A stretch of 64,000 bases of DNA from Bradyrhizobium prioriisuperbiae (GTDB lineage Bacteria; Pseudomonadota; Alphaproteobacteria; Rhizobiales; Xanthobacteraceae). The notes under the pieces are model-generated. The model did not search any database. It was not told the DNA's origin and saw only the letters and a program-made list of their open reading frames with translations. The DNA lies in NCBI RefSeq assembly GCF_032397745.1, contig NZ_CP135921.1, positions 1,116,001 through 1,180,000 of the forward strand, in the 5' to 3' direction. The translations under genes and the position numbers were made by a program. Shown piece after piece: positions 1 to 64,000 of the stretch; within the stretch, counting starts at the first letter, position 1, and each line of letters begins with the position of its first letter.

Positions 1-302
1 AGCACGCCGTCCGCAAGCGGCAGCGCACCACCGGACAGCGAGGTCCCCGAGCCGCGCGGCACCACCTTGATCGCGTTGTCGTGACAATAGCGCAGCACCG
101 CCGACACCTGCTCGGTCGTATCGGGCAGCACCACCACCATCGGCGTCTGCCGATAGGCCGTGACCCCATCGGACTCGTAAGGCAGCATCTCGGCCGCGCT
201 GTCGATCACGCCTTCACCGGGGACGATCTTGCGCAGGTCCGCCACAATGGCGGCTCGCCGGCCCAGCACCGCCTGGTCTGGCTCAGGCATTTTGATCGAC
301 AT
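1..302 (-). CDS. glcD: FAD-linked oxidase, GlcD-like (5' end only)
   Basis: Only the first ~100 codons are inside the window; the gene continues past the left edge. The visible part matches the N-terminus of the glycolate oxidase FAD subunit GlcD: an alpha-helical lead, then the start of the FAD-binding type 4 domain with PRGSGTSLSGGALPL, the pyrophosphate loop of this vanillyl-alcohol-oxidase fold. The reaction would be oxidation of glycolate or another 2-hydroxy acid. The ATG at 302 follows a GAGAGG ribosome site. Other members of the family (D-lactate or D-2-hydroxyglutarate dehydrogenases) cannot be excluded from this fragment. Confidence 0.8.
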   Translation of the reverse strand, partial: MSIKMPEPDQAVLGRRAAIVADLRKIVPGEGVIDSAAEMLPYESDGVTAYRQTPMVVVLPDTTEQVSAVLRYCHDNAIKVVPRGSGTSLSGGALPLADGV

Positions 303-326
303 AAGACCTCTCCGCGTCGCTTTTTT

Positions 327-404
327 CTAGTGACCCGATCGAATTGGATGTTCGCTCAGAGGTGATGCGAACGGCTGCTGCAAGCTTCGAATTCGGGGCA
401 CTCG
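327..404. repeat. Degraded copy of a CTAGT-bounded palindromic element
   Basis: An imperfect inverted repeat of about 78 nt begins CTAGTGaCCCG and ends CGGGGCACTcG, with roughly 25 nt arms and a ~24 nt loop. Ends and size match the better preserved copies at 506-580 and 594-670. It is the first of three copies in tandem between glcD and cycA and is the most eroded. Confidence 0.5.
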
Positions 405-505
405 AAACATCATGATACTACGATCTCGCGGGGTCTCACGCTCGCACATCTCATATTCGGACAGCGGTCGCAGCGAACAGATACGACTATGAGAATCGGA
501 ACACA

Positions 506-580
506 CGAGTGTCCCGCTTCGCAAGTTCGTTACGTTTTCAGCGAGCTCCATACGAACTTGCGAAGCGATAAGGACACTAG
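506..580. repeat. CTAGT-bounded palindromic element, copy 2
   Basis: The left arm 506-530 contains GCTTCGCAAGTTCGT and the right arm 552-580 contains ACGAACTTGCGAAGC and ends GGACACTAG. The loop is ~21 nt. The arms pair almost perfectly apart from a 4-5 nt bulge. It is separated by 13 nt from the next copy. No reading frame or terminator-like T tract accompanies it. Confidence 0.8.
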
Positions 581-593
581 CAAATATATGATT

Positions 594-670
594 CTAGTGT
601 GCTTTATGAATGCGAAGTTCGTGAAAGCGTCTGCGGCACAGTCGCACGAACTTCGCGTTCAGCACACTAG
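594..670. repeat. CTAGT-bounded palindromic element, copy 3
   Basis: Starts CTAGTGTGCT and ends AGCACACTAG, a perfect 10-bp outer stem. The inner stem is GCGAAGTTCGTG / CACGAACTTCGC around a 21 nt loop. The inner-stem sequence GAAGTTCGTG recurs at 21540-21616, 20 kb away, which marks it as a dispersed family. Confidence 0.85.
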
Positions 671-804
671 AAGTTGATGCCGAATCAAGCACGTCCGCAG
701 CAATTTGAATAGATCACCGCGCAACGGGCCGCATCCCGCTTGTGTGGAGCGGCACCGGGATGGCAGACTTCAGCGGCAACGACAAAGAGTTTGGGAGACA
801 AGAA

Positions 805-1212
805 GTGACATCTGGAATGAAAGCTCAGGTTCTGTCCGCGTCGGTTCTGGCCATCGTCATGACCGTATCCGGCGGGACTGCGAAGGCACAGGACGTCGCC
901 GCAGGCGAAACCTCATTCAAGAAATGCGCGCCGTGCCACGCCATCGGCGAGGGCGCAAAAAACAAGGTCGGACCGGAGCTGAACGGGCTGAACGGCCGCA
1001 AGTCGGGCGCAGCCGAGGGCTATTCCTATTCGGACGCCAACAAGAAATCCGGCATCACCTGGGATGAGGCCACCTTCAAGGAGTACATCAAGGACCCCCG
1101 CGCCAAGATCCCGGGCACCAAGATGGCCTTCGCCGGCATCAAGAACGAGAAGGAAACGGCCGACCTGTGGGCCTACCTCGCCCAGTTCGGAGCGGATGGC
1201 AAAAAGAAATAG
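805..1212 (+). CDS. cycA: Class I soluble cytochrome c (c550/c2, CycA-like)
   Basis: A periplasmic electron carrier. An N-terminal signal peptide ends near AKAQ, and the mature domain of ~108 residues has the heme-binding CAPCH and an axial methionine in GTKMAFAG. The sequence closely resembles rhizobial cytochrome c550 (CycA) in the GAKNKVGP and YSYSDANK regions. It would carry electrons between the bc1 complex and oxidases or other acceptors. GTG at 805 is preferred because GGGAGA at 793-798 lies 6 nt upstream; the ATG at 817 would be 18 nt from that site. The signal peptide works with either start. The symbol rests on similarity only. Confidence 0.85.
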   Translation: MTSGMKAQVLSASVLAIVMTVSGGTAKAQDVAAGETSFKKCAPCHAIGEGAKNKVGPELNGLNGRKSGAAEGYSYSDANKKSGITWDEATFKEYIKDPRAKIPGTKMAFAGIKNEKETADLWAYLAQFGADGKKK

Positions 1213-1215
1213 GGC

Positions 1216-1260
1216 CACGTCGACCCATTGCACGTCGACCCATTGCATGCCGCCCCATTG
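1216..1260. repeat. Three-copy 15-nt tandem repeat
   Basis: Units CACGTCGACCCATTG (1216-1230), an identical copy (1231-1245) and a third with three differences (1246-1260) lie four bases after the cytochrome stop codon. There is no pairing potential that suggests a terminator, and the length is compatible with slippage. Confidence 0.85.
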
Positions 1261-1374
1261 GCAGGCTCAGGCCTGCCGCTGAGCGTCGGAAAACGGCGCG
1301 ACTATCACCAATTTTAAAGACAGACGGTTTTGAAGACAGACAGCGCGACCGCCCTGGCGCGACGTCCCGCCGCT

Positions 1375-2070
1375 TCAGCCGGCCAGCACCGTGGTCTTGG
1401 TCGGCAGCGTCGCCTGGGCCGGCAACACGGCCTGAACCACCAGTCCCCGCGCCCGGGCATCCATCACGCCCACGGCACGCAGGGCGAGCAGCGTGACGGT
1501 CTGCACCACGTCGCGAAGCCGTGTCCGGTCATCCAGGTCGGTGGGCGCCAGAGGGCCAACCAGCGCCTCGTGCAGGGCGCCGAGCAGCGAGGTCGCCGCC
1601 AATTCGGTGTCCTGGGCCGGCAAATGTCCGGCGCGCACGGCGGCGTCGATCCTCAGTTTGATCTCGGCGGCGATCGACCGCCGGCTGGCGAGACGTGATT
1701 CGCTGACATCGACGTCCACCGGCTCGGCCAGAATGCCCCAAGCCAGCTTGCGGTGCGACACCACATGGACGGCAATCGTGGTCACCGCCGCTGCCAGCGC
1801 CGACGACGGACCGGGCGCCGCATCGGCCGCCCGGCGGATCGCGGTCAATTCGTCGTGCGAGACGTCGGCGATCAATTCGGAGATCAGGTCGGCTTTGGAC
1901 GGGAAATAGCGATAAACCGTGCCCGCCGCGACATTGGCGCGGGTGGCGACAGGCGCAATCTGCACCGCGGCCATTCCGCCTTCGGAGGCCGCGTCGCGGG
2001 CTGCATTGAGGATGGCATGCCGACGCGCCGCGAGGCGACGCACGACCTGATGAGTGCGGCGATAAACCAT
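1375..2070 (-). CDS. TetR/AcrR family transcriptional regulator
   Basis: 231 residues. The N-terminal helix-turn-helix is of TetR type, with VATRANVAAGTVYRYFPSKADL as recognition region at about residues 40-62, followed by an all-helical ligand/dimerisation domain with no recognisable specificity. ATG at 2070 is chosen because the HTH begins ~15 residues later and an AGGGA element lies upstream; the frame is open further upstream but the extension looks non-coding. The divergent neighbour is the secreted protein at 2252, so it may regulate itself and/or that gene. Ligand unknown. Confidence 0.85.
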   Translation of the reverse strand: MVYRRTHQVVRRLAARRHAILNAARDAASEGGMAAVQIAPVATRANVAAGTVYRYFPSKADLISELIADVSHDELTAIRRAADAAPGPSSALAAAVTTIAVHVVSHRKLAWGILAEPVDVDVSESRLASRRSIAAEIKLRIDAAVRAGHLPAQDTELAATSLLGALHEALVGPLAPTDLDDRTRLRDVVQTVTLLALRAVGVMDARARGLVVQAVLPAQATLPTKTTVLAG

Positions 2071-2093
2071 TGAGTGTCTTGTCCCTTCTAAAA

Positions 2094-2109
2094 CTGAACA
2101 CCAATTCAG
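2094..2109. promoter_or_regulatory. Possible TetR operator (CTGAA-N6-TTCAG)
   Basis: A short inverted repeat, CTGAA N6 TTCAG, lies 24 nt upstream of the TetR start in the divergent region. Position and symmetry suit an autoregulatory site, but a 5-bp half-site is weak and there is no second copy. Confidence 0.3.
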
Positions 2110-2251
2110 GACGGGTGACAAGATGGTCGGTTCGCACTGCAACATAAGTCGATTTGGATTGAACGGAAACGGCTGCTGAACTGACTGCAGTGCAGGTCGC
2201 AACAACTGGCGACCAGAGAGACGAACATTTCCGGAAGCGAAAAGATCCGAC

Positions 2252-3280
2252 ATGAAGCTGATTGCCGTCCCTTCTGCAGCCGTGCTGGCGACCTTGATGT
2301 GCGCCTTCGCCATCCCGGCCCATGCTGATGAGAAATCGTCGCCGCTGCCGACACAGATGCCGATCGGACAGCAGGCGTGTTTCGGCCGCGACTATGATGC
2401 GAACCATCTTGCGAGCCATCCCAAACAACGCGTGACCAGTCTCTATCTGTTTCGCGACTTCACGCCCGACACCAATTCCGAATTCGAGCCGGACAGCCCG
2501 GACTCGTTGCGGGAGAACGACGGCGTCGATGGCCGCATCGGTATCAATGCCTATGTCCGCTTGCGCGACCGCAAGGGCGTTTACTCCAACAGCTTCTCCT
2601 GCAGCAAAAGCGACAGCGGCGGGGTGTCCTGTGCGATCGACTGCGATGGCGGCAGCTTTCGACTGAAGAGCGCCGGCGAAAGTCTCGATCTCGCCAATGA
2701 GGGCTTTGTGGTGGTCGGTGGCTGCGGCTCCAGCGAGGAAGACGACAACAAACGCGAGGACGTGCGTCCTGGTGTGGACGACAAGCAATTCCGGCTGAGC
2801 CCGCAGCCGCTGGCGGCCTGCATCGCCATCCGCGATACGCAACGGCCGGCCTATGCGGCGCGCGGCGCGCCGATCCGGCAGCGGCTCGCTGCAACCGGCG
2901 CGTTGTGCTTCACGAAAAGCTACGACACCGCACATCTGACGAGCTATCCGCAGCAGCAGATCAGGCGCGTGGCGGTGCTGAAAACCGCCACCGATGCCGA
3001 CAACGCACCGTCCTATCGACTGAGCTTCCGGATCGAACTGCGCAATGGTGACAGGCGGGAGAAGTCGGCGCACTGCTATCCGGACGGCTACACGTATCTG
3101 TGCACCAGCGACACCGACCATGACGGCGCGCACGAGTTCTATCTGACGCGCGCCGGCGACAATGACATCATGCTGCGCGACCGCCGTGGCGCGATGACGG
3201 CGATGCTGAAGGCCAAGGTCGGAGTCGACGACAAGATCTTCAAGCTGAGACAGGCGCCCGAGGCCGACTGCGGATTTTAG
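2252..3280 (+). CDS. Secreted protein with two tandem copies of an unknown domain
   Basis: 342 residues with a clear signal peptide (MKLIAVPSAAVLATLMCAFA... cleaved near AHA). The mature protein is an internal duplication. Each half starts with a CF-x3-YDxxHLxSxPxQ segment (about residues 43-60 and 227-244). Each half also has a middle segment with several cysteines, and closes with VxVDDKxFxL followed by P-x-A-x-C (about 180-195 and 324-340). The even cysteine distribution suggests disulfides and a periplasmic or surface location. I do not recognise the family. The 3' end overlaps the convergent azlD by 4 nt. Confidence 0.8.
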   Translation: MKLIAVPSAAVLATLMCAFAIPAHADEKSSPLPTQMPIGQQACFGRDYDANHLASHPKQRVTSLYLFRDFTPDTNSEFEPDSPDSLRENDGVDGRIGINAYVRLRDRKGVYSNSFSCSKSDSGGVSCAIDCDGGSFRLKSAGESLDLANEGFVVVGGCGSSEEDDNKREDVRPGVDDKQFRLSPQPLAACIAIRDTQRPAYAARGAPIRQRLAATGALCFTKSYDTAHLTSYPQQQIRRVAVLKTATDADNAPSYRLSFRIELRNGDRREKSAHCYPDGYTYLCTSDTDHDGAHEFYLTRAGDNDIMLRDRRGAMTAMLKAKVGVDDKIFKLRQAPEADCGF

Positions 3281-3594
3281 CCGCTGAAGCCGAGTGCGCG
3301 CGCCAGTGCGGCCACCGCCATGCCGGTGAACACCGCAATGAAATCGTTGCGACGGACGATGGTGACGATCATGGCCGCGACGATCGCGAACATCACCACC
3401 GCGCCGCCATTGACCGCGACCGGCAGCGCGGCCGCGACGATGATCGACCCCGGCAACGCCTCCAGCATGCGGCGAACCCGCGGGGTGATGGTGATGTAAC
3501 CCATCAGCCAGTATCCACCGGCACGCGAAGCCACCGTCACCACCATCATCACCGCGAAGGCGATCATCACGTCCGAACGCAGCATGTCACTCAT
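3277..3594 (-). CDS. azlD: AzlD family branched-chain amino acid exporter, small subunit
   Basis: 105 residues with three to four hydrophobic helices and no other domain. Size, hydropathy and position directly after azlC (8-nt overlap) identify it as the small subunit of the AzlCD pair, which exports branched-chain amino acids or analogues across the inner membrane. The RAGGYWLMG and ALPGSIIVAAALPV segments are typical. It ends convergently against the secreted duplicated-domain protein. Confidence 0.85.
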   Translation of the reverse strand: MSDMLRSDVMIAFAVMMVVTVASRAGGYWLMGYITITPRVRRMLEALPGSIIVAAALPVAVNGGAVVMFAIVAAMIVTIVRRNDFIAVFTGMAVAALARALGFSG

Positions 3595-4318
3595 CGGCCA
3601 TCAGCCCCGCGCTGACGCTGCCGGCGATTGCACCGGAGATGATGAACCAATAGCCCGGCACGAGCCAATGCACCGTCAGTGCGACGGTCCCGGCAATCAC
3701 CCAGGGGATCGCACGCCGCGGACCTTTCCAGGCCGGCACCAGCATCGCGGCATAGAACGCCGGCATCACCAGATCGACGCCGTATTTTTTTGGATCGGCG
3801 AGCTGGCCGGCGAGCAGGAACCCCGGGATCGAGGAGACCAGCCACACCATGTAGAGGACGATGCCGCCGCCGACGAAATACCAGGCATTGGCGCCGCCAT
3901 GCTCGCGATACCGCGTGGCGGCGAGCCAGCCACCATCGGTGACCAGCAGCATCGACGAATAGGCCTGCCATGCCGGCAACGTGCCGAACCACGGCCGCAG
4001 GCTGGCGCTCATCAGCGCGAAGCGGATGTTGACGGTGGTGGTGAGCAGCGCCAGCGTCGCGATGGTCGAGACCGTCAGCGTGTCGGGCCAGGACTGCACC
4101 GCCACGAACTGCGAGAGGCCGCCATAGACGATGGCCATCATCACCTCGACCTCGGCCAGCGTAAAGTTCTTCTGGGCGCAGAGCGCACCGAACGCCAGAC
4201 CGAAGGCAAGCGTGCCCGGCAGCATCGGCGCGATGGCATAAATGCCGGGAATGATGCCGTCGCGCGACCAGTAGACGCGATGCACATGATGAGGCTGGAG
4301 ATGAGGTGAAGGCTGCAT
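3587..4318 (-). CDS. azlC: AzlC family branched-chain amino acid permease, large subunit
   Basis: 243 residues. The segments GIIPGIYAIAPMLPGTLAFGLAFG, GGLSQFVAVQSW and NIRFALMSASLRPW at about 20, 70 and 95 are characteristic of the AzlC/LIV-E family, with about six membrane helices. It pairs with AzlD downstream through an 8-nt overlap, so the two are probably translationally coupled. No Lrp-type regulator is next to the pair. The 293 nt upstream, up to the divergent amidase, show no feature I can name. Confidence 0.85.
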   Translation of the reverse strand: MQPSPHLQPHHVHRVYWSRDGIIPGIYAIAPMLPGTLAFGLAFGALCAQKNFTLAEVEVMMAIVYGGLSQFVAVQSWPDTLTVSTIATLALLTTTVNIRFALMSASLRPWFGTLPAWQAYSSMLLVTDGGWLAATRYREHGGANAWYFVGGGIVLYMVWLVSSIPGFLLAGQLADPKKYGVDLVMPAFYAAMLVPAWKGPRRAIPWVIAGTVALTVHWLVPGYWFIISGAIAGSVSAGLMADE

Positions 4319-4611
4319 GAGATCGGATTATCCAGCCCGTGAATGAAGCGGGAGGACCGATCAGTCAACGGCTTGCCGCGGGCGGCCGCCCTGCATTTCC
4401 GCATCGACGTTTCATGCCGGGCGACGACCGTCATCCGGGAGATTGCGCACGAGGCAGATTTGCGCGACAGGAGTACATGGGGCCACGCTTGGCGCGAAGT
4501 TGAAGCGATATCAGCACAAGCTGGATCAACCACGCATTGATATCTTGATGTCCTACAGAACCTGCTCAATGCCGTCGCAACTGACGATGGCAGACTATCG
4601 GGAGGACGGCC

Positions 4612-6186
4612 GTGCCCATCGACACCAACAGACGTCAGATCATCGTAGCAGCCGCCGCCGCAGTCGCCAGTTTTGCCGGCCCAGCCGCCGGCCAGCAGAC
4701 GACCAACACCCAACCGGGAGACCCCATGCACGGACTTGAATTTGCGACGGTACGCGATCAGGTGGCCGCACTGCAGGCCAAAACCATCTCGGCAAGCGAA
4801 CTGCTCGAACTGAGCCTCAGCCGGATCGACAAATTCGACGGCAAGGTCAACGCCATCGTGGCGCGGGACTTCGAACGCGCGCGCACGGCGGCGAAGGAGG
4901 CCGACGCCGCGCTGGCGCGAGGTGACCGCAAGCCGTTGCTGGGGGTCCCGGTCGCGATCAAAGAGTCCTTCAATGTCGCCGGCCTGCCGACCACATGGGG
5001 CTTTCCGTGGGCCAAGGATTTCATCCCACAGGAAGACGCGGTGCTGGTGACACGGCTGAAGGCCGCCGGCGCCATCGTGGTCGGCAAGACCAACGTGCCG
5101 GTCACCCTCGCCGACTGGCAGTCCTACAACGACATCTACGGCACCACGAACAATCCCTGGGACCCGGCGCGGACACCGGGCGGATCGTCCGGTGGTTCGG
5201 CGGCGGCGCTGGCGGCGGGCTATGTCGCGCTGGCGCTCGGCTCGGACATCGGCGGGTCGCTGCGGGTGCCGGCGCATTTTTGCGGGATCTATGCCCACAA
5301 GCCGTCGCAGACCCTGCTGCCCGGGCGCGGCCAGGTGCCGCCGCGCGCGCCCGCGCTGCCCGTGAATATTGATCTCGCCGTAGTTGGCCCGATGGCGCGC
5401 AGCGCCCGCGACCTGACCGATGCCGTCGATCTGCTGGCCGGTCCGGACACGGTCGAGGCAACGGCCTACAAGCTCGCGCTGCAACCGCCGCGCGCCGAGA
5501 CGCTCAAGGGCTTTCGCGTTCTGGTGATCGACACCCACCCGCTGCTGCCGACGGCAGCGAGCGTCCGCACCGCGCTTGATCGGATCGCCGAGGGGCTCGA
5601 CAAGGCCGGCGCCAAGGTGGCCCGCCAGAGCACGCTGCTGCCGAACCTCCGCCTGATGGCGCAAACCTACATGACGCTGCTGATGTCGATCTTCGGCGCC
5701 GACGTGCCGCCAAACGTCTACACCAGCATTCAGTCGGCCGTCGCCGGCATTCCTGCCGGCACCGATACGCCGGCGGCGTGGCGCGGGCGCGGCCTCGTCG
5801 CCAGCCACCGCGACTGGATCCAGGCGGACCGCGTCCGCACCGGCCTCAGCGCGCAATGGCGCGCCCTGTTCCGCGAGTTCGACGTGGTGCTGTGTCCCGT
5901 GATGCCGACGCCGGCTTTCCCGCACGACCATTCACCGGACCAGCGCACCCGGACGATCCAGATCGATGGCACGCCGCATCCCTATCAGGATCAGCTTGTC
6001 TGGCCGGGGCTGGCGACCTTGAACGGGCTGCCGTCCACCGCCGTCCCGATCGGGCATTCGCCCGAGGGACTGCCGATCGGCATGCAGATCATCGGTCCCT
6101 ATCTCGAGGACCGCACGCCCCTCCGTTTCGCCGAACTGATCGAGCAGGAGTTCGGCGGGTTCACCGCACCACCGGGCTTTGCCTGA
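4612..6186 (+). CDS. Amidase signature family enzyme, probably exported
   Basis: 524 residues. The amidase triad is visible: Lys117 in GVPVAIKES, cis-Ser192/193 in PGGSSGGS, and nucleophile Ser216 in SDIGGS. It would hydrolyse a small amide; the substrate cannot be read from the sequence. The GTG at 4612 has GGGAGG 6 nt upstream and gives an N-terminus with NRRQIIVAAAAAVAS, a twin-arginine-like signal. A second ATG at 4726 also has GGGAGA just upstream and would give a cytosolic form starting at the amidase core. It shares a bidirectional terminator with ftsH. Confidence 0.85.
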   Translation: MPIDTNRRQIIVAAAAAVASFAGPAAGQQTTNTQPGDPMHGLEFATVRDQVAALQAKTISASELLELSLSRIDKFDGKVNAIVARDFERARTAAKEADAALARGDRKPLLGVPVAIKESFNVAGLPTTWGFPWAKDFIPQEDAVLVTRLKAAGAIVVGKTNVPVTLADWQSYNDIYGTTNNPWDPARTPGGSSGGSAAALAAGYVALALGSDIGGSLRVPAHFCGIYAHKPSQTLLPGRGQVPPRAPALPVNIDLAVVGPMARSARDLTDAVDLLAGPDTVEATAYKLALQPPRAETLKGFRVLVIDTHPLLPTAASVRTALDRIAEGLDKAGAKVARQSTLLPNLRLMAQTYMTLLMSIFGADVPPNVYTSIQSAVAGIPAGTDTPAAWRGRGLVASHRDWIQADRVRTGLSAQWRALFREFDVVLCPVMPTPAFPHDHSPDQRTRTIQIDGTPHPYQDQLVWPGLATLNGLPSTAVPIGHSPEGLPIGMQIIGPYLEDRTPLRFAELIEQEFGGFTAPPGFA

Positions 6187-6206
6187 GGCGTCGAGAGCCC
6201 AAAAGA

Positions 6207-6241
6207 AAAACCGCCTGGCGCGGGGTGCGTCGGGCGGTTTT
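6207..6241. terminator. Bidirectional intrinsic terminator
   Basis: An A-rich run, then CCGCC (6211-6215) pairing with GGCGG (6233-6237), then TTTT. The A run and T run let it act on both strands, for the amidase (plus) and ftsH (minus), which converge here. Confidence 0.7.
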
Positions 6242-6256
6242 GACTGTTTTGAAGTG

Positions 6257-8179
<1,923 letters not shown>

Positions 8180-8448
8180 TCGGATTCCTTCGTGGCTGCG
8201 CGGACCGCAACCGTATGTCCTTCAAAAAGCTTGGGTCGTCGACGCATTCCGCCGAGGCTCTCGCCGACTTATCAGTTTCCTGCCTCGTGCGCTGGGCAAA
8301 AGTTCCCCGAATTCGGAGCACCCGCTACAGGGATACAATCTAGGTGCCCGCCCGGCTACTGCCAAGGGAACCACTTGGGACTATTTAGCGCATTCTACCG
8401 CTATTCCAGGTGAAATAAGGGCGAATGGGGTGTCCGTCCCACCTGTGG

Positions 8449-9501
8449 TTAAGGTTTGCCACCGGATTTTGCGGTTTGGACCGGCCGGCGCGGCGGCGCG
8501 GCGCTCACGACAATCAGATTCCGGGCCAAACTGACAATCGCGCCGGCAAGGGTCTGCCTGACGGGAGCCATCATTTTACCGGCGGTGCGTGCCGCGGTCA
8601 GGGCACTCAGCAGCGCTTCGGTCTTGCCCAGTTCGGCCGGGCCTTCATGACCCGCCCGATCGATCGCCCGCATCAGCAGGCGGACACGAATCTCCTCGGG
8701 CGTCGTGAAAAAGCCTTCGGCATCGAATTCGGATCGCTGCGACTTGCGATCCACCTGGACCAGCGCGCGCTCGGCCGCGTCGGTGAGAGCCTCGAGCGCC
8801 ACATTGGCGCGCGCCAGACGTGAGGCCAGCCGCGCCAGATTGCGCGCATCGCAGCCCTCCCGGGCGAGCACAGGCATCAGTGCACGCAGCCGCGGCCGCG
8901 TGAAGGCAGTGTCATGGTTGGTCGGATCGGTCGCATAGGCGATCTTCGCCTTGTCGAGGGTAGCTAAAAGACGCGCCTTGGGGACATCGAGCAAGGGCCG
9001 CACCAGCGTCACACCGTTGCGCTCCGACTGCCGCGCCATCGCTGCAAGCCCCACGAGGCCACTGCCCCGCGACAACCGCATCAGCACGGTCTCGGCCTGG
9101 TCGTCGCGGGTGTGTGCGGTCAGCACATGCACGGTGTCATGGTCGCGCGCCAGTCGCGCCAGCAGCCGGTAGCGCGCATCGCGCGCCGCCGACGGCACAC
9201 CGGTATCCGGTTTGGCGCCGCGCCAGCGCAGGGTGTGATGCGCCAGACCGAGCGACGTCGCCAGGATCTTGACTGCGCGCGCCTCAGCCGCGGCTTCGTG
9301 GCGCAGGCCGTGATCGACCGTCACGACAATCAGCTTCGGCCCGCGCCTGATCGCCTTGCGCCAGCGTGCGGCCAAAACCATCAGGGCAACCGAGTCCGGG
9401 CCGCCGGAAACGGCAAGGACGATCGCTGGGAGATCCCTGAGGTCGGCGAAAAGCTGTCTGGCCTCAGTGGCGGTGATCGGCGTCGAATCGTCTCGAACCA
9501 T
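8449..9501 (-). CDS. tilS: tRNA(Ile)-lysidine synthase TilS
   Basis: 350 residues. The N-type ATP pyrophosphatase loop SGGPDS is at about 34-39, followed by the TilS signatures VDHGLRHEA and TAHTRDDQAETVLMR. The enzyme attaches lysine to C34 of tRNA-Ile(CAU), which changes its codon reading to AUA; it is essential. It lies between cpoB and ftsH, a position conserved in many proteobacteria. ATG at 9501 has GGGA 6-7 nt upstream. Confidence 0.97.
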   Translation of the reverse strand: MVRDDSTPITATEARQLFADLRDLPAIVLAVSGGPDSVALMVLAARWRKAIRRGPKLIVVTVDHGLRHEAAAEARAVKILATSLGLAHHTLRWRGAKPDTGVPSAARDARYRLLARLARDHDTVHVLTAHTRDDQAETVLMRLSRGSGLVGLAAMARQSERNGVTLVRPLLDVPKARLLATLDKAKIAYATDPTNHDTAFTRPRLRALMPVLAREGCDARNLARLASRLARANVALEALTDAAERALVQVDRKSQRSEFDAEGFFTTPEEIRVRLLMRAIDRAGHEGPAELGKTEALLSALTAARTAGKMMAPVRQTLAGAIVSLARNLIVVSAAPPRRPVQTAKSGGKP

Positions 9502-9541
9502 GGCTATCCCGGAAAGTCGCTAATCGCCTTTCCGGATCAGT

Positions 9542-10552
9542 CTAGCACTTCACGCGTTTCTGTTCGCGATCGACGCCTTGCTTCACCCCGGCCGACGCAC
9601 GGGGATACTTGCGCGCGACTTCGCCCAGCGCCGCACAGGCGGCTTCCTTTTCCTTAAGCGCGGCGAGCGACTGCCCGAGCCGCAGCAGGGCATCCGGGGC
9701 CTTCGCCGAGGTTTCGAACTTGGTCGTGACGTTCAGGAAGGATTCCGCGGCGTCGCGATAGCGCTGCCGCTGGAACATGCTTTCGCCCAGCCAGTACTGC
9801 GCATCGGCCATCAGCCGGTCGCTCGGATACTTCTGCACGAAATTGCGCATGGTTTCTTCCGCCAGCGCATAATCCTTGCGCTGGATATAACCGATGCCGA
9901 GATCAAACTCGTCCTTCGGCGTCGCTCCCGGCGGCAGAGTGGTCAATCCGCCCGGCGCAGCCGCGCCACCCGGAGCAGTGTTGGCGAGATCGAGCGGCTC
10001 GCCCGCCCCGCGCCCGCCCGGTGCACCGATCGGTGGGGCAGCAACCTGGGCATTGGGATCGATCGGCAACTGGCCGCCGCCCAGCGCCCGCGGCGCGCCC
10101 GGCGCGTTCGGATTCTGGTTCGGATCGAACGCATCGTTGCGCCGGCCGCCCTGCCTGACCGGAGCCGCCGACTGCTGGATTGGCGGCGGCGGCTGGTAGG
10201 TCTGTTGCGGATACGGTTGCTGTTGATAGGTCTGCTGCTGGGGCGGTTGTTGATAGGTTTGCTGCGGGGGCTGCGCGACCGGCTGATTGGCGGCAACGCC
10301 AGGCGCGGCTGGCTGGCCCTGCCCGGCCTGCAACTGCCTGATCTGCTCTTCCAGCTGGCGGTTGCGGTACTGCAACTCTTCGTTTTGTCCCGTGAGTTGG
10401 CGGATCTGGTTTTCCAGACGCTCGACCCGCTGCGGATCGTTGTCGTCGTCGGACATCTGTCCCGACATCTGCGCAACGGCATGAACGGGCAGCGCGATAG
10501 CCGCCATGATCACCATCAAGGTGGCGGCCAGCGTATGAAATTTGAATGACAT
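9542..10552 (-). CDS. cpoB: Cell division coordinator CpoB (YbgF)
   Basis: 336 residues: signal peptide (~1-27), a short trimerising coiled coil (about 40-77, RVERLENQIRQL...), a long Gln/Pro-rich linker (about 80-200), then TPR repeats to the end. This is the standard CpoB/YbgF architecture. The protein is periplasmic, binds TolA and coordinates outer-membrane constriction with peptidoglycan synthesis. It follows pal, but pal has a strong terminator between, so cpoB may rely on read-through or its own promoter. The Q/P linker is longer than in E. coli. Confidence 0.95.
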   Translation of the reverse strand: MSFKFHTLAATLMVIMAAIALPVHAVAQMSGQMSDDDNDPQRVERLENQIRQLTGQNEELQYRNRQLEEQIRQLQAGQGQPAAPGVAANQPVAQPPQQTYQQPPQQQTYQQQPYPQQTYQPPPPIQQSAAPVRQGGRRNDAFDPNQNPNAPGAPRALGGGQLPIDPNAQVAAPPIGAPGGRGAGEPLDLANTAPGGAAAPGGLTTLPPGATPKDEFDLGIGYIQRKDYALAEETMRNFVQKYPSDRLMADAQYWLGESMFQRQRYRDAAESFLNVTTKFETSAKAPDALLRLGQSLAALKEKEAACAALGEVARKYPRASAGVKQGVDREQKRVKC

Positions 10553-10648
10553 TTTTGCCTGATCAATAAGGTTCAGTCGCAGCCGTTTATTGAGGCATGC
10601 ACTACGCCGAAAATGTGGCTTTTACAAAGGGTCTGAGACCATCAGACA

Positions 10649-10674
10649 CAAAACCGGCGCCCCTTGGGCGCCGG
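10649..10674 (-). terminator. Strong intrinsic terminator after pal
   Basis: A perfect 9-bp stem, CCGGCGCCC (10654-10662) with GGGCGCCGG (10666-10674) and a 3-nt loop. On the minus strand it is followed by TTTTG. It lies ~30 nt after the pal stop and before cpoB, so it should lower transcription of cpoB relative to pal. Confidence 0.85.
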
Positions 10675-10705
10675 CAGCAATCACAGTCTCTCGATCTGGA
10701 ATCGT

Positions 10706-11215
10706 TTACGAGCCGGCGTTCAGCACGGTGACCGCACGGCGGTTCTGCGACCAGCAGGAGATGTCGTTACACACCGCCACAGGGCGCTCCTTGCCGTAGG
10801 AGATCGTGCGCATCCGGCTCGGATCGATGCCGCGCGAGGCGAGATAGGTGCGAACCGACTGGGCGCGACGCGCACCGAGCGCAATGTTGTATTCGCGGGT
10901 ACCGCGTTCATCCGCATGGCCTTCGATGGTGAAGGCATAACGATTGTAGGACTGCAGCCACTGCGCCTGCTTGTCGAGGGTCGCGATCGCCTGCGGCGAC
11001 AGCTCGGTCTGGTCGCTTTCGAAGAACACGCGGTCGCCGACATTGACCACGAAGTCTTGCTGGCTGCCCGGGGTAGCCGCGCCCGCCATGGCACCGCCGT
11101 CGGCGCCGTTCATGCCATTCTTGTTGGCGCAGGCGCCCATCGACAGCGCCACGACCAGTACGGCGGCCAGCTTCAATCCATTGAATCCCTGGAGGATACG
11201 CATCTGATTCATCAT
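10706..11215 (-). CDS. pal: Peptidoglycan-associated lipoprotein Pal
   Basis: 169 residues. A lipoprotein signal ends in LSMGAC with the acylated Cys near residue 28, then a short Gly/Ala linker. The OmpA-like domain has the peptidoglycan-binding signature (TIEGHADERGTREYN, then LGARRAQSV and ISYGKERP). It anchors the outer membrane to peptidoglycan and binds TolB. ATG at 11215 is chosen because GGAGG lies 7 nt upstream; the open frame continues upstream without coding character. It is separated from tolB by dctA, the FeeM-like gene and a GGDEF-EAL gene, unlike the usual tolB-pal adjacency. Confidence 0.97.
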   Translation of the reverse strand: MMNQMRILQGFNGLKLAAVLVVALSMGACANKNGMNGADGGAMAGAATPGSQQDFVVNVGDRVFFESDQTELSPQAIATLDKQAQWLQSYNRYAFTIEGHADERGTREYNIALGARRAQSVRTYLASRGIDPSRMRTISYGKERPVAVCNDISCWSQNRRAVTVLNAGS

Positions 11216-11568
11216 TCCGGAGCCTCCACGCTCGCGTTCTACAACACCGCCCTGCGGCGATTCAGTCCTTATTTCAAGGCGCACTTGCGGCAGCAACGCC
11301 ACACGCAAGCGAACTTCGAACTCGTGAGACCGGTCTACAGGGCGATGGTTAAACGAACGTTCCGTCAACCTTGATGAGACCTTGCCGGACCCGTTCAAAT
11401 GCCCTGAATCGGCGTAAAGCAACTGGAATGGTTAATGGGTGGCAAATATGGCGCGACGGTGAAGCCCCGTCGCGTGGACGCAGGAAATCGCGACATGTGG
11501 CCGATCAGGCGCACATCAAATCGGCCGGAACTTGCGCGGCAAGGCCGAAAAGTCCTGAGATTTGAGAT
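11216..11568. other. Intergenic region between dctA and pal
   Basis: 353 nt without a credible gene. It must hold the pal promoter. A stem-loop, CGCGACGG (11452-11459) with CCGTCGCG (11467-11474), lies ~95 nt after dctA and may terminate it, although only a short T stretch follows on the minus strand. No repeat element was found. Confidence 0.5.
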
Positions 11569-12894
11569 TCAGGACGCCGTCAGATCGACGGCGATGTCCC
11601 CGTTCAACACCTTGATTGCCTTGTCGCGGTCGAGATCTTTTTCCCAGGCCGCGATGACGACGGTGGCGACGCAGTTCCCGATCAGGTTGCCGACGGCCCG
11701 GGCCATGCCGATGAACCAGTCGACCGACAGCACCAGCACAAGGCCGATGGCCGGAATGGTGGGAACGGCATTCAGTGTCGCCGCAAGAATGACGATGGCC
11801 GAGCCGGGCACGCCATGGGCGCCCTTCGAGGTGACCAGCGAGATCGCCAGCACCAGCAGCAGATCGCCGGTCGACAGCGGCGTGTTGGTGGCCTGTGCGA
11901 TGAAGACCACCGCCAGAGTCAAATACATCGAAAACGCGTCGAGGTTGAAGGAATAGCCGGTCGGGATCACCAGGCCGACCACCGACTGCTTGACGCCCAT
12001 GGCCTCCAGCTTGCGCATCACCTGCGGCAACACCGCGTCCGACGACGCCGTCGCCAGCACGATGGTCAACTCCTCGCGCAGATAGCCGAGGAACTTGAAG
12101 ATGCTGAGACCGGCCAGCCGCATCACGGCACCGAGCACGATCAGCACGAAGAACGCGACCGCGACATAGAACAACATGACCAGCGAGACGAGCTGCTTGA
12201 GCGATCCGACGCCGTAGCGGCCGACTGTGTAAGCCACCGCCCCGAGCACGCCGAGCGGTGCCAGACGCACGATCAGTCCCATTGCCTTGAACAGCACGCT
12301 CGATGCCGCTTCGATCACCCGTCCGACCGGCTCGCCCTTTTCGCCCACCAGCGACAGGGCAACGCCGAACAGCACCGCGAAGAACAACACCTGGAGCACG
12401 TCGTTACGCGCCAGCGCATCGAACGAGGTGGACGGAATGATGTTGAGGATGAAAGCGCTCAGACCGCCGCCCTGCAGCTTGTGGGCATTATCGGCATAGG
12501 TGTTGAGCGCCTTGGGGTCGAGGGTCGAGGTGTCGATGTTCATCCCGTGGCCGGGGCCGAACACATAAGCGAGAAGAATGCCGAGCGCGAGCGCCACTGT
12601 TGTCATGACCTCGAAATAGACCAGCGCCTTCACCCCGACCCGGCCGACTTTCTTCAGATCGCCGGTACCGGCGATGCCATGCACCACGACGCAGAACACG
12701 ATCGGCGACACGATCATCGAAATCAGCTTCAGGAAGCCATCGCTGAAGAACTTTAGACCGATCGCGACATCCGGCCATGCCATGCCGATCACGATGCCCA
12801 GCAGCAACGCGACAAGAACCTGCAGAAACAACGACTTGTAAAGCGGAGCGGGTTTCGCCGACAGCGGCGGGATGGCAATGTCTGCGGTGGTCAT
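11569..12894 (-). CDS. dctA: C4-dicarboxylate transporter DctA
   Basis: 441 residues, the family's normal size. DAACS (SLC1-type) features are present: multiple membrane helices, VTSKGAHGVPGSAIVILAATL with the helical-hairpin/cation motif, and IPTGYSFNLDA. It takes up succinate, fumarate and malate by proton or sodium symport. A sigma-54 promoter lies immediately upstream (12932-12948), fitting DctBD/RpoN control known in rhizobia; dctB and dctD are not in the window. Its insertion between pal and the tolB side of the operon is unusual. Confidence 0.96.
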   Translation of the reverse strand: MTTADIAIPPLSAKPAPLYKSLFLQVLVALLLGIVIGMAWPDVAIGLKFFSDGFLKLISMIVSPIVFCVVVHGIAGTGDLKKVGRVGVKALVYFEVMTTVALALGILLAYVFGPGHGMNIDTSTLDPKALNTYADNAHKLQGGGLSAFILNIIPSTSFDALARNDVLQVLFFAVLFGVALSLVGEKGEPVGRVIEAASSVLFKAMGLIVRLAPLGVLGAVAYTVGRYGVGSLKQLVSLVMLFYVAVAFFVLIVLGAVMRLAGLSIFKFLGYLREELTIVLATASSDAVLPQVMRKLEAMGVKQSVVGLVIPTGYSFNLDAFSMYLTLAVVFIAQATNTPLSTGDLLLVLAISLVTSKGAHGVPGSAIVILAATLNAVPTIPAIGLVLVLSVDWFIGMARAVGNLIGNCVATVVIAAWEKDLDRDKAIKVLNGDIAVDLTAS

Positions 12895-12931
12895 GTCACG
12901 CGCACTCCGTTTCGAATTTTCAGACCATTCG

Positions 12932-12948
12932 AAGCAAGCCCTGTGCCA
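12932..12948 (-). promoter_or_regulatory. Sigma-54 (RpoN) promoter of dctA
   Basis: On the minus strand the sequence reads TGGCACAGGGCTTGCTT: the -24 element TGGCAC and -12 element TTGC, with the obligatory 10 bp between GG and GC. Transcription would start near 12922, leaving a ~28 nt leader before the dctA ATG. RpoN/DctD control of dctA is established in rhizobia. Confidence 0.85.
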
Positions 12949-12972
12949 TCGACGGCGTCAACCGCACCCGGT

Positions 12973-13048
12973 CCGGTGTGCTGGTCGAATCCGAAGTTCG
13001 CTCCGAAGCTGCGATTGAGTGATGCAAATTTCGGATTCGGGACACTCG
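12973..13048. repeat. Degraded CTAGT-type palindromic element upstream of dctA
   Basis: Imperfect inverted repeat with arms around CGAATCCGAA and TTCGGATTCG, ending GGGACACTcG. Size (76 nt) and ends agree with the family seen at 327-670 and 21448-21616. It sits 25-100 nt upstream of the sigma-54 promoter, the zone where an enhancer would be expected. Confidence 0.55.
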
Positions 13049-13118
13049 CGCGATCTTGCCCGACCTCGGAACGGTGTCCAGGCCATCTCGCGAGGACCGT
13101 GGCCGAAGGATACGGGCT

Positions 13119-13886
13119 TCAGGAGCGCGGCGCGAGGGACGCATCGCCCATCGCAGGCTCGGAGAGCTGCATGATCGCTTCGGTCGCCGGCTCGAGGCGG
13201 CGCTCGAACAGCATGCGCCGCTCAAAGAAGGTCGACCGGAAATAGGGATAGCGCTCGAAGATCCTCTCGCGCACGACCGCATAATCGGCCGCCATCAGGC
13301 TGAGCGGTTTGGTCAGGGTCGGATAGCGCCGCGGCGCGCACAGCGCATTCTGCAGGAAGACCCGGCGATAGAACGCCTGATGCTCCCTGCGCACGGTCGC
13401 CGTGCCGATATCGGCCTCGAAATAGGCGCAGGCCACATAGCCAAGACGAACTGTCACATATGGCAATTCGGGAAAACGCTTGGCGCGAACGGGATCGGCG
13501 ACGAACCGGTTCGGATCGACGATGATTTTCCCCTTGGCCAATTCCGGCTCCAGCAGATCGGCAAAAGCATCGACGGCCGGCGTGAGCGGATTATCCGGCG
13601 TCGCCACGCTGATCCGAATGGAGCTGGCGAGAACGCCGTCGACGTAAATACCGAAGATCCAGGAATTCCTGAGATCATCAAAGCGGTCGGTCAATCTGGC
13701 ATCGGCCCGGGGTTCGATCGCACCTTCGTTCAGATAGGCACGATAGCGCAGCTGATAGATTTCCTCTTTGTCCGCGTCTGTTTCGGCAAGCCGGTAGTCC
13801 ACGTGATTCAGGATATCCAGATGACGTTGTTGGGGATTTGTATTCGCGTGCACGACGGCACCACCTGCAATTGCATCCCGCACCAT
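13119..13886 (-). CDS. N-acyl amino acid synthase (FeeM)-like GNAT-fold protein
   Basis: 255 residues. The region YRLAETDADKEEIYQLRYRAY near 30-50, followed by a FGIYVDGVLASSIRI strand pair, is the start of the acyl-homoserine-lactone-synthase-like GNAT fold found in FeeM-type N-acyl amino acid synthases. These transfer a fatty acyl group from acyl-ACP to an amino acid such as tyrosine. There is no signal peptide. An exact CtrA box lies 30 nt upstream of the start, and a GGDEF-EAL gene precedes it. The product and acyl donor are inferred from family only; a LuxI-type AHL synthase is less likely because canonical LuxI motifs are absent. Confidence 0.65.
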   Translation of the reverse strand: MVRDAIAGGAVVHANTNPQQRHLDILNHVDYRLAETDADKEEIYQLRYRAYLNEGAIEPRADARLTDRFDDLRNSWIFGIYVDGVLASSIRISVATPDNPLTPAVDAFADLLEPELAKGKIIVDPNRFVADPVRAKRFPELPYVTVRLGYVACAYFEADIGTATVRREHQAFYRRVFLQNALCAPRRYPTLTKPLSLMAADYAVVRERIFERYPYFRSTFFERRMLFERRLEPATEAIMQLSEPAMGDASLAPRS

Positions 13887-13915
13887 GCGAGCTTTCAGCC
13901 GGAACGGGTAAAATG

Positions 13916-13931
13916 TTAACGGTTTATTAAC
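13916..13931. promoter_or_regulatory. CtrA box TTAA-N7-TTAAC
   Basis: TTAA (13916-13919), seven bases, TTAAC (13927-13931): an exact match to the CtrA consensus, and readable on both strands. It lies 30-45 nt before the FeeM-like start codon, where CtrA binding could activate or block the promoter. Confidence 0.6.
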
Positions 13932-14059
13932 GCACCTGCAAAGGCCCCGTTCGTTTAGGGTTAGTGTTTAGGGTTAACCCACGCGGGTCGACCAATGGCT
14001 GAGATCGTTCCGGTCTCAGCTGCGGACCGGCCTGAAGCCCGGAAATCAAAGAGGAATCG

Positions 14060-16393
14060 TCAGGCCAGCGACCGTGTCGTCTCACCTGCCGATCGAACCT
14101 CCTTGAGGCGGCGTCCGTGAGAGGCATTCAGCAACTGGCGAATCTGATGTGCCGGAACGGGTGGGCTGAACAAGTAGCCCTGGGCCTCGGTGATGGTTCC
14201 CTCGATGCCGATCAGCTCGAGCTGGTCGTTGGTCTCGACGCCTTCCACCACGACGGCCATGCCAAGATCCGCACTGAGCCGCGCCACGCCGCGCAACAGC
14301 GTCAGCGGGCGATCCTTGTCGATTCCCTCCAGGAACGAACGGTCGATCTTGACCTTCTGCAGCGGGAAATTGTTGAGATAGCTGAGGCTCGAATACCCGG
14401 TTCCGAAATCGTCCAGCGAGATGCGCACGCCGGCGGCGCGCAGCTGCGCCAGCACATCCAGCGTCCACTGCGTGTTGCGCAGCAGTGAGGACTCGGTGAT
14501 CTCGATCTCGAGCCGGTGGGCGGGCAGCCCCGAGACTTCGAGGGCGTAGCGGATATCGCTCAAGACATCGCGACGATGGAATTGCTGTGGCGAGAAATTG
14601 ACGGCGACGCTGACCGCGGACGGCCACTGCATGCACTCCATGCAGGCCTTGCGCAGGATCCAGCGGCCGAGATCGACGATCAGGCCCATGTCTTCGGCCA
14701 CCGGAATGATATCGGACGGCGGCACGAAGCCGCGCTCCGGATGGTTCCAGCGCAGCAGCGCCTCGCAGGTCGAGATCCGCCCCGACTTGAGGTTGACCAG
14801 CGGCTGATAGTACAGCTCGAACTCTTCATTGGCGAGCGCGTTGCGCAGTTCGAGCTCCAGGGTGCGGCGGGTCTCCACCGTCTGCGCCATTTCCTCACGG
14901 AAGAAACAGAACGTGCCGCGGCCGTCGCCCTTGGCGCGATAGAGCGCCATGTCGGCGTTTTTCAGAAGCACGTCGACATTCGCGCCGCTGGACGAGGTTG
15001 TCGCGATGCCGATGCTGGCGCCGATCTCGACCAAATGGTGATCGATCTCGTAACGCTCGCTCAGGCGGTTGACCACCCGGCGGGCCAGCGTGGCCGCATC
15101 CTCGATCGATTTGATCTTGTGCTGAAACACCACGAACTCGTCACCGCCGAACCGGGCGACGAAATCCTCCGGCCGCAGCATCTCGCGCAGCCGATCGGCC
15201 ACCGTGCACAACAGCCGGTCGCCGCAGGGATGTCCGAGCGTATCATTGACCTGCTTGAACTGATCGAGATCGACGAATAGCAGCGCCGACAGCGCCGGGC
15301 CGGTCGAGGCCGAAAGCATGCGCTGAATTTCATTGCGAAAATTCAGCCGGTTGGGCAACCCGGTCAATTCGTCGAAGCGCGCCATGTGATTGATCTTGGC
15401 TTCCGCGCTGCGCCGCTCGGTGATGTCCTCAACCAGCGCCACCGTTCCGCCACCGGTCATCGGCTGAAATGTCCATTCCAGCGCACGCTCCGGGGTCGTG
15501 CCAGGGTCGAAAGTGGTGATGTTCGCCGCCCGGAAACCCTCGATTTCGGCGACGATGGCATTGGCGCTGGGCGCCGACAGCGTCTTGGCGATGACGCACG
15601 CCGCCGCAACCTCGCGTACGGTGGCGCCACGATGCACCAGGTCGCTCGACACCCGGAGCATGTCGGTGAAACAATTGTTCATGACGGCGAGCCGTCCGTC
15701 CGCGCCGAACATGCACAGGCCATTCGGCATGTTGTTGAGCGCCGTATCGAACTGCTCGGCGATCGAGGTGACGCGTTCGCTGGCGACCAGCGCCTTCACA
15801 TAGACCTGCTGCAGACTGAGCGTGATGCGGCGAAGCCCGACGAAAAACAGCAGGTTCAGGAACGCAAACCCGACATAATAGATATCGCCGTGCAGCAGCA
15901 GCGCGAGCGACATCGGCCCGCAGGCCAGGATGATCTGCAACTGCGCGATGCCGGGGCGTCCATAATTACGGCCCGATCCCGCCGCCGTATAGGCGACGGT
16001 GACCGCGGTGCAGAGCATGTGGGCCACGGGATCGTCGCTGCCGAGCAGAACCACCAGGCACCAGATGCCGAGCGCGCTGGCATAGAGCCCGGCGCCGATC
16101 TGGTAGCGGCTCTCCCATTTTTCCGCTTCCAGCGCATCCAGCGGGACTTGCCGCTGCGCGTATTTGTGCATCTCGAAGGCACGGACCGTCCCGATCGCGA
16201 TGATCAGGAGCGCGCAGGGCCAGAGCAGGTTGTTGCCGGTCTTGTAGGCCGTCATCACCGCCGCGATGGCTGCGCACAGCGCGCCGGCGAACATCGCGAC
16301 CGAATTCTGGAATAGCGAATCGACCAACGCCGCATAGATCGCGGGCGTCAGCGTCTTTTCGCTCGGCACGTTTTTGAGTTCGGCCAGTTGCAT
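14060..16393 (-). CDS. Membrane-anchored PAS-GGDEF-EAL cyclic-di-GMP enzyme
   Basis: 777 residues. An N-terminal block of about six membrane helices (~20-200) is followed by a PAS-like domain (~215-325, NMPNGLCMFGADGRL). A GGDEF domain (~340-500) has an intact FGGDEF. The C-terminal EAL domain (~510-755) has EALLR, EITES, DDFGTGYSS, KIDRSF, EGVET and QGYLF. All key residues of both activities are present, so it could make and/or degrade c-di-GMP. The membrane part resembles a MASE-type sensor. It lies between tolB and the FeeM-like gene. Confidence 0.9.
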   Translation of the reverse strand: MQLAELKNVPSEKTLTPAIYAALVDSLFQNSVAMFAGALCAAIAAVMTAYKTGNNLLWPCALLIIAIGTVRAFEMHKYAQRQVPLDALEAEKWESRYQIGAGLYASALGIWCLVVLLGSDDPVAHMLCTAVTVAYTAAGSGRNYGRPGIAQLQIILACGPMSLALLLHGDIYYVGFAFLNLLFFVGLRRITLSLQQVYVKALVASERVTSIAEQFDTALNNMPNGLCMFGADGRLAVMNNCFTDMLRVSSDLVHRGATVREVAAACVIAKTLSAPSANAIVAEIEGFRAANITTFDPGTTPERALEWTFQPMTGGGTVALVEDITERRSAEAKINHMARFDELTGLPNRLNFRNEIQRMLSASTGPALSALLFVDLDQFKQVNDTLGHPCGDRLLCTVADRLREMLRPEDFVARFGGDEFVVFQHKIKSIEDAATLARRVVNRLSERYEIDHHLVEIGASIGIATTSSSGANVDVLLKNADMALYRAKGDGRGTFCFFREEMAQTVETRRTLELELRNALANEEFELYYQPLVNLKSGRISTCEALLRWNHPERGFVPPSDIIPVAEDMGLIVDLGRWILRKACMECMQWPSAVSVAVNFSPQQFHRRDVLSDIRYALEVSGLPAHRLEIEITESSLLRNTQWTLDVLAQLRAAGVRISLDDFGTGYSSLSYLNNFPLQKVKIDRSFLEGIDKDRPLTLLRGVARLSADLGMAVVVEGVETNDQLELIGIEGTITEAQGYLFSPPVPAHQIRQLLNASHGRRLKEVRSAGETTRSLA

Positions 16394-16584
16394 GGGTTCG
16401 CGTCGTTTACGGGTGTCGACGCGTCCAGTCTTAGCCGCAGCTCATGAAGCATTCCTGAGGGAATATCGTTACCGAGAGGTATTCACGTTACCGGACGCCT
16501 CGGGAAATGCCCAGAATAACAGCAATATGGGCCGGCATGGTCGTGCCGGAATGGTCCGATCGGACTCGATTTTGCCAATTCTGT

Positions 16585-17931
16585 TTACGATAGCAGCGGC
16601 GACCAGGCCGGATCGGAGGCAAAACCGGGGGTGGGCAGCTTCAGTTCGTTGCGCCCGTCGATGCCGACCGTAAACAGCGAGGGGCCGGCGCCCTGATCGC
16701 GGAAAAACATCACAACGCGGCCGTTGGGCGCGAACGTCGGCCCCTCATTATGATAGCCCGACGTCAGCAGACGCTCCCCGCTGCCGTCCGGCTTCATGAT
16801 GCCGATGGAGAATTGGCCGCCGCCCTGCTTGGTAAACGCAATGTAATCGCCACGCGGCGACCACACCGGCGTCGAATAGCTGCCCTCGCCGAACGAGATG
16901 CGCTGTGCCGCGCCACCGGTCGCCGGCATGACGTAAATCTGCTGCTTGCCGCCGCGATCGGATTCGAAACAGATGCGCGCGGCATCCGGCGAATAGGACG
17001 GCGAGGTGTCGATGGCCGGGGTATCGGTGAGCCGCGTCGTCGATTTGGAGCGCAGGTCCATTACGAACAGGTTGGAATTGCCGCCCTGCTGCAGGCTCAT
17101 GATGATGCGCTGGCCGTCCGGCGAAAAGCGCGGCGCGAACGACATGCCGGGAAAATTGCCGACGATTTCGCTCTGACCGGTTTCGACGTTGCGGAGATAA
17201 ACCCGCGGATCGCCCTGGCCGAACTCCATATAGGTGATTTCCTGGGTCGACGGCGAAAACCGCGGCGTCAGCACCAGGTCCTTGCCATTGGTCAGATAAC
17301 GTACATTGCCGCCGTCCTGATCCATCACCGACAGTCGCTTGACGCGGCGCTCCTTCGGCCCGGTCTCGTCGATGAACACCACGCGGCTGTCGAAATAACC
17401 CTTGTCGCCGGTCAGCCGCTCATAGATCTGGTCCGAGATGATGTGAGCGATGCGGCGCCAGTATTCCGGCGAGGTAAAGTACTGCTGGCCGGTCAGCTGC
17501 TGGCCCGACACCACATCCCACAGCCGAAACTCGGCCTTCAGCCGCCCGTCGGGCTGCTTGGTCATGCGGCCGGTCACCAGCGCCTGCGCATTGATGGTGC
17601 GCCAGCTCTGGAATTGCGGCGCGGCATCGATGTTCGAGATTTTCTCGATGAACGCCGCCTGGTCGATCGGCGCGAACAATCCGCTGCGCCGCAGATTGTT
17701 GGTGATGACCTGGGAGACCCCCGCGCCCACCTCGCCGTCCGACGGCGAGCCGGCAACGAAGTTCGGGATCGCGATCACCAACGGTGCGATCTGTCCTTGC
17801 TGAACTTGCAGCTTTGTCTGCGCCTGCGCAAAGCGCGGCAGCAACAGGCCCGCCGCGGCACCGGCGCCGCCCATCAAAACATCTCGTCGCGAAAGCATCA
17901 GGGCGGGCATCGAGGAAAACGTCGTCGGCAT
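16585..17931 (-). CDS. tolB: Tol-Pal system beta-propeller protein TolB
   Basis: 448 residues: an N-terminal alpha/beta domain (~40-165) and a six-bladed beta-propeller with repeated FSPDG/YSPD motifs ([36 protein letters not shown]). It links Pal to TolA in the periplasm. The signal sequence has [15 protein letters not shown], a twin-arginine pattern, rather than a plain Sec signal. It follows tolA by 24 nt. Its usual downstream partner pal is 5.4 kb away. Confidence 0.97.
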
Positions 17932-17955
17932 TCGTCAGCTCATTCCAGTCAAAAA

Positions 17956-18909
17956 TTAGCTTCGAAACATCGTTTTCGGATCAAAATCGATGTCCATGAA
18001 TTTCCATTGTTCGTAAGTCTGGTCACGCAACATGTTGTACGGCTGGCCCTGCAACACCGCCCGCACAGCGGCATCCGCGGCCGCCTGGTAGCGCGGCGAA
18101 TTGCCGTGAGACACCACTTCCGGCGGACCGGCGAGCCTGCGATCCGGCGTCAAGCGAATCCGCACCGTCACGAACAGTTCCTCGGGTTTCTCGGTGCCAG
18201 GCTGGATATTCCAGAGGCTCGCCAGCCGCGCCCGCATCGCGTCCATCTCGGACTGCGACAGGGTCTGCGCCGTACCGCGCGCCGTGCCGAGCGACGCGGA
18301 CGCATTCAGCGTCGCACCGGTGATGGACTGGCGCGACGGATCGCGCTTGTCGATGAGGGCGGCGATCTTGGTCTGGTCGAACTTGTAGTCCTGTTTCGGT
18401 TGCGGCGGCTGCGGGGGAGCCGCCTTGGCCTCAGGCTTCGGCGGCGGAGGCTTCTTGCTGGTGTCCTTCTTGAGAGCTTCCGCGATCGGATCGACCTTCG
18501 GCTCCGGCTTCTTCTGCTCGACCGGCTTCGGCTCGTCCTTCTTCTCCGCCTGCTTCGGCGGGTCGGGCTTTTTCTCGACCGGCTTTTCCACCGGCTTGGG
18601 TGGCGGTTCTGGAGCTGTTGCCGTCACCACTTGTTTCTTGTCGTCGATCTTGCCGACCTGATCGTCCAGTGGCGTGGCGTCGGCGACCTTCTCGACCAGC
18701 GGTTTCGGGTTTTCCTTCTTGCCGGACTTGGTGCCGGCGGTGATCTTGGACAATTGATCGGCGGAGATGATGTCAACCGGCATCGACTCGGTCGGAGCCG
18801 CCTCGAGCGACCGCGTCGAGAACGACACGACGCCCCAACCGAGCACAAGCAGATGCAAGCCCACCGAGGCCAGCAGCGTCTTGTCGATCTCGATCTTGCC
18901 GATCTTCAC
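17956..18909 (-). CDS. tolA: Tol-Pal system inner-membrane spanning protein TolA
   Basis: 317 residues. A short cytosolic lead and one N-terminal membrane helix (about 12-30, TLLASVGLHLLVLGWGVV) are followed by a long Lys/Pro/Glu-rich rod (~65-185, repeated KPVEKP and PKPEAK) and a C-terminal TonB-like domain (~220-317). It transmits the energy of TolQR to Pal/TolB at the septum. It starts one base after the tolR stop. The rod is Pro-rich rather than the Ala-rich helix of E. coli TolA, as is usual in alphaproteobacteria. Confidence 0.95.
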   Translation of the reverse strand: MKIGKIEIDKTLLASVGLHLLVLGWGVVSFSTRSLEAAPTESMPVDIISADQLSKITAGTKSGKKENPKPLVEKVADATPLDDQVGKIDDKKQVVTATAPEPPPKPVEKPVEKKPDPPKQAEKKDEPKPVEQKKPEPKVDPIAEALKKDTSKKPPPPKPEAKAAPPQPPQPKQDYKFDQTKIAALIDKRDPSRQSITGATLNASASLGTARGTAQTLSQSEMDAMRARLASLWNIQPGTEKPEELFVTVRIRLTPDRRLAGPPEVVSHGNSPRYQAAADAAVRAVLQGQPYNMLRDQTYEQWKFMDIDFDPKTMFRS

Positions 18910-18910
18910 G

Positions 18911-19369
18911 TCAGGTCCCCTGCTCGACCTCTGTCACCAGCGCCACGCGCTTGAAGCCCGCCGCCGACAGCCGCCCCATCACTTTCATGACCGTCCCGTA
19001 GTCGACCTTGCGGTCGCCGCGCACGAATATACGCTCGTCCAGGCCGTTGCGGGCGTCGGTAACCGCCTTCAATTTGGGCACCAGCTCGTCGATCGGAATT
19101 GCGGTGTCGTTCAGGAACACCTCGCCCTTCAGATTCACCGACAGCGTCAGCGGCTCCTTGTCGTTGTCGAGGCTCTTGGCCTGGGTCTGCGGCAGGTCGA
19201 GCGGCACGCCCACAGTGAGCAGCGGCGCCGACACCATGAAGATGATCAGCAGCACCAGCATCACGTCGACCATCGGGGTGACGTTGATTTCGGCCATGAC
19301 ATTGGCGCGACGGTGACCGCGACCACGCCGCCGTCCGCCTCCACCCGCACCTGCTGCGCCCATCCCCAT
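18911..19369 (-). CDS. tolR: Tol-Pal system protein TolR
   Basis: 152 residues of the ExbD/TolR family: a Gly/Arg-rich cytosolic N-terminus, one membrane helix with the essential Asp in INVTPMVDVMLVLLIIFMV, and a periplasmic domain. With TolQ it forms the proton-driven motor of the Tol system. The stop codon is directly followed by the tolA start. Confidence 0.96.
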   Translation of the reverse strand: MGMGAAGAGGGGRRRGRGHRRANVMAEINVTPMVDVMLVLLIIFMVSAPLLTVGVPLDLPQTQAKSLDNDKEPLTLSVNLKGEVFLNDTAIPIDELVPKLKAVTDARNGLDERIFVRGDRKVDYGTVMKVMGRLSAAGFKRVALVTEVEQGT

Positions 19370-19446
19370 CTAGCGGCTACCTCTGGAAACACCCATCCCG
19401 GACCACCCCGGCACCCTTCGTACGGATTCCCCAACCACGCACAATC

Positions 19447-20166
19447 TCATGCACGTTCATCGATCTGTCGTGACAGAATCGCAGAGAATTCGTCGGCGAA
19501 CCCCTCCAGGCGCTGGGCCTGCTTGTTCACCTCGGACGAGAACTTATTGTAGAAAATAGTCGCCGGGATGGCAGCGATAAGGCCGATTGCGGTAGCGAAC
19601 AGCGCCTCCGCGATACCGGGCGCCACCACCGCCAGCGACGTGTTCTTGGAGGCAGCGATCGATTGGAAGCTCGACATGATGCCCCAGACGGTTCCAAACA
19701 GGCCGACAAACGGCCCCGCGGAGCCGACCGTCGCCAGCACCAGCAGCCGCCGTTCCAGCCGCTCGACCTCGCGGGCGATCGATACGTCCATGACCTTTTC
19801 GATCCGCATCTGCAGGCCGGCGAACGACTTGGCCTGGCTTTCGAACGAGCGTTTCCACTCGCGCATCGCCGCCACGAACAGCGCTGCCATCGAATGGGTC
19901 GGCTTGGCGGAGAGGCCGCGGTAAAGCTCCTCGATCGACTGCCCCGACCAGAACGCCTGCTCGAAACGATCCATCGCCCGCTTGGTGCGCGCAAACAGAA
20001 AAACTTTGTCGATCGCGATCGCCCAAACCCAGACGGAACACGCCAGAAGCCCCAGCATGACGCCTTTCACGATCCAGTGAGCCTGCCAGAACAGAGCGAT
20101 CAACGACACGTCGGCCGAGGCCATCGGCAGAGCCGACTGTGCGACGTCGGCTGGATTCATCGGCAA
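19447..20166 (-). CDS. tolQ: Tol-Pal system motor protein TolQ
   Basis: 239 residues of the MotA/TolQ/ExbB family. Membrane helices lie at about 35-55, 145-165 and 180-205, with the signatures GSAGPFVGLFGTVWGIM and GIAEALFATAIGLIAAIPA. It is the stator of the proton channel with TolR. It is the first gene of the tolQRAB run; its usual upstream partner ybgC lies 17.6 kb away, so tolQ must have its own promoter in 20167-20515. Confidence 0.97.
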   Translation of the reverse strand: MPMNPADVAQSALPMASADVSLIALFWQAHWIVKGVMLGLLACSVWVWAIAIDKVFLFARTKRAMDRFEQAFWSGQSIEELYRGLSAKPTHSMAALFVAAMREWKRSFESQAKSFAGLQMRIEKVMDVSIAREVERLERRLLVLATVGSAGPFVGLFGTVWGIMSSFQSIAASKNTSLAVVAPGIAEALFATAIGLIAAIPATIFYNKFSSEVNKQAQRLEGFADEFSAILSRQIDERA

Positions 20167-20515
20167 TATCCCTTCAATTGGTCCACAGCGAATTTCATCT
20201 CCGGACCGGCCCGCAATGCCGGTCGATTGCGACGATCACACCTGACGCCAACTCGGGCTGCAAAGCCCGCACGCCGGGCCTCTTCACCAAGTCATTCATG
20301 TCGCATGGGAAAAGCCCATCCCGGAGCTTGCCCCCAATGTCCCCGGCAACATGTCAAAACAAGGGCTGTCGGCACGATTTCCGCCCCCTAACCAGACGCT
20401 CATCGTGGTTAATGCGAGGTTACCGTGGCACCGAAATGCGACGGTTTGACCATCCCCGCCAAGGCCTTAAAGTCCGGCCAGCCCCTCCCGCCCGTCATCA
20501 GACAGCGACGTTTCA
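20167..20515. other. Divergent promoter region tolQ / DUF817 gene
   Basis: 349 nt with no credible gene. A CtrA-like site TTAA-N7-TTACC at 20409-20424 departs from the consensus in one base of the last half-site. It could control either gene. No other element stands out. Confidence 0.35.
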
Positions 20516-21451
20516 TTGAACATCCCGACGGATCAGCCGGCGTCCGCCGCCAGCCAATGGCCCCCGATTGCGCGCTTTATTGCCGGGGAGCGCCGGCTTG
20601 CCGCACGGATGGCCCGCACCCCCATCTCCGCTTTTCTCTATGAGTTCCTTCGGTTCGGCCTGAAACAGGCTTGGGCCTGCCTGTTCGGCGGTATCATGGT
20701 GATGCTCCTGATCGGAACGCGGTACGCCTATCCCGACTGGCTGCCGTTGGCGCGCTACGACTTCCTGTTCCTGAGCGCCCTGCTCGTTCAGGTCATTCTC
20801 CTGGCCAGCCGATTGGAGACGCTCGACGAGGCCAAGATCATTCTGCTCTACCACGTCACCGGCACGGTGATGGAGCTGTTCAAGACCTCGGTCGGTTCCT
20901 GGGTCTATCCGGAGCCCAGCCTTCTTCGTATCGGCGGCGTGCCGCTGTTCACCGGCTTCATGTACTCCTGTATCGGCAGCTATCTCTGCCGCGTGTGGCG
21001 CCTGTTCGATTTCAGGTTCAGCAACCATCCGCCGCAATGGGCTCTCGTCGTGCTGAGTCTCGCGATCTACGTCAATTTCTTCTCTCATCACTATCTGCCA
21101 GACATCCGGATCGGGCTGTTCGCAGCAACTATCCTGCTGTTTGCGCGCACCCGCATCTATTTCAAAGTCTGGCGCAGCTATCGGACCATGCCGCTGTTGC
21201 TCGGCTTTTTGCTGGTCGCGGTTTTTATCTGGCTGTCAGAAAATATCGGCACCTTCACCCGGACCTGGGTCTATCCAAACCAGATGCAGGTCTTGTCGCC
21301 GGTGTCCTTCGGCAAATTGGGATCGTGGTTTCTGCTGCAGATCATCAGTTATGCCATGGTGGCGCTGATCAATCCCCCGCAGCGCTTTGAGGCGAACGAA
21401 GCCTCCGTTCCCTCTGTGCCGCGACAGGACAAGCGCTTGAATGAAGCCTAG
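20516..21451 (+). CDS. DUF817 family integral membrane protein
   Basis: 311 residues if the TTG at 20516 is used; the next ATG (codon 32) is still ahead of the first helix. About eight membrane helices. Conserved DUF817 segments are visible: LYHVTGTVMELFKTSVGSWVYPEP and SENIGTFTRTWVYPNQM. Function unknown. No clear ribosome site supports either start. The TAG stop (21449-21451) is part of the left tip of a palindromic element, so the element may have set or preserved this stop. Confidence 0.75.
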   Translation: MNIPTDQPASAASQWPPIARFIAGERRLAARMARTPISAFLYEFLRFGLKQAWACLFGGIMVMLLIGTRYAYPDWLPLARYDFLFLSALLVQVILLASRLETLDEAKIILLYHVTGTVMELFKTSVGSWVYPEPSLLRIGGVPLFTGFMYSCIGSYLCRVWRLFDFRFSNHPPQWALVVLSLAIYVNFFSHHYLPDIRIGLFAATILLFARTRIYFKVWRSYRTMPLLLGFLLVAVFIWLSENIGTFTRTWVYPNQMQVLSPVSFGKLGSWFLLQIISYAMVALINPPQRFEANEASVPSVPRQDKRLNEA

Positions 21452-21526
21452 TACCGCCGATCTGAAGTCCCTGCACCACTTGCCGCAAACTCGTCCCAGG
21501 GACTTCAGATCGAAAAGCGGTACTAG
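21448..21526. repeat. CTAGT-bounded palindromic element, copy 5
   Basis: 79 nt. Outer tips CTAGTACCGC / GCGGTACTAG, inner stem CGATCTGAAGTCCCTG / CAGGGACTTCAGATCG, 4-nt bulge and a ~23 nt loop. The first four bases overlap the DUF817 stop codon. The next copy begins 14 nt later. Confidence 0.85.
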
Positions 21527-21539
21527 AATCATAGATTTG

Positions 21540-21616
21540 CTAGTGCCCCTGATGCATCCGAAGTTCGTGTCAGAGAGTGCTGCGATGTATCACGAACTTC
21601 GGATGCGGGGCACTAG
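21540..21616. repeat. CTAGT-bounded palindromic element, copy 6
   Basis: 77 nt. Outer tips CTAGTGCCCC / GGGGCACTAG, inner stem GCATCCGAAGTTCGTG / CACGAACTTCGGATGC, 21 nt loop. It shares the GAAGTTCGTG core with the copy at 594-670. Its right arm supplies an ATG (21603) in frame with the following DUF2809 gene. Confidence 0.85.
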
Positions 21617-22064
21617 CCGCACGATCTACCTGCTGGTGTGCTGCCTTTTGATAGGCGCAGGGCTTCTCTCGCGTGCGCCCGTGTTGGGCTTGCCGCCGGT
21701 CGTCGCAAAGTCTTCCGGCTCGGTGATCTGGGGCGCGATGGTCTATGTCGCCGTCGCCAGCCTGATCCCGATACAACCGCTGCTCCGCAGGACCGCGATC
21801 ACCGCTTTGATCGCCATCGCCACGGAATTCAGCCAGCTTGTGCACTTCGGCTGGCTCGACGCGTTTCGCCGCACCACGTTCGGCGTGCTGCTGATCGGCC
21901 GGTTTTTCTCCTGGTGGGATATCGTGTGTTACCTGGCTGGCATCGCCATCGCCATGGGCATCGACCGGTTGATGACTTCCAGGCGTCGACCGCCACGGGG
22001 TCACGAGCGATCAGTGTCGACGCCCCGTCCCACAAGCGGCTTGAGCAGCAGCGGCGAGAGATAG
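21603..22064 (+). CDS. DUF2809 family small membrane protein
   Basis: 153 residues from the ATG at 21603. Four membrane helices lie between about 8 and 125, with ATEFSQLVHFGWLDAFR and FSWWDIVCYLAGIA typical of DUF2809. Function unknown. The frame is open back to 21441 through both palindromic elements, so the true start is uncertain. The ATG chosen lies inside the right arm of the second element, and the native upstream region may have been displaced. The 3' end overlaps the convergent transporter gene by 64 nt. Confidence 0.7.
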   Translation: MRGTSRTIYLLVCCLLIGAGLLSRAPVLGLPPVVAKSSGSVIWGAMVYVAVASLIPIQPLLRRTAITALIAIATEFSQLVHFGWLDAFRRTTFGVLLIGRFFSWWDIVCYLAGIAIAMGIDRLMTSRRRPPRGHERSVSTPRPTSGLSSSGER

Positions 22065-22993
22065 ATCGGGAACTGGCTGAGCGCAAAATACAGCCAGGTC
22101 AGGCCCGGCAGGGCGCCATCGGTGGCCGCCATCATCAGACCCATGTTGCGCTGGCAGACCATCAATCCCAGCGCCATCGCCTTGGGACGACCCAAACCAC
22201 GGAACACCAGGACCGTGAGCCCAAGCAGAACCAGGAACACCGCAAAGGCCAACAGCGTGAGGCCGAGCATCTTCAGCGGCTCCGCCCAAAAGGTGGCGGC
22301 GACGTTCTCCATCACGCCTGAGACGAACACCAGCAGCACCAGAATATTAAGGCCGTCGATCGGCTGCTTGTGACGCGCGATCGCCGCCGCGCCAGCCAGC
22401 CATCGGACCAGCGCCGCCACCAGAAGCGCCCCGCCCAGGATCGCCAGCAGCTTGCCGCCCAGCGCCAGTGGCGACAGCGTCAGCGCGCCGTCGAAAAAAA
22501 CGTGGGCGAATATCGGCGCGGTCAGCGGTATCAGCGCCGTGCCGGTCACCAGTGTGACCAGCACCAGGGTCGCATCGAAGCCCATCAGCGCGGCAAGCGC
22601 GGGCGCCGCCATCATCGGCGAGGCCACCATCTGCAGCATCACCCCAAGAAAAAGACCTGGCGAGAGGGTGTTGAATCCCGTGCCGACCGAGATCAGGCCC
22701 GCGATCATCGGCACCACGATGGTGGTCCAGACGGTTGCGGCTATGACCAATCCGGGGCGCTTCAGATAGCCGCGCATGGCATCGGCATCGAGCCGCATGA
22801 AGGAGATGCACAACAGGATGAAGACCGCAGGGGTCACATAGGGTTTCAGGATCGCGCCCAGCGGCGGAACGGCGAGACCGATGAACACCAGCGCCGCGAT
22901 CGCGCGCGCGCCCTGGCGGCCGATCCAGGCGAGCAGCCTCACGGGCAACAGGCCGATACGGGATGCGCTGATGCGGGGCGCGATGGACGGCAT
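22001..22993 (-). CDS. Bile acid:sodium symporter (BASS) family transporter
   Basis: 330 residues with about ten membrane helices and no soluble domain. Features include a PPLG segment in helix 1, LQMVASPMMAAPALAALMG mid-protein, and LMVCQRNMGLMMAAT in the second crossover region. This fits the BASS/YfeH superfamily of Na+-coupled anion carriers; the substrate cannot be read. ATG at 22993 has AGAGGA 7 nt upstream. Its end overlaps the DUF2809 gene. Confidence 0.75.
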   Translation of the reverse strand: MPSIAPRISASRIGLLPVRLLAWIGRQGARAIAALVFIGLAVPPLGAILKPYVTPAVFILLCISFMRLDADAMRGYLKRPGLVIAATVWTTIVVPMIAGLISVGTGFNTLSPGLFLGVMLQMVASPMMAAPALAALMGFDATLVLVTLVTGTALIPLTAPIFAHVFFDGALTLSPLALGGKLLAILGGALLVAALVRWLAGAAAIARHKQPIDGLNILVLLVFVSGVMENVAATFWAEPLKMLGLTLLAFAVFLVLLGLTVLVFRGLGRPKAMALGLMVCQRNMGLMMAATDGALPGLTWLYFALSQFPIYLSPLLLKPLVGRGVDTDRS

Positions 22994-23266
22994 GGACGAT
23001 TCCTCTTCAGCCGCCGCAAGGGGAAGATGGTGATCGGGTCTCGCGATGAGGTGATCGTCGACCGGGCCGCCTTCCGGCGGCAACGGTCGTCTCAGGACAT
23101 GACGATGTGCCGCTCCGGACAGGAGCGCCACCACGATGTGAAGGCTGCACGATACGTCATGCGGATCGGTATGCCATCGCAGCAGTGCGATGACAATGTC
23201 CTCCCCGGCATGGGCATCATGCCCCGGTTCGGGCTAGGCTGTTCGCGACCCATCGCAGGCCACCGC

Positions 23267-23926
23267 ATGTCCATCGTCCCCACAGCCGATCAGCGCGAAA
23301 CCCGAGCCGGTCTGCTGCCGGTCGCGATCCTGATTGCCTCCAATCTCGTTCCGATCGCCGGAATCCTGTGGTGGGACTGGGATGCTTTCGTGCTGCTCAG
23401 CCTGTACTGGCTGGAAACCGCTGTTTTCGGCTTCTGGATGATCCTGCGAATCCTCGCCTTCTCGCAGGCGGGCAGCACCGGGGCGGGGCGAAGCCTGCTC
23501 TCCGCCGTCGGGCTCGCCGGCTTCTTTATGGTGCATGCCGGCATCTTCATGTCGGCGCACATGGTCTTCCTGTGGGCACTGTTCTCCGGTGCCTGGAAGG
23601 CGCAGCTCCATGACGCCCGCGATTTCATCCGCCTGATCGTGATCGGCAAGGGGCTGTGGCTGCCTTTGCTTGCGCTGTTTGTCGCGCGCGGCGCGGTGTT
23701 CGTGAACGATGTCGTCAACCGCTTCGTGTTCCGTCGCCCGCAGCCACAGCCCACCGGCACCGATGCCATTGTCGGTGGCTTCTACCAGCGCATCATGCTG
23801 ATGCATGTCGCGATCATTGGGGGCGGTCTCGTGGCGATGCAGATCGGCAGCGCCGCGCCGCTGGTGGTGCTGGTGCTGCTGAAGACCGCCCTCGATATCC
23901 ATCTGGAAAGGCGGCGCAGGCGCTGA
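23267..23926 (+). CDS. DUF6498-type integral membrane protein
   Basis: 219 residues with about six membrane helices. ASNLVPIAGILWWDWDAFVLLSLYWLET is the characteristic N-terminal part of DUF6498 proteins; later segments include FFMVHAGIFMSAHMVFLW. Function unknown. The frame is open far upstream but coding character begins at MSIVPTADQ (23267). It is divergent from the BASS transporter and convergent with the PhnD-like gene. Confidence 0.65.
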   Translation: MSIVPTADQRETRAGLLPVAILIASNLVPIAGILWWDWDAFVLLSLYWLETAVFGFWMILRILAFSQAGSTGAGRSLLSAVGLAGFFMVHAGIFMSAHMVFLWALFSGAWKAQLHDARDFIRLIVIGKGLWLPLLALFVARGAVFVNDVVNRFVFRRPQPQPTGTDAIVGGFYQRIMLMHVAIIGGGLVAMQIGSAAPLVVLVLLKTALDIHLERRRRR

Positions 23927-23955
23927 AAACGCCGCGAGCGCGGCGCGGCCGGCCA

Positions 23956-24762
23956 TCAGCCCGGCGCAAAAACACCTCTGGCATCAGCATCGTGGGCCCA
24001 GGATGTCAGGACCTGATAGTCGCCGGCATCGACCGCCGCGAAGCGTGACAGCAGAAGCGTATCGAGCGTCGCTATCATTGCCTGAGCCGTGTGGCACGTC
24101 AGAAGCGACTGGCGCAGCTGCGATACGATGTCGGCGTCGATCGATCGGGAAGCAACCAGAGGCGGAATCGGGGCCATTTCGGTTGACGCAACGACTCGTA
24201 TCCGTGACGCGACATCCGGAGCGTGGCGCTTGAGCAGATCGTGAAACCAGGAATCCAGCGGCCCGACGTCGATCGTGCCGTCAATGATCGCATCGATCAC
24301 GCGACGCGGCGTGATCAGCGGGCCGGTCCACCGCGCATATCCCGGCACGGAGTCCAGTTCGGCGAAGTGATGCCTGACGGCATTATAGCCCGATTGAGAA
24401 TGCGTGACGGTCCAGCCGATACGTCCGCCGAACGTATTCTGCAATGTGACGAAGGGGCCGTCCGCACGAACGATGAAGTCCGTGCAATATTGTGGCCTTG
24501 CGGCATAACGCGCGGATGAGGGCACCGGTGCGGCAAGAAGCCATGGCCTCTCCGCGGCCGAAGCGAACGGAAATCCACACATCAGCACCGCGCCGAGATC
24601 ATCGCGCGCCCACAGCGTTTCGAGAGGAGCGGGCGCGGCATGATCGACATAGTCCAATTCAATACCGGAGTTGGCAGACACCCAGCCGAACAGGGCCTGC
24701 CATGCGGCCTTCACCGCTGGCGTGGCCGAATACATTCGCGCGTTAACGACAAGCCGCATCAC
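23956..24762 (-). CDS. PhnD-like periplasmic-binding-protein fold without signal peptide
   Basis: 268 residues. The fold resembles PhnD/SsuA-type binding proteins: an N-terminal strand RLVVNARMYS, then FVTLQNTFGGRIGWTVTHSQSGYNAVRHHF and GTIDVGPLDSWFHDLL, the usual hinge and ligand-contact segments. No signal peptide or lipobox is visible, so it may be cytosolic or sensory. Its start overlaps the stop of the cyclodeaminase gene by 4 nt. No ABC permease or ATPase gene is near. Confidence 0.65.
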   Translation of the reverse strand: MMRLVVNARMYSATPAVKAAWQALFGWVSANSGIELDYVDHAAPAPLETLWARDDLGAVLMCGFPFASAAERPWLLAAPVPSSARYAARPQYCTDFIVRADGPFVTLQNTFGGRIGWTVTHSQSGYNAVRHHFAELDSVPGYARWTGPLITPRRVIDAIIDGTIDVGPLDSWFHDLLKRHAPDVASRIRVVASTEMAPIPPLVASRSIDADIVSQLRQSLLTCHTAQAMIATLDTLLLSRFAAVDAGDYQVLTSWAHDADARGVFAPG

Positions 24763-25769
24763 GCATAGCGCAGGCGATGGCCGATGCCGAGGCGCGCCGC
24801 CTTCTCCAGCATGGCATGTCCCAGCGCGATATCCGACAGCGAAAGGCCCCTGTGCCAGAACAGGATCGTCTCGTCATCGCGTTCACGCCCGCTCTTGCTG
24901 CCGGCGACGATTTCGCCGAGCTCGGCGTGCAGCGTCGCCTCGGAGAGCTTGCCCTGCTCCACATGGGCGCGCAGCGAACCGAACTGCCCCGATTTGCACT
25001 GGCCCCAGTCGTCCACCACCATCTTCGACATGATGTCGGTCAACGACAGTTCGACGGCACTCATCGTACCATAGGGAACCACCAGCGCGCCGGGCTTGAT
25101 CCAGTCGGTCTTGAGCATCGGAGCCGGCTCGGGCAGGCGCGAGGCTTCCACCACGATGTCAGCGCCTTCGACGCAGGACTGCCAATCCTCCGTGGCCGTC
25201 ACCGGCTTGCCGAGATCCCGCGCAAGGCGGGCCGCGAACGCGTCGCGGCTTTCCGGCCGGCGCGAATGCACGCGGATTTCCTCAAAATCGAACAGGTGAT
25301 CGAGCAGCCGCACATTCCAGTAGGCCGTACCTCGAGCCCCGACGTGGCCGAGCACCCGTGCGTCCTTGCGTGCCAGGTGCTTCGCACCGATCGCCGTCAC
25401 CGCTCCGGTGCGCATGTCGGTCAGATGGCTGCCATCGATAATCGCCTTCGGCACCCCGTTGCCGGGATCCATCAGCAGCAGCAGGCCGACCTCGGACGGA
25501 AGCCCTTGCTTGTAGTTGTCGACATAGTCGCTGATCACCTTGACCCCGGCAAGGTTGATCGGGGCGCGGAAGGCTCCGCGCAACACATTGAAATGCCCCA
25601 TCACGGAAGCATCCGGCATGAGATGCATGCGCGGCTCGATCACCGTCTCCCGCCGGCCCTGTGCGGCAAGGCCCGTCTCCACGGCGGCGATGATTTCACC
25701 ATCCGTCAGCGCGAGGGCCTCGACGTCGAAGGCGTTGAGATAATGCAGGTAGATGGGGGGCATGGTCAT
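24759..25769 (-). CDS. Ornithine cyclodeaminase / mu-crystallin family enzyme
   Basis: 336 residues. NAD(P)-binding Rossmann region around ARVLGHVGARGTAYWNVRLL (~135-155) and the family segments MGHFNVLRGAF and DGSHLTDMRTGAVTAIGAKHLA. Family members convert ornithine to proline or reduce/oxidise imino and amino acids. The substrate here is open, because OCD, alanine dehydrogenase and opine-type members look alike. The gene is coupled to both neighbours by 4-nt overlaps, implying joint use with two solute-binding proteins. Confidence 0.8.
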   Translation of the reverse strand: MTMPPIYLHYLNAFDVEALALTDGEIIAAVETGLAAQGRRETVIEPRMHLMPDASVMGHFNVLRGAFRAPINLAGVKVISDYVDNYKQGLPSEVGLLLLMDPGNGVPKAIIDGSHLTDMRTGAVTAIGAKHLARKDARVLGHVGARGTAYWNVRLLDHLFDFEEIRVHSRRPESRDAFAARLARDLGKPVTATEDWQSCVEGADIVVEASRLPEPAPMLKTDWIKPGALVVPYGTMSAVELSLTDIMSKMVVDDWGQCKSGQFGSLRAHVEQGKLSEATLHAELGEIVAGSKSGRERDDETILFWHRGLSLSDIALGHAMLEKAARLGIGHRLRYA

Positions 25770-26734
25770 GGGGCGATCTTGATGTTGGAGTCATGAATGA
25801 CCTTGGCCCAGCGCACGGTATCCGCGGCGATCACCTTGGCGAGCTCCGCCGGAGTGTTGCCCACCGGTTGTGCGCCCTGCGCTTCGAGAGCGGCGGCCGC
25901 CTCCGGCGCGGTGATCGTTTGGACCACACTGTTGCGGATCTTTGCAATAATCGCGTCGGGCGTTCCAGCTGGTGCCATCAAGGCATACCAGGAAACCGCC
26001 TCGAATCCCGGGATGCCGGCCTCGGCGATCGTCGGTACACCAGGCAGAACCCGGCTGCGCGCCGCGCTCGCAACACCGAGCGCGCGCAGCTCTCCGCCAT
26101 CGATGAGCGGTTTCGCAGTCGACAGCTGCGCGAACATCATCGTGACTTCGCCGCGCAGAACATCAGTCAGCGCCGGCGCGACGCCACGGTAGCCGACGTG
26201 TGTCATTCGAATGCCGGCGGAACTCGCGAAAAGTTCGGCGGCGAGATGGGCAAGGCTGCCGGCGCCGGGGGTCGCGTAGGTCAGGTCCTTGCTGCGTCCC
26301 AGCGCGATCAGGTCCGCGACCGACTTGACCGGAGATCTGGCGCTGACGACCAGCACGTTCTCGACATTCGCGATCTGCGTGATCGGCGCGAACTGCTTCA
26401 TGTCGTAGGGTAAATCGGGAAACAGCGATGGATTGACCGCGGCATTGCCGACCGGCACGAGGGCGAGCGTATAACCATCGGCGGGCGCTTTTGCGACAGC
26501 CGCCATCGCGATGTTTCCCGCAGCCCCGGTGCGGTTTTCGACCACGACAGCCTGCTTCCAATCATGGTTCAGCCGATCGCCGACAATGCGAGCCAGTGCA
26601 TCCGGCGCGCCGCCTGCCGCAAAGCCGACAATGATGTGAACGGGATTCGATGGATACGCCGTGTCGTCGGCGAATGCGATGGACGTCGTACCGAGCACCG
26701 CGATGGCAAGCGCCGAGAGGCATCGGGCAATCAT
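25766..26734 (-). CDS. TctC/Bug family tripartite tricarboxylate transporter receptor
   Basis: 322 residues. A signal peptide (~1-22, ending AFA) is followed by the Bug fold: PVHIIVGFAAGGAPDALARIV at the N-terminus, VVENRTGAAGNIA, and YATPGAGSLAHLAAELFA. These periplasmic receptors bind carboxylates, amino acids or related compounds. No tctA or tctB membrane genes are near, a common situation for Bug proteins. First gene of the coupled three-gene unit with the cyclodeaminase-like enzyme. Confidence 0.85.
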   Translation of the reverse strand: MIARCLSALAIAVLGTTSIAFADDTAYPSNPVHIIVGFAAGGAPDALARIVGDRLNHDWKQAVVVENRTGAAGNIAMAAVAKAPADGYTLALVPVGNAAVNPSLFPDLPYDMKQFAPITQIANVENVLVVSARSPVKSVADLIALGRSKDLTYATPGAGSLAHLAAELFASSAGIRMTHVGYRGVAPALTDVLRGEVTMMFAQLSTAKPLIDGGELRALGVASAARSRVLPGVPTIAEAGIPGFEAVSWYALMAPAGTPDAIIAKIRNSVVQTITAPEAAAALEAQGAQPVGNTPAELAKVIAADTVRWAKVIHDSNIKIAP

Positions 26735-26936
26735 CAGATGGCCATTCCCTGGTGAGATTAACGAACGAGCTTAGCGCGTCGAACGATAGAAACGCACATC
26801 GCTCACGCGACGCACAATCAACTCTATTTTGGCCCTCGGAGCATGGTCAAGCTCGCCGTCGACCGCAGGCATTCTCCGGCACGAGTTCCGCCGCAACGAC
26901 GCACGCACAGGTAGCAGCGCCGGCCCCGAGATGGGA

Positions 26937-27944
26937 TCAATGCGAGGGCGACCCAAGAGGTTGCTTGATGGCCAGGTCGGCAAGCAGTTGGTAGGAGCGC
27001 AGCCGTGCACCGTGGTCGTAGATCGCCGACGCCACCATGATTTCGTCGACACCGGTGGCCTCGACAAAACGCTCCAGCCCGCGCCGCACCGTGTCGGGCG
27101 ACCCGACGAAAGCATACCGCAGCATGCCGGAGGCCTGCTGTTTTTCAACCGGTGTCCAGTAGGTCTCGATATCGTCGATTGGCGGCTGCAGCAGGCCGCG
27201 GGTGCCGCGAAACATGTTGGTGAAGCTCTGCTGCACCGAAGTGAACAACCGCCGCGCCTCGGCATCGGTCTCGGCCGCGATCACATTCACACCGGCCATG
27301 GTATACGGCCGCTTCAGCTGTTCCGATGGCTCGAACTTCTCGCGATAGAGCTGCAGTGCCTGGATCAGCGCATCGGGCGCGAAATGCGAGGCGAATGCAT
27401 AAGGCAGGCCGAGCATGGCGGCCAGTTGCGCGCCGAACAAACTGGACCCCAAAATCCAGATCGGCACATTCAATCCGGCACCGGGCACCGCCTGCACCAC
27501 CTGCCCCGGCTGAGCCGGTGCGAAGAAAGCCTGGATCTCCAGCACATCGTTCGGGAAGTTATCGGAATTGTCCGCCGCACGCCGCAGCGCCCGCACCGTA
27601 CGCTGGTCAGTGCCCGGCGCCCGGCCGAGGCCGAGATCGATGCGGCCGGGATAAAGCGATTCCAGCGTGCCGAACTGCTCGGCGATCACCATCGGCGCGT
27701 GGTTGGGCAGCATTATGCCGCCCGAGCCGACGCGAATCCGGCGGGTGCCGCCGGCGACATGGCCGATCACCACGGCGGTCGCCGCACTCGCGATCCCGAT
27801 CATGTTGTGGTGTTCGGCGAGCCAGTAGCGCTGATAGCCCCAGTCGTCGGCATGTTGCGCTAGATCGAGGCTGTTGCGCAGCGCATCGGCCGGCACACCG
27901 CCTGCGGGAACCGGCGCCAGATCGAGGATCGAGATTGCGGGCAA
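26937..27944 (-). CDS. Luciferase-like (LLM) flavin-dependent monooxygenase, group 1
   Basis: 335 residues from the TTG at 27944. The bacterial-luciferase TIM barrel is recognisable: ISILDLAPV at the start, [52 protein letters not shown] (about residues 65-110), and [15 protein letters not shown] near the end. It would use FMNH2 or F420 with an unknown substrate. No ATG is present near the conserved N-terminus. The open frame extends further upstream, so the start is uncertain. Confidence 0.8.
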
Positions 27945-28125
27945 TGGGCGGGCTTTCTGCAAAGCGTGCGAATCAGGCGTTCGGCACTGGATGGAGGCAG
28001 GACTGAAGATGAGTCCGCCCCGCCGCCCGTGCAAGGCCGGCCAACCCGTGAAAATTCATACGAGGCCTGCGTGGTGCCGCCCACCGCTTGCGGCAAATTA
28101 TCTCGAGGCTTTCGGCGGCCCGGGA

Positions 28126-29184
28126 TCAGGGCGCCAGCACCGGCATGGTTTCCGCCCACAATTTGCGGTCGGCGCCGAGCACATAGACATGCTCGGCATC
28201 GATCGCCTGGAACGGCGGGACGCCCGTTTCATCCAGCAGATCGGAATCGACAAAGGCATGCGGCTTGTCCGGGCCTTCGCCGAGCCACAGGCTGCCGGCC
28301 TTGATCTGGACGTAGACCCAGCGCGGCCCCGCCGGCTGGAACGTCCGTACGTTGCCGGACACTTTGACCGGCTTGTCCTCACCGTGCTTGCGCCACAACT
28401 CGCTGCCGTTGGTCAGCACATAGGCGTTTTCGCCTTCGATACGAAAGTCCGCAGCGTCAGAACTGATCAACGATCGCTCACTGCCATTCCAGCGCCAGAG
28501 GTTGCCGTCCCGGTTCTTGATATAGGTCGTTGTGGCATTGATCGCCTGGAATGATGCAGCCTCGCTATCGAGTTGCGTCTTGTCGTTGCCGCGGATGCGC
28601 CAAAGCCGGCCGTCCTGGCCAAGCACAACCACGCTCTCGGCATCGAGCGGCTGAAACGCCGCAACATCCGTCTCGACCTGCTGGCGCGCGTCCGGACCGC
28701 TCACCCGCCAGAGCCGCCCCAGCGGATCGCGTGCATAGACTGTGGTGCCGTCCACGGCGCGGAATGAGGTCACCGAATCGAGCACAACTTGGCCGTCCTT
28801 GGTACCGGCGGTTTGCCGCCACAGCTTGCCGTCGGTGGTCTGGACATAGAGGAAGCCCGCGACCGCCTGGAAACGCGACACCGCACTCGCGAGTTCAATG
28901 CGGCTGTCGCGGCCAAAACCCTTTGGCGGTTGTGGCGGCGGGGCGGGTTTACCGGGAGCACCATCGCCGGCGCGCGCCCCGAACACATTGCGGCGCATGG
29001 CCGAGAGCGGATTCTGATTGAGACACCGGCGGAAGGCGATGATGCCCGAGGGGCTGGCGAAATCACCGGACAGCCGGGCGCATAACAGCCGCAACTGCTT
29101 GGTGCGCGCATCATCCTGGGCCCGAGCCGCAACCGGGAACACCAGTGTCACGGCCACGCTCATCGCAAAAAGCTTGCTTGTCAC
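28126..29184 (-). CDS. Secreted seven-repeat, propeller-like protein
   Basis: 352 residues with a signal peptide (1-22, ending ARA). After a Pro-rich linker (~70-90) there are seven repeats of 35-45 residues of the form V-x-x-F-Q-x-x-[DGA]-x-x-x-V-Y-V-x-x-x-D-G-x-L-W-R, clear in six and partial in the last. Seven DGxLWR-type repeats suggest a tectonin-like or general seven-bladed beta-propeller, probably binding a glycan or protein outside the inner membrane. I do not know a named family with this exact repeat, and no functional residue stands out. It is alone between LLM and oxidoreductase genes. Confidence 0.75.
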   Translation of the reverse strand: MTSKLFAMSVAVTLVFPVAARAQDDARTKQLRLLCARLSGDFASPSGIIAFRRCLNQNPLSAMRRNVFGARAGDGAPGKPAPPPQPPKGFGRDSRIELASAVSRFQAVAGFLYVQTTDGKLWRQTAGTKDGQVVLDSVTSFRAVDGTTVYARDPLGRLWRVSGPDARQQVETDVAAFQPLDAESVVVLGQDGRLWRIRGNDKTQLDSEAASFQAINATTTYIKNRDGNLWRWNGSERSLISSDAADFRIEGENAYVLTNGSELWRKHGEDKPVKVSGNVRTFQPAGPRWVYVQIKAGSLWLGEGPDKPHAFVDSDLLDETGVPPFQAIDAEHVYVLGADRKLWAETMPVLAP

Positions 29185-29290
29185 CGACGTGAAGCTCCCA
29201 TGCCGCGATCCTGCAGCACGGCCTTATCTCGCAACCCTGCATCAAGCATCTCCCAGACGAGAGAGGTGTCATGGCCACGGTGAAGCGACG

Positions 29291-29953
29291 TCAGTCGTCA
29301 GAGTAGCGCTGCTCCTGCCACGGGTCGCCGCGATTGTGATAACCGCGGACCTCCCAATAGCCCGGCGCATCCTTGCCGAGGAATTCAATCTTGCGCAGCC
29401 ACTTGGCGCTTTTCCAGAAATAGAGATGCGGCACCACCAGCCGCAGGGGACCGCCGTGATCGGCGGCCAGCGGCGCATCCGACCAACGATGCGCAAGCAG
29501 CGCATCCTCGGCGGCAAAGTCTTCGAGCGAGAGGTTCGTGGTGTAGTTATCAAAGGAATGCAGCACCACGAAGCCGGAGTTTGGCTTTGGTCGCACGACC
29601 TCGAGCAGGTCGCGCGTGGCGAGACCCTCCCATCGGTTGTCATAACGCGACCAGGTGGTGACACAATGAATGTCGGAGACAAACGTTGTCTGCGGTTGGG
29701 CCAAAAATTGCGCCCAGTCCCAGATCACGGGATTCTCCACCGCGCCGGTCACCTGGAGCCGCCATCGCTCCGGCAGGATATCGGGCGTGCCGGTCAGATC
29801 GAGGATCGGCCAATCACGGGTGAGATGCTGGCCCGGCGGCAGCCGCTCCTCCTCCGGCCGTGCGGTGCGCCCGGTCAGGAAGCGGCCTTCTTTCGCCCAG
29901 CGCTGCTTGCTGCGGGTCAGCTTGCTCGGCGAAGGATCGGTCTCGTCGTTCAT
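29291..29953 (-). CDS. Sulfite-oxidase-type molybdopterin oxidoreductase
   Basis: 220 residues of the oxidoreductase molybdopterin-binding domain. The Mo-ligating Cys is in DIHCVTTWSRYDNRW (~95-110), and GPLRLVVPHLYFWKSAKW is the other conserved block. There is no signal peptide and no dimerisation or heme domain, so it is the short cytosolic form related to YedY/MsrP rather than sulfite oxidase proper. The electron acceptor is unknown. It lies 24 nt before the hydrolase-OsmC gene's 3' end on the same strand. Confidence 0.85.
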   Translation of the reverse strand: MNDETDPSPSKLTRSKQRWAKEGRFLTGRTARPEEERLPPGQHLTRDWPILDLTGTPDILPERWRLQVTGAVENPVIWDWAQFLAQPQTTFVSDIHCVTTWSRYDNRWEGLATRDLLEVVRPKPNSGFVVLHSFDNYTTNLSLEDFAAEDALLAHRWSDAPLAADHGGPLRLVVPHLYFWKSAKWLRKIEFLGKDAPGYWEVRGYHNRGDPWQEQRYSDD

Positions 29954-29977
29954 CCCGGGACTCCCTGATGACAGCGA

Positions 29978-31231
29978 TCAGCCGTGCTCGTCACAGGTCT
30001 TTTCCATATCCTTGAAATGTTGCTCAGCAGGTTCGGCCGACGTGGACGTCGCTCCCTTGCGCGTTTCCACCACCGATCCTCGTTCCAGCGTCCGATGCAC
30101 CGGGCATTTGTTGGCGATTTCGATCAGCCGGTCCTGCTGCGCGGCATCGAGATCCCCTTCCACGACGATATCGCGCGTGAAGATGTCGCGCGGCTCCTCG
30201 CTGCGTTTGTGATGGTTGACGGTGACGCCGACCCGCTTCAGCGGCCACTTTTTCTGGTCCGCATACATGCGCAGGGTCATCGAGGTGCAAGCACCGAGAG
30301 CCGCACTCAACAGCTGATACGGTCCCGGCCCCGATCCGAGACCGCCAACATCCACCGGCTCATCGGCCAGAAGTCGCGCCCCACCAGCCTTGACCTCGAC
30401 CTGGAATTTGCCGGCGCCGGTTTCGGTGACGACCACGGCATCCTCGCCCGTCACCTTGGCCTGCTCGGGCATGACCGGCAGATAACGCGAGGCCCAGGCA
30501 GCAATCACATCGGCAGCAAAGTCGGTGTCGGACGCCTGTGTCAGCAGGTGGTCGGCATGGTCAAGCGACACGAAACTCTTGGGATGGCGTGCGGCGAGAA
30601 AGATCGATGAGGCGTTCTCGATGCCGACGATCTGGTCGAGCGGCGAGTGCAGCACCAGCAGCGGCCGCTTCAACTGTGCAATGGTTTGCCCGGCTTCATG
30701 CGACCTGAGGTCCTCGATAAAGGAGCGGCGGATGGTGAAGGGCGTGCCGCCGAGATTGACCTTGGCTTCGCCACGCTCAGTGATCTCATCGAGCTTGTCG
30801 CCGAACAGCTTGGTGAGATGCGCGACATCAAACGGGGCGGCTAACGTCGCGACCGCGACGATATCCGGCAGTTGTGCGGTCGCCGCCAGCGCCGCGGCGC
30901 CACCGAGGCTGTGGCCCAGCATCAGCGTCGGGGTCATTCCTTTGGCGGCCATATGGGCGCTGGCCGCGATCAGATCACGCACATTGCCGCTGAAACCGCT
31001 GTCGGAAAGATCGCCCTCGCTATCGCCGAGGCCTGTAAAGTCGAAACGCAGGACGCCGATGCCTTTCAGCGCTAGGGCACGGCTGATCCGGACCGCGGCG
31101 CGAGACTTTCGCGTACAGGTGAAGCAGTGGGCGAACAGCGCATAGGTGCGCGGATCGCCATCCGGCAAATCCAGCTGCCCCGTCAGGCGCTGGCCTTCCG
31201 CGCCGGTAAACTCGAATCTCTGCGTGATCAT
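29978..31231 (-). CDS. Alpha/beta hydrolase fused to OsmC-type peroxiredoxin
   Basis: 417 residues. The N-terminal half is an alpha/beta hydrolase with nucleophile elbow GHSLGG (~105-110) and the catalytic His near HADHLL. The C-terminal ~140 residues are OsmC-like, with the two redox cysteines in LGACTSMTLRMYADQK and NKCPVHRTLE. This fusion is known in proteobacteria; it could couple release of a thiol or peroxide adduct with reduction of hydroperoxides. Transcribed toward the molybdopterin oxidoreductase gene 24 nt away. Confidence 0.9.
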   Translation of the reverse strand: MITQRFEFTGAEGQRLTGQLDLPDGDPRTYALFAHCFTCTRKSRAAVRISRALALKGIGVLRFDFTGLGDSEGDLSDSGFSGNVRDLIAASAHMAAKGMTPTLMLGHSLGGAAALAATAQLPDIVAVATLAAPFDVAHLTKLFGDKLDEITERGEAKVNLGGTPFTIRRSFIEDLRSHEAGQTIAQLKRPLLVLHSPLDQIVGIENASSIFLAARHPKSFVSLDHADHLLTQASDTDFAADVIAAWASRYLPVMPEQAKVTGEDAVVVTETGAGKFQVEVKAGGARLLADEPVDVGGLGSGPGPYQLLSAALGACTSMTLRMYADQKKWPLKRVGVTVNHHKRSEEPRDIFTRDIVVEGDLDAAQQDRLIEIANKCPVHRTLERGSVVETRKGATSTSAEPAEQHFKDMEKTCDEHG

Positions 31232-31319
31232 GACGCCACCAAACTGTCATCGCCCGAGCACCGAGCGGCGGACGTCTTGCATCATGCAACAGTTTGGGCG
31301 GCGGAGTAATCGCTTTTGG

Positions 31320-31472
31320 TCATCCCCGAATGGCTTTGCGGCAGCTTGACAGGCGGCCATCTCCGTCGCGCATGTCGGCAAACAAGCGATTGGATAGTCC
31401 GGAGCGGTCGAAACCCCAGCGCAATTCACACCAGGCCATCAGCAGGCGAATCGCATCGACATATTGAAACAT
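31320..31472 (-). pseudogene. Remnant of a second WYL-domain regulator
   Basis: A 50-codon frame starting MFQYVDAIRLLMAWCELRWG. It aligns with the C-terminal WYL part of the intact neighbour at 31534-32256 (IYYESVRLLVAWCEKRDSF), both in protein and in DNA (GGCGAA and CCAGG blocks in register). Upstream an in-frame stop precedes the ATG and no HTH is present. It looks like the surviving tail of a paralogous regulator. Confidence 0.6.
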
Positions 31473-31533
31473 GATCTATTCCAGGTCTGTTCTTGGCATC
31501 GTGTTGATACCGGGATCATGCCCTGGAGCGGCG

Positions 31534-32256
31534 TCAGTTTCTGGCAGCAGCCCGCGTGTCGGCCGCCCGTCCCGGATGCATCGCCTCCTGCTCCCGCCAC
31601 GCCTTCATCAACGCCTGACGGGATTTCGGATAACGCTCATCGAGTTCGGCGACATCCGTGATCCGGTCGGAGCGAAAATGGCGGAAGCTGTCGCGCTTTT
31701 CGCACCACGCCACCAGGAGGCGAACCGACTCGTAATAAATCAGGGCGATCGGCCAGACCACCCGGTCGGTCTCCCGGCCGTTTTCATCGACATAGGCAAT
31801 CCGAAGCTTGCACTGGCGGCGAATCGACGCCCGGACAACGGTGGGATCGATGGTGTCTTCCACCGGAGACCGGGACGGAGCGCTGATCAGGCTGGCATTG
31901 TGGAGCGCCGCGGTGAGCGGCCCCGGCAACACGGCGGCGATTTTCGCCAGCGCATTCTCCGCGGCGACCGCAAGGTCCGGATCGGTCCGCTGCGACACCC
32001 AGCGCCCGCCGAGCGCCAGCGCTTCCAGTTCGTCCTCGGTAAACATCAGCGGCGGCAGGACGAAGCCGGGCTTCATCATGTAGCCGATGCCGGCTTCGCC
32101 ATCGATCGGCGCACCGAGGGCGATCAGGGTGTCGATATCGCGATAAACGGTGCGTTTGGACACGCCGAGTTCGTCGGCCAGTGTGACAGCGCTGACGGCG
32201 CGGCGGTGGCGACGCAGCGCCTGAATGAGATCGAATAACCGGACGGAGCGAGACAT
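31534..32256 (-). CDS. YafY-type HTH/WYL transcriptional regulator
   Basis: 240 residues: an HTH_11 domain (~5-60; ADELGVSKRTVYRDIDTLIALGAPI is the helix-turn-helix and wing start) and a WYL domain (~130-210, LRIAYVDENGRE then SVRLLVAWCEKRDSFRHFRSDRI). WYL domains sense small ligands or nucleic acids. It may regulate the hydrolase-OsmC and oxidoreductase genes on the same strand. A decayed paralogue fragment lies 61 nt beyond its stop. Confidence 0.9.
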   Translation of the reverse strand: MSRSVRLFDLIQALRRHRRAVSAVTLADELGVSKRTVYRDIDTLIALGAPIDGEAGIGYMMKPGFVLPPLMFTEDELEALALGGRWVSQRTDPDLAVAAENALAKIAAVLPGPLTAALHNASLISAPSRSPVEDTIDPTVVRASIRRQCKLRIAYVDENGRETDRVVWPIALIYYESVRLLVAWCEKRDSFRHFRSDRITDVAELDERYPKSRQALMKAWREQEAMHPGRAADTRAAARN

Positions 32257-32266
32257 TCGCGTAGTG

Positions 32267-32369
32267 TAGAGCCTTTTCCGTTCCGATAGAATCGGAACGG
32301 GGCTCTAGATTATTTTTTTGACGCGTTTTCTTCACGCGAACCGGTATCCACTTCGCTCGAAAACGCTCT
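32267..32369. repeat. Composite Rhizobiales intergenic repeat (two hairpins)
   Basis: First hairpin 32267-32307: TAGAGCC and CCGTTCCGAT pair with ATCGGAACGG and GGCTCTA. A T-rich spacer follows, then a second imperfect palindrome whose arms are GCGTTTTC-CGCGAA and TTCGC-GAAAACGC around CCGGTATCC. The second half is a very common motif in Bradyrhizobiaceae genomes and resembles the RIME class of mosaic elements. It lies just upstream of the WYL regulator. Confidence 0.75.
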
Positions 32370-32464
32370 GGTTACTGCGAAGAGCAATCCAGTTGGCTCG
32401 ACACGAAACCGCCCGCTTGGCTGACGCCAGCGGGCGGTCGTCACAGCGTCAGGGTGTGGGGGCT

Positions 32465-32962
32465 TTATCCCTGAGGCTGGTCGTTGGCCGGCGGCGTCGG
32501 CCGCGTACGGTGCTCGGACATGAACTGGTCGAATTCGGCCTTGTCCTTGGCGTGACGCAGGCGATCGAGGAAGCCCTTGAACTCAGCCTGCTCTTCCTCG
32601 AGCCGGCGCAGGGTGTCCTGGCGATATTCATCGAATGCGCGGTTGCCGCTCGACGGACCGGCGAAACGGCCACCGCCGCCGAATCCGCGCTCTTCCATGC
32701 GGGAGCGCATGCGCTCCATCTTCCACTGCATCCGTTCCATCTTGTCCTGCCAGCGGCTCTGGCCGTTATGACTCCAGCAACCCATTTTTCTGCTCCCGAG
32801 TGTGAAGAAAAGAAGTGCGAGGCCGATCGGCCACCACATGATGAAACCCAGCACCGTCAGCGCGATCCATGCGGGGTGCCAGCCGGATTCGAGGAAACGC
32901 GGATGCCGCTGCTCCCATTCGGGGCGGCCCCAACGATTATTGAGGTGGGCAGTGTCGGACAT
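32465..32962 (-). CDS. DUF2852 family membrane protein
   Basis: 165 residues. One hydrophobic segment at about 30-55 (HPAWIALTVLGFIMWWPIGLALLFF) is typical of DUF2852, followed by a long charged Arg/Met/Glu-rich helical region (~70-150) likely forming a coiled coil. Function unknown. ATG at 32962 has GGAGAGG upstream. The operator at 33000-33018 lies in its promoter, and the same motif overlaps the start of the preceding TetR gene, so that regulator probably controls it. Confidence 0.85.
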   Translation of the reverse strand: MSDTAHLNNRWGRPEWEQRHPRFLESGWHPAWIALTVLGFIMWWPIGLALLFFTLGSRKMGCWSHNGQSRWQDKMERMQWKMERMRSRMEERGFGGGGRFAGPSSGNRAFDEYRQDTLRRLEEEQAEFKGFLDRLRHAKDKAEFDQFMSEHRTRPTPPANDQPQG

Positions 32963-32999
32963 ATGCCTCTCCCAGATAACGGCAGCACCGCTGCCGTGA

Positions 33000-33018
33000 A
33001 TGTAAATAACATTCACAT
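33000..33018. promoter_or_regulatory. TetR operator in front of the DUF2852 gene
   Basis: ATGTAA-N6-TTCACAT, inside a perfect GTGAATGT-N5-ACATTCAC inverted repeat (32996-33016). The same 13 defined bases with the same spacing occur at the TetR start (33749-33767, opposite orientation). Two matching sites on the two sides of one regulator gene make this a strong operator prediction. Confidence 0.75.
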
Positions 33019-33072
33019 AGATAAACCGTCGCCCATTTTTGTCAAGCTGGGCGCGGGGGCTGCGACAAAATT

Positions 33073-33750
33073 TCAGGGTTGGCCGGTTCCAGCCGTCGGC
33101 GGAGGCCGCTTCTCGGTCGGAAAGCCGAGCCCGCGCAAATAGATCAGCACGCCGGCCTCGAGCAGCTCGTCCGGCGACATCGGCAGTTTGCGCCGCGCCG
33201 CATCGCCGCGGCTGAACAGCGAGGCGATGCCGTGGGACATCGACCAGATATGGAGCGCCATCATCAGCGCCGGAGGGCGCATCACATTGGGCGGGGCCAG
33301 AGCGGCCAGGCGTTCCGCGGTCAAACGAATGATTCCGAAGGCACGCTCGCTCGCCGCCGCCAAAGCGGGATTCGCATCGACAGGCAGGCCGGATTCGAAC
33401 ATGGCGGAATAAAACGCCGGCTCGTCGCGGGCGAATGTCAGGTAGGCGCGGCCTAATCGTTCGAATGCCGTGATGGTGTCCGGACGGCCATCGTCCCAGG
33501 CGCTGGTGAGCACTTTTTCGAACTGCTCGAAGCCGCGCTGGGCGATGCTCGACAACAGTTCGTCGCGATCACGAAAATGCCGATACGGTGCCGCGGGGCT
33601 GACCCCAGCCGACCGCGCGGCCTCGGCAAAGGTGAATCCGCCGGGTCCCTTTTCGGCAATCAGATTGAGCGCGGCCTGCACCAGCGCCTCTTTCAGATTG
33701 CCGTGATGATAGCCGCGCTCGGGGCGGTCGCGATCTTTGCGCCAACTCAT
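33073..33750 (-). CDS. TetR family regulator of itself and the DUF2852 gene (predicted)
   Basis: 225 residues. The N-terminal HTH has FTFAEAARSAGVSPAAPYRHFRDRDELL at about 38-65; a TetR C-terminal domain follows (~90-205) with a conserved YSAMF/AALHIWSMSHGIASL pattern. The start ATG (33750) lies within one copy of the ATGTAA-N6-TTCACAT motif and another copy is upstream of the downstream DUF2852 gene. That layout is the classic one for an autorepressor with one target. Ligand unknown. Confidence 0.88.
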   Translation of the reverse strand: MSWRKDRDRPERGYHHGNLKEALVQAALNLIAEKGPGGFTFAEAARSAGVSPAAPYRHFRDRDELLSSIAQRGFEQFEKVLTSAWDDGRPDTITAFERLGRAYLTFARDEPAFYSAMFESGLPVDANPALAAASERAFGIIRLTAERLAALAPPNVMRPPALMMALHIWSMSHGIASLFSRGDAARRKLPMSPDELLEAGVLIYLRGLGFPTEKRPPPTAGTGQP

Positions 33751-33767
33751 GTGAAGGGCTTTTACAT
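33749..33767. promoter_or_regulatory. TetR operator overlapping the TetR start codon
   Basis: ATGTGAA-N6-TTACAT on the plus strand, i.e. ATGTAA-N6-TTCACAT on the minus strand, the same 19-bp motif as at 33000-33018. Binding here would block transcription of the regulator gene. Confidence 0.75.
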
Positions 33768-33823
33768 GAGTTGCACCGGCCCGTCACGAAAAGCTTAAGT
33801 CCATGCCCGGCAAGCTGAACTTT

Positions 33824-33863
33824 GACTTGGGGGCACGGCCTAAGACTTGGGGGCACGGCCTAA
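33824..33863. repeat. Two-copy 20-nt tandem repeat
   Basis: GACTTGGGGGCACGGCCTAA at 33824-33843 is repeated without change at 33844-33863. It lies between the TetR gene and the GST gene; a recent slippage duplication is the simplest reading. Confidence 0.9.
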
Positions 33864-33907
33864 GCCACGCCCCCAAGCGCCTGCGGTCCACAGTCGGACC
33901 ATGCCGA

Positions 33908-34612
33908 TCAAACAGCAGCGCCCTGGAGCACCTGCTTGAGGGGCACCAGCCCGGTCATCGCGGATGATTCGGGAACTGCCTCGCCGTCCTCGATCGCTAG
34001 CGCAAGGCGGACGGCCGGGTCCCGCTCCAGGCGGGATTTGAGGGCGCGGATCTTCGGGTAAACGCCGGGATCAATCGCCTGGTGGAAATCCGCCCATCGG
34101 GCGACGCCGACAAAGATCGCATCCGCCAGCGTCGGACGATCGCCGAGCAGATACGGGCCGTCGCCGATCATCGCCTCGAGCTGTTCGTGGCGCCTGGCGA
34201 CGGAGCTGCGGCCGAACGTGCGCAGCGCATCACGGAACGCCGCGTCGGCCGTCTGCATCTCGAACGCCACCCAGAGCGGGCTGAACGCACCGGTGAAGCC
34301 CGTGTTCAGGAAGGCCATGACCTGATGCAGCCGATCGGCCTCCCCGCTTCCGGGGGCAAAGCTGATGCGGCGATCATGGTCGCGCGTTTCGAGCCACAGC
34401 GCGATGGCCATGGTCTCGGTTAGCGGCGATCCGTCGCCGGTGATCAGCACTGGCGTCTCGCGACGGCCGTTGATGCGGCCATAGATATCCGTCGTCATGT
34501 CGTCGGGCATCTGTACCCGCGACAATTGGTAGGGTTGTCCAAGCCATTCGAAGGCCGCGACAAGGCCCAGCGAGCTTCCCAGTGGGAAGCCCGTCAGCAG
34601 GACGGGTGTCAT
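33908..34612 (-). CDS. Glutathione S-transferase family protein
   Basis: 234 residues: thioredoxin-like N-terminal domain (1-80, with ETPVLITGDGSPLTETMAIALWLE holding the cis-Pro and glutathione-binding Glu/Thr) and an all-helical C-terminal domain with the LADAIFVGVARWADF capping motif. It is divergent from an HxlR regulator gene 111 nt away, which probably controls it. Substrate unknown. Confidence 0.9.
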   Translation of the reverse strand: MTPVLLTGFPLGSSLGLVAAFEWLGQPYQLSRVQMPDDMTTDIYGRINGRRETPVLITGDGSPLTETMAIALWLETRDHDRRISFAPGSGEADRLHQVMAFLNTGFTGAFSPLWVAFEMQTADAAFRDALRTFGRSSVARRHEQLEAMIGDGPYLLGDRPTLADAIFVGVARWADFHQAIDPGVYPKIRALKSRLERDPAVRLALAIEDGEAVPESSAMTGLVPLKQVLQGAAV

Positions 34613-34723
34613 TGATGGTTTCTCCGTGAGTCCTGAAAGAGGATCACGCCGCGCGGCGAGCCTCGAATTTAGTTGCGACGGCCCTTATGTAAATGACGCA
34701 CAAAAATGTAACCGGAGCCTGTG

Positions 34724-35056
34724 ATGCTCGACGTGGTGTCGAACTGTCCGATCGAAGAGGTGATGCGGGTGCTGAGCGGGCGCTGGCCGACGCTGCTGCT
34801 GTATTACCTGAAGGACGGCGCCAAACGCTTCAGCGAATTACGGCGCGACAACCCGACCATTTCTCATCGCATCCTGACGCTTGAGCTGCGCAAGCTGGAG
34901 CGCGCTGGAGTTGTTGTGCGCACGGCGCACACCGGTTTTCCGCTGCATGTCGAATACAGCCTCAGCGACGCAGGCCGCCGCCTGGTGCCGCTGATCGATG
35001 CGCTCGGCGACTGGTGGAGCGATGCTGCGCCGATCAATCAGGCGACGTCAGCGTAG
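34724..35056 (+). CDS. HxlR family transcriptional regulator
   Basis: 110 residues with the HxlR-type winged helix: CPIEEVMRVLSGRWPTLLLYYL, RFSELRRDNPTISHRILTLELRKLERAGVV and the wing up to YSLSDAGRRL. The single Cys near the N-terminus is at the position used as a redox sensor in some HxlR/YodB members. ATG at 34724 fits GGAG 7 nt upstream; GTG at 34721 is possible. Divergent from GST, so probably its regulator. Its 3' end overlaps the convergent TetR gene by 23 nt. Confidence 0.9.
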   Translation: MLDVVSNCPIEEVMRVLSGRWPTLLLYYLKDGAKRFSELRRDNPTISHRILTLELRKLERAGVVVRTAHTGFPLHVEYSLSDAGRRLVPLIDALGDWWSDAAPINQATSA

Positions 35057-35711
35057 CGCCCGAACAGACGAAGTCGATCGTCCGTTGCGTAATGGCCTCG
35101 AGTTCCGGACGCGGGGTGCGGGCGCGGGCGCGCAGGGCAATGGTGTGGATGGTGGAGCCGACCACCTGCACCAGCAGCGCGACATCGGCATCGGACGGCA
35201 GTTCGCCACGCGACACGGCCAGTTCGAATAATTTGGCCAGCGCCTTGTCGGTAGAGGCGAGCGCGCGCAGCACGGTGTCGCGGATTTCCGGATCGGCCAT
35301 CGCTTCCGATCCCGCGGTCATCACGGTGAAGCAGCCGCGCGGGCCGTTTTCGCCGGCGAGATAGAGATCGAGCGCGGTCGTAAAGATTCCCTCCAGCGCC
35401 TGGCGCAGCGACAACGCCGGATCGAACACTTTTGCGAACTGCTCGCCGACCTCGGCGCGATAGCGTGCATACGCCTTGAGGAACAGATCGCGCTTGTCGC
35501 CGAACGCACCATAAAGGCTGGGGCGGTTGATCCCCATGGCGGCGCTGAGGTCGTCCAGGGAGGTTGCGGCGAAGCCGCTGTCACGAAACGTATCCAGCGC
35601 GCGCGACAACGCGGCCTCCGGCTCGAACGCCCGCGGACGGCCCCGTTTCTTTGCTGACCGTTCTCCGGGCCTCACCTCGCCCGCAGACGGATTTTTATCT
35701 TTTTGTACCAT
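35034..35711 (-). CDS. TetR family regulator divergent from a beta-class GST
   Basis: 225 residues. HTH region ATSLDDLSAAMGINRPSLYGAFGDKRDLF at about 49-77; C-terminal domain with RGCFTVMTAGSEA, typical of the YxaF/AcrR-like subfamily that senses electrophiles. The start codon lies within the left arm of a 17/18-bp inverted repeat (35700-35762) that extends to the promoter of the divergent GST gene at 35809. Self-repression and GST repression are therefore likely. Confidence 0.9.
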   Translation of the reverse strand: MVQKDKNPSAGEVRPGERSAKKRGRPRAFEPEAALSRALDTFRDSGFAATSLDDLSAAMGINRPSLYGAFGDKRDLFLKAYARYRAEVGEQFAKVFDPALSLRQALEGIFTTALDLYLAGENGPRGCFTVMTAGSEAMADPEIRDTVLRALASTDKALAKLFELAVSRGELPSDADVALLVQVVGSTIHTIALRARARTPRPELEAITQRTIDFVCSGATLTSPD

Positions 35712-35762
35712 TTCGCAAAAAACACCTTGACCCGATCTAATTTATGCGAGATGGTACAAAAA
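35700..35762. promoter_or_regulatory. Paired inverted operator between TetR and GST
   Basis: Left arm TTTTTGTACCATTTCGCA (35700-35717) and right arm TGCGAGATGGTACAAAAA (35745-35762) pair in 17 of 18 positions around a 27-nt spacer. The left arm covers the TetR start codon, the right arm is 46 nt from the GST start. Two half-sites this long and this similar imply binding by two dimers or by looping. Confidence 0.75.
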
Positions 35763-35808
35763 TCAACCCGCAGAGGTCGATCACCCGCCGAAATAATGGA
35801 GACGCGCC

Positions 35809-36453
35809 ATGGATCTGTACTTCTCCCCCCTCGCCTGTTCGATGGCGACCCGCATCGCCCTCTACGAAGCCGGTGCCGACGCCAGTTACATCGAGGTCGA
35901 TCCCAAGACCAAGCAGGTGCTGCGCGACGGCTCGGATTTCCGCCCCATCAATCCGCTTGGCCTGGTGCCGACGCTGCGCACCGACGACGGCGTGATCCTG
36001 ACAGAAAACGCCGCCATCCTGCAGTATGTCGCCGAACGTTTCCCCGATGCCCACATCGCATCCGACAACACCACCGACCGCACCCGGCTGCAGCAATGGC
36101 TGTGTTTCATCGGCACCGAACTGCACAAGGGCCTGTTCGTGCCGCTGCTGGACCGCAAGGCACCGGCGGACGTCCACGCCTACACGCTGAAGAAATACCT
36201 GTCGCGGCTCGATTATCTCAACAGCCATCTCGAAGGCCGCGAATTCGTGCTCGATCATTTCAGCGTGGCGGACGCCTATCTCGCCACCGTGCTGAACTGG
36301 AGCATGGCAACGCCGATGATCGACTTCAAAGCCTATCCCGCAGTGGTGGCCTATCTGGAGCGCATGCGCAAACGCCCCAGCATCGCGCGCGCGATGGCAG
36401 AAGAGCTCGAGCTCTACAAGGCCGAGATCGCCCGGCACAAGGCCGCCGCCTGA
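35809..36453 (+). CDS. Beta-class glutathione S-transferase
   Basis: 214 residues. MDLYFSPLACSMATRIAL at the N-terminus has the Cys10 typical of bacterial beta-class GSTs; NPLGLVPTLRTDDG and LTENAAILQYVAERFPD complete the glutathione site. The helical domain has the DHFSVADAYLATVLNW cap. It conjugates or exchanges glutathione on electrophiles. Divergent TetR gene and shared inverted operator suggest induction by such compounds. A G+C-rich stem-loop follows the gene. Confidence 0.92.
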   Translation: MDLYFSPLACSMATRIALYEAGADASYIEVDPKTKQVLRDGSDFRPINPLGLVPTLRTDDGVILTENAAILQYVAERFPDAHIASDNTTDRTRLQQWLCFIGTELHKGLFVPLLDRKAPADVHAYTLKKYLSRLDYLNSHLEGREFVLDHFSVADAYLATVLNWSMATPMIDFKAYPAVVAYLERMRKRPSIARAMAEELELYKAEIARHKAAA

Positions 36454-36483
36454 TCCGCACGGCGCGACAATCCGACGACAACG

Positions 36484-36511
36484 ATAACGGCGACGCCCGC
36501 GTCGCCGTTAT
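36484..36511. terminator. Stem-loop between convergent GST and TetR genes
   Basis: A perfect 12-bp stem ATAACGGCGACG (36484-36495) / CGTCGCCGTTAT (36500-36511) with a 4-nt loop. There is no T tract, but position between two convergent genes and stability suggest a bidirectional terminator. It overlaps the stop codon of the TetR gene. Confidence 0.6.
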
Positions 36512-37071
36512 GCTGTGTCCAGCAGCCGGCGTTGTGACGCGGCCAGTGCGCGGGAAAAGACCTTGGCATCGTCCAGCGCCCGCGTCAGCACCAGCGCGCC
36601 CTGAATGTCCAGCACCGCCTGCTCCGCCTTGTGGCGGGCAACGGTCTTGTCATTCCCCAGCCGCCGCAGGGCCGCGGCCAGCGCATCGATCCAGCCGACG
36701 AAATAGGTTTTGACCTTGTCGCCGAACGGGTCGCGCGAGGCGCCCAGCGCCACCACGCCGACCAGGCACACCCGCTGGCCGGAGCGGAAATAACCATCGA
36801 CCGCGGCGAACATGTCGGCGATCCCCCGAGCGGGATCGGCCGATGTGCGCAGCGGCGTATAGACATGATCGACAAACCAGCGATCAATGGAGGTGAGCAC
36901 CTCCATCGCCATCTGTTCCTTGCCGCCGGGAAAGAAGTTGTACAGGCTGCCCTTGCCGAGACCGGTGGCGTCGGAGATCAGCGCCAGTGTCGCGCCCTCA
37001 TAACCATGGGCGCGAAACACTTCCGCCAGCAGCGGCAGCACGTCCGCCCGCTCCGCAACCGATCTTGCCAT
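36508..37071 (-). CDS. TetR family regulator in operon with DUF1348 gene
   Basis: 187 residues. HTH region ATLALISDATGLGKGSLYNFFPGGKEQM at about 27-54; C-terminal domain with VCLVGVVALGASRDPF as in the LmrA/YxaF group. ATG at 37071 has AAGGA upstream; it follows the DUF1348 gene by 14 nt on the same strand. The double operator in front of that gene is probably its binding site, making an autoregulated two-gene operon. Confidence 0.88.
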   Translation of the reverse strand: MARSVAERADVLPLLAEVFRAHGYEGATLALISDATGLGKGSLYNFFPGGKEQMAMEVLTSIDRWFVDHVYTPLRTSADPARGIADMFAAVDGYFRSGQRVCLVGVVALGASRDPFGDKVKTYFVGWIDALAAALRRLGNDKTVARHKAEQAVLDIQGALVLTRALDDAKVFSRALAASQRRLLDTA

Positions 37072-37085
37072 TCCCGTCCTTCGAT

Positions 37086-37553
37086 TTACTTCGGATCGGT
37101 GCCGAGTCCCGGCACATCCGCCGGCCGCGCGCCCGGCGCCGGCCAATGGAACCGCCGCTCGCTTTCGCTGATCTTCACATCATTGATGCTGGCCTCGCGC
37201 CGCCGCATCAAGCCGTGCTCGTCGAATTCCCACTGCTCATTGCCGTAGGAGCGAAACCACTGCCCGGCGTCGTCATGCCATTCATACTGGAAACGCGCCG
37301 CAATGCGGTTCTGGTCGAACCCCCAGAGATCCTTGATCAGGCGATAGTCGTGCTCCTTCTGCCACTTCCGGGTCAGGAATTCGACGATGGCCGGACGGCC
37401 CACCAGGAATTCCGAACGATTGCGCCATGTGCTGTCCTCGGTATAGGCCAGCGACACACGCACGGGGTCGCGCGAATTCCAGGCGTCTTCGGCCATGCGG
37501 GCCTTCTGGGCGGCCATCTCTCTGGTGAACGGCGGAAGCGGCGGGCGAGACAT
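37086..37553 (-). CDS. DUF1348 / NTF2-like (SnoaL-fold) protein
   Basis: 155 residues: a single cone-shaped NTF2-like domain with [22 protein letters not shown] at the start and [24 protein letters not shown] in the sheet, diagnostic of DUF1348. Enzymatic activity unproven. ATG at 37553 follows AGGAG. It heads an operon with a TetR gene and carries a tandem palindromic operator upstream, suggesting induction by a small xenobiotic. Confidence 0.9.
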
Positions 37554-37566
37554 GACAAGCTCCTTG

Positions 37567-37609
37567 CTCTGTACCGATAGGTACATCCATTGTACCTATC
37601 GGTACAGAG
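37567..37609. promoter_or_regulatory. Double TetR operator (TGTACC-N4-GGTACA twice)
   Basis: Two 16-bp palindromes of the form TGTACC-N4-GGTACA (37570-37585 and 37591-37606) are themselves mirrored, giving a perfect 19-bp inverted repeat with a 5-nt spacer. Their centres are 21 bp apart, two helical turns, so two repressor dimers would sit on the same face. Located 14 nt before the DUF1348 start. Confidence 0.88.
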
Positions 37610-37640
37610 CGTCAAGCGCAAAATTTGAGCATGGCCAGGA

Positions 37641-37743
37641 GTCATTCCGGGGCGTCGCGGAGCGACGAACCCGGAATCTCGACGCCTCCAGTTCGGCGCA
37701 CCTTCGAGATTCCGGATAGCCGCTGCGCGGCTTCCGGAATGAC
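37641..37743. repeat. Bradyrhizobiaceae palindromic repeat (GTCATTCCGG family)
   Basis: Begins GTCATTCCGGGGCG and ends TTCCGGAATGAC. Arms carry CCCGGAATCTCG and CGAGATTCCGG, with sub-hairpins CGTCGCGGAGCGACG and AGCCGCTGCGCGGCT. This type of ~100 nt repeat is scattered in intergenic regions of this family. It sits just downstream of ybgC, at the edge of the accessory block. Confidence 0.75.
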
Positions 37744-37769
37744 GTCGGTGAATCTGGAGAGGTTGAAGC

Positions 37770-38234
37770 TTATCCAGCGGCCTGATCGGCCTGCATGGCA
37801 ACGCGCAGCGCCTTGGGGATGGGACGAGCGCGGCCGTCGGACACGAACGCCACTTTCACCCGCGCTTTCACCAGCAGATCGTCGCCGCGCCGCACCTCCT
37901 GGTCGAGGGTGATCGAGGCGCCTTTCACCTCCTGCGGTCCGGTTATCACCTCCAGCACATCGTCCATGCGGGCGGGCTTGAGATAGTCGATCTGCATGGC
38001 GCGCACCACAAAGGCGAAACCGGGCGCCTCGGCCTGCGCTTCCGCGAACAGCGCATGCTGGTCGGCGCCAAGCAGGCGCAGATAGTTAGTGCGTCCCCGC
38101 TCCATGAAGCGCAGGTAATTGGCGTGGTAGACGATGCCGGTGAAATCGGTGTCTTCGTAATAGACCCGCACTTGCATCACATGCCGGCCGTCGCGGATCA
38201 GCCCATCGAGCGAAGATACATCCAACGACGACAT
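37770..38234 (-). CDS. ybgC: Tol-Pal system-associated acyl-CoA thioesterase YbgC
   Basis: 154 residues, hot-dog fold. The 4-hydroxybenzoyl-CoA thioesterase signature YYEDTDFTGIVYHANYLRFMERGR includes the catalytic Asp. It hydrolyses acyl-CoA or interacts with phospholipid synthesis. The gene normally starts the ybgC-tolQRAB-pal-cpoB cluster; here tolQ is 17.6 kb further on. The stop of the NUDIX gene is 2 nt upstream of its start. Confidence 0.93.
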   Translation of the reverse strand: MSSLDVSSLDGLIRDGRHVMQVRVYYEDTDFTGIVYHANYLRFMERGRTNYLRLLGADQHALFAEAQAEAPGFAFVVRAMQIDYLKPARMDDVLEVITGPQEVKGASITLDQEVRRGDDLLVKARVKVAFVSDGRARPIPKALRVAMQADQAAG

Positions 38235-38236
38235 GG

Positions 38237-38647
38237 TCAGACCTTGCCCGCAGCCGCCAGCGGCAACACATGGTCGCGGGTCAGCGGCGCCAGCACGATA
38301 TCGGGAGGCGCAAGCGGATCGACCCAGATCATCTCATCGATCTCGGCCCGTGGCGCGATTTCGCCCTTGACATCGATGCCATAGACGGCGGCCTTGACCC
38401 GCCGGCCCGGCTCATTGGCGGCGATCGCCTCGAACTCGCCGAGCGGCCGCGCCGAGCCACTTATCATGCGGCATCCCAGTTCTTCGTCGACTTCACGCGC
38501 CAGCGCCGTGACATCGTCCTCGCCGGCATCGCGCTTGCCGCCGGGCTGCATGAACGCCGTGGTGCCGCGCTTGCGCACCAGCAGCACCCGGCCGGCCTGG
38601 TCGCGGATCAGCGCCGCGACAACATGGATGGTGGAGGTACCGGTCAT
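38237..38647 (-). CDS. NUDIX hydrolase
   Basis: 136 residues. The Nudix box G-x5-E-x7-REVDEELG is complete ([20 protein letters not shown], about 37-56), so it should cleave a nucleoside diphosphate linked to some moiety. The start overlaps the ruvB stop by 4 nt and the end is 2 nt from ybgC, so it belongs to the ruv-ybgC transcription unit. A specific substrate such as 8-oxo-dGTP cannot be assigned. Confidence 0.9.
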
Positions 38648-39690
38648 TCGTCCTCACTGCCGCCGAACAGGCCGAACTGCGAGGGATCGCGTGCCGGCTC
38701 GGCAATGCCGAGATGGCGGAAGGCATGCGACGTCAGCAATCGGCCGCGCGGCGTGCGCTGGAGCAGACCGCACTGAATGAGATAGGGCTCGATGATGTCC
38801 TCGATGGCGTCGCGCGGCTCCGACAGCGCCGCCGCCATGGTTTCGACGCCGACCGGGCCGCCGCCATAGTTCATCGCAATGGTGGTGAGGTAACGCCGAT
38901 CCATGGCGTCGAGTCCTGCATTATCGACCTCCAGCGCGCCCAGCGCCCTGTCGGCGATGGCGCGATCGATCGCGGTCGCGTCCGCAACGGAGGCGAAATC
39001 ACGCACCCGCCGCAGCAGCCGGCCGGCAATGCGCGGCGTGCCGCGCGCCCGGCGTGCGATCTCGTTGGCGCCATCCGCCGTCATACCGATGTTGAGCACG
39101 CGCGCGCCACGGGTGACGATCTTTTCCAGCTCTTCAATGGTGTAGAAATTCAGCCGCACCGGAATGCCGAAACGATCCCGCAGCGGATTGGTCAGCAGGC
39201 CCGCGCGGGTGGTGGCGCCGACCAGGGTGAATTTCGACAGATCGATCTTCACCGAACGCGCCGCCGGGCCCTCGCCGATAATCAAATCGAGCTGGAAATC
39301 TTCCATCGCCGGATAGAGCACTTCTTCTACCGCCGGGTTGAGACGGTGGATCTCGTCGATGAACAGCACGTCGCGCTCTTCGAGATTGGTGAGAAGCGCG
39401 GCGAGATCGCCGGCCTTCGCAATTACCGGCCCCGAAGTGGCGCGGAAACCGACGCCAAGTTCGCGCGCGACGATCTGCGCCAGCGTGGTCTTGCCGAGGC
39501 CAGGCGGGCCGACAAACAGCACGTGATCGAGCGCCTCGCCACGCTTGCGCGCAGCATCGATGAAAATCTGCAGATTGGCGCGCGCCTGCTGCTGTCCCAC
39601 GAACTCGGACAGCATCTGCGGCCGCAACGAGGTGTCGCCAATGTCGTCGGCGCGTCGTTCCGGTGTAATCAGGCGCGGATCAGCGCTCAC
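38644..39690 (-). CDS. ruvB: Holliday junction branch migration ATPase RuvB
   Basis: 348 residues. Walker [10 protein letters not shown], Walker [10 protein letters not shown], sensor 1 [19 protein letters not shown] and the C-terminal winged helix with [14 protein letters not shown]. It drives branch migration on RuvA-bound junctions. It is separated from ruvA by a cytidine deaminase gene whose stop overlaps its start by 4 nt, and it overlaps the NUDIX gene by 4 nt. Confidence 0.98.
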
Positions 39691-40124
39691 TCGCTCCCCC
39701 GCTTGTATTTGTTCGGCAGCAACTCGCCGATGGTGGTCACGGTCGGCGCCTTGCCGTTGGGCACGATGACGCGCGCCTTGGCGTCGTAGTCATGGATCAG
39801 CTCACGGCAGATACCGCAGGGTGACACCACATGGATGGCGCCCGGCTCATCGGGCTTGGGATGGCGGACCGCCACGATGGTCTCAATGCCGTGATCGCCG
39901 GTCTCGGTGATGGCGCGCCCGATCGCGATCGCCTCGGCACACACCGCGATGCGCCCGATATAGGCATCGATATTGACCCCGGTCACGATGCGCCCGTCGC
40001 GGGTCCGCATCGCCGCGCCGACCTCCTGCCAGTCGTTGCGATAGCGCTTGCCGATCGCGTCGGTTGCGGCGGCGATCAGTTCCAGATCTTGCTTGGTCAA
40101 GTCGTGAGCAGTCAGTTTGGGCAC
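39687..40124 (-). CDS. Cytidine deaminase family protein
   Basis: 145 residues with the zinc motif: [10 protein letters not shown] (His/Cys-Ala-Glu) at about 62-71 and PCGICREL at about 102-109. The short form without the C-terminal half of E. coli Cdd; it resembles small tetrameric Cdd or blasticidin-S deaminase-like proteins. It would deaminate (deoxy)cytidine or a similar nucleoside. The location between ruvA and ruvB, with a 4-nt overlap to ruvB, is unusual because these two are normally adjacent. Confidence 0.85.
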
Positions 40125-40137
40125 GCGTCCATATTCC

Positions 40138-40755
40138 CTACTTCGACAGTTCCTTCAAGCCGAGCCGGATCAATTGAGCCGTCTCCGCCCCTTCGCCGGC
40201 CGTGCGCGTGGCACTGGCGATCGCCGCCGCTGCCTGGGGCTGGCCGTACCCGAGATTGACCAGCGCCGAAATCGCGTCCGCCACCGGCTTCGGCGCACGA
40301 TGATCGTCAAGCGCGCCCGACAGGTGCACCACCGCCGGATCGACCGTGCTGAACGCCGGCGCCTTGTCTTTCAGTTCGGTGACGATGCGTTCCGCCACTT
40401 TCGGGCCGACGCCAGGCGTGCGCACCACCGCGGCCTTGTCGCGCAGCGCGATGGCGTTGGCGAGGTCGGACGGCGGCAACGTCGAGAGCACGGCAAGCGC
40501 CACCTTGGCGCCGACTCCCTGCACGGTCTGCAGCAGGCGAAACCACTCGCGCTCGACATCGCTGCGGAAACCGAACAGCTTGATCTGGTCTTCCCGCACA
40601 TAAGTCTCGATCGACAGCACCGCGGCCTCGCCCGGCGCGGGCAACGCCTGCAATGTGCGGGCAGCGCAATGCACCTGATAGCCGACGCCGCCGACATCGA
40701 GGATGACGTAGTCGTCACCGTAGGAATCGATCAGTCCCTTCAGCTTGCCGATCAT
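40138..40755 (-). CDS. ruvA: Holliday junction DNA-binding subunit RuvA
   Basis: 205 residues. The N-terminal OB-like domain starts [20 protein letters not shown]; helix-hairpin-helix motifs follow ([17 protein letters not shown] and [19 protein letters not shown]), then the C-terminal RuvB-binding domain ([16 protein letters not shown]). ATG at 40755 overlaps the ruvC stop by 4 nt. Confidence 0.98.
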
Positions 40756-41261
40756 GACGCCGCCACCCGCAGCGCCACGCTCTGGCGATGATGCGCATGG
40801 GTGATGGCGATGGCGAGCGCATCGGCCGCATCGGCGCTTTTCGGCGTAGCTTTCGGCAGCAGAATGCCGAGCATGACGCGAATCTGGTTTTTGTCGGCGT
40901 GACCGGCACCGACCACGGTTTTCTTGACCTGATTGGGCGCGTATTCCGCAACCGAAATCCCGAACAGTGCCGGCGCCAGCATGGCGATACCCCGGGCCTG
41001 GCCAAGTTTCAGCGTGGCCGCGCCATCCTTGTTGATGAAGGTCTGTTCCACTGCAGCCTCGAGGGGACTGAACTCGTTGAGCACGCGTGCCAAGCCCTGG
41101 TGAATGGCGAGCAGCCGCTCGGCCAGCGGCAGCGTCTCCTTGGCGTCGATCGAGCCGCAACCGACGAAAATCAGCCGATTGCCGTCGCTTTCAATCACCC
41201 CCCAGCCGGTACGGCGGAGGCCGGGATCGATCCCCAGAATACGAATCGCGCGCGAAATCAT
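40752..41261 (-). CDS. ruvC: Crossover junction endodeoxyribonuclease RuvC
   Basis: 169 residues. RNase-H-like fold with acidic residues in [14 protein letters not shown] and [11 protein letters not shown], and [15 protein letters not shown] near the end. It cleaves Holliday junctions with RuvAB. The stop overlaps the ruvA start. Directly upstream on the same strand is mgtE, 25 nt beyond the ruvC start. Confidence 0.97.
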
Positions 41262-41286
41262 CGCCCATGATAACCCAAACGGAGGG

Positions 41287-42660
41287 TCACAACAGCGTGC
41301 CGCGCAGGATCACCAGCGCCACGCTGAAATAGATCATCAGCCCGGTGACGTCGACCAGAGTGGCCACGAACGGCGCCGACGCGCTTGCCGGGTCGAAACC
41401 GGCCCGCTGCAGCGCGAACGGCAGCATCGATCCCGCCATCGAGCCGAAGGTGACGACGCCAATCAGCGCCGCGCCGACCGTGAGCGCCACCAGGATCCAG
41501 TGCTCGCCATAATTGTAGAAGCCGAGCTTCTGCCAGAGCACGATGCGGAACATGCCGATCAGGCCCAGCATGGCGCCGAGAATGATTCCGGTGGGCAATT
41601 CGCGTAGCGCGACCCGCCACCAGTCCGACAGTTTGACCTCATGCAGCGCCAGCGAGCGGATCAGAAGCGATGTGGTCTGCGAGCCGGAGTTGCCGCCCGA
41701 ACTCATGATCAGCGGAATGAACAAGGTGAGCACGATCGCCTTTTCCAGTTCGCCCTCGAAATACTGCATGCAGCTGGCGGTCAGCATTTCGCTGAGGAAC
41801 AACAGACACAGCCAGACGCCACGCTTGCGCAGCATGTGGCCGAGCCCGATCTGCATGTAGGGCTCTTCGATCGCCTCCATGCCGCCGAACTTCTGCACGT
41901 CCTCGGTGTTTTCCTCGATAATCGCGTCCATGATGTCGTCGAAGGTGACGATGCCGCGGACATGGCCGGCCTTGTCCACCACCGGCACCGCCAGGAGATC
42001 GTGCCGGGTGATCAGCCGCGCGACATCCTCGCGGTCGGTCAGCGGCGTGGTGGTGATCGGCTTGCGCGATCCCGCCAGTGTCACGATGTTGGCCGTAGGC
42101 TCACCGGAAATCAGCCGGCGCAGCGACACCGCGCCGATCAGTCGGCGGGTGACCGGGTCCAGCACATAGATCGAATAGACGGTCTCGCGGGTGCGCTCGA
42201 CCTGACGGATATGCTGCAGGGTCTGCTCGACGGTCCAATTGCCGGGCACGCTGACGAACTCCGTCGTCATCATGGCGCCGGCGGTGTTGTCCGGATACTG
42301 CAGCAGACCGGTGATCACCGAGCGGGACGTCTCGTCGAGGCCCTGCATCAATTCGGCCCGGACCGGCTCGTCCAGTTGCTGCACAATGTCGGCGGCCATG
42401 TCGGCCGACATGCCGGCGAGCAGCGTCACGGCGAACGGCCGCGGCAGCGCCTCGATGATTTCGGCGCCGAAATCGAGCTCCGGCTTGTCCAGGATGTCGA
42501 CCGACGCCTCGGTCGGCAGCAGCGCCAGCACGTCGGCGGCCTGCTCCGGCGACAGCCGATTGAGGACTTCGACGTTGTCGGCGACCTCTTCGTTGATCAG
42601 CCGCGCAGCCACGAGGGCCGCATTGAAGTCGCCGTCGGAAATGGTGTGGGTATCCGTCAT
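41287..42660 (-). CDS. mgtE: Magnesium transporter MgtE
   Basis: 457 residues, standard architecture: MgtE N domain (~25-130, [16 protein letters not shown]), two CBS domains (~135-255), plug helix, then five membrane helices with the selectivity region [13 protein letters not shown] (~320). It gates Mg2+ import or export by cytosolic Mg2+ sensing. Whether it is co-transcribed with ruvC is open, given the 25-nt gap. The 228 nt upstream, up to yebC, contain no recognisable riboswitch. Confidence 0.95.
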
Positions 42661-42888
42661 AACTCACCTGTGGGTCTGCCGGCAGCGGCAGGGTCGGGTG
42701 AGCTTGAAAAGCGCTCTCAGACCACCGCTGTCGGCAAAATAGATTGACTGTCGCTAGGCATGGTCGAGGGTTTCCGATGATGGAGCGTCGGTCGCGAGAC
42801 GGCAACGCCCGCCGCTGACATGGTCCTTCAGCAGGCGGGCGTCAAGAATAAAATCGTCCGGACGACGTGCAGGATAACGTGATGGCGC

Positions 42889-43635
42889 TCAGGCACTCAT
42901 CTTGTTGACGAGCGCGTCCGAGATCTCGAAGTTGGCATAAACGTTTTGCACGTCGTCATGCTCGTTGAGCAGATCCATCAGCTTCAACAGTTTCTCGCCG
43001 GCTTCGTCATCGACGGCGATGGTGTTCTGCGGCTTCCAGGTCAGCGCGGCCTTGCGCGGCTCGCCGAACTTCGCTTCCAGTGCCTTGGCGACCTGCTGAA
43101 ACGAATCCGGGGCGGCGTAGACTTCATGGCCGCCCTCGCTGGAGGCGACATCGTCAGCGCCGGCATCGATCGCCGCTTCCAGCATGGCATCGGCCGACGC
43201 CACCGAGGCGTTGAATTCGACGATGCCGAGGCGGTCGAACATGAACGAGACCGCGCCGGTTTCGGCGAGGTTGCCGCCGGACTTGGTGAAGTAAGAGCGG
43301 ATGTCGGACGCGGCGCGATTGCGGTTGTCGGTCAGCGCCTCGACGATGACGGCGACGCCGCCCGGGCCATAGCCCTCGTAGCGGATCTCGTCATAGTTCT
43401 CGCCGTCATTGCCGGCAGCCTTCTTCACGGCGCGCTCGATATTGTCCTTGGGCATGTTTTCCGCGCGCGCCGCGATAATGGCCGCCCGCAGCCGCGGATT
43501 CATGGCCGGATCGGGGGTGCCGAGCTTGGCGGCAACGGTGATTTCACGCGCCAGCTTGCCGAACAGCTTGGACTTCTGCGCGTCCTGCCGGCCCTTGCGG
43601 TGCATGATGTTCTTGAATTGGGAATGTCCGGCCAT
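42889..43635 (-). CDS. yebC: YebC/PmpR family regulatory protein
   Basis: 248 residues. Starts [41 protein letters not shown] is the family signature. YebC proteins act as DNA-binding regulators (of ruvC in some species) and as ribosome-associated factors for polyproline translation. Its closeness to the ruv genes is common. Confidence 0.96.
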
Positions 43636-43856
43636 GCGGGGTCTCTCTGTACGATCGTGGAGTGCAGCCTGCCGATGCGGCGGATTGGAGCGCGCGGTTT
43701 ATAGGCTCGGCCCCGCCGAAAATCAAAGGAATGGCACTGATTTAAGGTATCGAAATACAGAAATCGACCGGAAACGAGAGAGTTAACCCATAGGTTACGC
43801 GCCGATGAGATGGTGCGGATTAACCATCATTCGGCCCCGGGAACCGGTGTCTCTCA

Positions 43857-45611
43857 ATGGCCTTTTCATTGTTCAGGAAGCCTGCCCCGACGGCGCCCGC
43901 GATGATGGCGGCCCCGGCGCCTGCCGCAGTGGCCGCAGAGATATCGCCCGCGGCATCGGGGAACGACTCAGCCGCGCAGATCCTGGAGCTGCTCGAGGTC
44001 GAACTGCAGGCCATGACGCGCCAGCTCGAGCGCGCCGCGACCTCAGTCGCCAGCGGCGCCCACTCCACGGCGGAAACCCTTGCCGCCATCCGTCAGCGGA
44101 CCGAGACCCTGACCGGGCGCACCAGCCAGGCCCACTCGACCGCGGAAACATTCGCCCAGGCCGCCGACAAATTCACCGATTCGGCGAGCGGCATCGGGGC
44201 CCAGGTCCGCGATGCCGGCAAGCTCGCCGATGACGCCGCCACCGCGGCACGGGAGGCCAGCCTCAATGTCGATCGCCTGCGCGAATCATCCGCCGCGATC
44301 GGCAACGTGGTCAATCTGATCGCCAGCATTGCCAAGCAGACCACCCTGCTCGCCCTGAACTCGACCATCGAGGCGGCCCGGGCGGGCGAAGCCGGCCGCG
44401 GCTTTGCCGTGGTGGCCTCCGAGGTCAAGGCGCTGGCGGTGCAGACCCAGAGCGCCACCGAAGAGATCAAGCAGAAGATCGACGCCCTGCAGCGGGATGC
44501 CGCCACCTCGATCGAGGCGGTGCATCGCATCTCCCAGGCGATCGACGCGATCCGCCCGGTGTTCGCCCATGTCAACGACGCAGTCGCCGAGCAAGGCACG
44601 ACGACCGACGACATGGCGCGCAACGCCGAGGCCACCTCCAGCTTCATCGTCTCGGTCGGCGACAGCGCCACCGATATCGACAGCGCGACCAAGGAAGCCG
44701 AGACCCATGGCGGCCGCGTCGCCGAAGCCGGGCAGAGCGTCCGCGCGCTGGTCGACAAGCTGAAGGCGCGCTGCGCGGTGCTGCTGAAGACCGACCCGAA
44801 CCGCGAGCGCAAGGACGAGCGGCTGCCCTGCCATCTGCCGATCATGATCCGGACCCGCACCGGCGAGATCAAGGGCAGCGTCTACGAAATCTCGCGGCAG
44901 AGCCTGATGATATCGGGTAACGGCATCACGGCCTTCGCGCCCGGCGAAACCGTACCGGTGTCCACCGACGACCTCGGCGCGTGCAAGCTGCGTCTGGTCG
45001 AGCACACGGACCTGGGCGCGCTGATGCGGTTTATCGATCCCGATCCCGAATTGCGGGAAAGGATCGAGGACGCGCTGTTCCGGATTCACGATGAGAATAC
45101 CGAGTGTGTGGCCCGGGCGATAGAGGCCGGGGCAAAGATCACCAAACGCTTCGAGGATGCCCTCGCCCGCGGCGCGGTCGGCGTCGACGACCTGTTCGAT
45201 ACGAGCTATGTACCGATCGCAGGGTCGGACCCGCAGCAATTCAGTACCAAATATCTCGGCTGGGCCGAACGCGTGCTGCCGGAGGTCCAGGAGGCGGTGC
45301 TCGCGATGGACCCGAGCATGGCGTTCTGCGCGACCGTCGACCGCAACGGCTACCTGCCGGTGCACAACAAGATCTATTCCCATCCGCAACGCCCCGGCGA
45401 CGCCGCCTGGAACATGGCCAATTGCCGCAACCGCCGCATCTTCAACGATCCCGCGGGCCTCGCCGCCGCACAAAACACCCGCGCCTATCTGATCCAGAGT
45501 TACCCGCGCGACATGGGCAACGGCGTCAAGATCCGGATGCGCGAGATCGACGTGCCGATCCGAATCGCCGGGCGACACTGGGGCGGGTTCAGGACGGCAT
45601 ATAAGCTTTAG
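43857..45611 (+). CDS. Soluble methyl-accepting chemotaxis-like protein with PilZ-like and C-terminal sensor-like regions
   Basis: 584 residues and no membrane helix or signal. Order: Ala/Pro-rich N-tail (1-35); MA signalling domain (~50-310) with the hairpin tip KQTTLLALNSTIEAARAGEAGRGFAVVASEVK; then a PilZ-like region (~318-400, starting RKDERLPCHLPIMIRTRTGE). The final ~160 residues (FDTSYVPIAGSDPQQFSTKYL to the end) hold conserved Trp/Asn/Arg positions and may be a ligand-binding domain. The signalling domain comes first and the sensor last, reversed from usual. No che gene is near. TTAAC half-sites are scattered upstream. Confidence 0.85.
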   Translation: MAFSLFRKPAPTAPAMMAAPAPAAVAAEISPAASGNDSAAQILELLEVELQAMTRQLERAATSVASGAHSTAETLAAIRQRTETLTGRTSQAHSTAETFAQAADKFTDSASGIGAQVRDAGKLADDAATAAREASLNVDRLRESSAAIGNVVNLIASIAKQTTLLALNSTIEAARAGEAGRGFAVVASEVKALAVQTQSATEEIKQKIDALQRDAATSIEAVHRISQAIDAIRPVFAHVNDAVAEQGTTTDDMARNAEATSSFIVSVGDSATDIDSATKEAETHGGRVAEAGQSVRALVDKLKARCAVLLKTDPNRERKDERLPCHLPIMIRTRTGEIKGSVYEISRQSLMISGNGITAFAPGETVPVSTDDLGACKLRLVEHTDLGALMRFIDPDPELRERIEDALFRIHDENTECVARAIEAGAKITKRFEDALARGAVGVDDLFDTSYVPIAGSDPQQFSTKYLGWAERVLPEVQEAVLAMDPSMAFCATVDRNGYLPVHNKIYSHPQRPGDAAWNMANCRNRRIFNDPAGLAAAQNTRAYLIQSYPRDMGNGVKIRMREIDVPIRIAGRHWGGFRTAYKL

Positions 45612-45688
45612 CCGCTTGGCATTTGCTCCTCAGACCCAAGATCAGCCGCGATCTGCAAAGCAGCATGTGTTGACGAAGGTCAATCGCA

Positions 45689-46144
45689 ATGTCTCACGAA
45701 GAGATCCCTATCCCGGAGGAAACACACGTCTCACTGGAATTTAAGCAGTCCGACCTCCCGGGATTCGCAACCGTTAATTCAGCGCTTCAAGGATTTGAGC
45801 CCAAGATCTTCTTCTCGTGGCACCTCTCCATCCTGATTGCTTGCGAGCAGCTTATGAACCACCGGCTTCCCTCTCCGGAAGAACAGAGCCTGCTCTACGA
45901 ATTTGAAAACAAACTTGATCCACTGATCAAAGCGAAGAGGAATGCTGTGTTCTTCGCCCGGGTCACGCACGATGCTTACAGAGTGCTCGTATGGCGTGTC
46001 CACAACCCGGAAATTGCCGATGCAATACTTCGCGAGATTTTGCGCAACAAAAAGTATCCACGCGAATTCGAGTATCGCATTGACGAAGATCCGAGATGGG
46101 AAAAAGCGGCTTGGTATTTGGACGGTATAGCCGTCAGGCATTAG
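45689..46144 (+). CDS. DUF695-like protein, low G+C
   Basis: 151 residues, acidic N-terminus, no signal or membrane segment. The C-terminal half (FFARVTHDAYRVLVWRVHNPEIADAILREIL and EDPRWEKAAWYLDG) resembles the DUF695 domain, whose function is unknown. G+C content and codon use are visibly lower than in neighbours, suggesting recent transfer. It converges on a frameshifted DUF4304 gene with only one base between the two stops. Confidence 0.65.
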   Translation: MSHEEIPIPEETHVSLEFKQSDLPGFATVNSALQGFEPKIFFSWHLSILIACEQLMNHRLPSPEEQSLLYEFENKLDPLIKAKRNAVFFARVTHDAYRVLVWRVHNPEIADAILREILRNKKYPREFEYRIDEDPRWEKAAWYLDGIAVRH

Positions 46145-46145
46145 C

Positions 46146-46777
46146 TCAGAGCAAATTCCCAGCCAGTTGCTCCCGGAGCCGCTCCGCAATGTACATTGCG
46201 GATACCTCCCAAGGCCTCCCAGAACAAGCATCCTCCAGCGCGCGAACGCGGTCTTCGCTTCTTCGATACGCTCCAAAGCCACAAGCAATCTCGCGAGATT
46301 GGATCGGCGTTCATATTCGGTCAGCCCTGGACCGCGATCCTGACGCCACAAAAGAATCAACGAGGCTGAGGAAGCCGCTTCGTCGATTCTCGGCAAAGCC
46401 TGCCCCATTAATCCTTCGACGATTTCATCGCATGTTGATCGCACGTCCCGTTCGTCACGCAAAGACCACCACACATCCGTCTGAGCCGGCAGCAAGCGTC
46501 CAAGGCGCTGGCGCCAATGGCAGCTCTCTGGCCGAAGCACTTTGGTGGCCGATGCCTCACTGAAAGCATCCGTGCGGAGCGCATCCACACTTATGCCCGT
46601 GTTAATCGTGAAGACAATCTCGTCTCCGCTGCTTTTCCGGTGCTTCTGAACTTGCAGAACGACGACGGTATCGTTCACTTTCCGAGAAAGAAGGCCATCA
46701 GCACCGACAAATCCCGCTGGCCAAAGATGTTTCACCAGACATTGCTTGAAATCTTTGAAGCTCTTGGCTGCTGACAC
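46146..46777 (-). pseudogene. DUF4304 gene with a single-base frameshift
   Basis: The GTG at 46777 starts SAAKSFKDFKQCLVKHLW...; VNDTVVVLQVQKHRKSSGDEIVFTINTGI is the DUF4304 signature, followed by DVWWSLRDERDV. Coding sense in this frame fades after EEAKTAFAR near 46243. One frame over it resumes as ALEDACSGRPWEVSAM...LREQLAGNLL and stops at 46146-46148, exactly where the convergent neighbour ends. One missing base in the GCGCGC run at 46235-46244 explains this. It could be a real lesion or a sequencing error. Confidence 0.7.
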
Positions 46778-46784
46778 AGTCTAC

Positions 46785-47606
46785 TTAGGACCAGAACGTC
46801 GGCTGTGTCTGCTCCAGCCGTCCGCCGAGGCGCACCGGGGCGACGCGGGTGGCGAGGCCGGTGGTGTCGTCGGTCTCGAGCGCAACGCCGCTCAGCGTTG
46901 CGGGGCCATTGGCCGGCTCGAAGCGCGCCGACGGGATGCCGGTGAGGAACCGCTGCAGCGGCTCTTCCTTCTGCATGCCGATCACCGAATCATAATCGCC
47001 GGTCATGCCGGCGTCGGTCATGTAGGCGGTGCCGCCGGTGAGGATCTGATAATCGCTGGTCGGGATGTGGGTATGGGTGCCGACCACCAGGCTGACGCGG
47101 CCGTCGCAGAAGTGCCCCATCGCCTGCTTCTCGCTCGATGCCTCGCCGTGGAAATCGACAATGATGGCGTCCGCCGCCTCGCGCAGTGGACACGCCTCCA
47201 GCTCACCATCAATCGCACGGAACGGATCGTTGAGCGGCTCCATGAAAATGCGACCCATGGCGTTGATGACCAGCGCGCGCTTGCCGCTCTTGGTATCGAT
47301 CAAGGCCGCGCCGCGGCCCGGCGTGCGCTTGGGAAAATTCAGCGGGCGGATCAGGCGCGGCGCACGTTCGATGAACACCAGCGCCTCTTTCTGATTCCAG
47401 GCATGGTTGCCGAGCGTCACCGCATCGGCGCCGGCGTCTATGAAATCCTGATAAATCGCCTCGGTGATGCCGAAGCCGCCGGCGGCGTTCTCGCCATTCA
47501 CCACAACCAGATCGAGCGTCCAGTCACGGATCAGGCCCGGCAGACGATCGGTAATCGCAGTGCGCCCGGTCTTGCCGACGACATCGCCAATAAACAGAAT
47601 CCGCAA
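46785..47606 (-). CDS. ymdB: YmdB-type calcineurin-like phosphoesterase
   Basis: 273 residues of the TIGR00282 family: MRILFIGDVVGKTGR, VVNGENAAGGFGIT, TLGNHAWNQKE, VDFHGEASSEKQAMG and VVGTHTHIPTSD carry the two-metal ligands. In Bacillus YmdB hydrolyses 2',3'- and 3',5'-cyclic nucleotides. It lies 1 nt after the 5-formyl-THF cyclo-ligase stop on the same strand, so they are co-transcribed. Confidence 0.93.
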   Translation of the reverse strand: MRILFIGDVVGKTGRTAITDRLPGLIRDWTLDLVVVNGENAAGGFGITEAIYQDFIDAGADAVTLGNHAWNQKEALVFIERAPRLIRPLNFPKRTPGRGAALIDTKSGKRALVINAMGRIFMEPLNDPFRAIDGELEACPLREAADAIIVDFHGEASSEKQAMGHFCDGRVSLVVGTHTHIPTSDYQILTGGTAYMTDAGMTGDYDSVIGMQKEEPLQRFLTGIPSARFEPANGPATLSGVALETDDTTGLATRVAPVRLGGRLEQTQPTFWS

Positions 47607-47607
47607 C

Positions 47608-48189
47608 TCAATGACCTCGTGTGTCGATGGTTTGGTGTTCGGTCACAATATAGTCGAGCCGCACGTCATGCGGCAATGCGGGAACGGCGGCTACCTGCTG
47701 CACGGAAAACGCCAGCCCTACCGCAACGATCGTCTTCATCCGGCGCAGTTGTTCGAACGTCCTGTCGTAATGACCCGCACCGTAGCCGATGCGATGGCCG
47801 GTGCGATCGAACGCCGCCAGCGGCACCAGCATGATGTCGGGCACCACGACCGGGGCATCGGCCGCAGGCTCGAAAATCCCCATTTGCCCGCGCACCATTG
47901 CCGTGCTTGGCGACCAGATCCGGAACAGCAGCGGCTGGTCGCGTGCGACGATCACCGGCAGCGCGAGCCGCGCTCCGCGTCGCGCGAGCGCCTCCATCAA
48001 CGGCCTCGGATCGAATTCGCTGCGGATCGGAGAATAGCCGGCGACGGCTTGGCCCGACGCCACTTCAAGGGGAAACGCACGTGCAGCCACAGCATCAGCT
48101 GCGGCAAAGCGCTGCTGGGTTGTCAGCGCGTCTCGCCGCGCCAGGGCGGCGGCGCGCAAATCGCGTTTTGTCGGAGAGAGACCGGTCAT
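47608..48189 (-). CDS. ygfA: 5-formyltetrahydrofolate cyclo-ligase
   Basis: 193 residues. KRDLRAAALARRDAL at the N-terminus, and near the end the ATP-binding signature VPLAAFDRTGHRIGYGAGHYDRT. It converts 5-formyl-THF to 5,10-methenyl-THF using ATP. It lies directly downstream of the 6S RNA and zapA, the linkage conserved across proteobacteria. Confidence 0.95.
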   Translation of the reverse strand: MTGLSPTKRDLRAAALARRDALTTQQRFAAADAVAARAFPLEVASGQAVAGYSPIRSEFDPRPLMEALARRGARLALPVIVARDQPLLFRIWSPSTAMVRGQMGIFEPAADAPVVVPDIMLVPLAAFDRTGHRIGYGAGHYDRTFEQLRRMKTIVAVGLAFSVQQVAAVPALPHDVRLDYIVTEHQTIDTRGH

Positions 48190-48244
48190 GCGGCGTTATA
48201 ACATGATCCGGAAAACCAGAATTAAGCGCGAAGCCACGATAACC

Positions 48245-48395
48245 GTTGAAGCGCTCGATCCCGGAGTTCCCTACGAAAGTAGGTGGGCGCCATATGACCG
48301 GGCCCACGGGCCCGGCCAGGGACAGCTCCCTTAAGGATCGATAAGGCCCCGGGGATATATGGCTCCTGACGAGAGACGCAGCTTCGCAGAGCCAA
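48245..48395 (-). ncRNA. ssrS: 6S RNA
   Basis: Between zapA and the 5-formyl-THF cyclo-ligase gene, the conserved ssrS locus. On the minus strand the RNA runs from about GGCTCTGCGAAGC to GGGATCGAGCGCTTC, ~150 nt. GAAGC/GCTTC can close the terminal stem, a long GC-rich hairpin CCGGGCCCGTGGGCCCGG lies in the middle, and CCACCTACTTTCGTAGG is typical of alphaproteobacterial 6S. It binds RNA polymerase holoenzyme in stationary phase. A -10-like TACATT lies a few bases upstream. Ends are approximate. Confidence 0.75.
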
Positions 48396-48502
48396 TGTAG
48401 CGATGATTGTGCGCGCTCGCCACCCATCCTGGCGCCTTTGCAACAAATTAGATTGATGGTTCGTCTCACCGGCTGCGGGCGCACTTCGCGTGCAAAGTCG
48501 TA

Positions 48503-48886
48503 TCACCCGATGGCGATGCCGCCGCCGAGCGTGCGGTTGAGGGTCTGCGACATTTTCTCCAGCCGCTCGGACGCCGAATTCAGCGCCAGCGAAATCGCCG
48601 ACTGCGTCGCCTTGGCGCGCTCGGACGCCGCATAACGCGCGTCCTGCAGGGCATTGAGCTGCTCTTCCAGACGCCCGATGCGCTGGTTGGCGTCGAGCAG
48701 TTCGTCGGCGATCGTCAATGCGGCCATCACGGTGAGCCGCGCATCGCCGATTTCGCCGAATTTGCCGCGCAGGCCCTCGACCCGGCTTTCCATGCTGTCG
48801 GCGAGCTGCAGCAGCCTGCGCTCCTGGCCCTCCTCGCACGCCATGCGATACTGACGGCCATTGATGGTGACATTGACGTGGCTCAT
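48503..48886 (-). CDS. zapA: Cell division protein ZapA
   Basis: 127 residues: N-terminal ZapA domain (MSHVNVTINGRQYRMACEEG, LLQLADSMESRV) and a long coiled coil (~60-115). It cross-links FtsZ filaments. The start overlaps the stop of the upstream DUF4164 gene by 4 nt. The 6S RNA follows ~110 nt after the stop. Confidence 0.93.
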   Translation of the reverse strand: MSHVNVTINGRQYRMACEEGQERRLLQLADSMESRVEGLRGKFGEIGDARLTVMAALTIADELLDANQRIGRLEEQLNALQDARYAASERAKATQSAISLALNSASERLEKMSQTLNRTLGGGIAIG

Positions 48887-49209
48887 GTCGGCTCCTCGTT
48901 GTCGATGACAGCGCGGATGGTTTCGATCGCGACGTCGAGCCGTTGCGACACCTCGCGATTGACGCGCTCGAGTTCACGCGAGCGCACCAGCGATCCGTCA
49001 AGTTCATTGGCGAGTCGCGAACGATCGGTGCCGAGCGCCTGGATACGCGCCGCCAGTTCATCTTCATCACGATCGGCTTCCCGCCGCCGCTCTACCGCCG
49101 CTTCCAGTGCGTCCAGCGCAGCCGCAAGCCGCCGCGTGGCGGCTTCGACCTCGCTGGGCCCGCTGTTGGCTTCCGCATTGGCGTAGCCGCTAGGTGGACG
49201 ATCGATCAT
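48883..49209 (-). CDS. DUF4164 family coiled-coil protein
   Basis: 108 residues, almost entirely one coiled coil (~20-95, ATRRLAAALDALEAAVERRRE). This small DUF4164-type gene commonly precedes zapA in Rhizobiales and may be a partner of it; a ZapB-like role is only inference. ATG at 49209 is chosen as the start of coding character; stop overlaps zapA. Confidence 0.85.
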   Translation of the reverse strand: MIDRPPSGYANAEANSGPSEVEAATRRLAAALDALEAAVERRREADRDEDELAARIQALGTDRSRLANELDGSLVRSRELERVNREVSQRLDVAIETIRAVIDNEEPT

Positions 49210-49430
49210 GCGCGCCCCGAAAGACTCCCTCTGAAAATCAGACGAGGCAATAAAGATCGTGCCTCGGCAAAGATTTAGCTGCCGAAATTTACAAACTACC
49301 GCAAGCCAGCGCAACGTTGCGCAGAAGCTATGCACCGCTAAGCGGAACAGACTGGGGGACTTCGGTGTCGATATCAGGCGTTGTGCTTGGACTCGACGGA
49401 TGCAGATGCTATTCCCCGGTTTCTGCGGAG

Positions 49431-49454
49431 ATATCCGCCCTTTGCGGCGGATAT
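49431..49454. promoter_or_regulatory. Stem-loop in the tkt leader
   Basis: ATATCCGCC (49431-49439) pairs perfectly with GGCGGATAT (49446-49454) around CTTTGC and is followed by a pyrimidine-rich TTCCTTTCC. It lies 59 nt before the tkt start, within a 303-nt gap (49210-49512) that otherwise shows nothing recognisable. It may act as an attenuator or mRNA-stability element. Confidence 0.4.
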
Positions 49455-49512
49455 TTCCTTTCCGCCCGCCATTCCACGGCGTTTTGCTTCATCTTCTGAC
49501 AGGCTGGTGCCC

Positions 49513-51501
49513 ATGACCGTCGATCATTCCCGTTTGGCCAACGCAGTTCGTGCGCTTTCCATGGACGGCGTCGAAAAAGCGAAGTCCGGTCATCCAGGCC
49601 TGCCGATGGGCGCCGCAGACGTGGCGACGGTGCTGTTCACCCAATTCCTGAAATTCGACGCCACCGACCCGAAATGGCCGGACCGCGACCGTTTCATCCT
49701 GTCGGCCGGCCACGGCTCCATGCTGCTGTATTCGTTGCTGTATCTAACCGGCAACGCGACCATGACGCTGGACCAGTTGAAGAATTTCCGCCAGCTGGGG
49801 TCGCTGACGCCGGGCCATCCGGAGAATTTCCACACCCCGGGGGTCGAAACCACCACCGGCCCGCTCGGCCAGGGTATCGCCACCGCGGTCGGCTTCGCTC
49901 TGGGCGAACGCATGCTCGCGGCCGAATTCGGCAACGAGGTGGTCGATCACTACACCTATGTGCTGTGCTCCGACGGCGACCTGATGGAGGGCATCAGCCA
50001 CGAAGCGATGGCGATGGCCGGCCATCTCAAGCTGTCGAAGCTGATTTTTCTCTATGACGACAACGGCATCTCCATCGACGGACCGCTGACCCTGACCGAC
50101 AGTGTCGACCAGGTGGCGCGCTTCAAGGCCCATGGCTGGAATGCGGTCCAGATCGACGGTCACGATCCCAAGGCGATTGCCGACGCAATCACGCAGGCGC
50201 AAAAGTCCGACCGGCCCTCGCTGATCGCCTGCAAGACCACCATCGGATTCGGCGCCCCGACGCGGGCCGGCACCTCCAAGGCGCACGGCGAACCGCTCGG
50301 TGCCGAGGAACTGGCCGGCGCCAAGAAGGCGCTGGGCTGGAATTACGGCCCGTTCGAGGTTCCTGACGATGTGCTGGACGCCTGGCGTGCCGTCGGCAAG
50401 CGCGGTGAAGGCGCCCACACCGACTGGCGCAAGCGTTTCGAGGCGCTCGCCGCCGACAAGCGTGGCGAATTCCAGCGCCGCGTGATCGATCGCAAGCGTC
50501 CCAGCAGCCTCGACGCCACCGTGGCCAAATTGAAGGAAAAGCTGGTCGCTGAGGCACCGACAGTTGCCACCCGCAAGGCCAGCGAAATGGCGCTGGAAGC
50601 GCTGGTCAATGAGGTCCCGGAATTGCTGCTGGGATCCGCCGACCTCACGCCCTCGAACAACACCCGCACCAAGGGCCTGAAGGAAATTGGCCCGGGACAG
50701 TTCGCTGGGCGCTACATCCATTATGGCATTCGCGAAATGGGCATGGCGGCGGCCATGAACGGCCTTGCCATCCATGGCGGTTATGCACCGGCCGGCGGCA
50801 CTTTCCTCTGCTTCACCGATTATGCCCGCGGCGCCATGCGCATCTCGGCGCTGTCGCGCACCCCGGTGGTCTACGTGATGACCCACGATTCGATCGGCCT
50901 GGGCGAAGACGGGCCGACCCACCAGCCGGTGGAACATCTGGCATCGCTACGCGCGATGCCGAACATGCGGGTGCTGCGGCCCGCCGACGCGGTGGAAACC
51001 GCGGAATGCTGGCAGATCGCGCTGGAACGCACCGACGGACCGACGGTCTTGGCGCTGTCGCGCCAAAACCTGCCGCCGCTGCGGACCACCAACAGCACCG
51101 CGAATCTCAGCGCGGCCGGCGCCTATGAACTGGTCGCCGCTGACGGAGAGGCCGAAGTCTCACTGTTCGCGACCGGCTCGGAAGTCTCACTCGCGGTCGA
51201 AGCCCAGAAGCTACTCGTGGCACGCGGCATCAAGGCCCGCGTGGTCTCGGTCCCCAGCCTGGAACTTCTGCTGGGCGCCACCGAGACAGCCCGCGGCGCC
51301 ATCATCGGCAAAGCACCGGTCAAGGTGGCCATCGAAGCCGCCGTGCGCTTCGGCTGGGACGGTGTCATCGGCCACGATGGAATCTTCATCGGCATGCACG
51401 GATTTGGCGAAAGCGCCCCGGCCAAGGACCTGTACAAGCACTTCGGCATCACGGCAGAAGCCGCGGCCGACGCTGCAGCCGCGCGGCTGGGCCGCAAATA
51501 A
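49513..51501 (+). CDS. tkt: Transketolase
   Basis: 662 residues, normal length. ThDP-binding [32 protein letters not shown] (about 155-186), transketolase pyrimidine domain with [20 protein letters not shown], and the C-terminal domain. It moves two-carbon units in the pentose phosphate or Calvin pathway. ATG at 49513 matches family N-termini ([17 protein letters not shown]). First gene of a plus-strand run tkt-gap-pgk-fba, each followed by a stem-loop or gap. Confidence 0.97.
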
Positions 51502-51560
51502 CACAGTCGGGTAACACCCTTGGGGCAAAGCCCGGAGGCATGCTTGGCGGAAGCCCCTCC

Positions 51561-51586
51561 ATGTTCCGATAAACCTTTCGGAACAT
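51561..51586. terminator. Stem-loop between tkt and gap
   Basis: ATGTTCCGA (51561-51569) pairs with TCGGAACAT (51578-51586), 8-nt loop. It is only weakly T-rich downstream (TTGGAACTTCTT). It could be a terminator for tkt or an operator/stability element for gap, whose start is 88 nt further. Confidence 0.45.
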
Positions 51587-51673
51587 TGGAACTTCTTATG
51601 CATTGCAACACGGGGCCATTCGGGGCAAAAAACGCCGCATAAACCCCCATCTTGAGAACAAGGAGATCAGTGA

Positions 51674-52681
51674 ATGGCAATCCGGGTCGCGATCAATGGG
51701 TTTGGCCGCATCGGCCGCAACGTCCTGCGGGCGATTTATGAAGCCAAGCGCACGGATATCGAGGTCATTGCAGTCAACGATCTCGGTCCGGTCGAGACCA
51801 ACGCCCATTTGCTGCGCTTTGACTCCGTGCACGGCCGCTTCCCCGGCGAAGTGACGGTCGACGGCGATTCGATCGATATCGGCCGCGGCAAGATCAAGGT
51901 GACCGCGGTCCGCGATCCCTCGACGCTGCCCTGGAAGGAGCTCGGCATCGATATCGCGCTGGAATGCACCGGCATCTTCAGCGCCAAGGCCAAGGCCTCC
52001 GCCCATCTGACCGCCGGCGCCAAGCGCGTGCTGGTCTCGGCCCCGTCCGACGGCGCCGATGCGACCATCGTGTACGGTGTCAACCACGACAAGCTGAGCA
52101 AGGAGCACCTGGTGGTCTCCAACGGTTCCTGCACCACCAACTGCCTGGCACCGGTGGCCAAGGTGCTGAACGACACCGTCGGCATCGAAACCGGCTTCAT
52201 GACCACGATCCACGCCTACACCGGCGACCAGCCGACGCTGGATACCATGCACAGCGATCTCTATCGCGCCCGTGCAGCGGGGCTTTCGATGATCCCGACC
52301 TCGACCGGCGCCGCCAAGGCGATCGGCCTGGTGCTGCCCGAGCTGAACGGCAAGCTGGACGGCGTCTCGATCCGCGTTCCCTCTCCGAACGTCTCGGTGA
52401 TCGATCTCAAGATCGTCGCCAAGAAAACCACCACCAAGGAAGAGATCAACGAAGCGATCAAGCGGGCGGCGGCCCAGGAGCTGAAAGGCATCCTCGGCAC
52501 CACCAGCCACCCCAACGTCTCGATCGACTTCAATCACGATCCGCACTCCGCCACCTTCGCCTTCGACCAGACCAAGGTGCAGGGCGGAACGCTGGTGCGC
52601 GTGCTGGCGTGGTACGACAATGAATGGGGCTTCTCCAACCGCATGGCCGACACGGCCGTCGCGATTGGCAAGCTGATCTGA
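51674..52681 (+). CDS. gap: Type I glyceraldehyde-3-phosphate dehydrogenase
   Basis: 335 residues. Rossmann NAD-binding [20 protein letters not shown], catalytic Cys in [17 protein letters not shown] (~150-166), and [11 protein letters not shown]. Phosphorylating GAPDH of glycolysis/gluconeogenesis. ATG at 51674 follows AAGGAG. The mid-size gap and terminator to pgk suggest separate control of the two. Confidence 0.98.
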
Positions 52682-52693
52682 CGAGACCAGAAG

Positions 52694-52730
52694 ATGTCCG
52701 GTGCGCCCCCAGCCACCGGACATTTCTCTT
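52694..52730 (+). terminator. Intrinsic terminator after gap
   Basis: A perfect 10-bp stem ATGTCCGGTG (52694-52703) / CACCGGACAT (52714-52723) with a 10-nt loop, followed by TTCTCTTTGTT. Located 12 nt after the gap stop and ~50 nt before pgk. Confidence 0.8.
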
Positions 52731-52774
52731 TGTTAGGCTCTTTTTAGAACCGCAAGATTCAGGGCGTGGTGAGT

Positions 52775-53971
52775 ATGACGAAGTCGTTCCGAACCCTCGA
52801 TGATGTCGACGTGAAGGGAAAGCGCGTGCTGGTGCGCGTCGACCTCAACGTGCCGATGGACAACGGCAAGGTGACGGACCTGACGCGGCTGGAGCGCATT
52901 GCGCCCACCCTCACCGAAATCTCCGGCAATGGCGGCAAGGTCATCCTGCTGGCGCATTTCGGCCGGCCCAAGGGCCGCGATCCCAAGGACTCGCTGAAGC
53001 CGGTGGCGGCCGTGCTCGCAGACCTGCTCAAAAAGCCTGTCGCGTTCGCTGACGACTGCATCGGCGACGCTGCGGAAAAAGCCGTCGCCGCCATGACAGA
53101 CGGCGACATCCTCTGCCTGGAAAACACCCGCTTCCACAAGGAAGAGGAAAAGAACGATCCGGCGTTCGTTGCCGCATTGGCCAAGCTCGGCGACATCTGG
53201 GTCAATGATGCCTTCTCGGCCGCGCATCGCGCCCACGCCTCCACCGAAGGCCTCGGCCACACCCTGCCCGCCTATGCCGGCCGCACCATGCAGGCCGAAC
53301 TCGATGCACTGTCGGCGGCGCTGGAGAAGCCGACCAAGCCGGTGATCGCAATCGTCGGTGGCGCCAAGGTCTCGACCAAGCTCGATCTGCTGGAAAACCT
53401 GGTGGCCAAGGTCGATGCGCTGGTGATCGGCGGCGGCATGGCCAACACCTTCCTGCATGCGCAGGGCGTCAACATCGGCAAATCGCTGGCGGAAAAGGAT
53501 CTGGCGCCGACGGCACTGCGCATCCTCGCCAAGGCTGAGACCGCGAACTGCGCCATCATCCTGCCGGTGGACGCGGTGGTCGCCTATCATTTCGCGGCCA
53601 ATACACCGTCCCATGCCTACGGCCTCGACGCCATTCCCAACGACGGCATGATCCTCGACGTCGGCCCGCTCTCGATCGGCCGCGTCAATGCCGCGATCGA
53701 CGACGCCGCGACACTGGTCTGGAACGGCCCGCTCGGCGCCTTCGAGCTGAACCCCTTCGACAAGGGCACGGTGGCCGCCGCCAGGCACGCCGCCGAGCGC
53801 ACCAAGGCCAAGAAGCTGGTGTCGGTGGCCGGCGGCGGCGATACCGTCGCCGCGCTGAACCAGGCCGGGGTTGCTGAGACCTTTACCTACGTGTCCACCG
53901 CCGGCGGCGCTTTCCTGGAATGGATGGAAGGCAAGCCGTTGCCGGGCGTGGACGTGCTGAGGACAAAATGA
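52775..53971 (+). CDS. pgk: Phosphoglycerate kinase
   Basis: 398 residues. [27 protein letters not shown] and the C-terminal [13 protein letters not shown] are diagnostic; [10 protein letters not shown] is the nucleotide-site segment. It interconverts 1,3-bisphosphoglycerate and 3-phosphoglycerate with ADP/ATP. ATG at 52775 is preferred; in-frame GTGs at 52766 and 52769 are alternatives close to the AGGG element. Confidence 0.97.
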
Positions 53972-54095
53972 CGCGGCGTTTCCGATCGGGACGACACGCG
54001 CTATAAATCCTCGGCAACGGACGTCTGCCGCCCCGGAATCAACTACTTTCGCAGTCATCAACGCACGCATCGTTTCGACAAATCAGGAGACCCCG

Positions 54096-55124
54096 ATGAA
54101 TCTCGCCGACCTCAACAAGGTAGCCCGAGCCATGGTTGCACCAGGCAAAGGCATTCTTGCAGCCGACGAATCCTCGGGAACGATCAAGAAACGCTTCGAT
54201 GTCATCGGCGTGGAATCCACCGAAGACAGCCGCCGCGATTATCGCGAGATGATGTTCCGCGCCAAGGACGCGATGACCAACTACATCTCGGGCGTGATTC
54301 TTTATGACGAAACCATCTGGCAGAAGGCCAAGGACGGCACGCCGCTGGTCAAGGTGATCGAACAGGCCGGCGCGATCCCCGGCATCAAGGTCGACGAAGG
54401 CACGCAGGCGCTGCCGGGCTGCCCGGGTGAACTGATCACCGTCGGCCTCGACAAGCTCGCCGAGCGACTGAAGAAATATTACGAGCAGGGCGCGCGGTTC
54501 GCGAAATGGCGCGCGGTGATCGATGTCGGCAACGGCATTCCGAGTGCAACTGCCATCCATACCAATGCGCACGCGCTGGCGCGTTATGCCGCACTGTGCC
54601 AGGCCGCGCAGATCGTGCCGATCGTCGAGCCGGAAGTGCTGATGGACGGCGATCATGACATCGACCGCTGCTACGAAGTGACCGAACACGTGCTCCGGAA
54701 AACCTTCCAGGAGCTGTACGAGCAGCGCGTGGCGCTTGAAGGCATGGTGCTGAAGCCGAACATGGCGATCGCCGGCAAAAAGAGCCCGAAGCAGGCGTCG
54801 GTCGCGGAAGTCGCCGAGAAGACCATCAAGCTTTTGAAGTCGTGGGTGCCGAGCGCGGTGCCCGGTATCGCTTTCCTGTCGGGCGGCCAGTCCGACGAGG
54901 ACGCCACCGCCCATCTCGATGCGATGCACCGGATCGGCGGGTTGCCGTGGGGTCTCACCTTCTCCTATGGCCGCGCGCTGCAGGCCGCGCCGCAGAAGGC
55001 GTGGTCCGGCAAGGCCGAGAACGTGGCCGCGGGCCAGCAGGCCTTCACCCACCGTGCGCAGATGAACAGCCTCGCCAGCAAGGGCGAGTGGAAAGCCGAC
55101 CTGGAAAAGAAGAAGGCGGCGTGA
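54096..55124 (+). CDS. fba: Class I fructose-bisphosphate aldolase
   Basis: 342 residues, the metal-independent, Schiff-base type: ILAADESSGTIKKRF near the N-terminus, ALEGMVLKPNMAI with the Schiff-base Lys at ~223, and FLSGGQSDEDATAHL. It cleaves fructose-1,6-bisphosphate. Class I aldolase of this eukaryote-like type next to gap/pgk is usual for Bradyrhizobium relatives. The stop overlaps the GTG start of the ThiE-like gene by 4 nt. Confidence 0.97.
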   Translation: MNLADLNKVARAMVAPGKGILAADESSGTIKKRFDVIGVESTEDSRRDYREMMFRAKDAMTNYISGVILYDETIWQKAKDGTPLVKVIEQAGAIPGIKVDEGTQALPGCPGELITVGLDKLAERLKKYYEQGARFAKWRAVIDVGNGIPSATAIHTNAHALARYAALCQAAQIVPIVEPEVLMDGDHDIDRCYEVTEHVLRKTFQELYEQRVALEGMVLKPNMAIAGKKSPKQASVAEVAEKTIKLLKSWVPSAVPGIAFLSGGQSDEDATAHLDAMHRIGGLPWGLTFSYGRALQAAPQKAWSGKAENVAAGQQAFTHRAQMNSLASKGEWKADLEKKKAA

Positions 55125-55825
55125 GCACGAAGCCGAAATCGGCCCCGCCACGACCGGCGCCGCGACTCTATCTCGCGACACCGGTGGTGGAGGATCCCTC
55201 GGCCCTCGTGACCGTGCTTGCCGATCTGCTGGACGGCAGCGATGTCGCTGCCGTGCTGGTGCGGCTGGCGCGGACCGACGAGCGCACCATGACGGAACGC
55301 GCCAAACGCCTGGTGTCGCCGATCCAGCGCGCCGACGTGGCCTGCCTGCTCGACGGCCAATTCCTGCTTGATGGCAATGTCGCCATCGTTGCCCGCGCGG
55401 GCGCCGACGGGGCGCACCTGACCGGCATCGAGGCCCTGCAGGAGGCGCTGCCGACCTTGAAGCCCGAACGCATCGCCGGTGTCGGCGGACTGATCACACG
55501 TCACGATGCCATGCTGGCGGGCGAATCCGGCATCGACTACGTGCTGTTTGGCGAGGTCGATGCCGACGGCAAACGGCCGTCGATCGAGGCGATCGCCGAG
55601 CGGCTGCAATGGTGGGCTGAACTGTTCGAGCCGCCCTGCGTGGGATTTGCCGCAACGCTGGACGAAGCCGGCGTCTTCGCCGCCGCCGGCGCCGACTTCG
55701 TGCTGGTCGGCGATCTCGTCTGGAGCGACCCGCGCGGCCCGCGCGCTGCCTTGATGGACGCGCGGCAGGCGATCGGGCAGAATCCGGATGGCACGTTCGG
55801 CAGGGCTCTGGCGCAAAACGTGTAA
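55121..55825 (+). CDS. Thiamine-phosphate-synthase-like (ThiE-fold) protein
   Basis: 234 residues from the GTG at 55121, which overlaps the fba stop (GTGA). TIM-barrel pattern: LYLATPVVEDP, FLLDGNVAIVARAGADGAHLTG, RIAGVGGLITRHDAMLAGESGIDYVLFGEVD. The fold is that of thiamine phosphate synthase. However, the diphosphate-binding residues of real ThiE (such as the HxGQ and the TG(I/V)xxS-type loops) are not all recognisable. A different role is possible. Linkage to fba is notable. Confidence 0.65.
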   Translation: MSTKPKSAPPRPAPRLYLATPVVEDPSALVTVLADLLDGSDVAAVLVRLARTDERTMTERAKRLVSPIQRADVACLLDGQFLLDGNVAIVARAGADGAHLTGIEALQEALPTLKPERIAGVGGLITRHDAMLAGESGIDYVLFGEVDADGKRPSIEAIAERLQWWAELFEPPCVGFAATLDEAGVFAAAGADFVLVGDLVWSDPRGPRAALMDARQAIGQNPDGTFGRALAQNV

Positions 55826-55869
55826 CCGCGCCCAATATTTGCCATGAGAATGAGGGGAAGACGTCCGGG

Positions 55870-56988
55870 ATGACAATCCTGCGTGCTGGGCTGCTTGCAT
55901 CGTGTTGCGCCGTGCTGACGCTTGCGCAGGCCGATGGCGCGCGTGCGCAGATTTCGCTGACTCCGCCCGGCGTGCAACAACAGCCCGCGCCCAAAGCGGC
56001 ACCCAAGGCTGTCGCACCCAAGGCTGCCCCGAAGGCTGCCCCCCAGGCCGCAGCGACGGCCAAACAAGCCGCCCCGGCGAAGAAGGCCGCACCGCCTCCC
56101 GCAGCCAAAGCCCCGGCGCAGCCGGCCGCAACCGCGCCGGCGCCGGACGATCCCAATGTCGATCTTGCCTATGGCGCCTATCAGCGCGGCAAATATGGCG
56201 AGGCGCTTCGGATCGCGACCGCGCGCGCCAACGACAAGGGCGACGTCAGGGCCATGACGCTGCTCGGCGAACTCTATGCCAACGGCTTCGGCACCAACCG
56301 CGACGATGCCAAGGCCGCGCTCTGGTACAAGGCGGCCGCCGACCGCGGCGACCGCGAAGCGATGTTCGCGCTGGCCATGTTCCGTATCGCCGGACGCGGC
56401 GGCCCCCCCGACCGCGGCGAAGGGGCGAAACTGCTGGCCTCCTCCGCCAAGCTCGGCAAGGCAGCCGCCGCCTACAATCTCGGCCTGCTCTATCTGGAGG
56501 GACAGACCTTTCCGCAGGATCTCAAGCGCGCCGCCGAACTGTTCCGGCAGGCGGCCGATGCGGGCAGCCCGGAAGCGCAATACGCGCTGGCGACCTTCTA
56601 CAAGGAAGGCCGCGGGGTGGAGAAAAATCCCGTCGAGACCGCCAAATTGCTCAAAGCCGCCGCCACCGCCGACTATCTCGACGCCGAGGTTGAGTACGCC
56701 ATCGCCCTGTTCAACGGCACCGGGACGCAGAAGGACGAAGCCGCCGCCGTTCAGTTGCTGTGGCGCGCCTCCCGCCAGGGCAGCCCGATCGCCCAGAACC
56801 GCCTGGCGCGGGTGCTGGTGGTCGGCATCGGTGCTCCCATCGACAAGATCGAAGGCCTGAAATGGCACCTGATCGCCAAGTCCAAGGGCAATGGCGACCT
56901 GATGCTGGACGCGGAACTGGACAAGCTGTCACCCGAAGACCGCGCCAAGGCCGAGGCCGGCGCGCGCCGCTGGCTCGGCCGCAAATAA
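55870..56988 (+). CDS. Secreted Sel1-repeat (SLR) protein
   Basis: 372 residues: signal peptide (1-27, ending ARA), an Ala/Pro/Lys-rich linker (~35-95) of the cell-envelope type, then about six Sel1-like repeats (~120-350, e.g. AQYALATFYKEGRGVEKNP). SLR proteins are scaffolds for periplasmic complexes or bind peptidoglycan enzymes. The partner is unknown. Same strand as the inositol-monophosphatase-family gene. Confidence 0.88.
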   Translation: MTILRAGLLASCCAVLTLAQADGARAQISLTPPGVQQQPAPKAAPKAVAPKAAPKAAPQAAATAKQAAPAKKAAPPPAAKAPAQPAATAPAPDDPNVDLAYGAYQRGKYGEALRIATARANDKGDVRAMTLLGELYANGFGTNRDDAKAALWYKAAADRGDREAMFALAMFRIAGRGGPPDRGEGAKLLASSAKLGKAAAAYNLGLLYLEGQTFPQDLKRAAELFRQAADAGSPEAQYALATFYKEGRGVEKNPVETAKLLKAAATADYLDAEVEYAIALFNGTGTQKDEAAAVQLLWRASRQGSPIAQNRLARVLVVGIGAPIDKIEGLKWHLIAKSKGNGDLMLDAELDKLSPEDRAKAEAGARRWLGRK

Positions 56989-57076
56989 CGCCCGAAATAA
57001 CGCACTTGACGCCATCGCCTGCACAGGGCACCCACAACCTCCGCCCCAGCCCCCTTTTATTGCGACGAAACGAGCC

Positions 57077-57868
57077 ATGATCCCTTCAGCCCTCATCAAT
57101 GTCATGGTGAAAGCCGCCCGCCGCGCCGGCCGCAGCCTCAAGCGCGACCTCGGCGAGATCGAGAACCTGCAGGTGTCGCTGAAGGGCCCGGCCAACTACG
57201 TCAGCAATGCCGACAAGCGCGCGGAAGAAATGCTGTACACCGATCTCGCGAAAGCGCGGCCGGGCTACGGCTTCCTTGGCGAGGAAGGCGGTGTGCGCGA
57301 GGGCACCGACAAGAGCCACACCTGGATCGTCGATCCGCTCGACGGCACCACCAATTTCCTGCACGGCATTCCGCAGTTCGCGATCTCGATCGGACTGCAG
57401 CGCGATGACGTGCTGATCGCCGGCGTGATCTACAATCCGGCCAATGACGAGCTCTACATTTCCGAACGCGGCAAGGGCGCGTTCCTGAACGACCAGCGGC
57501 TGCGCGTCGCCGGCCGCAAGCAACTGCATGACTGCGTGATCGCCTGCGGACTGCCGCATATCGGACGCGGCGACCTGCAGCACGGCCTCAAGGAACTCGC
57601 GACCATGATGCCGAAGGTGGCGGGCCTGCGCCGCTTCGGCGCCGCCTCGCTCGATCTCGCCGCCGTCGCCGCCGGCCGGCTCGACGGTTACTGGGAGCGC
57701 GACCTGCAGCCATGGGATCTGGCAGCCGGTATGCTGATGATCCGCGAAGCCGGCGGCACCGTGTCCGGCATGCTGGGCAATGACGACCCGCTGAAGACCG
57801 GCCATGTGATCTGCGGCAATGAAAACATTCACCGTGAACTGGTGAAGGTGCTGAAGGCCGTTGGCTAA
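57077..57868 (+). CDS. suhB: Inositol monophosphatase family protein (SuhB-like)
   Basis: 263 residues. The Mg2+-dependent phosphatase motifs are complete: GEEGG (~70), DPLDGTTNFLHGIP (~89-102) and WERDLQPWDLAAGMLMIREAGG (~205-226). It dephosphorylates inositol-1-phosphate or related sugar phosphates, and SuhB members also act in rRNA transcription antitermination; which applies is open. Confidence 0.9.
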   Translation: MIPSALINVMVKAARRAGRSLKRDLGEIENLQVSLKGPANYVSNADKRAEEMLYTDLAKARPGYGFLGEEGGVREGTDKSHTWIVDPLDGTTNFLHGIPQFAISIGLQRDDVLIAGVIYNPANDELYISERGKGAFLNDQRLRVAGRKQLHDCVIACGLPHIGRGDLQHGLKELATMMPKVAGLRRFGAASLDLAAVAAGRLDGYWERDLQPWDLAAGMLMIREAGGTVSGMLGNDDPLKTGHVICGNENIHRELVKVLKAVG

Positions 57869-58013
57869 AGCTTTCTGATAGGCCCCCTGAATACCGCTCC
57901 GCCTATCCGGAACCACAGACGACCCCATTGACCTGTTCCAGCGTCAGGGCACCCCCGCGTCAGCGATCCGTTGATCGGCGAAGTTTCACAGCATAAACTG
58001 AAGCCGGATTCGA

Positions 58014-58050
58014 CGGGCTTGAATTAGCGGGCTTGAATTAGACGGGCTTG
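58014..58050. repeat. 14-nt tandem repeat
   Basis: CGGGCTTGAATTAG is present twice without a gap (58014-58041), followed by a partial third copy (58043-58050). It sits just upstream of the small membrane protein's start. Confidence 0.8.
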
Positions 58051-58065
58051 GACCAGGCTTGGACA

Positions 58066-58581
58066 ATGCAGCCAGACATTGCGAAAACGCCATTGAATCG
58101 GTGGATCGTGAACGCCGGACTTGTTGCCGGCCCATCCATCGTCCTGATCGTGGGCCTGCTGGCATGGCAAGCCCGTGATCCGCTCGACCGCTTCAAGGTG
58201 GTTGCCGTCGTTCACGATTCGACGAAGCCGCGGTACGCCGCGATCTACCATTATGACCATGCCAACGGTTCGTCTTCGGTGACGGCGGCGTGGATTTCGT
58301 CCGGCAAGCCTCCCGTCGTGGGCTCGACAAGCCGCCCGCGTGGCGGTCCGGCGCTGGTCTGGCCGGGGCAGCGCGATCAATTGCAGATGCGGTGGGAGAA
58401 GGACAATCCCCGCCTGGTCGCGGAGATCGATGGTCCGGCCGATGTGCGCAGCGGTGAGCAGTTCGCCAATTGCTACTACGATGACGGAGAAACGCCGTCG
58501 CTGATCTGCGTCGATGCGAAACAGATCGAGGTGCGTCCCATCAAGACGGAGCTCACGCGGCCTTCAGCGAATAGTGGCTGA
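58066..58581 (+). CDS. Small single-pass membrane protein of unknown function
   Basis: 171 residues. One N-terminal membrane helix (~13-32, IVNAGLVAGPSIVLIVGLLAWQA) then a periplasmic domain with DRFKVVAVVHD, RYAAIYHYDHANGSSS and a pair of Cys near the end (NCYYDDG, LICVDAK). I do not recognise the family. ATG at 58066 lies 15 nt after the tandem repeat. Its 3' end overlaps the convergent cyclopropane-fatty-acid synthase gene by 29 nt. Confidence 0.7.
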   Translation: MQPDIAKTPLNRWIVNAGLVAGPSIVLIVGLLAWQARDPLDRFKVVAVVHDSTKPRYAAIYHYDHANGSSSVTAAWISSGKPPVVGSTSRPRGGPALVWPGQRDQLQMRWEKDNPRLVAEIDGPADVRSGEQFANCYYDDGETPSLICVDAKQIEVRPIKTELTRPSANSG

Positions 58582-59578
58582 CGCCCCATTCCTCTCCACC
58601 CGCATGGCCGAACAGGCCCGCGGTAGCGAGGAAGAACCAGCGCCAGCGCCGCATCCATAACCGCGTATCCTCGCCATAGACCGGCCGCAGGATGGCTTCG
58701 ATCTCGGTGCGATGCGCGTCGAAATTCGCCAGCCAGTCGCGGGCCGTGCGCTGGTAGTGCGCCCCGCTCCAGCGCCATTCCTGCTCGACTTGGAACAGAT
58801 CGGCATATTGCCGGATCAGCCGATGGCTCGGCATCACCCCGCCGGTGAAGAAGTGCTGCGCGATCCAATCCTGCTTGTCGGCGCGATCGAACAGATAGGC
58901 GCCGGCGCGATGGGTGAAGATGTGCATGAAGAATCGGCCCTGCGGCTCAAGCCAGCCGCGCAGGCGCGTCAGCAGTTCGCGCCAGTTCATCATGTGCTCG
59001 AACATCTCGACCGAAACGATGCGTGTGAATTTTTGCGCTGGCTCGAACACGTTCATGTCGGCGGTGACGACCTCCAGGTTGCGCAGCCCGCGCGACGCCG
59101 CCTGGATTTCGATATGCACTCGCTGCGACTGCGAATTGGACACCGCAACGATCCGCGCCCGCGGAAATTGCCGCGCCATCCACAGCGACAGCGAGCCCCA
59201 GCCGCAGCCGAGTTCAAGGATACTCTGCCCGTCGGCGAGCCCGGCTCGGCGCACCGTCTGCCGCAGCGCCTCTTCCTCCGCCTCCTGCAAACTGGTGCCC
59301 GCATCCGCATAGAAACACGAGGAATATTTGCGGTTGGGCCCGAGCACCTTGGCGAAGAACGCGGCGGGGACTTCGTAATGCTGCGCATTGGCGTCACCGG
59401 TGTGTTCGGCGATGGCGCACGCCGTCATCTGGCGGGCAAATGCCGCATCGGTTTCGAGATTGCCGCCGGCCAGCTTTTGCGCCGTTCGCGCGCACATCGC
59501 CTGGATGCCAGCGCGGATGACGACATCAGGCAGCGGGGTCCGCTCCGCGGTGTCGATGATTTTCGCGATCATGCTCAT
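58553..59578 (-). CDS. cfa: Cyclopropane-fatty-acyl-phospholipid synthase family methyltransferase
   Basis: 341 residues. SAM site ILELGCGWGSLSLWMA (~120-135), then IVSVEMFEHM and a C-terminal part with RRWRWFFLATAGLF. It would add a methylene bridge to unsaturated acyl chains of membrane lipids. It is preceded by a DUF1295 gene (40 nt), a pairing recurrent in proteobacteria, though in E. coli cfa stands alone. A non-CFA lipid methyltransferase is possible. Confidence 0.85.
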   Translation of the reverse strand: MSMIAKIIDTAERTPLPDVVIRAGIQAMCARTAQKLAGGNLETDAAFARQMTACAIAEHTGDANAQHYEVPAAFFAKVLGPNRKYSSCFYADAGTSLQEAEEEALRQTVRRAGLADGQSILELGCGWGSLSLWMARQFPRARIVAVSNSQSQRVHIEIQAASRGLRNLEVVTADMNVFEPAQKFTRIVSVEMFEHMMNWRELLTRLRGWLEPQGRFFMHIFTHRAGAYLFDRADKQDWIAQHFFTGGVMPSHRLIRQYADLFQVEQEWRWSGAHYQRTARDWLANFDAHRTEIEAILRPVYGEDTRLWMRRWRWFFLATAGLFGHAGGEEWGVSHYSLKAA

Positions 59579-59618
59579 GAATAACTCTTGGGTGGCTCTT
59601 GTGACGGATGATGAGGAT

Positions 59619-60419
59619 TCAGGCGCGGGGCGGCAGCGGAAAGAACTTGCTGGTGCGGGCCTGGTAGGCGCGATAGGCGTCGCCGCGGGAATGACGCATC
59701 TGCTCTTCCAGCGGCGGAATGCCGGTGACGTGAACCAGGATCCAGTACATGACGAACGGCGCCGGCACAGCCGCCAATCCCCAGGGGTAGTCGGGAGACA
59801 GCGCAATCACCGGATAAGCGAGCCAGCCGAACCATTGGAAAAAATAGTTCGGATGCCGCGACAGCTGCCACAGCCCGATGTCACAGACGCGGCCTTTGTT
59901 GGCGGGATCTCCGCGGAATTGTTTCAACTGTGAATCGGCCACCGCCTCCCCGGCGATGCCGGTCAGCAGCACCAGGGCGCCGACATAGTCCTGCACCCCA
60001 AGCACCTCGCCCGGCAGATGTGCGGCCACGAAAATGGCTGATACCAGCGGCAGAGAACCGAGCGCCTGGTTCTGCAGGAAGATGAACATTTTCCGCCGCG
60101 CATCCGCGCCCCACTCCCGCGCGAACCGGGCATAACGCGGATCATCAGTGATGGCGGACGAACGGCGCGCGATATGACTTCCGAGCCGCAGCGACCACAG
60201 CGCCACCAGCAGCGCGACAAGCCATTGCCGTTCGTTCGGCACTCCCCCGCCCAGCGGCCACAACGCACCGCCCGCGCCGATCAGGCCCAGCGAAAAGGTC
60301 CAGATGGTATCGACCCAGCCGGAATTGCCGGTGCGCTGCTGCACCAGCCAGGCCAGCGCCATAAGCACGGCGAACACCGTCGCCATGACCAGCAGCGCGA
60401 CCAGATAGGACATCAGCAT
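59619..60419 (-). CDS. DUF1295 / steroid 5-alpha-reductase-fold membrane protein
   Basis: 266 residues with about seven membrane helices. The C-terminal SRHPNYFFQWFGWLAYPVIAL is the isoprenylcysteine methyltransferase/steroid-reductase-like signature. It probably modifies lipid substrates with NADPH or SAM; paired with cfa it may act on unsaturated or cyclopropane lipids. ATG at 60419 has GAGG 8 nt upstream. Confidence 0.85.
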   Translation of the reverse strand: MLMSYLVALLVMATVFAVLMALAWLVQQRTGNSGWVDTIWTFSLGLIGAGGALWPLGGGVPNERQWLVALLVALWSLRLGSHIARRSSAITDDPRYARFAREWGADARRKMFIFLQNQALGSLPLVSAIFVAAHLPGEVLGVQDYVGALVLLTGIAGEAVADSQLKQFRGDPANKGRVCDIGLWQLSRHPNYFFQWFGWLAYPVIALSPDYPWGLAAVPAPFVMYWILVHVTGIPPLEEQMRHSRGDAYRAYQARTSKFFPLPPRA

Positions 60420-60506
60420 TTTTGGACCTCGCCGGCAGACCACCGTATCTCGGTTGAGATACGCGGACGCCGGATGGTCGGTTTCACACCGATGATCGCG
60501 CCGAGG

Positions 60507-61238
60507 CTACGGCGCAAACCTGGCGAAGGCGCCCGTATAGGTCTTCTTCAGCGGTGCGGCATAACCGCCGAGCTTGGATGTCTGCGCACCCAGGCGCGCC
60601 AGGGCTTCGACCAAGGCCACCGCGCTGGCCACCCCGTCAACGACGGGCAGCCCGTGCGTTCGGGACAGCTCAGCCGCCAGATCAGCCATGCCGGCACATC
60701 CCAGCACAATCGCCTCGGCCCGGTCCTCACGCTTGGCGGCTTCGATCTGGTCCGAGATTTTGGCGCGGGCACCGGAGGCCGGATCTTCCAACGCGAGAAC
60801 CTCGACATCCGCCGCCCGGACACGACCGCAACGCGCGGCCAGCCCATAACGATGCAGGTTGTGCTCCAGCACCGGGATCGAGCGGGCGAGCGTGGTGACC
60901 ACGGAAAACCGGCCCGCGATCAGGCTCGCCACGTGATAACCAGCCTCGCCGATGCCGATCACCGGCGTGGTGCAGATGGAACGGGCTGCATCGAGGCCGG
61001 TGTCGTCAAAACACGCGATCACATGGCCGGCGACACCATCGGCCTCCGCCGCCCGGATGCGAGCCAGCATGCCGGGAATCGCGAAGGCCTCGTCGTAATA
61101 GCCCTCGATCGACACGGGGCCCATCTCGGGCTGGTCGGCGACGATCTCTACACCCGGCCCCGCCACCGCGCGCGCCGCGGCGGCGATCTTTTGCGTCATC
61201 GAGGTGGTGGTGTTGGGATTGACGATGTGAATCTTCAT
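60507..61238 (-). CDS. Asp/Glu/hydantoin racemase family protein
   Basis: 243 residues. MKIHIVNPNTTTSMTQ at the start; two catalytic Cys in HVIACFDDTG (~73-82) and VLGCAGM (~180-186). This is the hydantoin-racemase subgroup, which also includes maleate isomerase and allantoin racemase-like enzymes. It lies 76 nt downstream of a Pot-type ABC transporter gene, suggesting the transported compound is its substrate or precursor. Confidence 0.88.
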   Translation of the reverse strand: MKIHIVNPNTTTSMTQKIAAAARAVAGPGVEIVADQPEMGPVSIEGYYDEAFAIPGMLARIRAAEADGVAGHVIACFDDTGLDAARSICTTPVIGIGEAGYHVASLIAGRFSVVTTLARSIPVLEHNLHRYGLAARCGRVRAADVEVLALEDPASGARAKISDQIEAAKREDRAEAIVLGCAGMADLAAELSRTHGLPVVDGVASAVALVEALARLGAQTSKLGGYAAPLKKTYTGAFARFAP

Positions 61239-61314
61239 GACGTTTCCGGATGCGCGGGCTCGCCTTGATATCGGAGAGCTGGGATCGGCGAGCTGAGATC
61301 AGCGAGTCGGGAGA

Positions 61315-62196
61315 CTATAGCATTCCCGAGCCGGCATCCGAGCCGTGGCGGGACTGTCGGCGTTGCAGGAAGCCGATCACGAACAGGGCCAGCCCGATGG
61401 CGAGGAAGGAGACCCCCGTGGTCGCCGTACCCAAAGCGTAGATGTCCGGGTTGGTCACCGTGGTGGTCAATCCCTGCAGGTCAAGCGGCAGGGTGTTGAC
61501 CGGGCCGATCGCCTGGCTGGAGCGGGCGATTTCGTCCCAGGACAGCGTGAAGCCGAACAGGCCGATTCCCACCACCGACGGCAGGATCATCGGCAGCACC
61601 ACATGGCGGAAGGTCTGCCAGGGCGTCGCACCGAGGTCGCGTGCGGCCTCTTCATAACGGGGATCGAAACGATTGAAGATGGCGAACATGATGAGCAGGC
61701 CGAACGGCAGCGTCCAGGTCAGGTGCGCCGCGAGCCCCGAGGTCAAAAGCCCCATCGAGGTCGAGAAATTCTCGTCGATGAAGGTCTTGAATCCGTCATC
61801 GATCAGCCGGAATTCGAGGGCGATGCCGAGCGAGGTGATGATGGACGGCACGATCAGCGACGCGATCGCGACATAAAAGATCACGGCCTGGCCGACGAAT
61901 TTCTTGCGGAAGGCCATGCCGGCCGCGACCGAAATCGCCACCGTCAGGACCGCCACCATCAACCCGAGCTTCGCCGAGCGCACGAAGGCCGCGCCGATAT
62001 CGATGATGCCGTTGCCGCCGGAGAACAGCCGCTCGAACCAGTACAGCGACACCCCGTTCATCGGAAAGGTAAGACCACCATCCGGGCCCTGGAATGACAG
62101 CACGAAAATCGCGATCATCGGTCCATACAGAAACGCCACATAGGCGGCGAAGAGTGCCGCCAGCACATAGAAGCTCCGTGAGCGCCCCTCTCGCAT
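61315..62196 (-). CDS. ABC transporter permease, PotC-like
   Basis: 293 residues with six membrane helices and the BPD_transp_1 EAA loop (EEAARDLGATPWQTFRHVVLPMILPSV, ~190-215). It is the second permease of a spermidine/putrescine-type importer. ATG at 62196 lies 4 nt after the PotB-like stop; a TTG further upstream is less likely. Confidence 0.9.
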   Translation of the reverse strand: MREGRSRSFYVLAALFAAYVAFLYGPMIAIFVLSFQGPDGGLTFPMNGVSLYWFERLFSGGNGIIDIGAAFVRSAKLGLMVAVLTVAISVAAGMAFRKKFVGQAVIFYVAIASLIVPSIITSLGIALEFRLIDDGFKTFIDENFSTSMGLLTSGLAAHLTWTLPFGLLIMFAIFNRFDPRYEEAARDLGATPWQTFRHVVLPMILPSVVGIGLFGFTLSWDEIARSSQAIGPVNTLPLDLQGLTTTVTNPDIYALGTATTGVSFLAIGLALFVIGFLQRRQSRHGSDAGSGML

Positions 62197-62200
62197 CGCC

Positions 62201-63088
62201 TCAGAGCTCCCTGCGGATATCGACAAGCCTGGTCATGGAAAAAATGATCATCATGGTGGCGGCAAGCAGGATCACCGCATTGGCGGCGGCGGCGGGAAAC
62301 TGGATGGCATCGAGCCGGGTCTGGATGATCTTGCCGGCGGACGCGATCTGCTGGCCGCCCATCACGCCGATGGTGATGAAATCGCCCATCACGATGGTGA
62401 TGACGAAAATCGAGCCGATGACGATGCCAGGCTTCGACAGCGGAATGATCACATTGACCAGGGTCTGGAAGCCTGTGGCGCCGGCGTCATAGGCCGCCTC
62501 GATCAGGCTCTTGTCGATGCGGATCATGGAATTGAAGATCGGCACCACCATGAAAAACGTAAACAGGTGGACGAAGGCGAGCACCACCGAGAATTCGGAA
62601 AACAGCAGCCACTCCAGCGGCTGATTGACGATCTTTGCCTCCACCAGCGCCTTGTTGACCAGCCCGTTGCGGCCAAGCAGCGGAATCCAGGCGATCATCC
62701 GGATCACGTTCGAGGTCCAGAATGGAATCGTGCACAGCAGTGAGAGGCCGATCTGCCATGACTTCGACCGGACGTGGAAAGCGAGAAAATAAGCGACGGT
62801 GAAACCGATCACCAGGGTGATCGACCACACCAGGAAGCAGAATTTCAGCGTCGAGCCGTAAGTCCTGAGGATGGTGCAGAACTCCGGCAGCTGCTGCAGG
62901 CAGCCCTCGAACGTATCGGTGTAGCCGCGGCCGGAGAAGATCGGCAGCATTTCATAGTCGTTGTAATCCCAGAAACTGACGATCACGACAAACAGCAGCG
63001 GAATCAGAAAGAAGGCGAGGAAGACCAGCGCCATCGGCCCGGCCTGCAGCCAGGCGACAACGTTGCGGCGAACTGAACTCTGGTGCAT
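62201..63088 (-). CDS. ABC transporter permease, PotB-like
   Basis: 295 residues, six membrane helices, EAA loop EAAYDAGATGFQTLVNVIIPLSKPGI (~205-230). First permease of the importer. ATG at 63088 has an AGGGA element directly before it. No ATPase gene is in the window; it may lie beyond the right edge. The FWDYNDYEMLPIF insert between helices 1 and 2 is as in the polyamine group. Confidence 0.9.
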   Translation of the reverse strand: MHQSSVRRNVVAWLQAGPMALVFLAFFLIPLLFVVIVSFWDYNDYEMLPIFSGRGYTDTFEGCLQQLPEFCTILRTYGSTLKFCFLVWSITLVIGFTVAYFLAFHVRSKSWQIGLSLLCTIPFWTSNVIRMIAWIPLLGRNGLVNKALVEAKIVNQPLEWLLFSEFSVVLAFVHLFTFFMVVPIFNSMIRIDKSLIEAAYDAGATGFQTLVNVIIPLSKPGIVIGSIFVITIVMGDFITIGVMGGQQIASAGKIIQTRLDAIQFPAAAANAVILLAATMMIIFSMTRLVDIRREL

Positions 63089-63156
63089 TCCCTGCTCTTT
63101 CAAACGAGATGCGCCGCCCGCACGACAGTGCGCGGGCGGCGATCATTTTCTCATCA

Positions 63157-64000
63157 TCAGGCCGCGATGAACTCATTCCACTTGCGGACCATGTAGTCGT
63201 TCTCGTCCATCACGGCATTCCAGCAGGCGACGCTGCCCATGCGATCGTCATAGGAGCCGCCGTCGCGCACCGTGCCGGCCTTTTCCAGCAGCGAGCCGTC
63301 GGGACCCTTGATGTCCTTCTCGGCCGGCTTGCCTTCCATCCAGTACGCCCACTCATAGGGCTCCATGCTCTTCTGCGCGGTGGAGAGCACCGCCGAATAG
63401 TAGCCCTGGCGGTTGAGATAGGCACCGGCCCAACCGGACAGGAACCAGTTGACGAACTCATAGGCCAAATCGAGCTTGGCGCCGGACACGCCCTTCGACA
63501 CGCAGAAGCCGGTGGCCCAGCTGCGATAACCTTCCTTCAGCGGCTGGAACACGCAGGGGATGCCCTTCTTGCGCACGGCGGTGACCGCGGGCGACCACAT
63601 CGACTGGATCACCGTCTCGCCGGACGCCATCAGATTGACCGACTGGTTGAAGTCGCTCCAGAACGCACGGAACTGGCCGGCCTTCTTCGCTTCGGTCAGG
63701 AGCTTCATGGTCAGGTCGATCTCGGCCTTGGTCATGTTGCCCTTGTCGGCATATTTGTATTGACCGGTCGCCTCCACCACCATGGCCGCATCCATGATGC
63801 CGATGGAGGGGATGTTGAGGATCGAGGCCTTGCCCTTGAACTCGGGATTGAGCAGTTCGGCCCAGCTGCTGATCGGCCGCTTGATCAAATCAGGCCGGAT
63901 GCCGAGCGTGTCGGCGTTGTAGACGGTGGGAATCAGCGTCACGAATTCGGTCGGGGTCTTGGAGAACACCTTGGAATTCTTGCCTTCGAGATACAGCACC
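63157..64000 (-). CDS. ABC transporter substrate-binding protein, PotD-like (3' part)
   Basis: About 281 residues visible; the 5' end is beyond the right edge. Iron/polyamine-type binding-protein fold: LIPTVYNADTLGIRPDLI, PSIGIMDAAMVVE, and NLMASGETVIQSMWSPAVTAVRKKG, KEGYRSWATGFCVSKG. The ligand may be a polyamine, an amino-acid derivative or an opine-type compound. The racemase-like gene at the end of the operon favours an amino-acid-derived ligand. Confidence 0.85.
   Translation of the reverse strand, partial: VLYLEGKNSKVFSKTPTEFVTLIPTVYNADTLGIRPDLIKRPISSWAELLNPEFKGKASILNIPSIGIMDAAMVVEATGQYKYADKGNMTKAEIDLTMKLLTEAKKAGQFRAFWSDFNQSVNLMASGETVIQSMWSPAVTAVRKKGIPCVFQPLKEGYRSWATGFCVSKGVSGAKLDLAYEFVNWFLSGWAGAYLNRQGYYSAVLSTAQKSMEPYEWAYWMEGKPAEKDIKGPDGSLLEKAGTVRDGGSYDDRMGSVACWNAVMDENDYMVRKWNEFIAA

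Follow-up and report, generated by a model that had tools for sequence, protein, structure and literature searches.

RIME1 and RIME2 of Rhizobium are intergenic mosaic elements formed by two large palindromes and measure about 108 bp. The REP, BIME and REPIN repeats associated with RAYT comprise GTAG and CGTC families with units of 20-40 bp, as described in the accessible part of PMC3733652. For Bradyrhizobium, the available excerpt of PMC5082802 describes Br-REP1 and Br-REP2 as intergenic short palindromes, where Br-REP1 may have two flanking palindromes.

The repeat described here is best explained, with a probability of about 0.6, as a gene-less, MITE-like element of about 165 nt in which two different imperfect hairpins mirror each other across a spacer of some 13 nt, and which moves as a unit and is mobilised in trans. 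The observations behind this reading are the shared architecture, the genome-wide copies, the covarying stems, the nested composites and the presence or absence of composites with 4-nt sites at clean loci.

Hairpins identified in the window

The window is the whole stretch of 64,000 nt that was analysed, bases 1116001-1180000 of a single-contig genome of 9.08 Mb. Two composites (506-670 and 21448-21616) and two decayed hairpins were identified in it, with the following features:

327..404, plus strand: decayed hairpin of the family with no recognised partner (R1 E 2.3e-6; fold -29.5)
506..580, minus strand: left hairpin of composite 1, bulged on its inner arm, which faces the spacer; the outer tip is CGAG and the inner tip CTAG (R1 E 1.6e-16; fold -38.7)
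581..593, plus strand: 13-nt spacer CAAATATATGATT of composite 1, the same directional spacer type as in other pairs of the genome
594..670, plus strand: right hairpin of composite 1, both tips CTAG (R1 E 7.5e-19; fold -44.8)
12973..13048, plus strand: decayed hairpin of the family with no recognised partner (R1 E 2.4e-10)
21448..21526, minus strand: left hairpin of composite 2, tip CTAGTA (R1 E 3.9e-16; fold -43.5)
21527..21539, minus strand: 13-nt spacer joining the two hairpins of composite 2 (plus-strand sequence AATCATAGATTTG), the same directional spacer type as in other pairs of the genome
21540..21616, plus strand: right hairpin of composite 2, both tips CTAG (R1 E 1.7e-20; fold -48.3)

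R1 is a covariance model trained on 48 copies, including 506-580, 594-670, 21448-21526 and 21540-21616. In a covariance search of the window it matched all six palindromes listed in the sequence-only reading (E 1.7e-20 to 2.3e-6), so that their coordinates all hold; only 12973-13048 and 327-404 are independent matches, because the other four had trained the model. A hairpin detector, tuned to the CTAG-type tip of these hairpins, found five of the six in the window (12973 was missed), whereas 60 dinucleotide shuffles gave 0.12 on average and never more than 1. The plain pattern CTAGTG-N55..70-CACTAG is present 61 times in the genome versus 52 for the reversed control, so the count of tip patterns alone proves nothing and the proof is in the long paired stems.

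The first three palindromes had been described as three in tandem; the three hairpins are present, but they are really one composite (506-670) and a decayed hairpin 101 nt away. A CTAGT-type tip, ascribed to all copies, was found except in 506 (starting CGAG), 12973 (starting CCGG and ending CTCG) and the end of 327 (CTCG). The sequence GAAGTTCGTG, reported as common to the stems of 594-670 and 21540-21616, was confirmed in both, and these two copies are 70% identical. In addition, every intact hairpin is bulged on one side, as a rule by 3-4 nt, a feature that had gone unmentioned. The neighbours of composite 1 are a gene with a FAD_binding_4 domain (minus strand) and a cytochrome c gene (plus strand), consistent with the glcD and cycA named earlier as flanking genes. 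Composite 2 is preceded by a DUF817 gene (20516-21451), whose TAG stop codon is provided by the left hairpin of this composite through its CTAG tip (21448).

Structure of the composite

The repeating unit is a composite measuring about 165 nt, in which a spacer of some 13 nt separates two non-identical hairpins, each of about 77 nt, in mirrored orientation; it is not the single palindrome previously taken as the unit. Hairpin length is mostly 74-80 nt and ranges from 74 to 83 nt among 118 distinct hairpins from fetched stretches of the genome that contains the window. The outer stem is of 9-10 bp and starts with CTAGTG, the inner stem is of about 15 bp, the loop is of 21-23 nt in most hairpins with a traceable stem, and the bulge (usually 3-4 nt) is confined to the inner arm. 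All 55 spacer-joined pairs in the fetched stretches are mirrored with the bulges toward the spacer, as are 79 of the 81 identified in 80 named loci. In 800 kb of the congener G001 the mirrored arrangement was found in 86 of 104 pairs, the remainder being nine '++', eight '--' and one with a bulge-less partner; bulge-less single hairpins are also present in this genome.

In the pairs that were read, each composite combines two different types of stem around a directional spacer. Viewed as possible terminal inverted repeats, the outer arms have CTAGTG and a few bases further in in common, but the stem sequences of the two hairpins differ. Pair-keeping changes on both sides were identified in 18 of 25 stem pairs. 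The motif GANTC, which is the CcrM methylation site, was present in the stretch formed by tip, spacer and tip in 28 of 37 composites of the genome of the window, for instance at 581-597.

Copy number and host range

The family is genome-wide. A search of the whole genome, which the sequence-only reading had proposed, gave at least 147 rows with 150 of 3451 candidates scored, some of them being the same place on both strands. The 800 kb of G001 contain 251 hairpins. Matches were identified in 157 of 296 genomes of the family, with a maximum of 16 candidates scored per genome. A sample of the phylum, with 12 candidates scored per genome and strict filters, gave matches in 15 of 398 genomes, all 15 within the class Alphaproteobacteria (the share of this sample from outside the class is not given). 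A pattern scan of named genomes gave at least 116 stretches; among the matches listed, 115 of 116 titles name what we take to be an alphaproteobacterial taxon, and one says only Proteobacteria. Nine of 72,556 plasmids matched, in Roseibium or Labrenzia and with 60% of the query covered, and none of 50,697 phages did, both searches being of low sensitivity because a single composite of the genome was the query; carriage by phages or plasmids was rejected on these counts. Five distinct viral stretches match one of two patterns.

Nested composites

Two systems are present in G001. The alpha system has stems with AACGTTCG and TGACGCTCG and the spacer CATCATTATGATT; the beta system has stems with CCGAATGACC and CGCAATTGCC and the spacer CAAAATCAAAGTG. 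At 20 loci of this genome four alpha composites were identified inside beta and two beta inside alpha, at an inner CTAG. These six cases (L231, L232, L233, L247 and two in L240) still present the hairpins and spacer of the host, and a seventh, in the cluster L228 12044-12355, has its outer spacer missing. In the 800 kb, 41 junctions share a single tip and 35 of 105 clusters contain at least three hairpins. A chimaera of alpha hairpin, beta spacer and beta hairpin is present as three copies in L246. On these sequences the composite appears to move as one unit. In Bradyrhizobium pachyrhizi (L138 3832-4097), a different repeat, with two palindromes that contain GCATGATC, interrupts the inner CTAG of a composite, as it seems at the TA.

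Filled and empty sites

The comparison of empty sites, also proposed earlier, showed that at clean loci relatives lacking the composite have 4-nt sites. Two of the composites in this comparison are located as follows:

L305 2018-2181: composite
L306 2051-2215: composite

At one locus G066 has a single CTAG versus a composite in G204, with 3 and 17 nt of adjoining flank diverged. A further composite is common to G066 and G204, and there four relatives align with 4 nt, CTTA in all. The site of a composite of G088 has exactly 4 nt in 14 of 28 other genomes (12 CTCG, one ATCG and one CTCA); the remaining 14 were not cleanly readable, and for one genome a second locus was not counted. At the L306 site the composite is present in 4 of 29 genomes, with identical insertion point and orientation. 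Fifteen of the 25 genomes lacking it align with 4 nt: CTGA in seven, TTGA in three, and CTCA, CTGT, CTTC, CTAA and CTTG in one each. In five further comparisons a clean 4-nt site was not obtained: A66 144218 (11 nt), A66 203784, A204 208704 (about CTC), position 9053118 of the genome of the window versus G001, and L294. A composite of Bradyrhizobium Ghvi in a corresponding region, with different boundaries, was left out.

The composites at L306 are 81-89% identical and their flanks 79-90%, which fits one old insertion as well as repeated insertion. The nearest relatives of two of the four filled genomes, G066 and G261 for G204 and G027 for G235, have no composite there, which suggests repeated insertion, and this site is a possible hot spot. 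The old target of a filled site may have been CTAG after all, the empty sites having mutated before or after the insertion, and empty sites may also represent precise loss of the composite in the relatives. Together with the nesting, presence and absence between relatives uphold the earlier picture of dispersed, clustered, decaying, gene-less and MITE-like repeats with signs of mobility, except for its RAYT link and for its single palindrome, which is really a mirrored pair.

Pairing of the tips

Among 67 framed hairpins of the genome of the window, 37 have CTAG at both tips, 8 a variant outside only, 3 inside only and 19 at both tips, complementary in 14 of these 19. With laxer framing (78 hairpins) the numbers are 41, 8, 3 and 26, with 16 of the 26 complementary. 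In the same order, the named loci gave 95, 7, 7 and 5 (4 complementary), G001 69, 9, 4 and 3 (none complementary) and six species of the genus of G066 26, 2, 0 and 7 (3 complementary). All eight hairpins of the four genomes filled at L306 have complementary tips, and the composite of G088 has CCAG...CTGG at both hairpins, the relatives having mostly CTCG.

Variant outer tips usually differ from one end of the composite to the other, yet they pair with their own inner tips, and the CTCG, CTTA or CTGA of most relatives is not found on both sides of the filled sites. The complementary variants and the CCAG...CTGG of G088 versus CTCG make a plain target duplication a poor fit for the outer tips, and CTAG as such a duplication is disfavoured by these variants and by the filled sites. 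A target duplication of constant length agrees with the CTAG case and disagrees with L305, L288 and L306. The outer tips could be either element-borne, displacing 4 nt, or rewritten from the inner arm.

Five orthologous composites of G066 and G204 contain 13 one-sided stem changes (two deletions included) and no compensated change in 249 pairs, and arm correction in place was rejected on these numbers as the source of the pairing. Stems changed at 13 of 498 sites versus 36 of 320 unpaired sites (Fisher p 6e-7); being less changed than loops and spacers, they are conserved or corrected in place. The count of G.T versus A.C mispairs is confounded by the position beside the bulge. Since compensation was not seen at the distance between G066 and G204, we infer that matched variants originate elsewhere in the life cycle.

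Proposed mobilisation of the composite

The RAYT link of the sequence-only reading is not supported. Y1_Tnp (PF01797) is present in 18 of 71 family genomes with a high, saturated hairpin count (15 or 16 of the 16 scored candidates) and was undetected in 53, in a Pfam search that a divergent Y1 could escape. Y1 is somewhat commoner in hairpin-positive genomes (44/157 versus 22/139, Fisher p 0.012). No hairpin or fragment was identified within 600 nt of the three Y1 loci of the genome of the window, and the Y1 gene of G001 lies about 120 nt from a truncated beta hairpin, against a background of 39 of 150 random flank pairs in that genome. RAYT or Y1 was rejected as the mobiliser on the 53 genomes and on these flanks at background level. 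Two further observations concern Y1 loci: in G001 (L250 15290-16330) a RAYT-like Y1 gene has GGTGACAGTGCACTTAATT-type repeats on both sides, which are a separate repeat system, and in L025 (G000:C1 6373209-6373989) two Y1_Tnp genes that are almost the same lie next to each other, as if from a tandem duplication.

No autonomous copy, with genes of its own between mirrored hairpins, was found in the two wide-gap mirrored pairs that were read, L020 and G001 233740-235174. The first (L020 5650-6663, G000:C1 4003649-4004662) contains an IS5-type IS (DUF4096, DDE) between two CTAGs of the composite, with ends that differ from those of the composite; the second, judged by eye, contains what looks like an IS3-type IS. 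At G000:C1 5479964-5480981 the gap within a mirrored pair is equal in size to the IS in L020, and L213 has a third wide gap of about this size.

Under the gene-less, trans-mobilised reading, an enzyme encoded elsewhere would recognise the end hairpins through the tip, the outer stem and the one-sided bulge; the diversity of the stems suggests that paired structure would count more than stem sequence. The composite would be placed tip to tip, replacing a 4-nt site that usually starts with CT and sometimes is CTAG. The outer tips would belong to the element or be rewritten by it, because they are complementary to the inner tips and can differ from the old site. Their CTAG would then be a target for further composites and for IS5-type IS, which would build the clusters. 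A transposition of its own kind, where a chromosomal alphaproteobacterial enzyme reads the hairpin structure at both ends and swaps the unit, tip for target, into a 4-nt site, with neither DDE duplication nor HUH one-sided retention, is put forward tentatively and is rather doubtful; such reading of structure would allow several systems with unrelated stems to coexist, as alpha and beta do in G001.

The composite might instead be an ordinary DDE-type MITE, its outer arms being terminal inverted repeats, CTAG (or TA) the target duplication and a known IS transposase acting in trans, for example that of a YTAR-target IS, with tips and empty sites mutated later. This fits CTAG on both sides and the single CTAG at one empty site (G066/G204), as well as the IS5-type IS between two CTAGs of a composite; in the accessible part of PMC2266754, IS711 of Brucella is described as having a YTAR target and a preference for Bru-RS palindromes. 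We consider it unlikely in view of variant tips that usually differ between ends and pair with their own inner tips, of filled sites lacking the CTCG, CTTA or CTGA of the relatives on both sides, and of the different ends of the IS5-type IS.

An improbable reading is that a Y1 HUH transposase moves the composite in single-stranded form, as an element of REP/REPIN or IS200/IS605 type, with CTAG as the cleavage tetranucleotide and the inner tip as the guide. The subterminal, imperfect and bulged hairpins, the tip-to-tip pairing, the tetranucleotide site and the slight excess of Y1 in positive genomes (44/157 versus 22/139) speak for it, but the hairpins are mirror-symmetric and Y1_Tnp was undetected in 53 of 71 high-count genomes, where divergent Y1 could be missed. 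It further expects one end to keep the old site; this is so in the canonical CTAG case and in one of the four genomes filled at L306 (CTGA), but not in L305 or L288.

Repeats that act at the RNA level or in regulation, such as terminators or RNase III sites, maintained by selection and spread by ordinary duplication, would account for strong covarying hairpins and for orthologous stems changed at 13/498 versus 36/320 unpaired sites, conserved or corrected in place, but are very improbable given the presence or absence at the same nucleotide in close relatives, the nesting, the 251 hairpins per 800 kb and no Rfam match near any threshold. The Rfam search covered window 1-23000 and gave two chance-level hits, elsewhere than the hairpins.

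Comparison with known systems

For a widespread class of alphaproteobacterial repeats, the unit is now defined and there is a target rule that can be tested. Natural experiments are available, since sites are filled in some close species and empty in others, and one genome contains two nested systems. In 500 kb sampled from one congener, 248 of 321 CTAG sites fall in hairpins that represent 2.3% of the sequence, so that the elements shape the landing places of CTAG-seeking elements. The mobilising enzyme, if found, would explain the movement of gene-less hairpin elements with no visible RAYT. The literature searched, of partial coverage, gave no account of this element, and Chen and Shapiro 2003 may describe a relative.

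The nearest known kinds that the composite resembles are REPIN/BIME, CIR, Bru-RS and RIME, where the last three are set apart by description and size only. RIME1 and RIME2 also have two palindromes and, from their description, differ in size from the 165 nt or so found here. The CIR repeats of Caulobacter and Brucella are likewise alphaproteobacterial and intergenic, with two inverted-repeat arms, a linker and GANTC sites, but measure about 110 bp versus about 165 here, a separation by description and not by sequence (excerpt of PMC2229807). GANTC is absent from the beta spacer of G001 and from the spacers read in the genus of G066.

Bru-RS1 and Bru-RS2 of Brucella are palindromes that attract YTAR-target IS (available part of PMC2266754), and here an IS5-type IS sits at the CTAG of a composite; compared by description only, they differ in their 103 and 106 bp in B. 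abortus (available part of PMC10800456) versus about 165 here. Br-REP1 and Br-REP2 are also intergenic palindromic repeats of related genera, and their consensus sequences CCGGAATCTCGAGATTCCGG and CGAGATTCCGGGTTCGG..., as given in the excerpt of PMC5082802, are absent from the consensus of the hairpins described here. Finally, the REP, BIME and REPIN repeats share with the composites the dispersed palindromes, often inverted pairs, the clustering and the presence of several families per genome, Bradyrhizobium included, whereas their units of 20-40 bp with GTAG or CGTC ends (PMC3733652, in the part accessible) differ from the bulged 77-nt hairpins with CTAG tips, for which no requirement of RAYT was seen.
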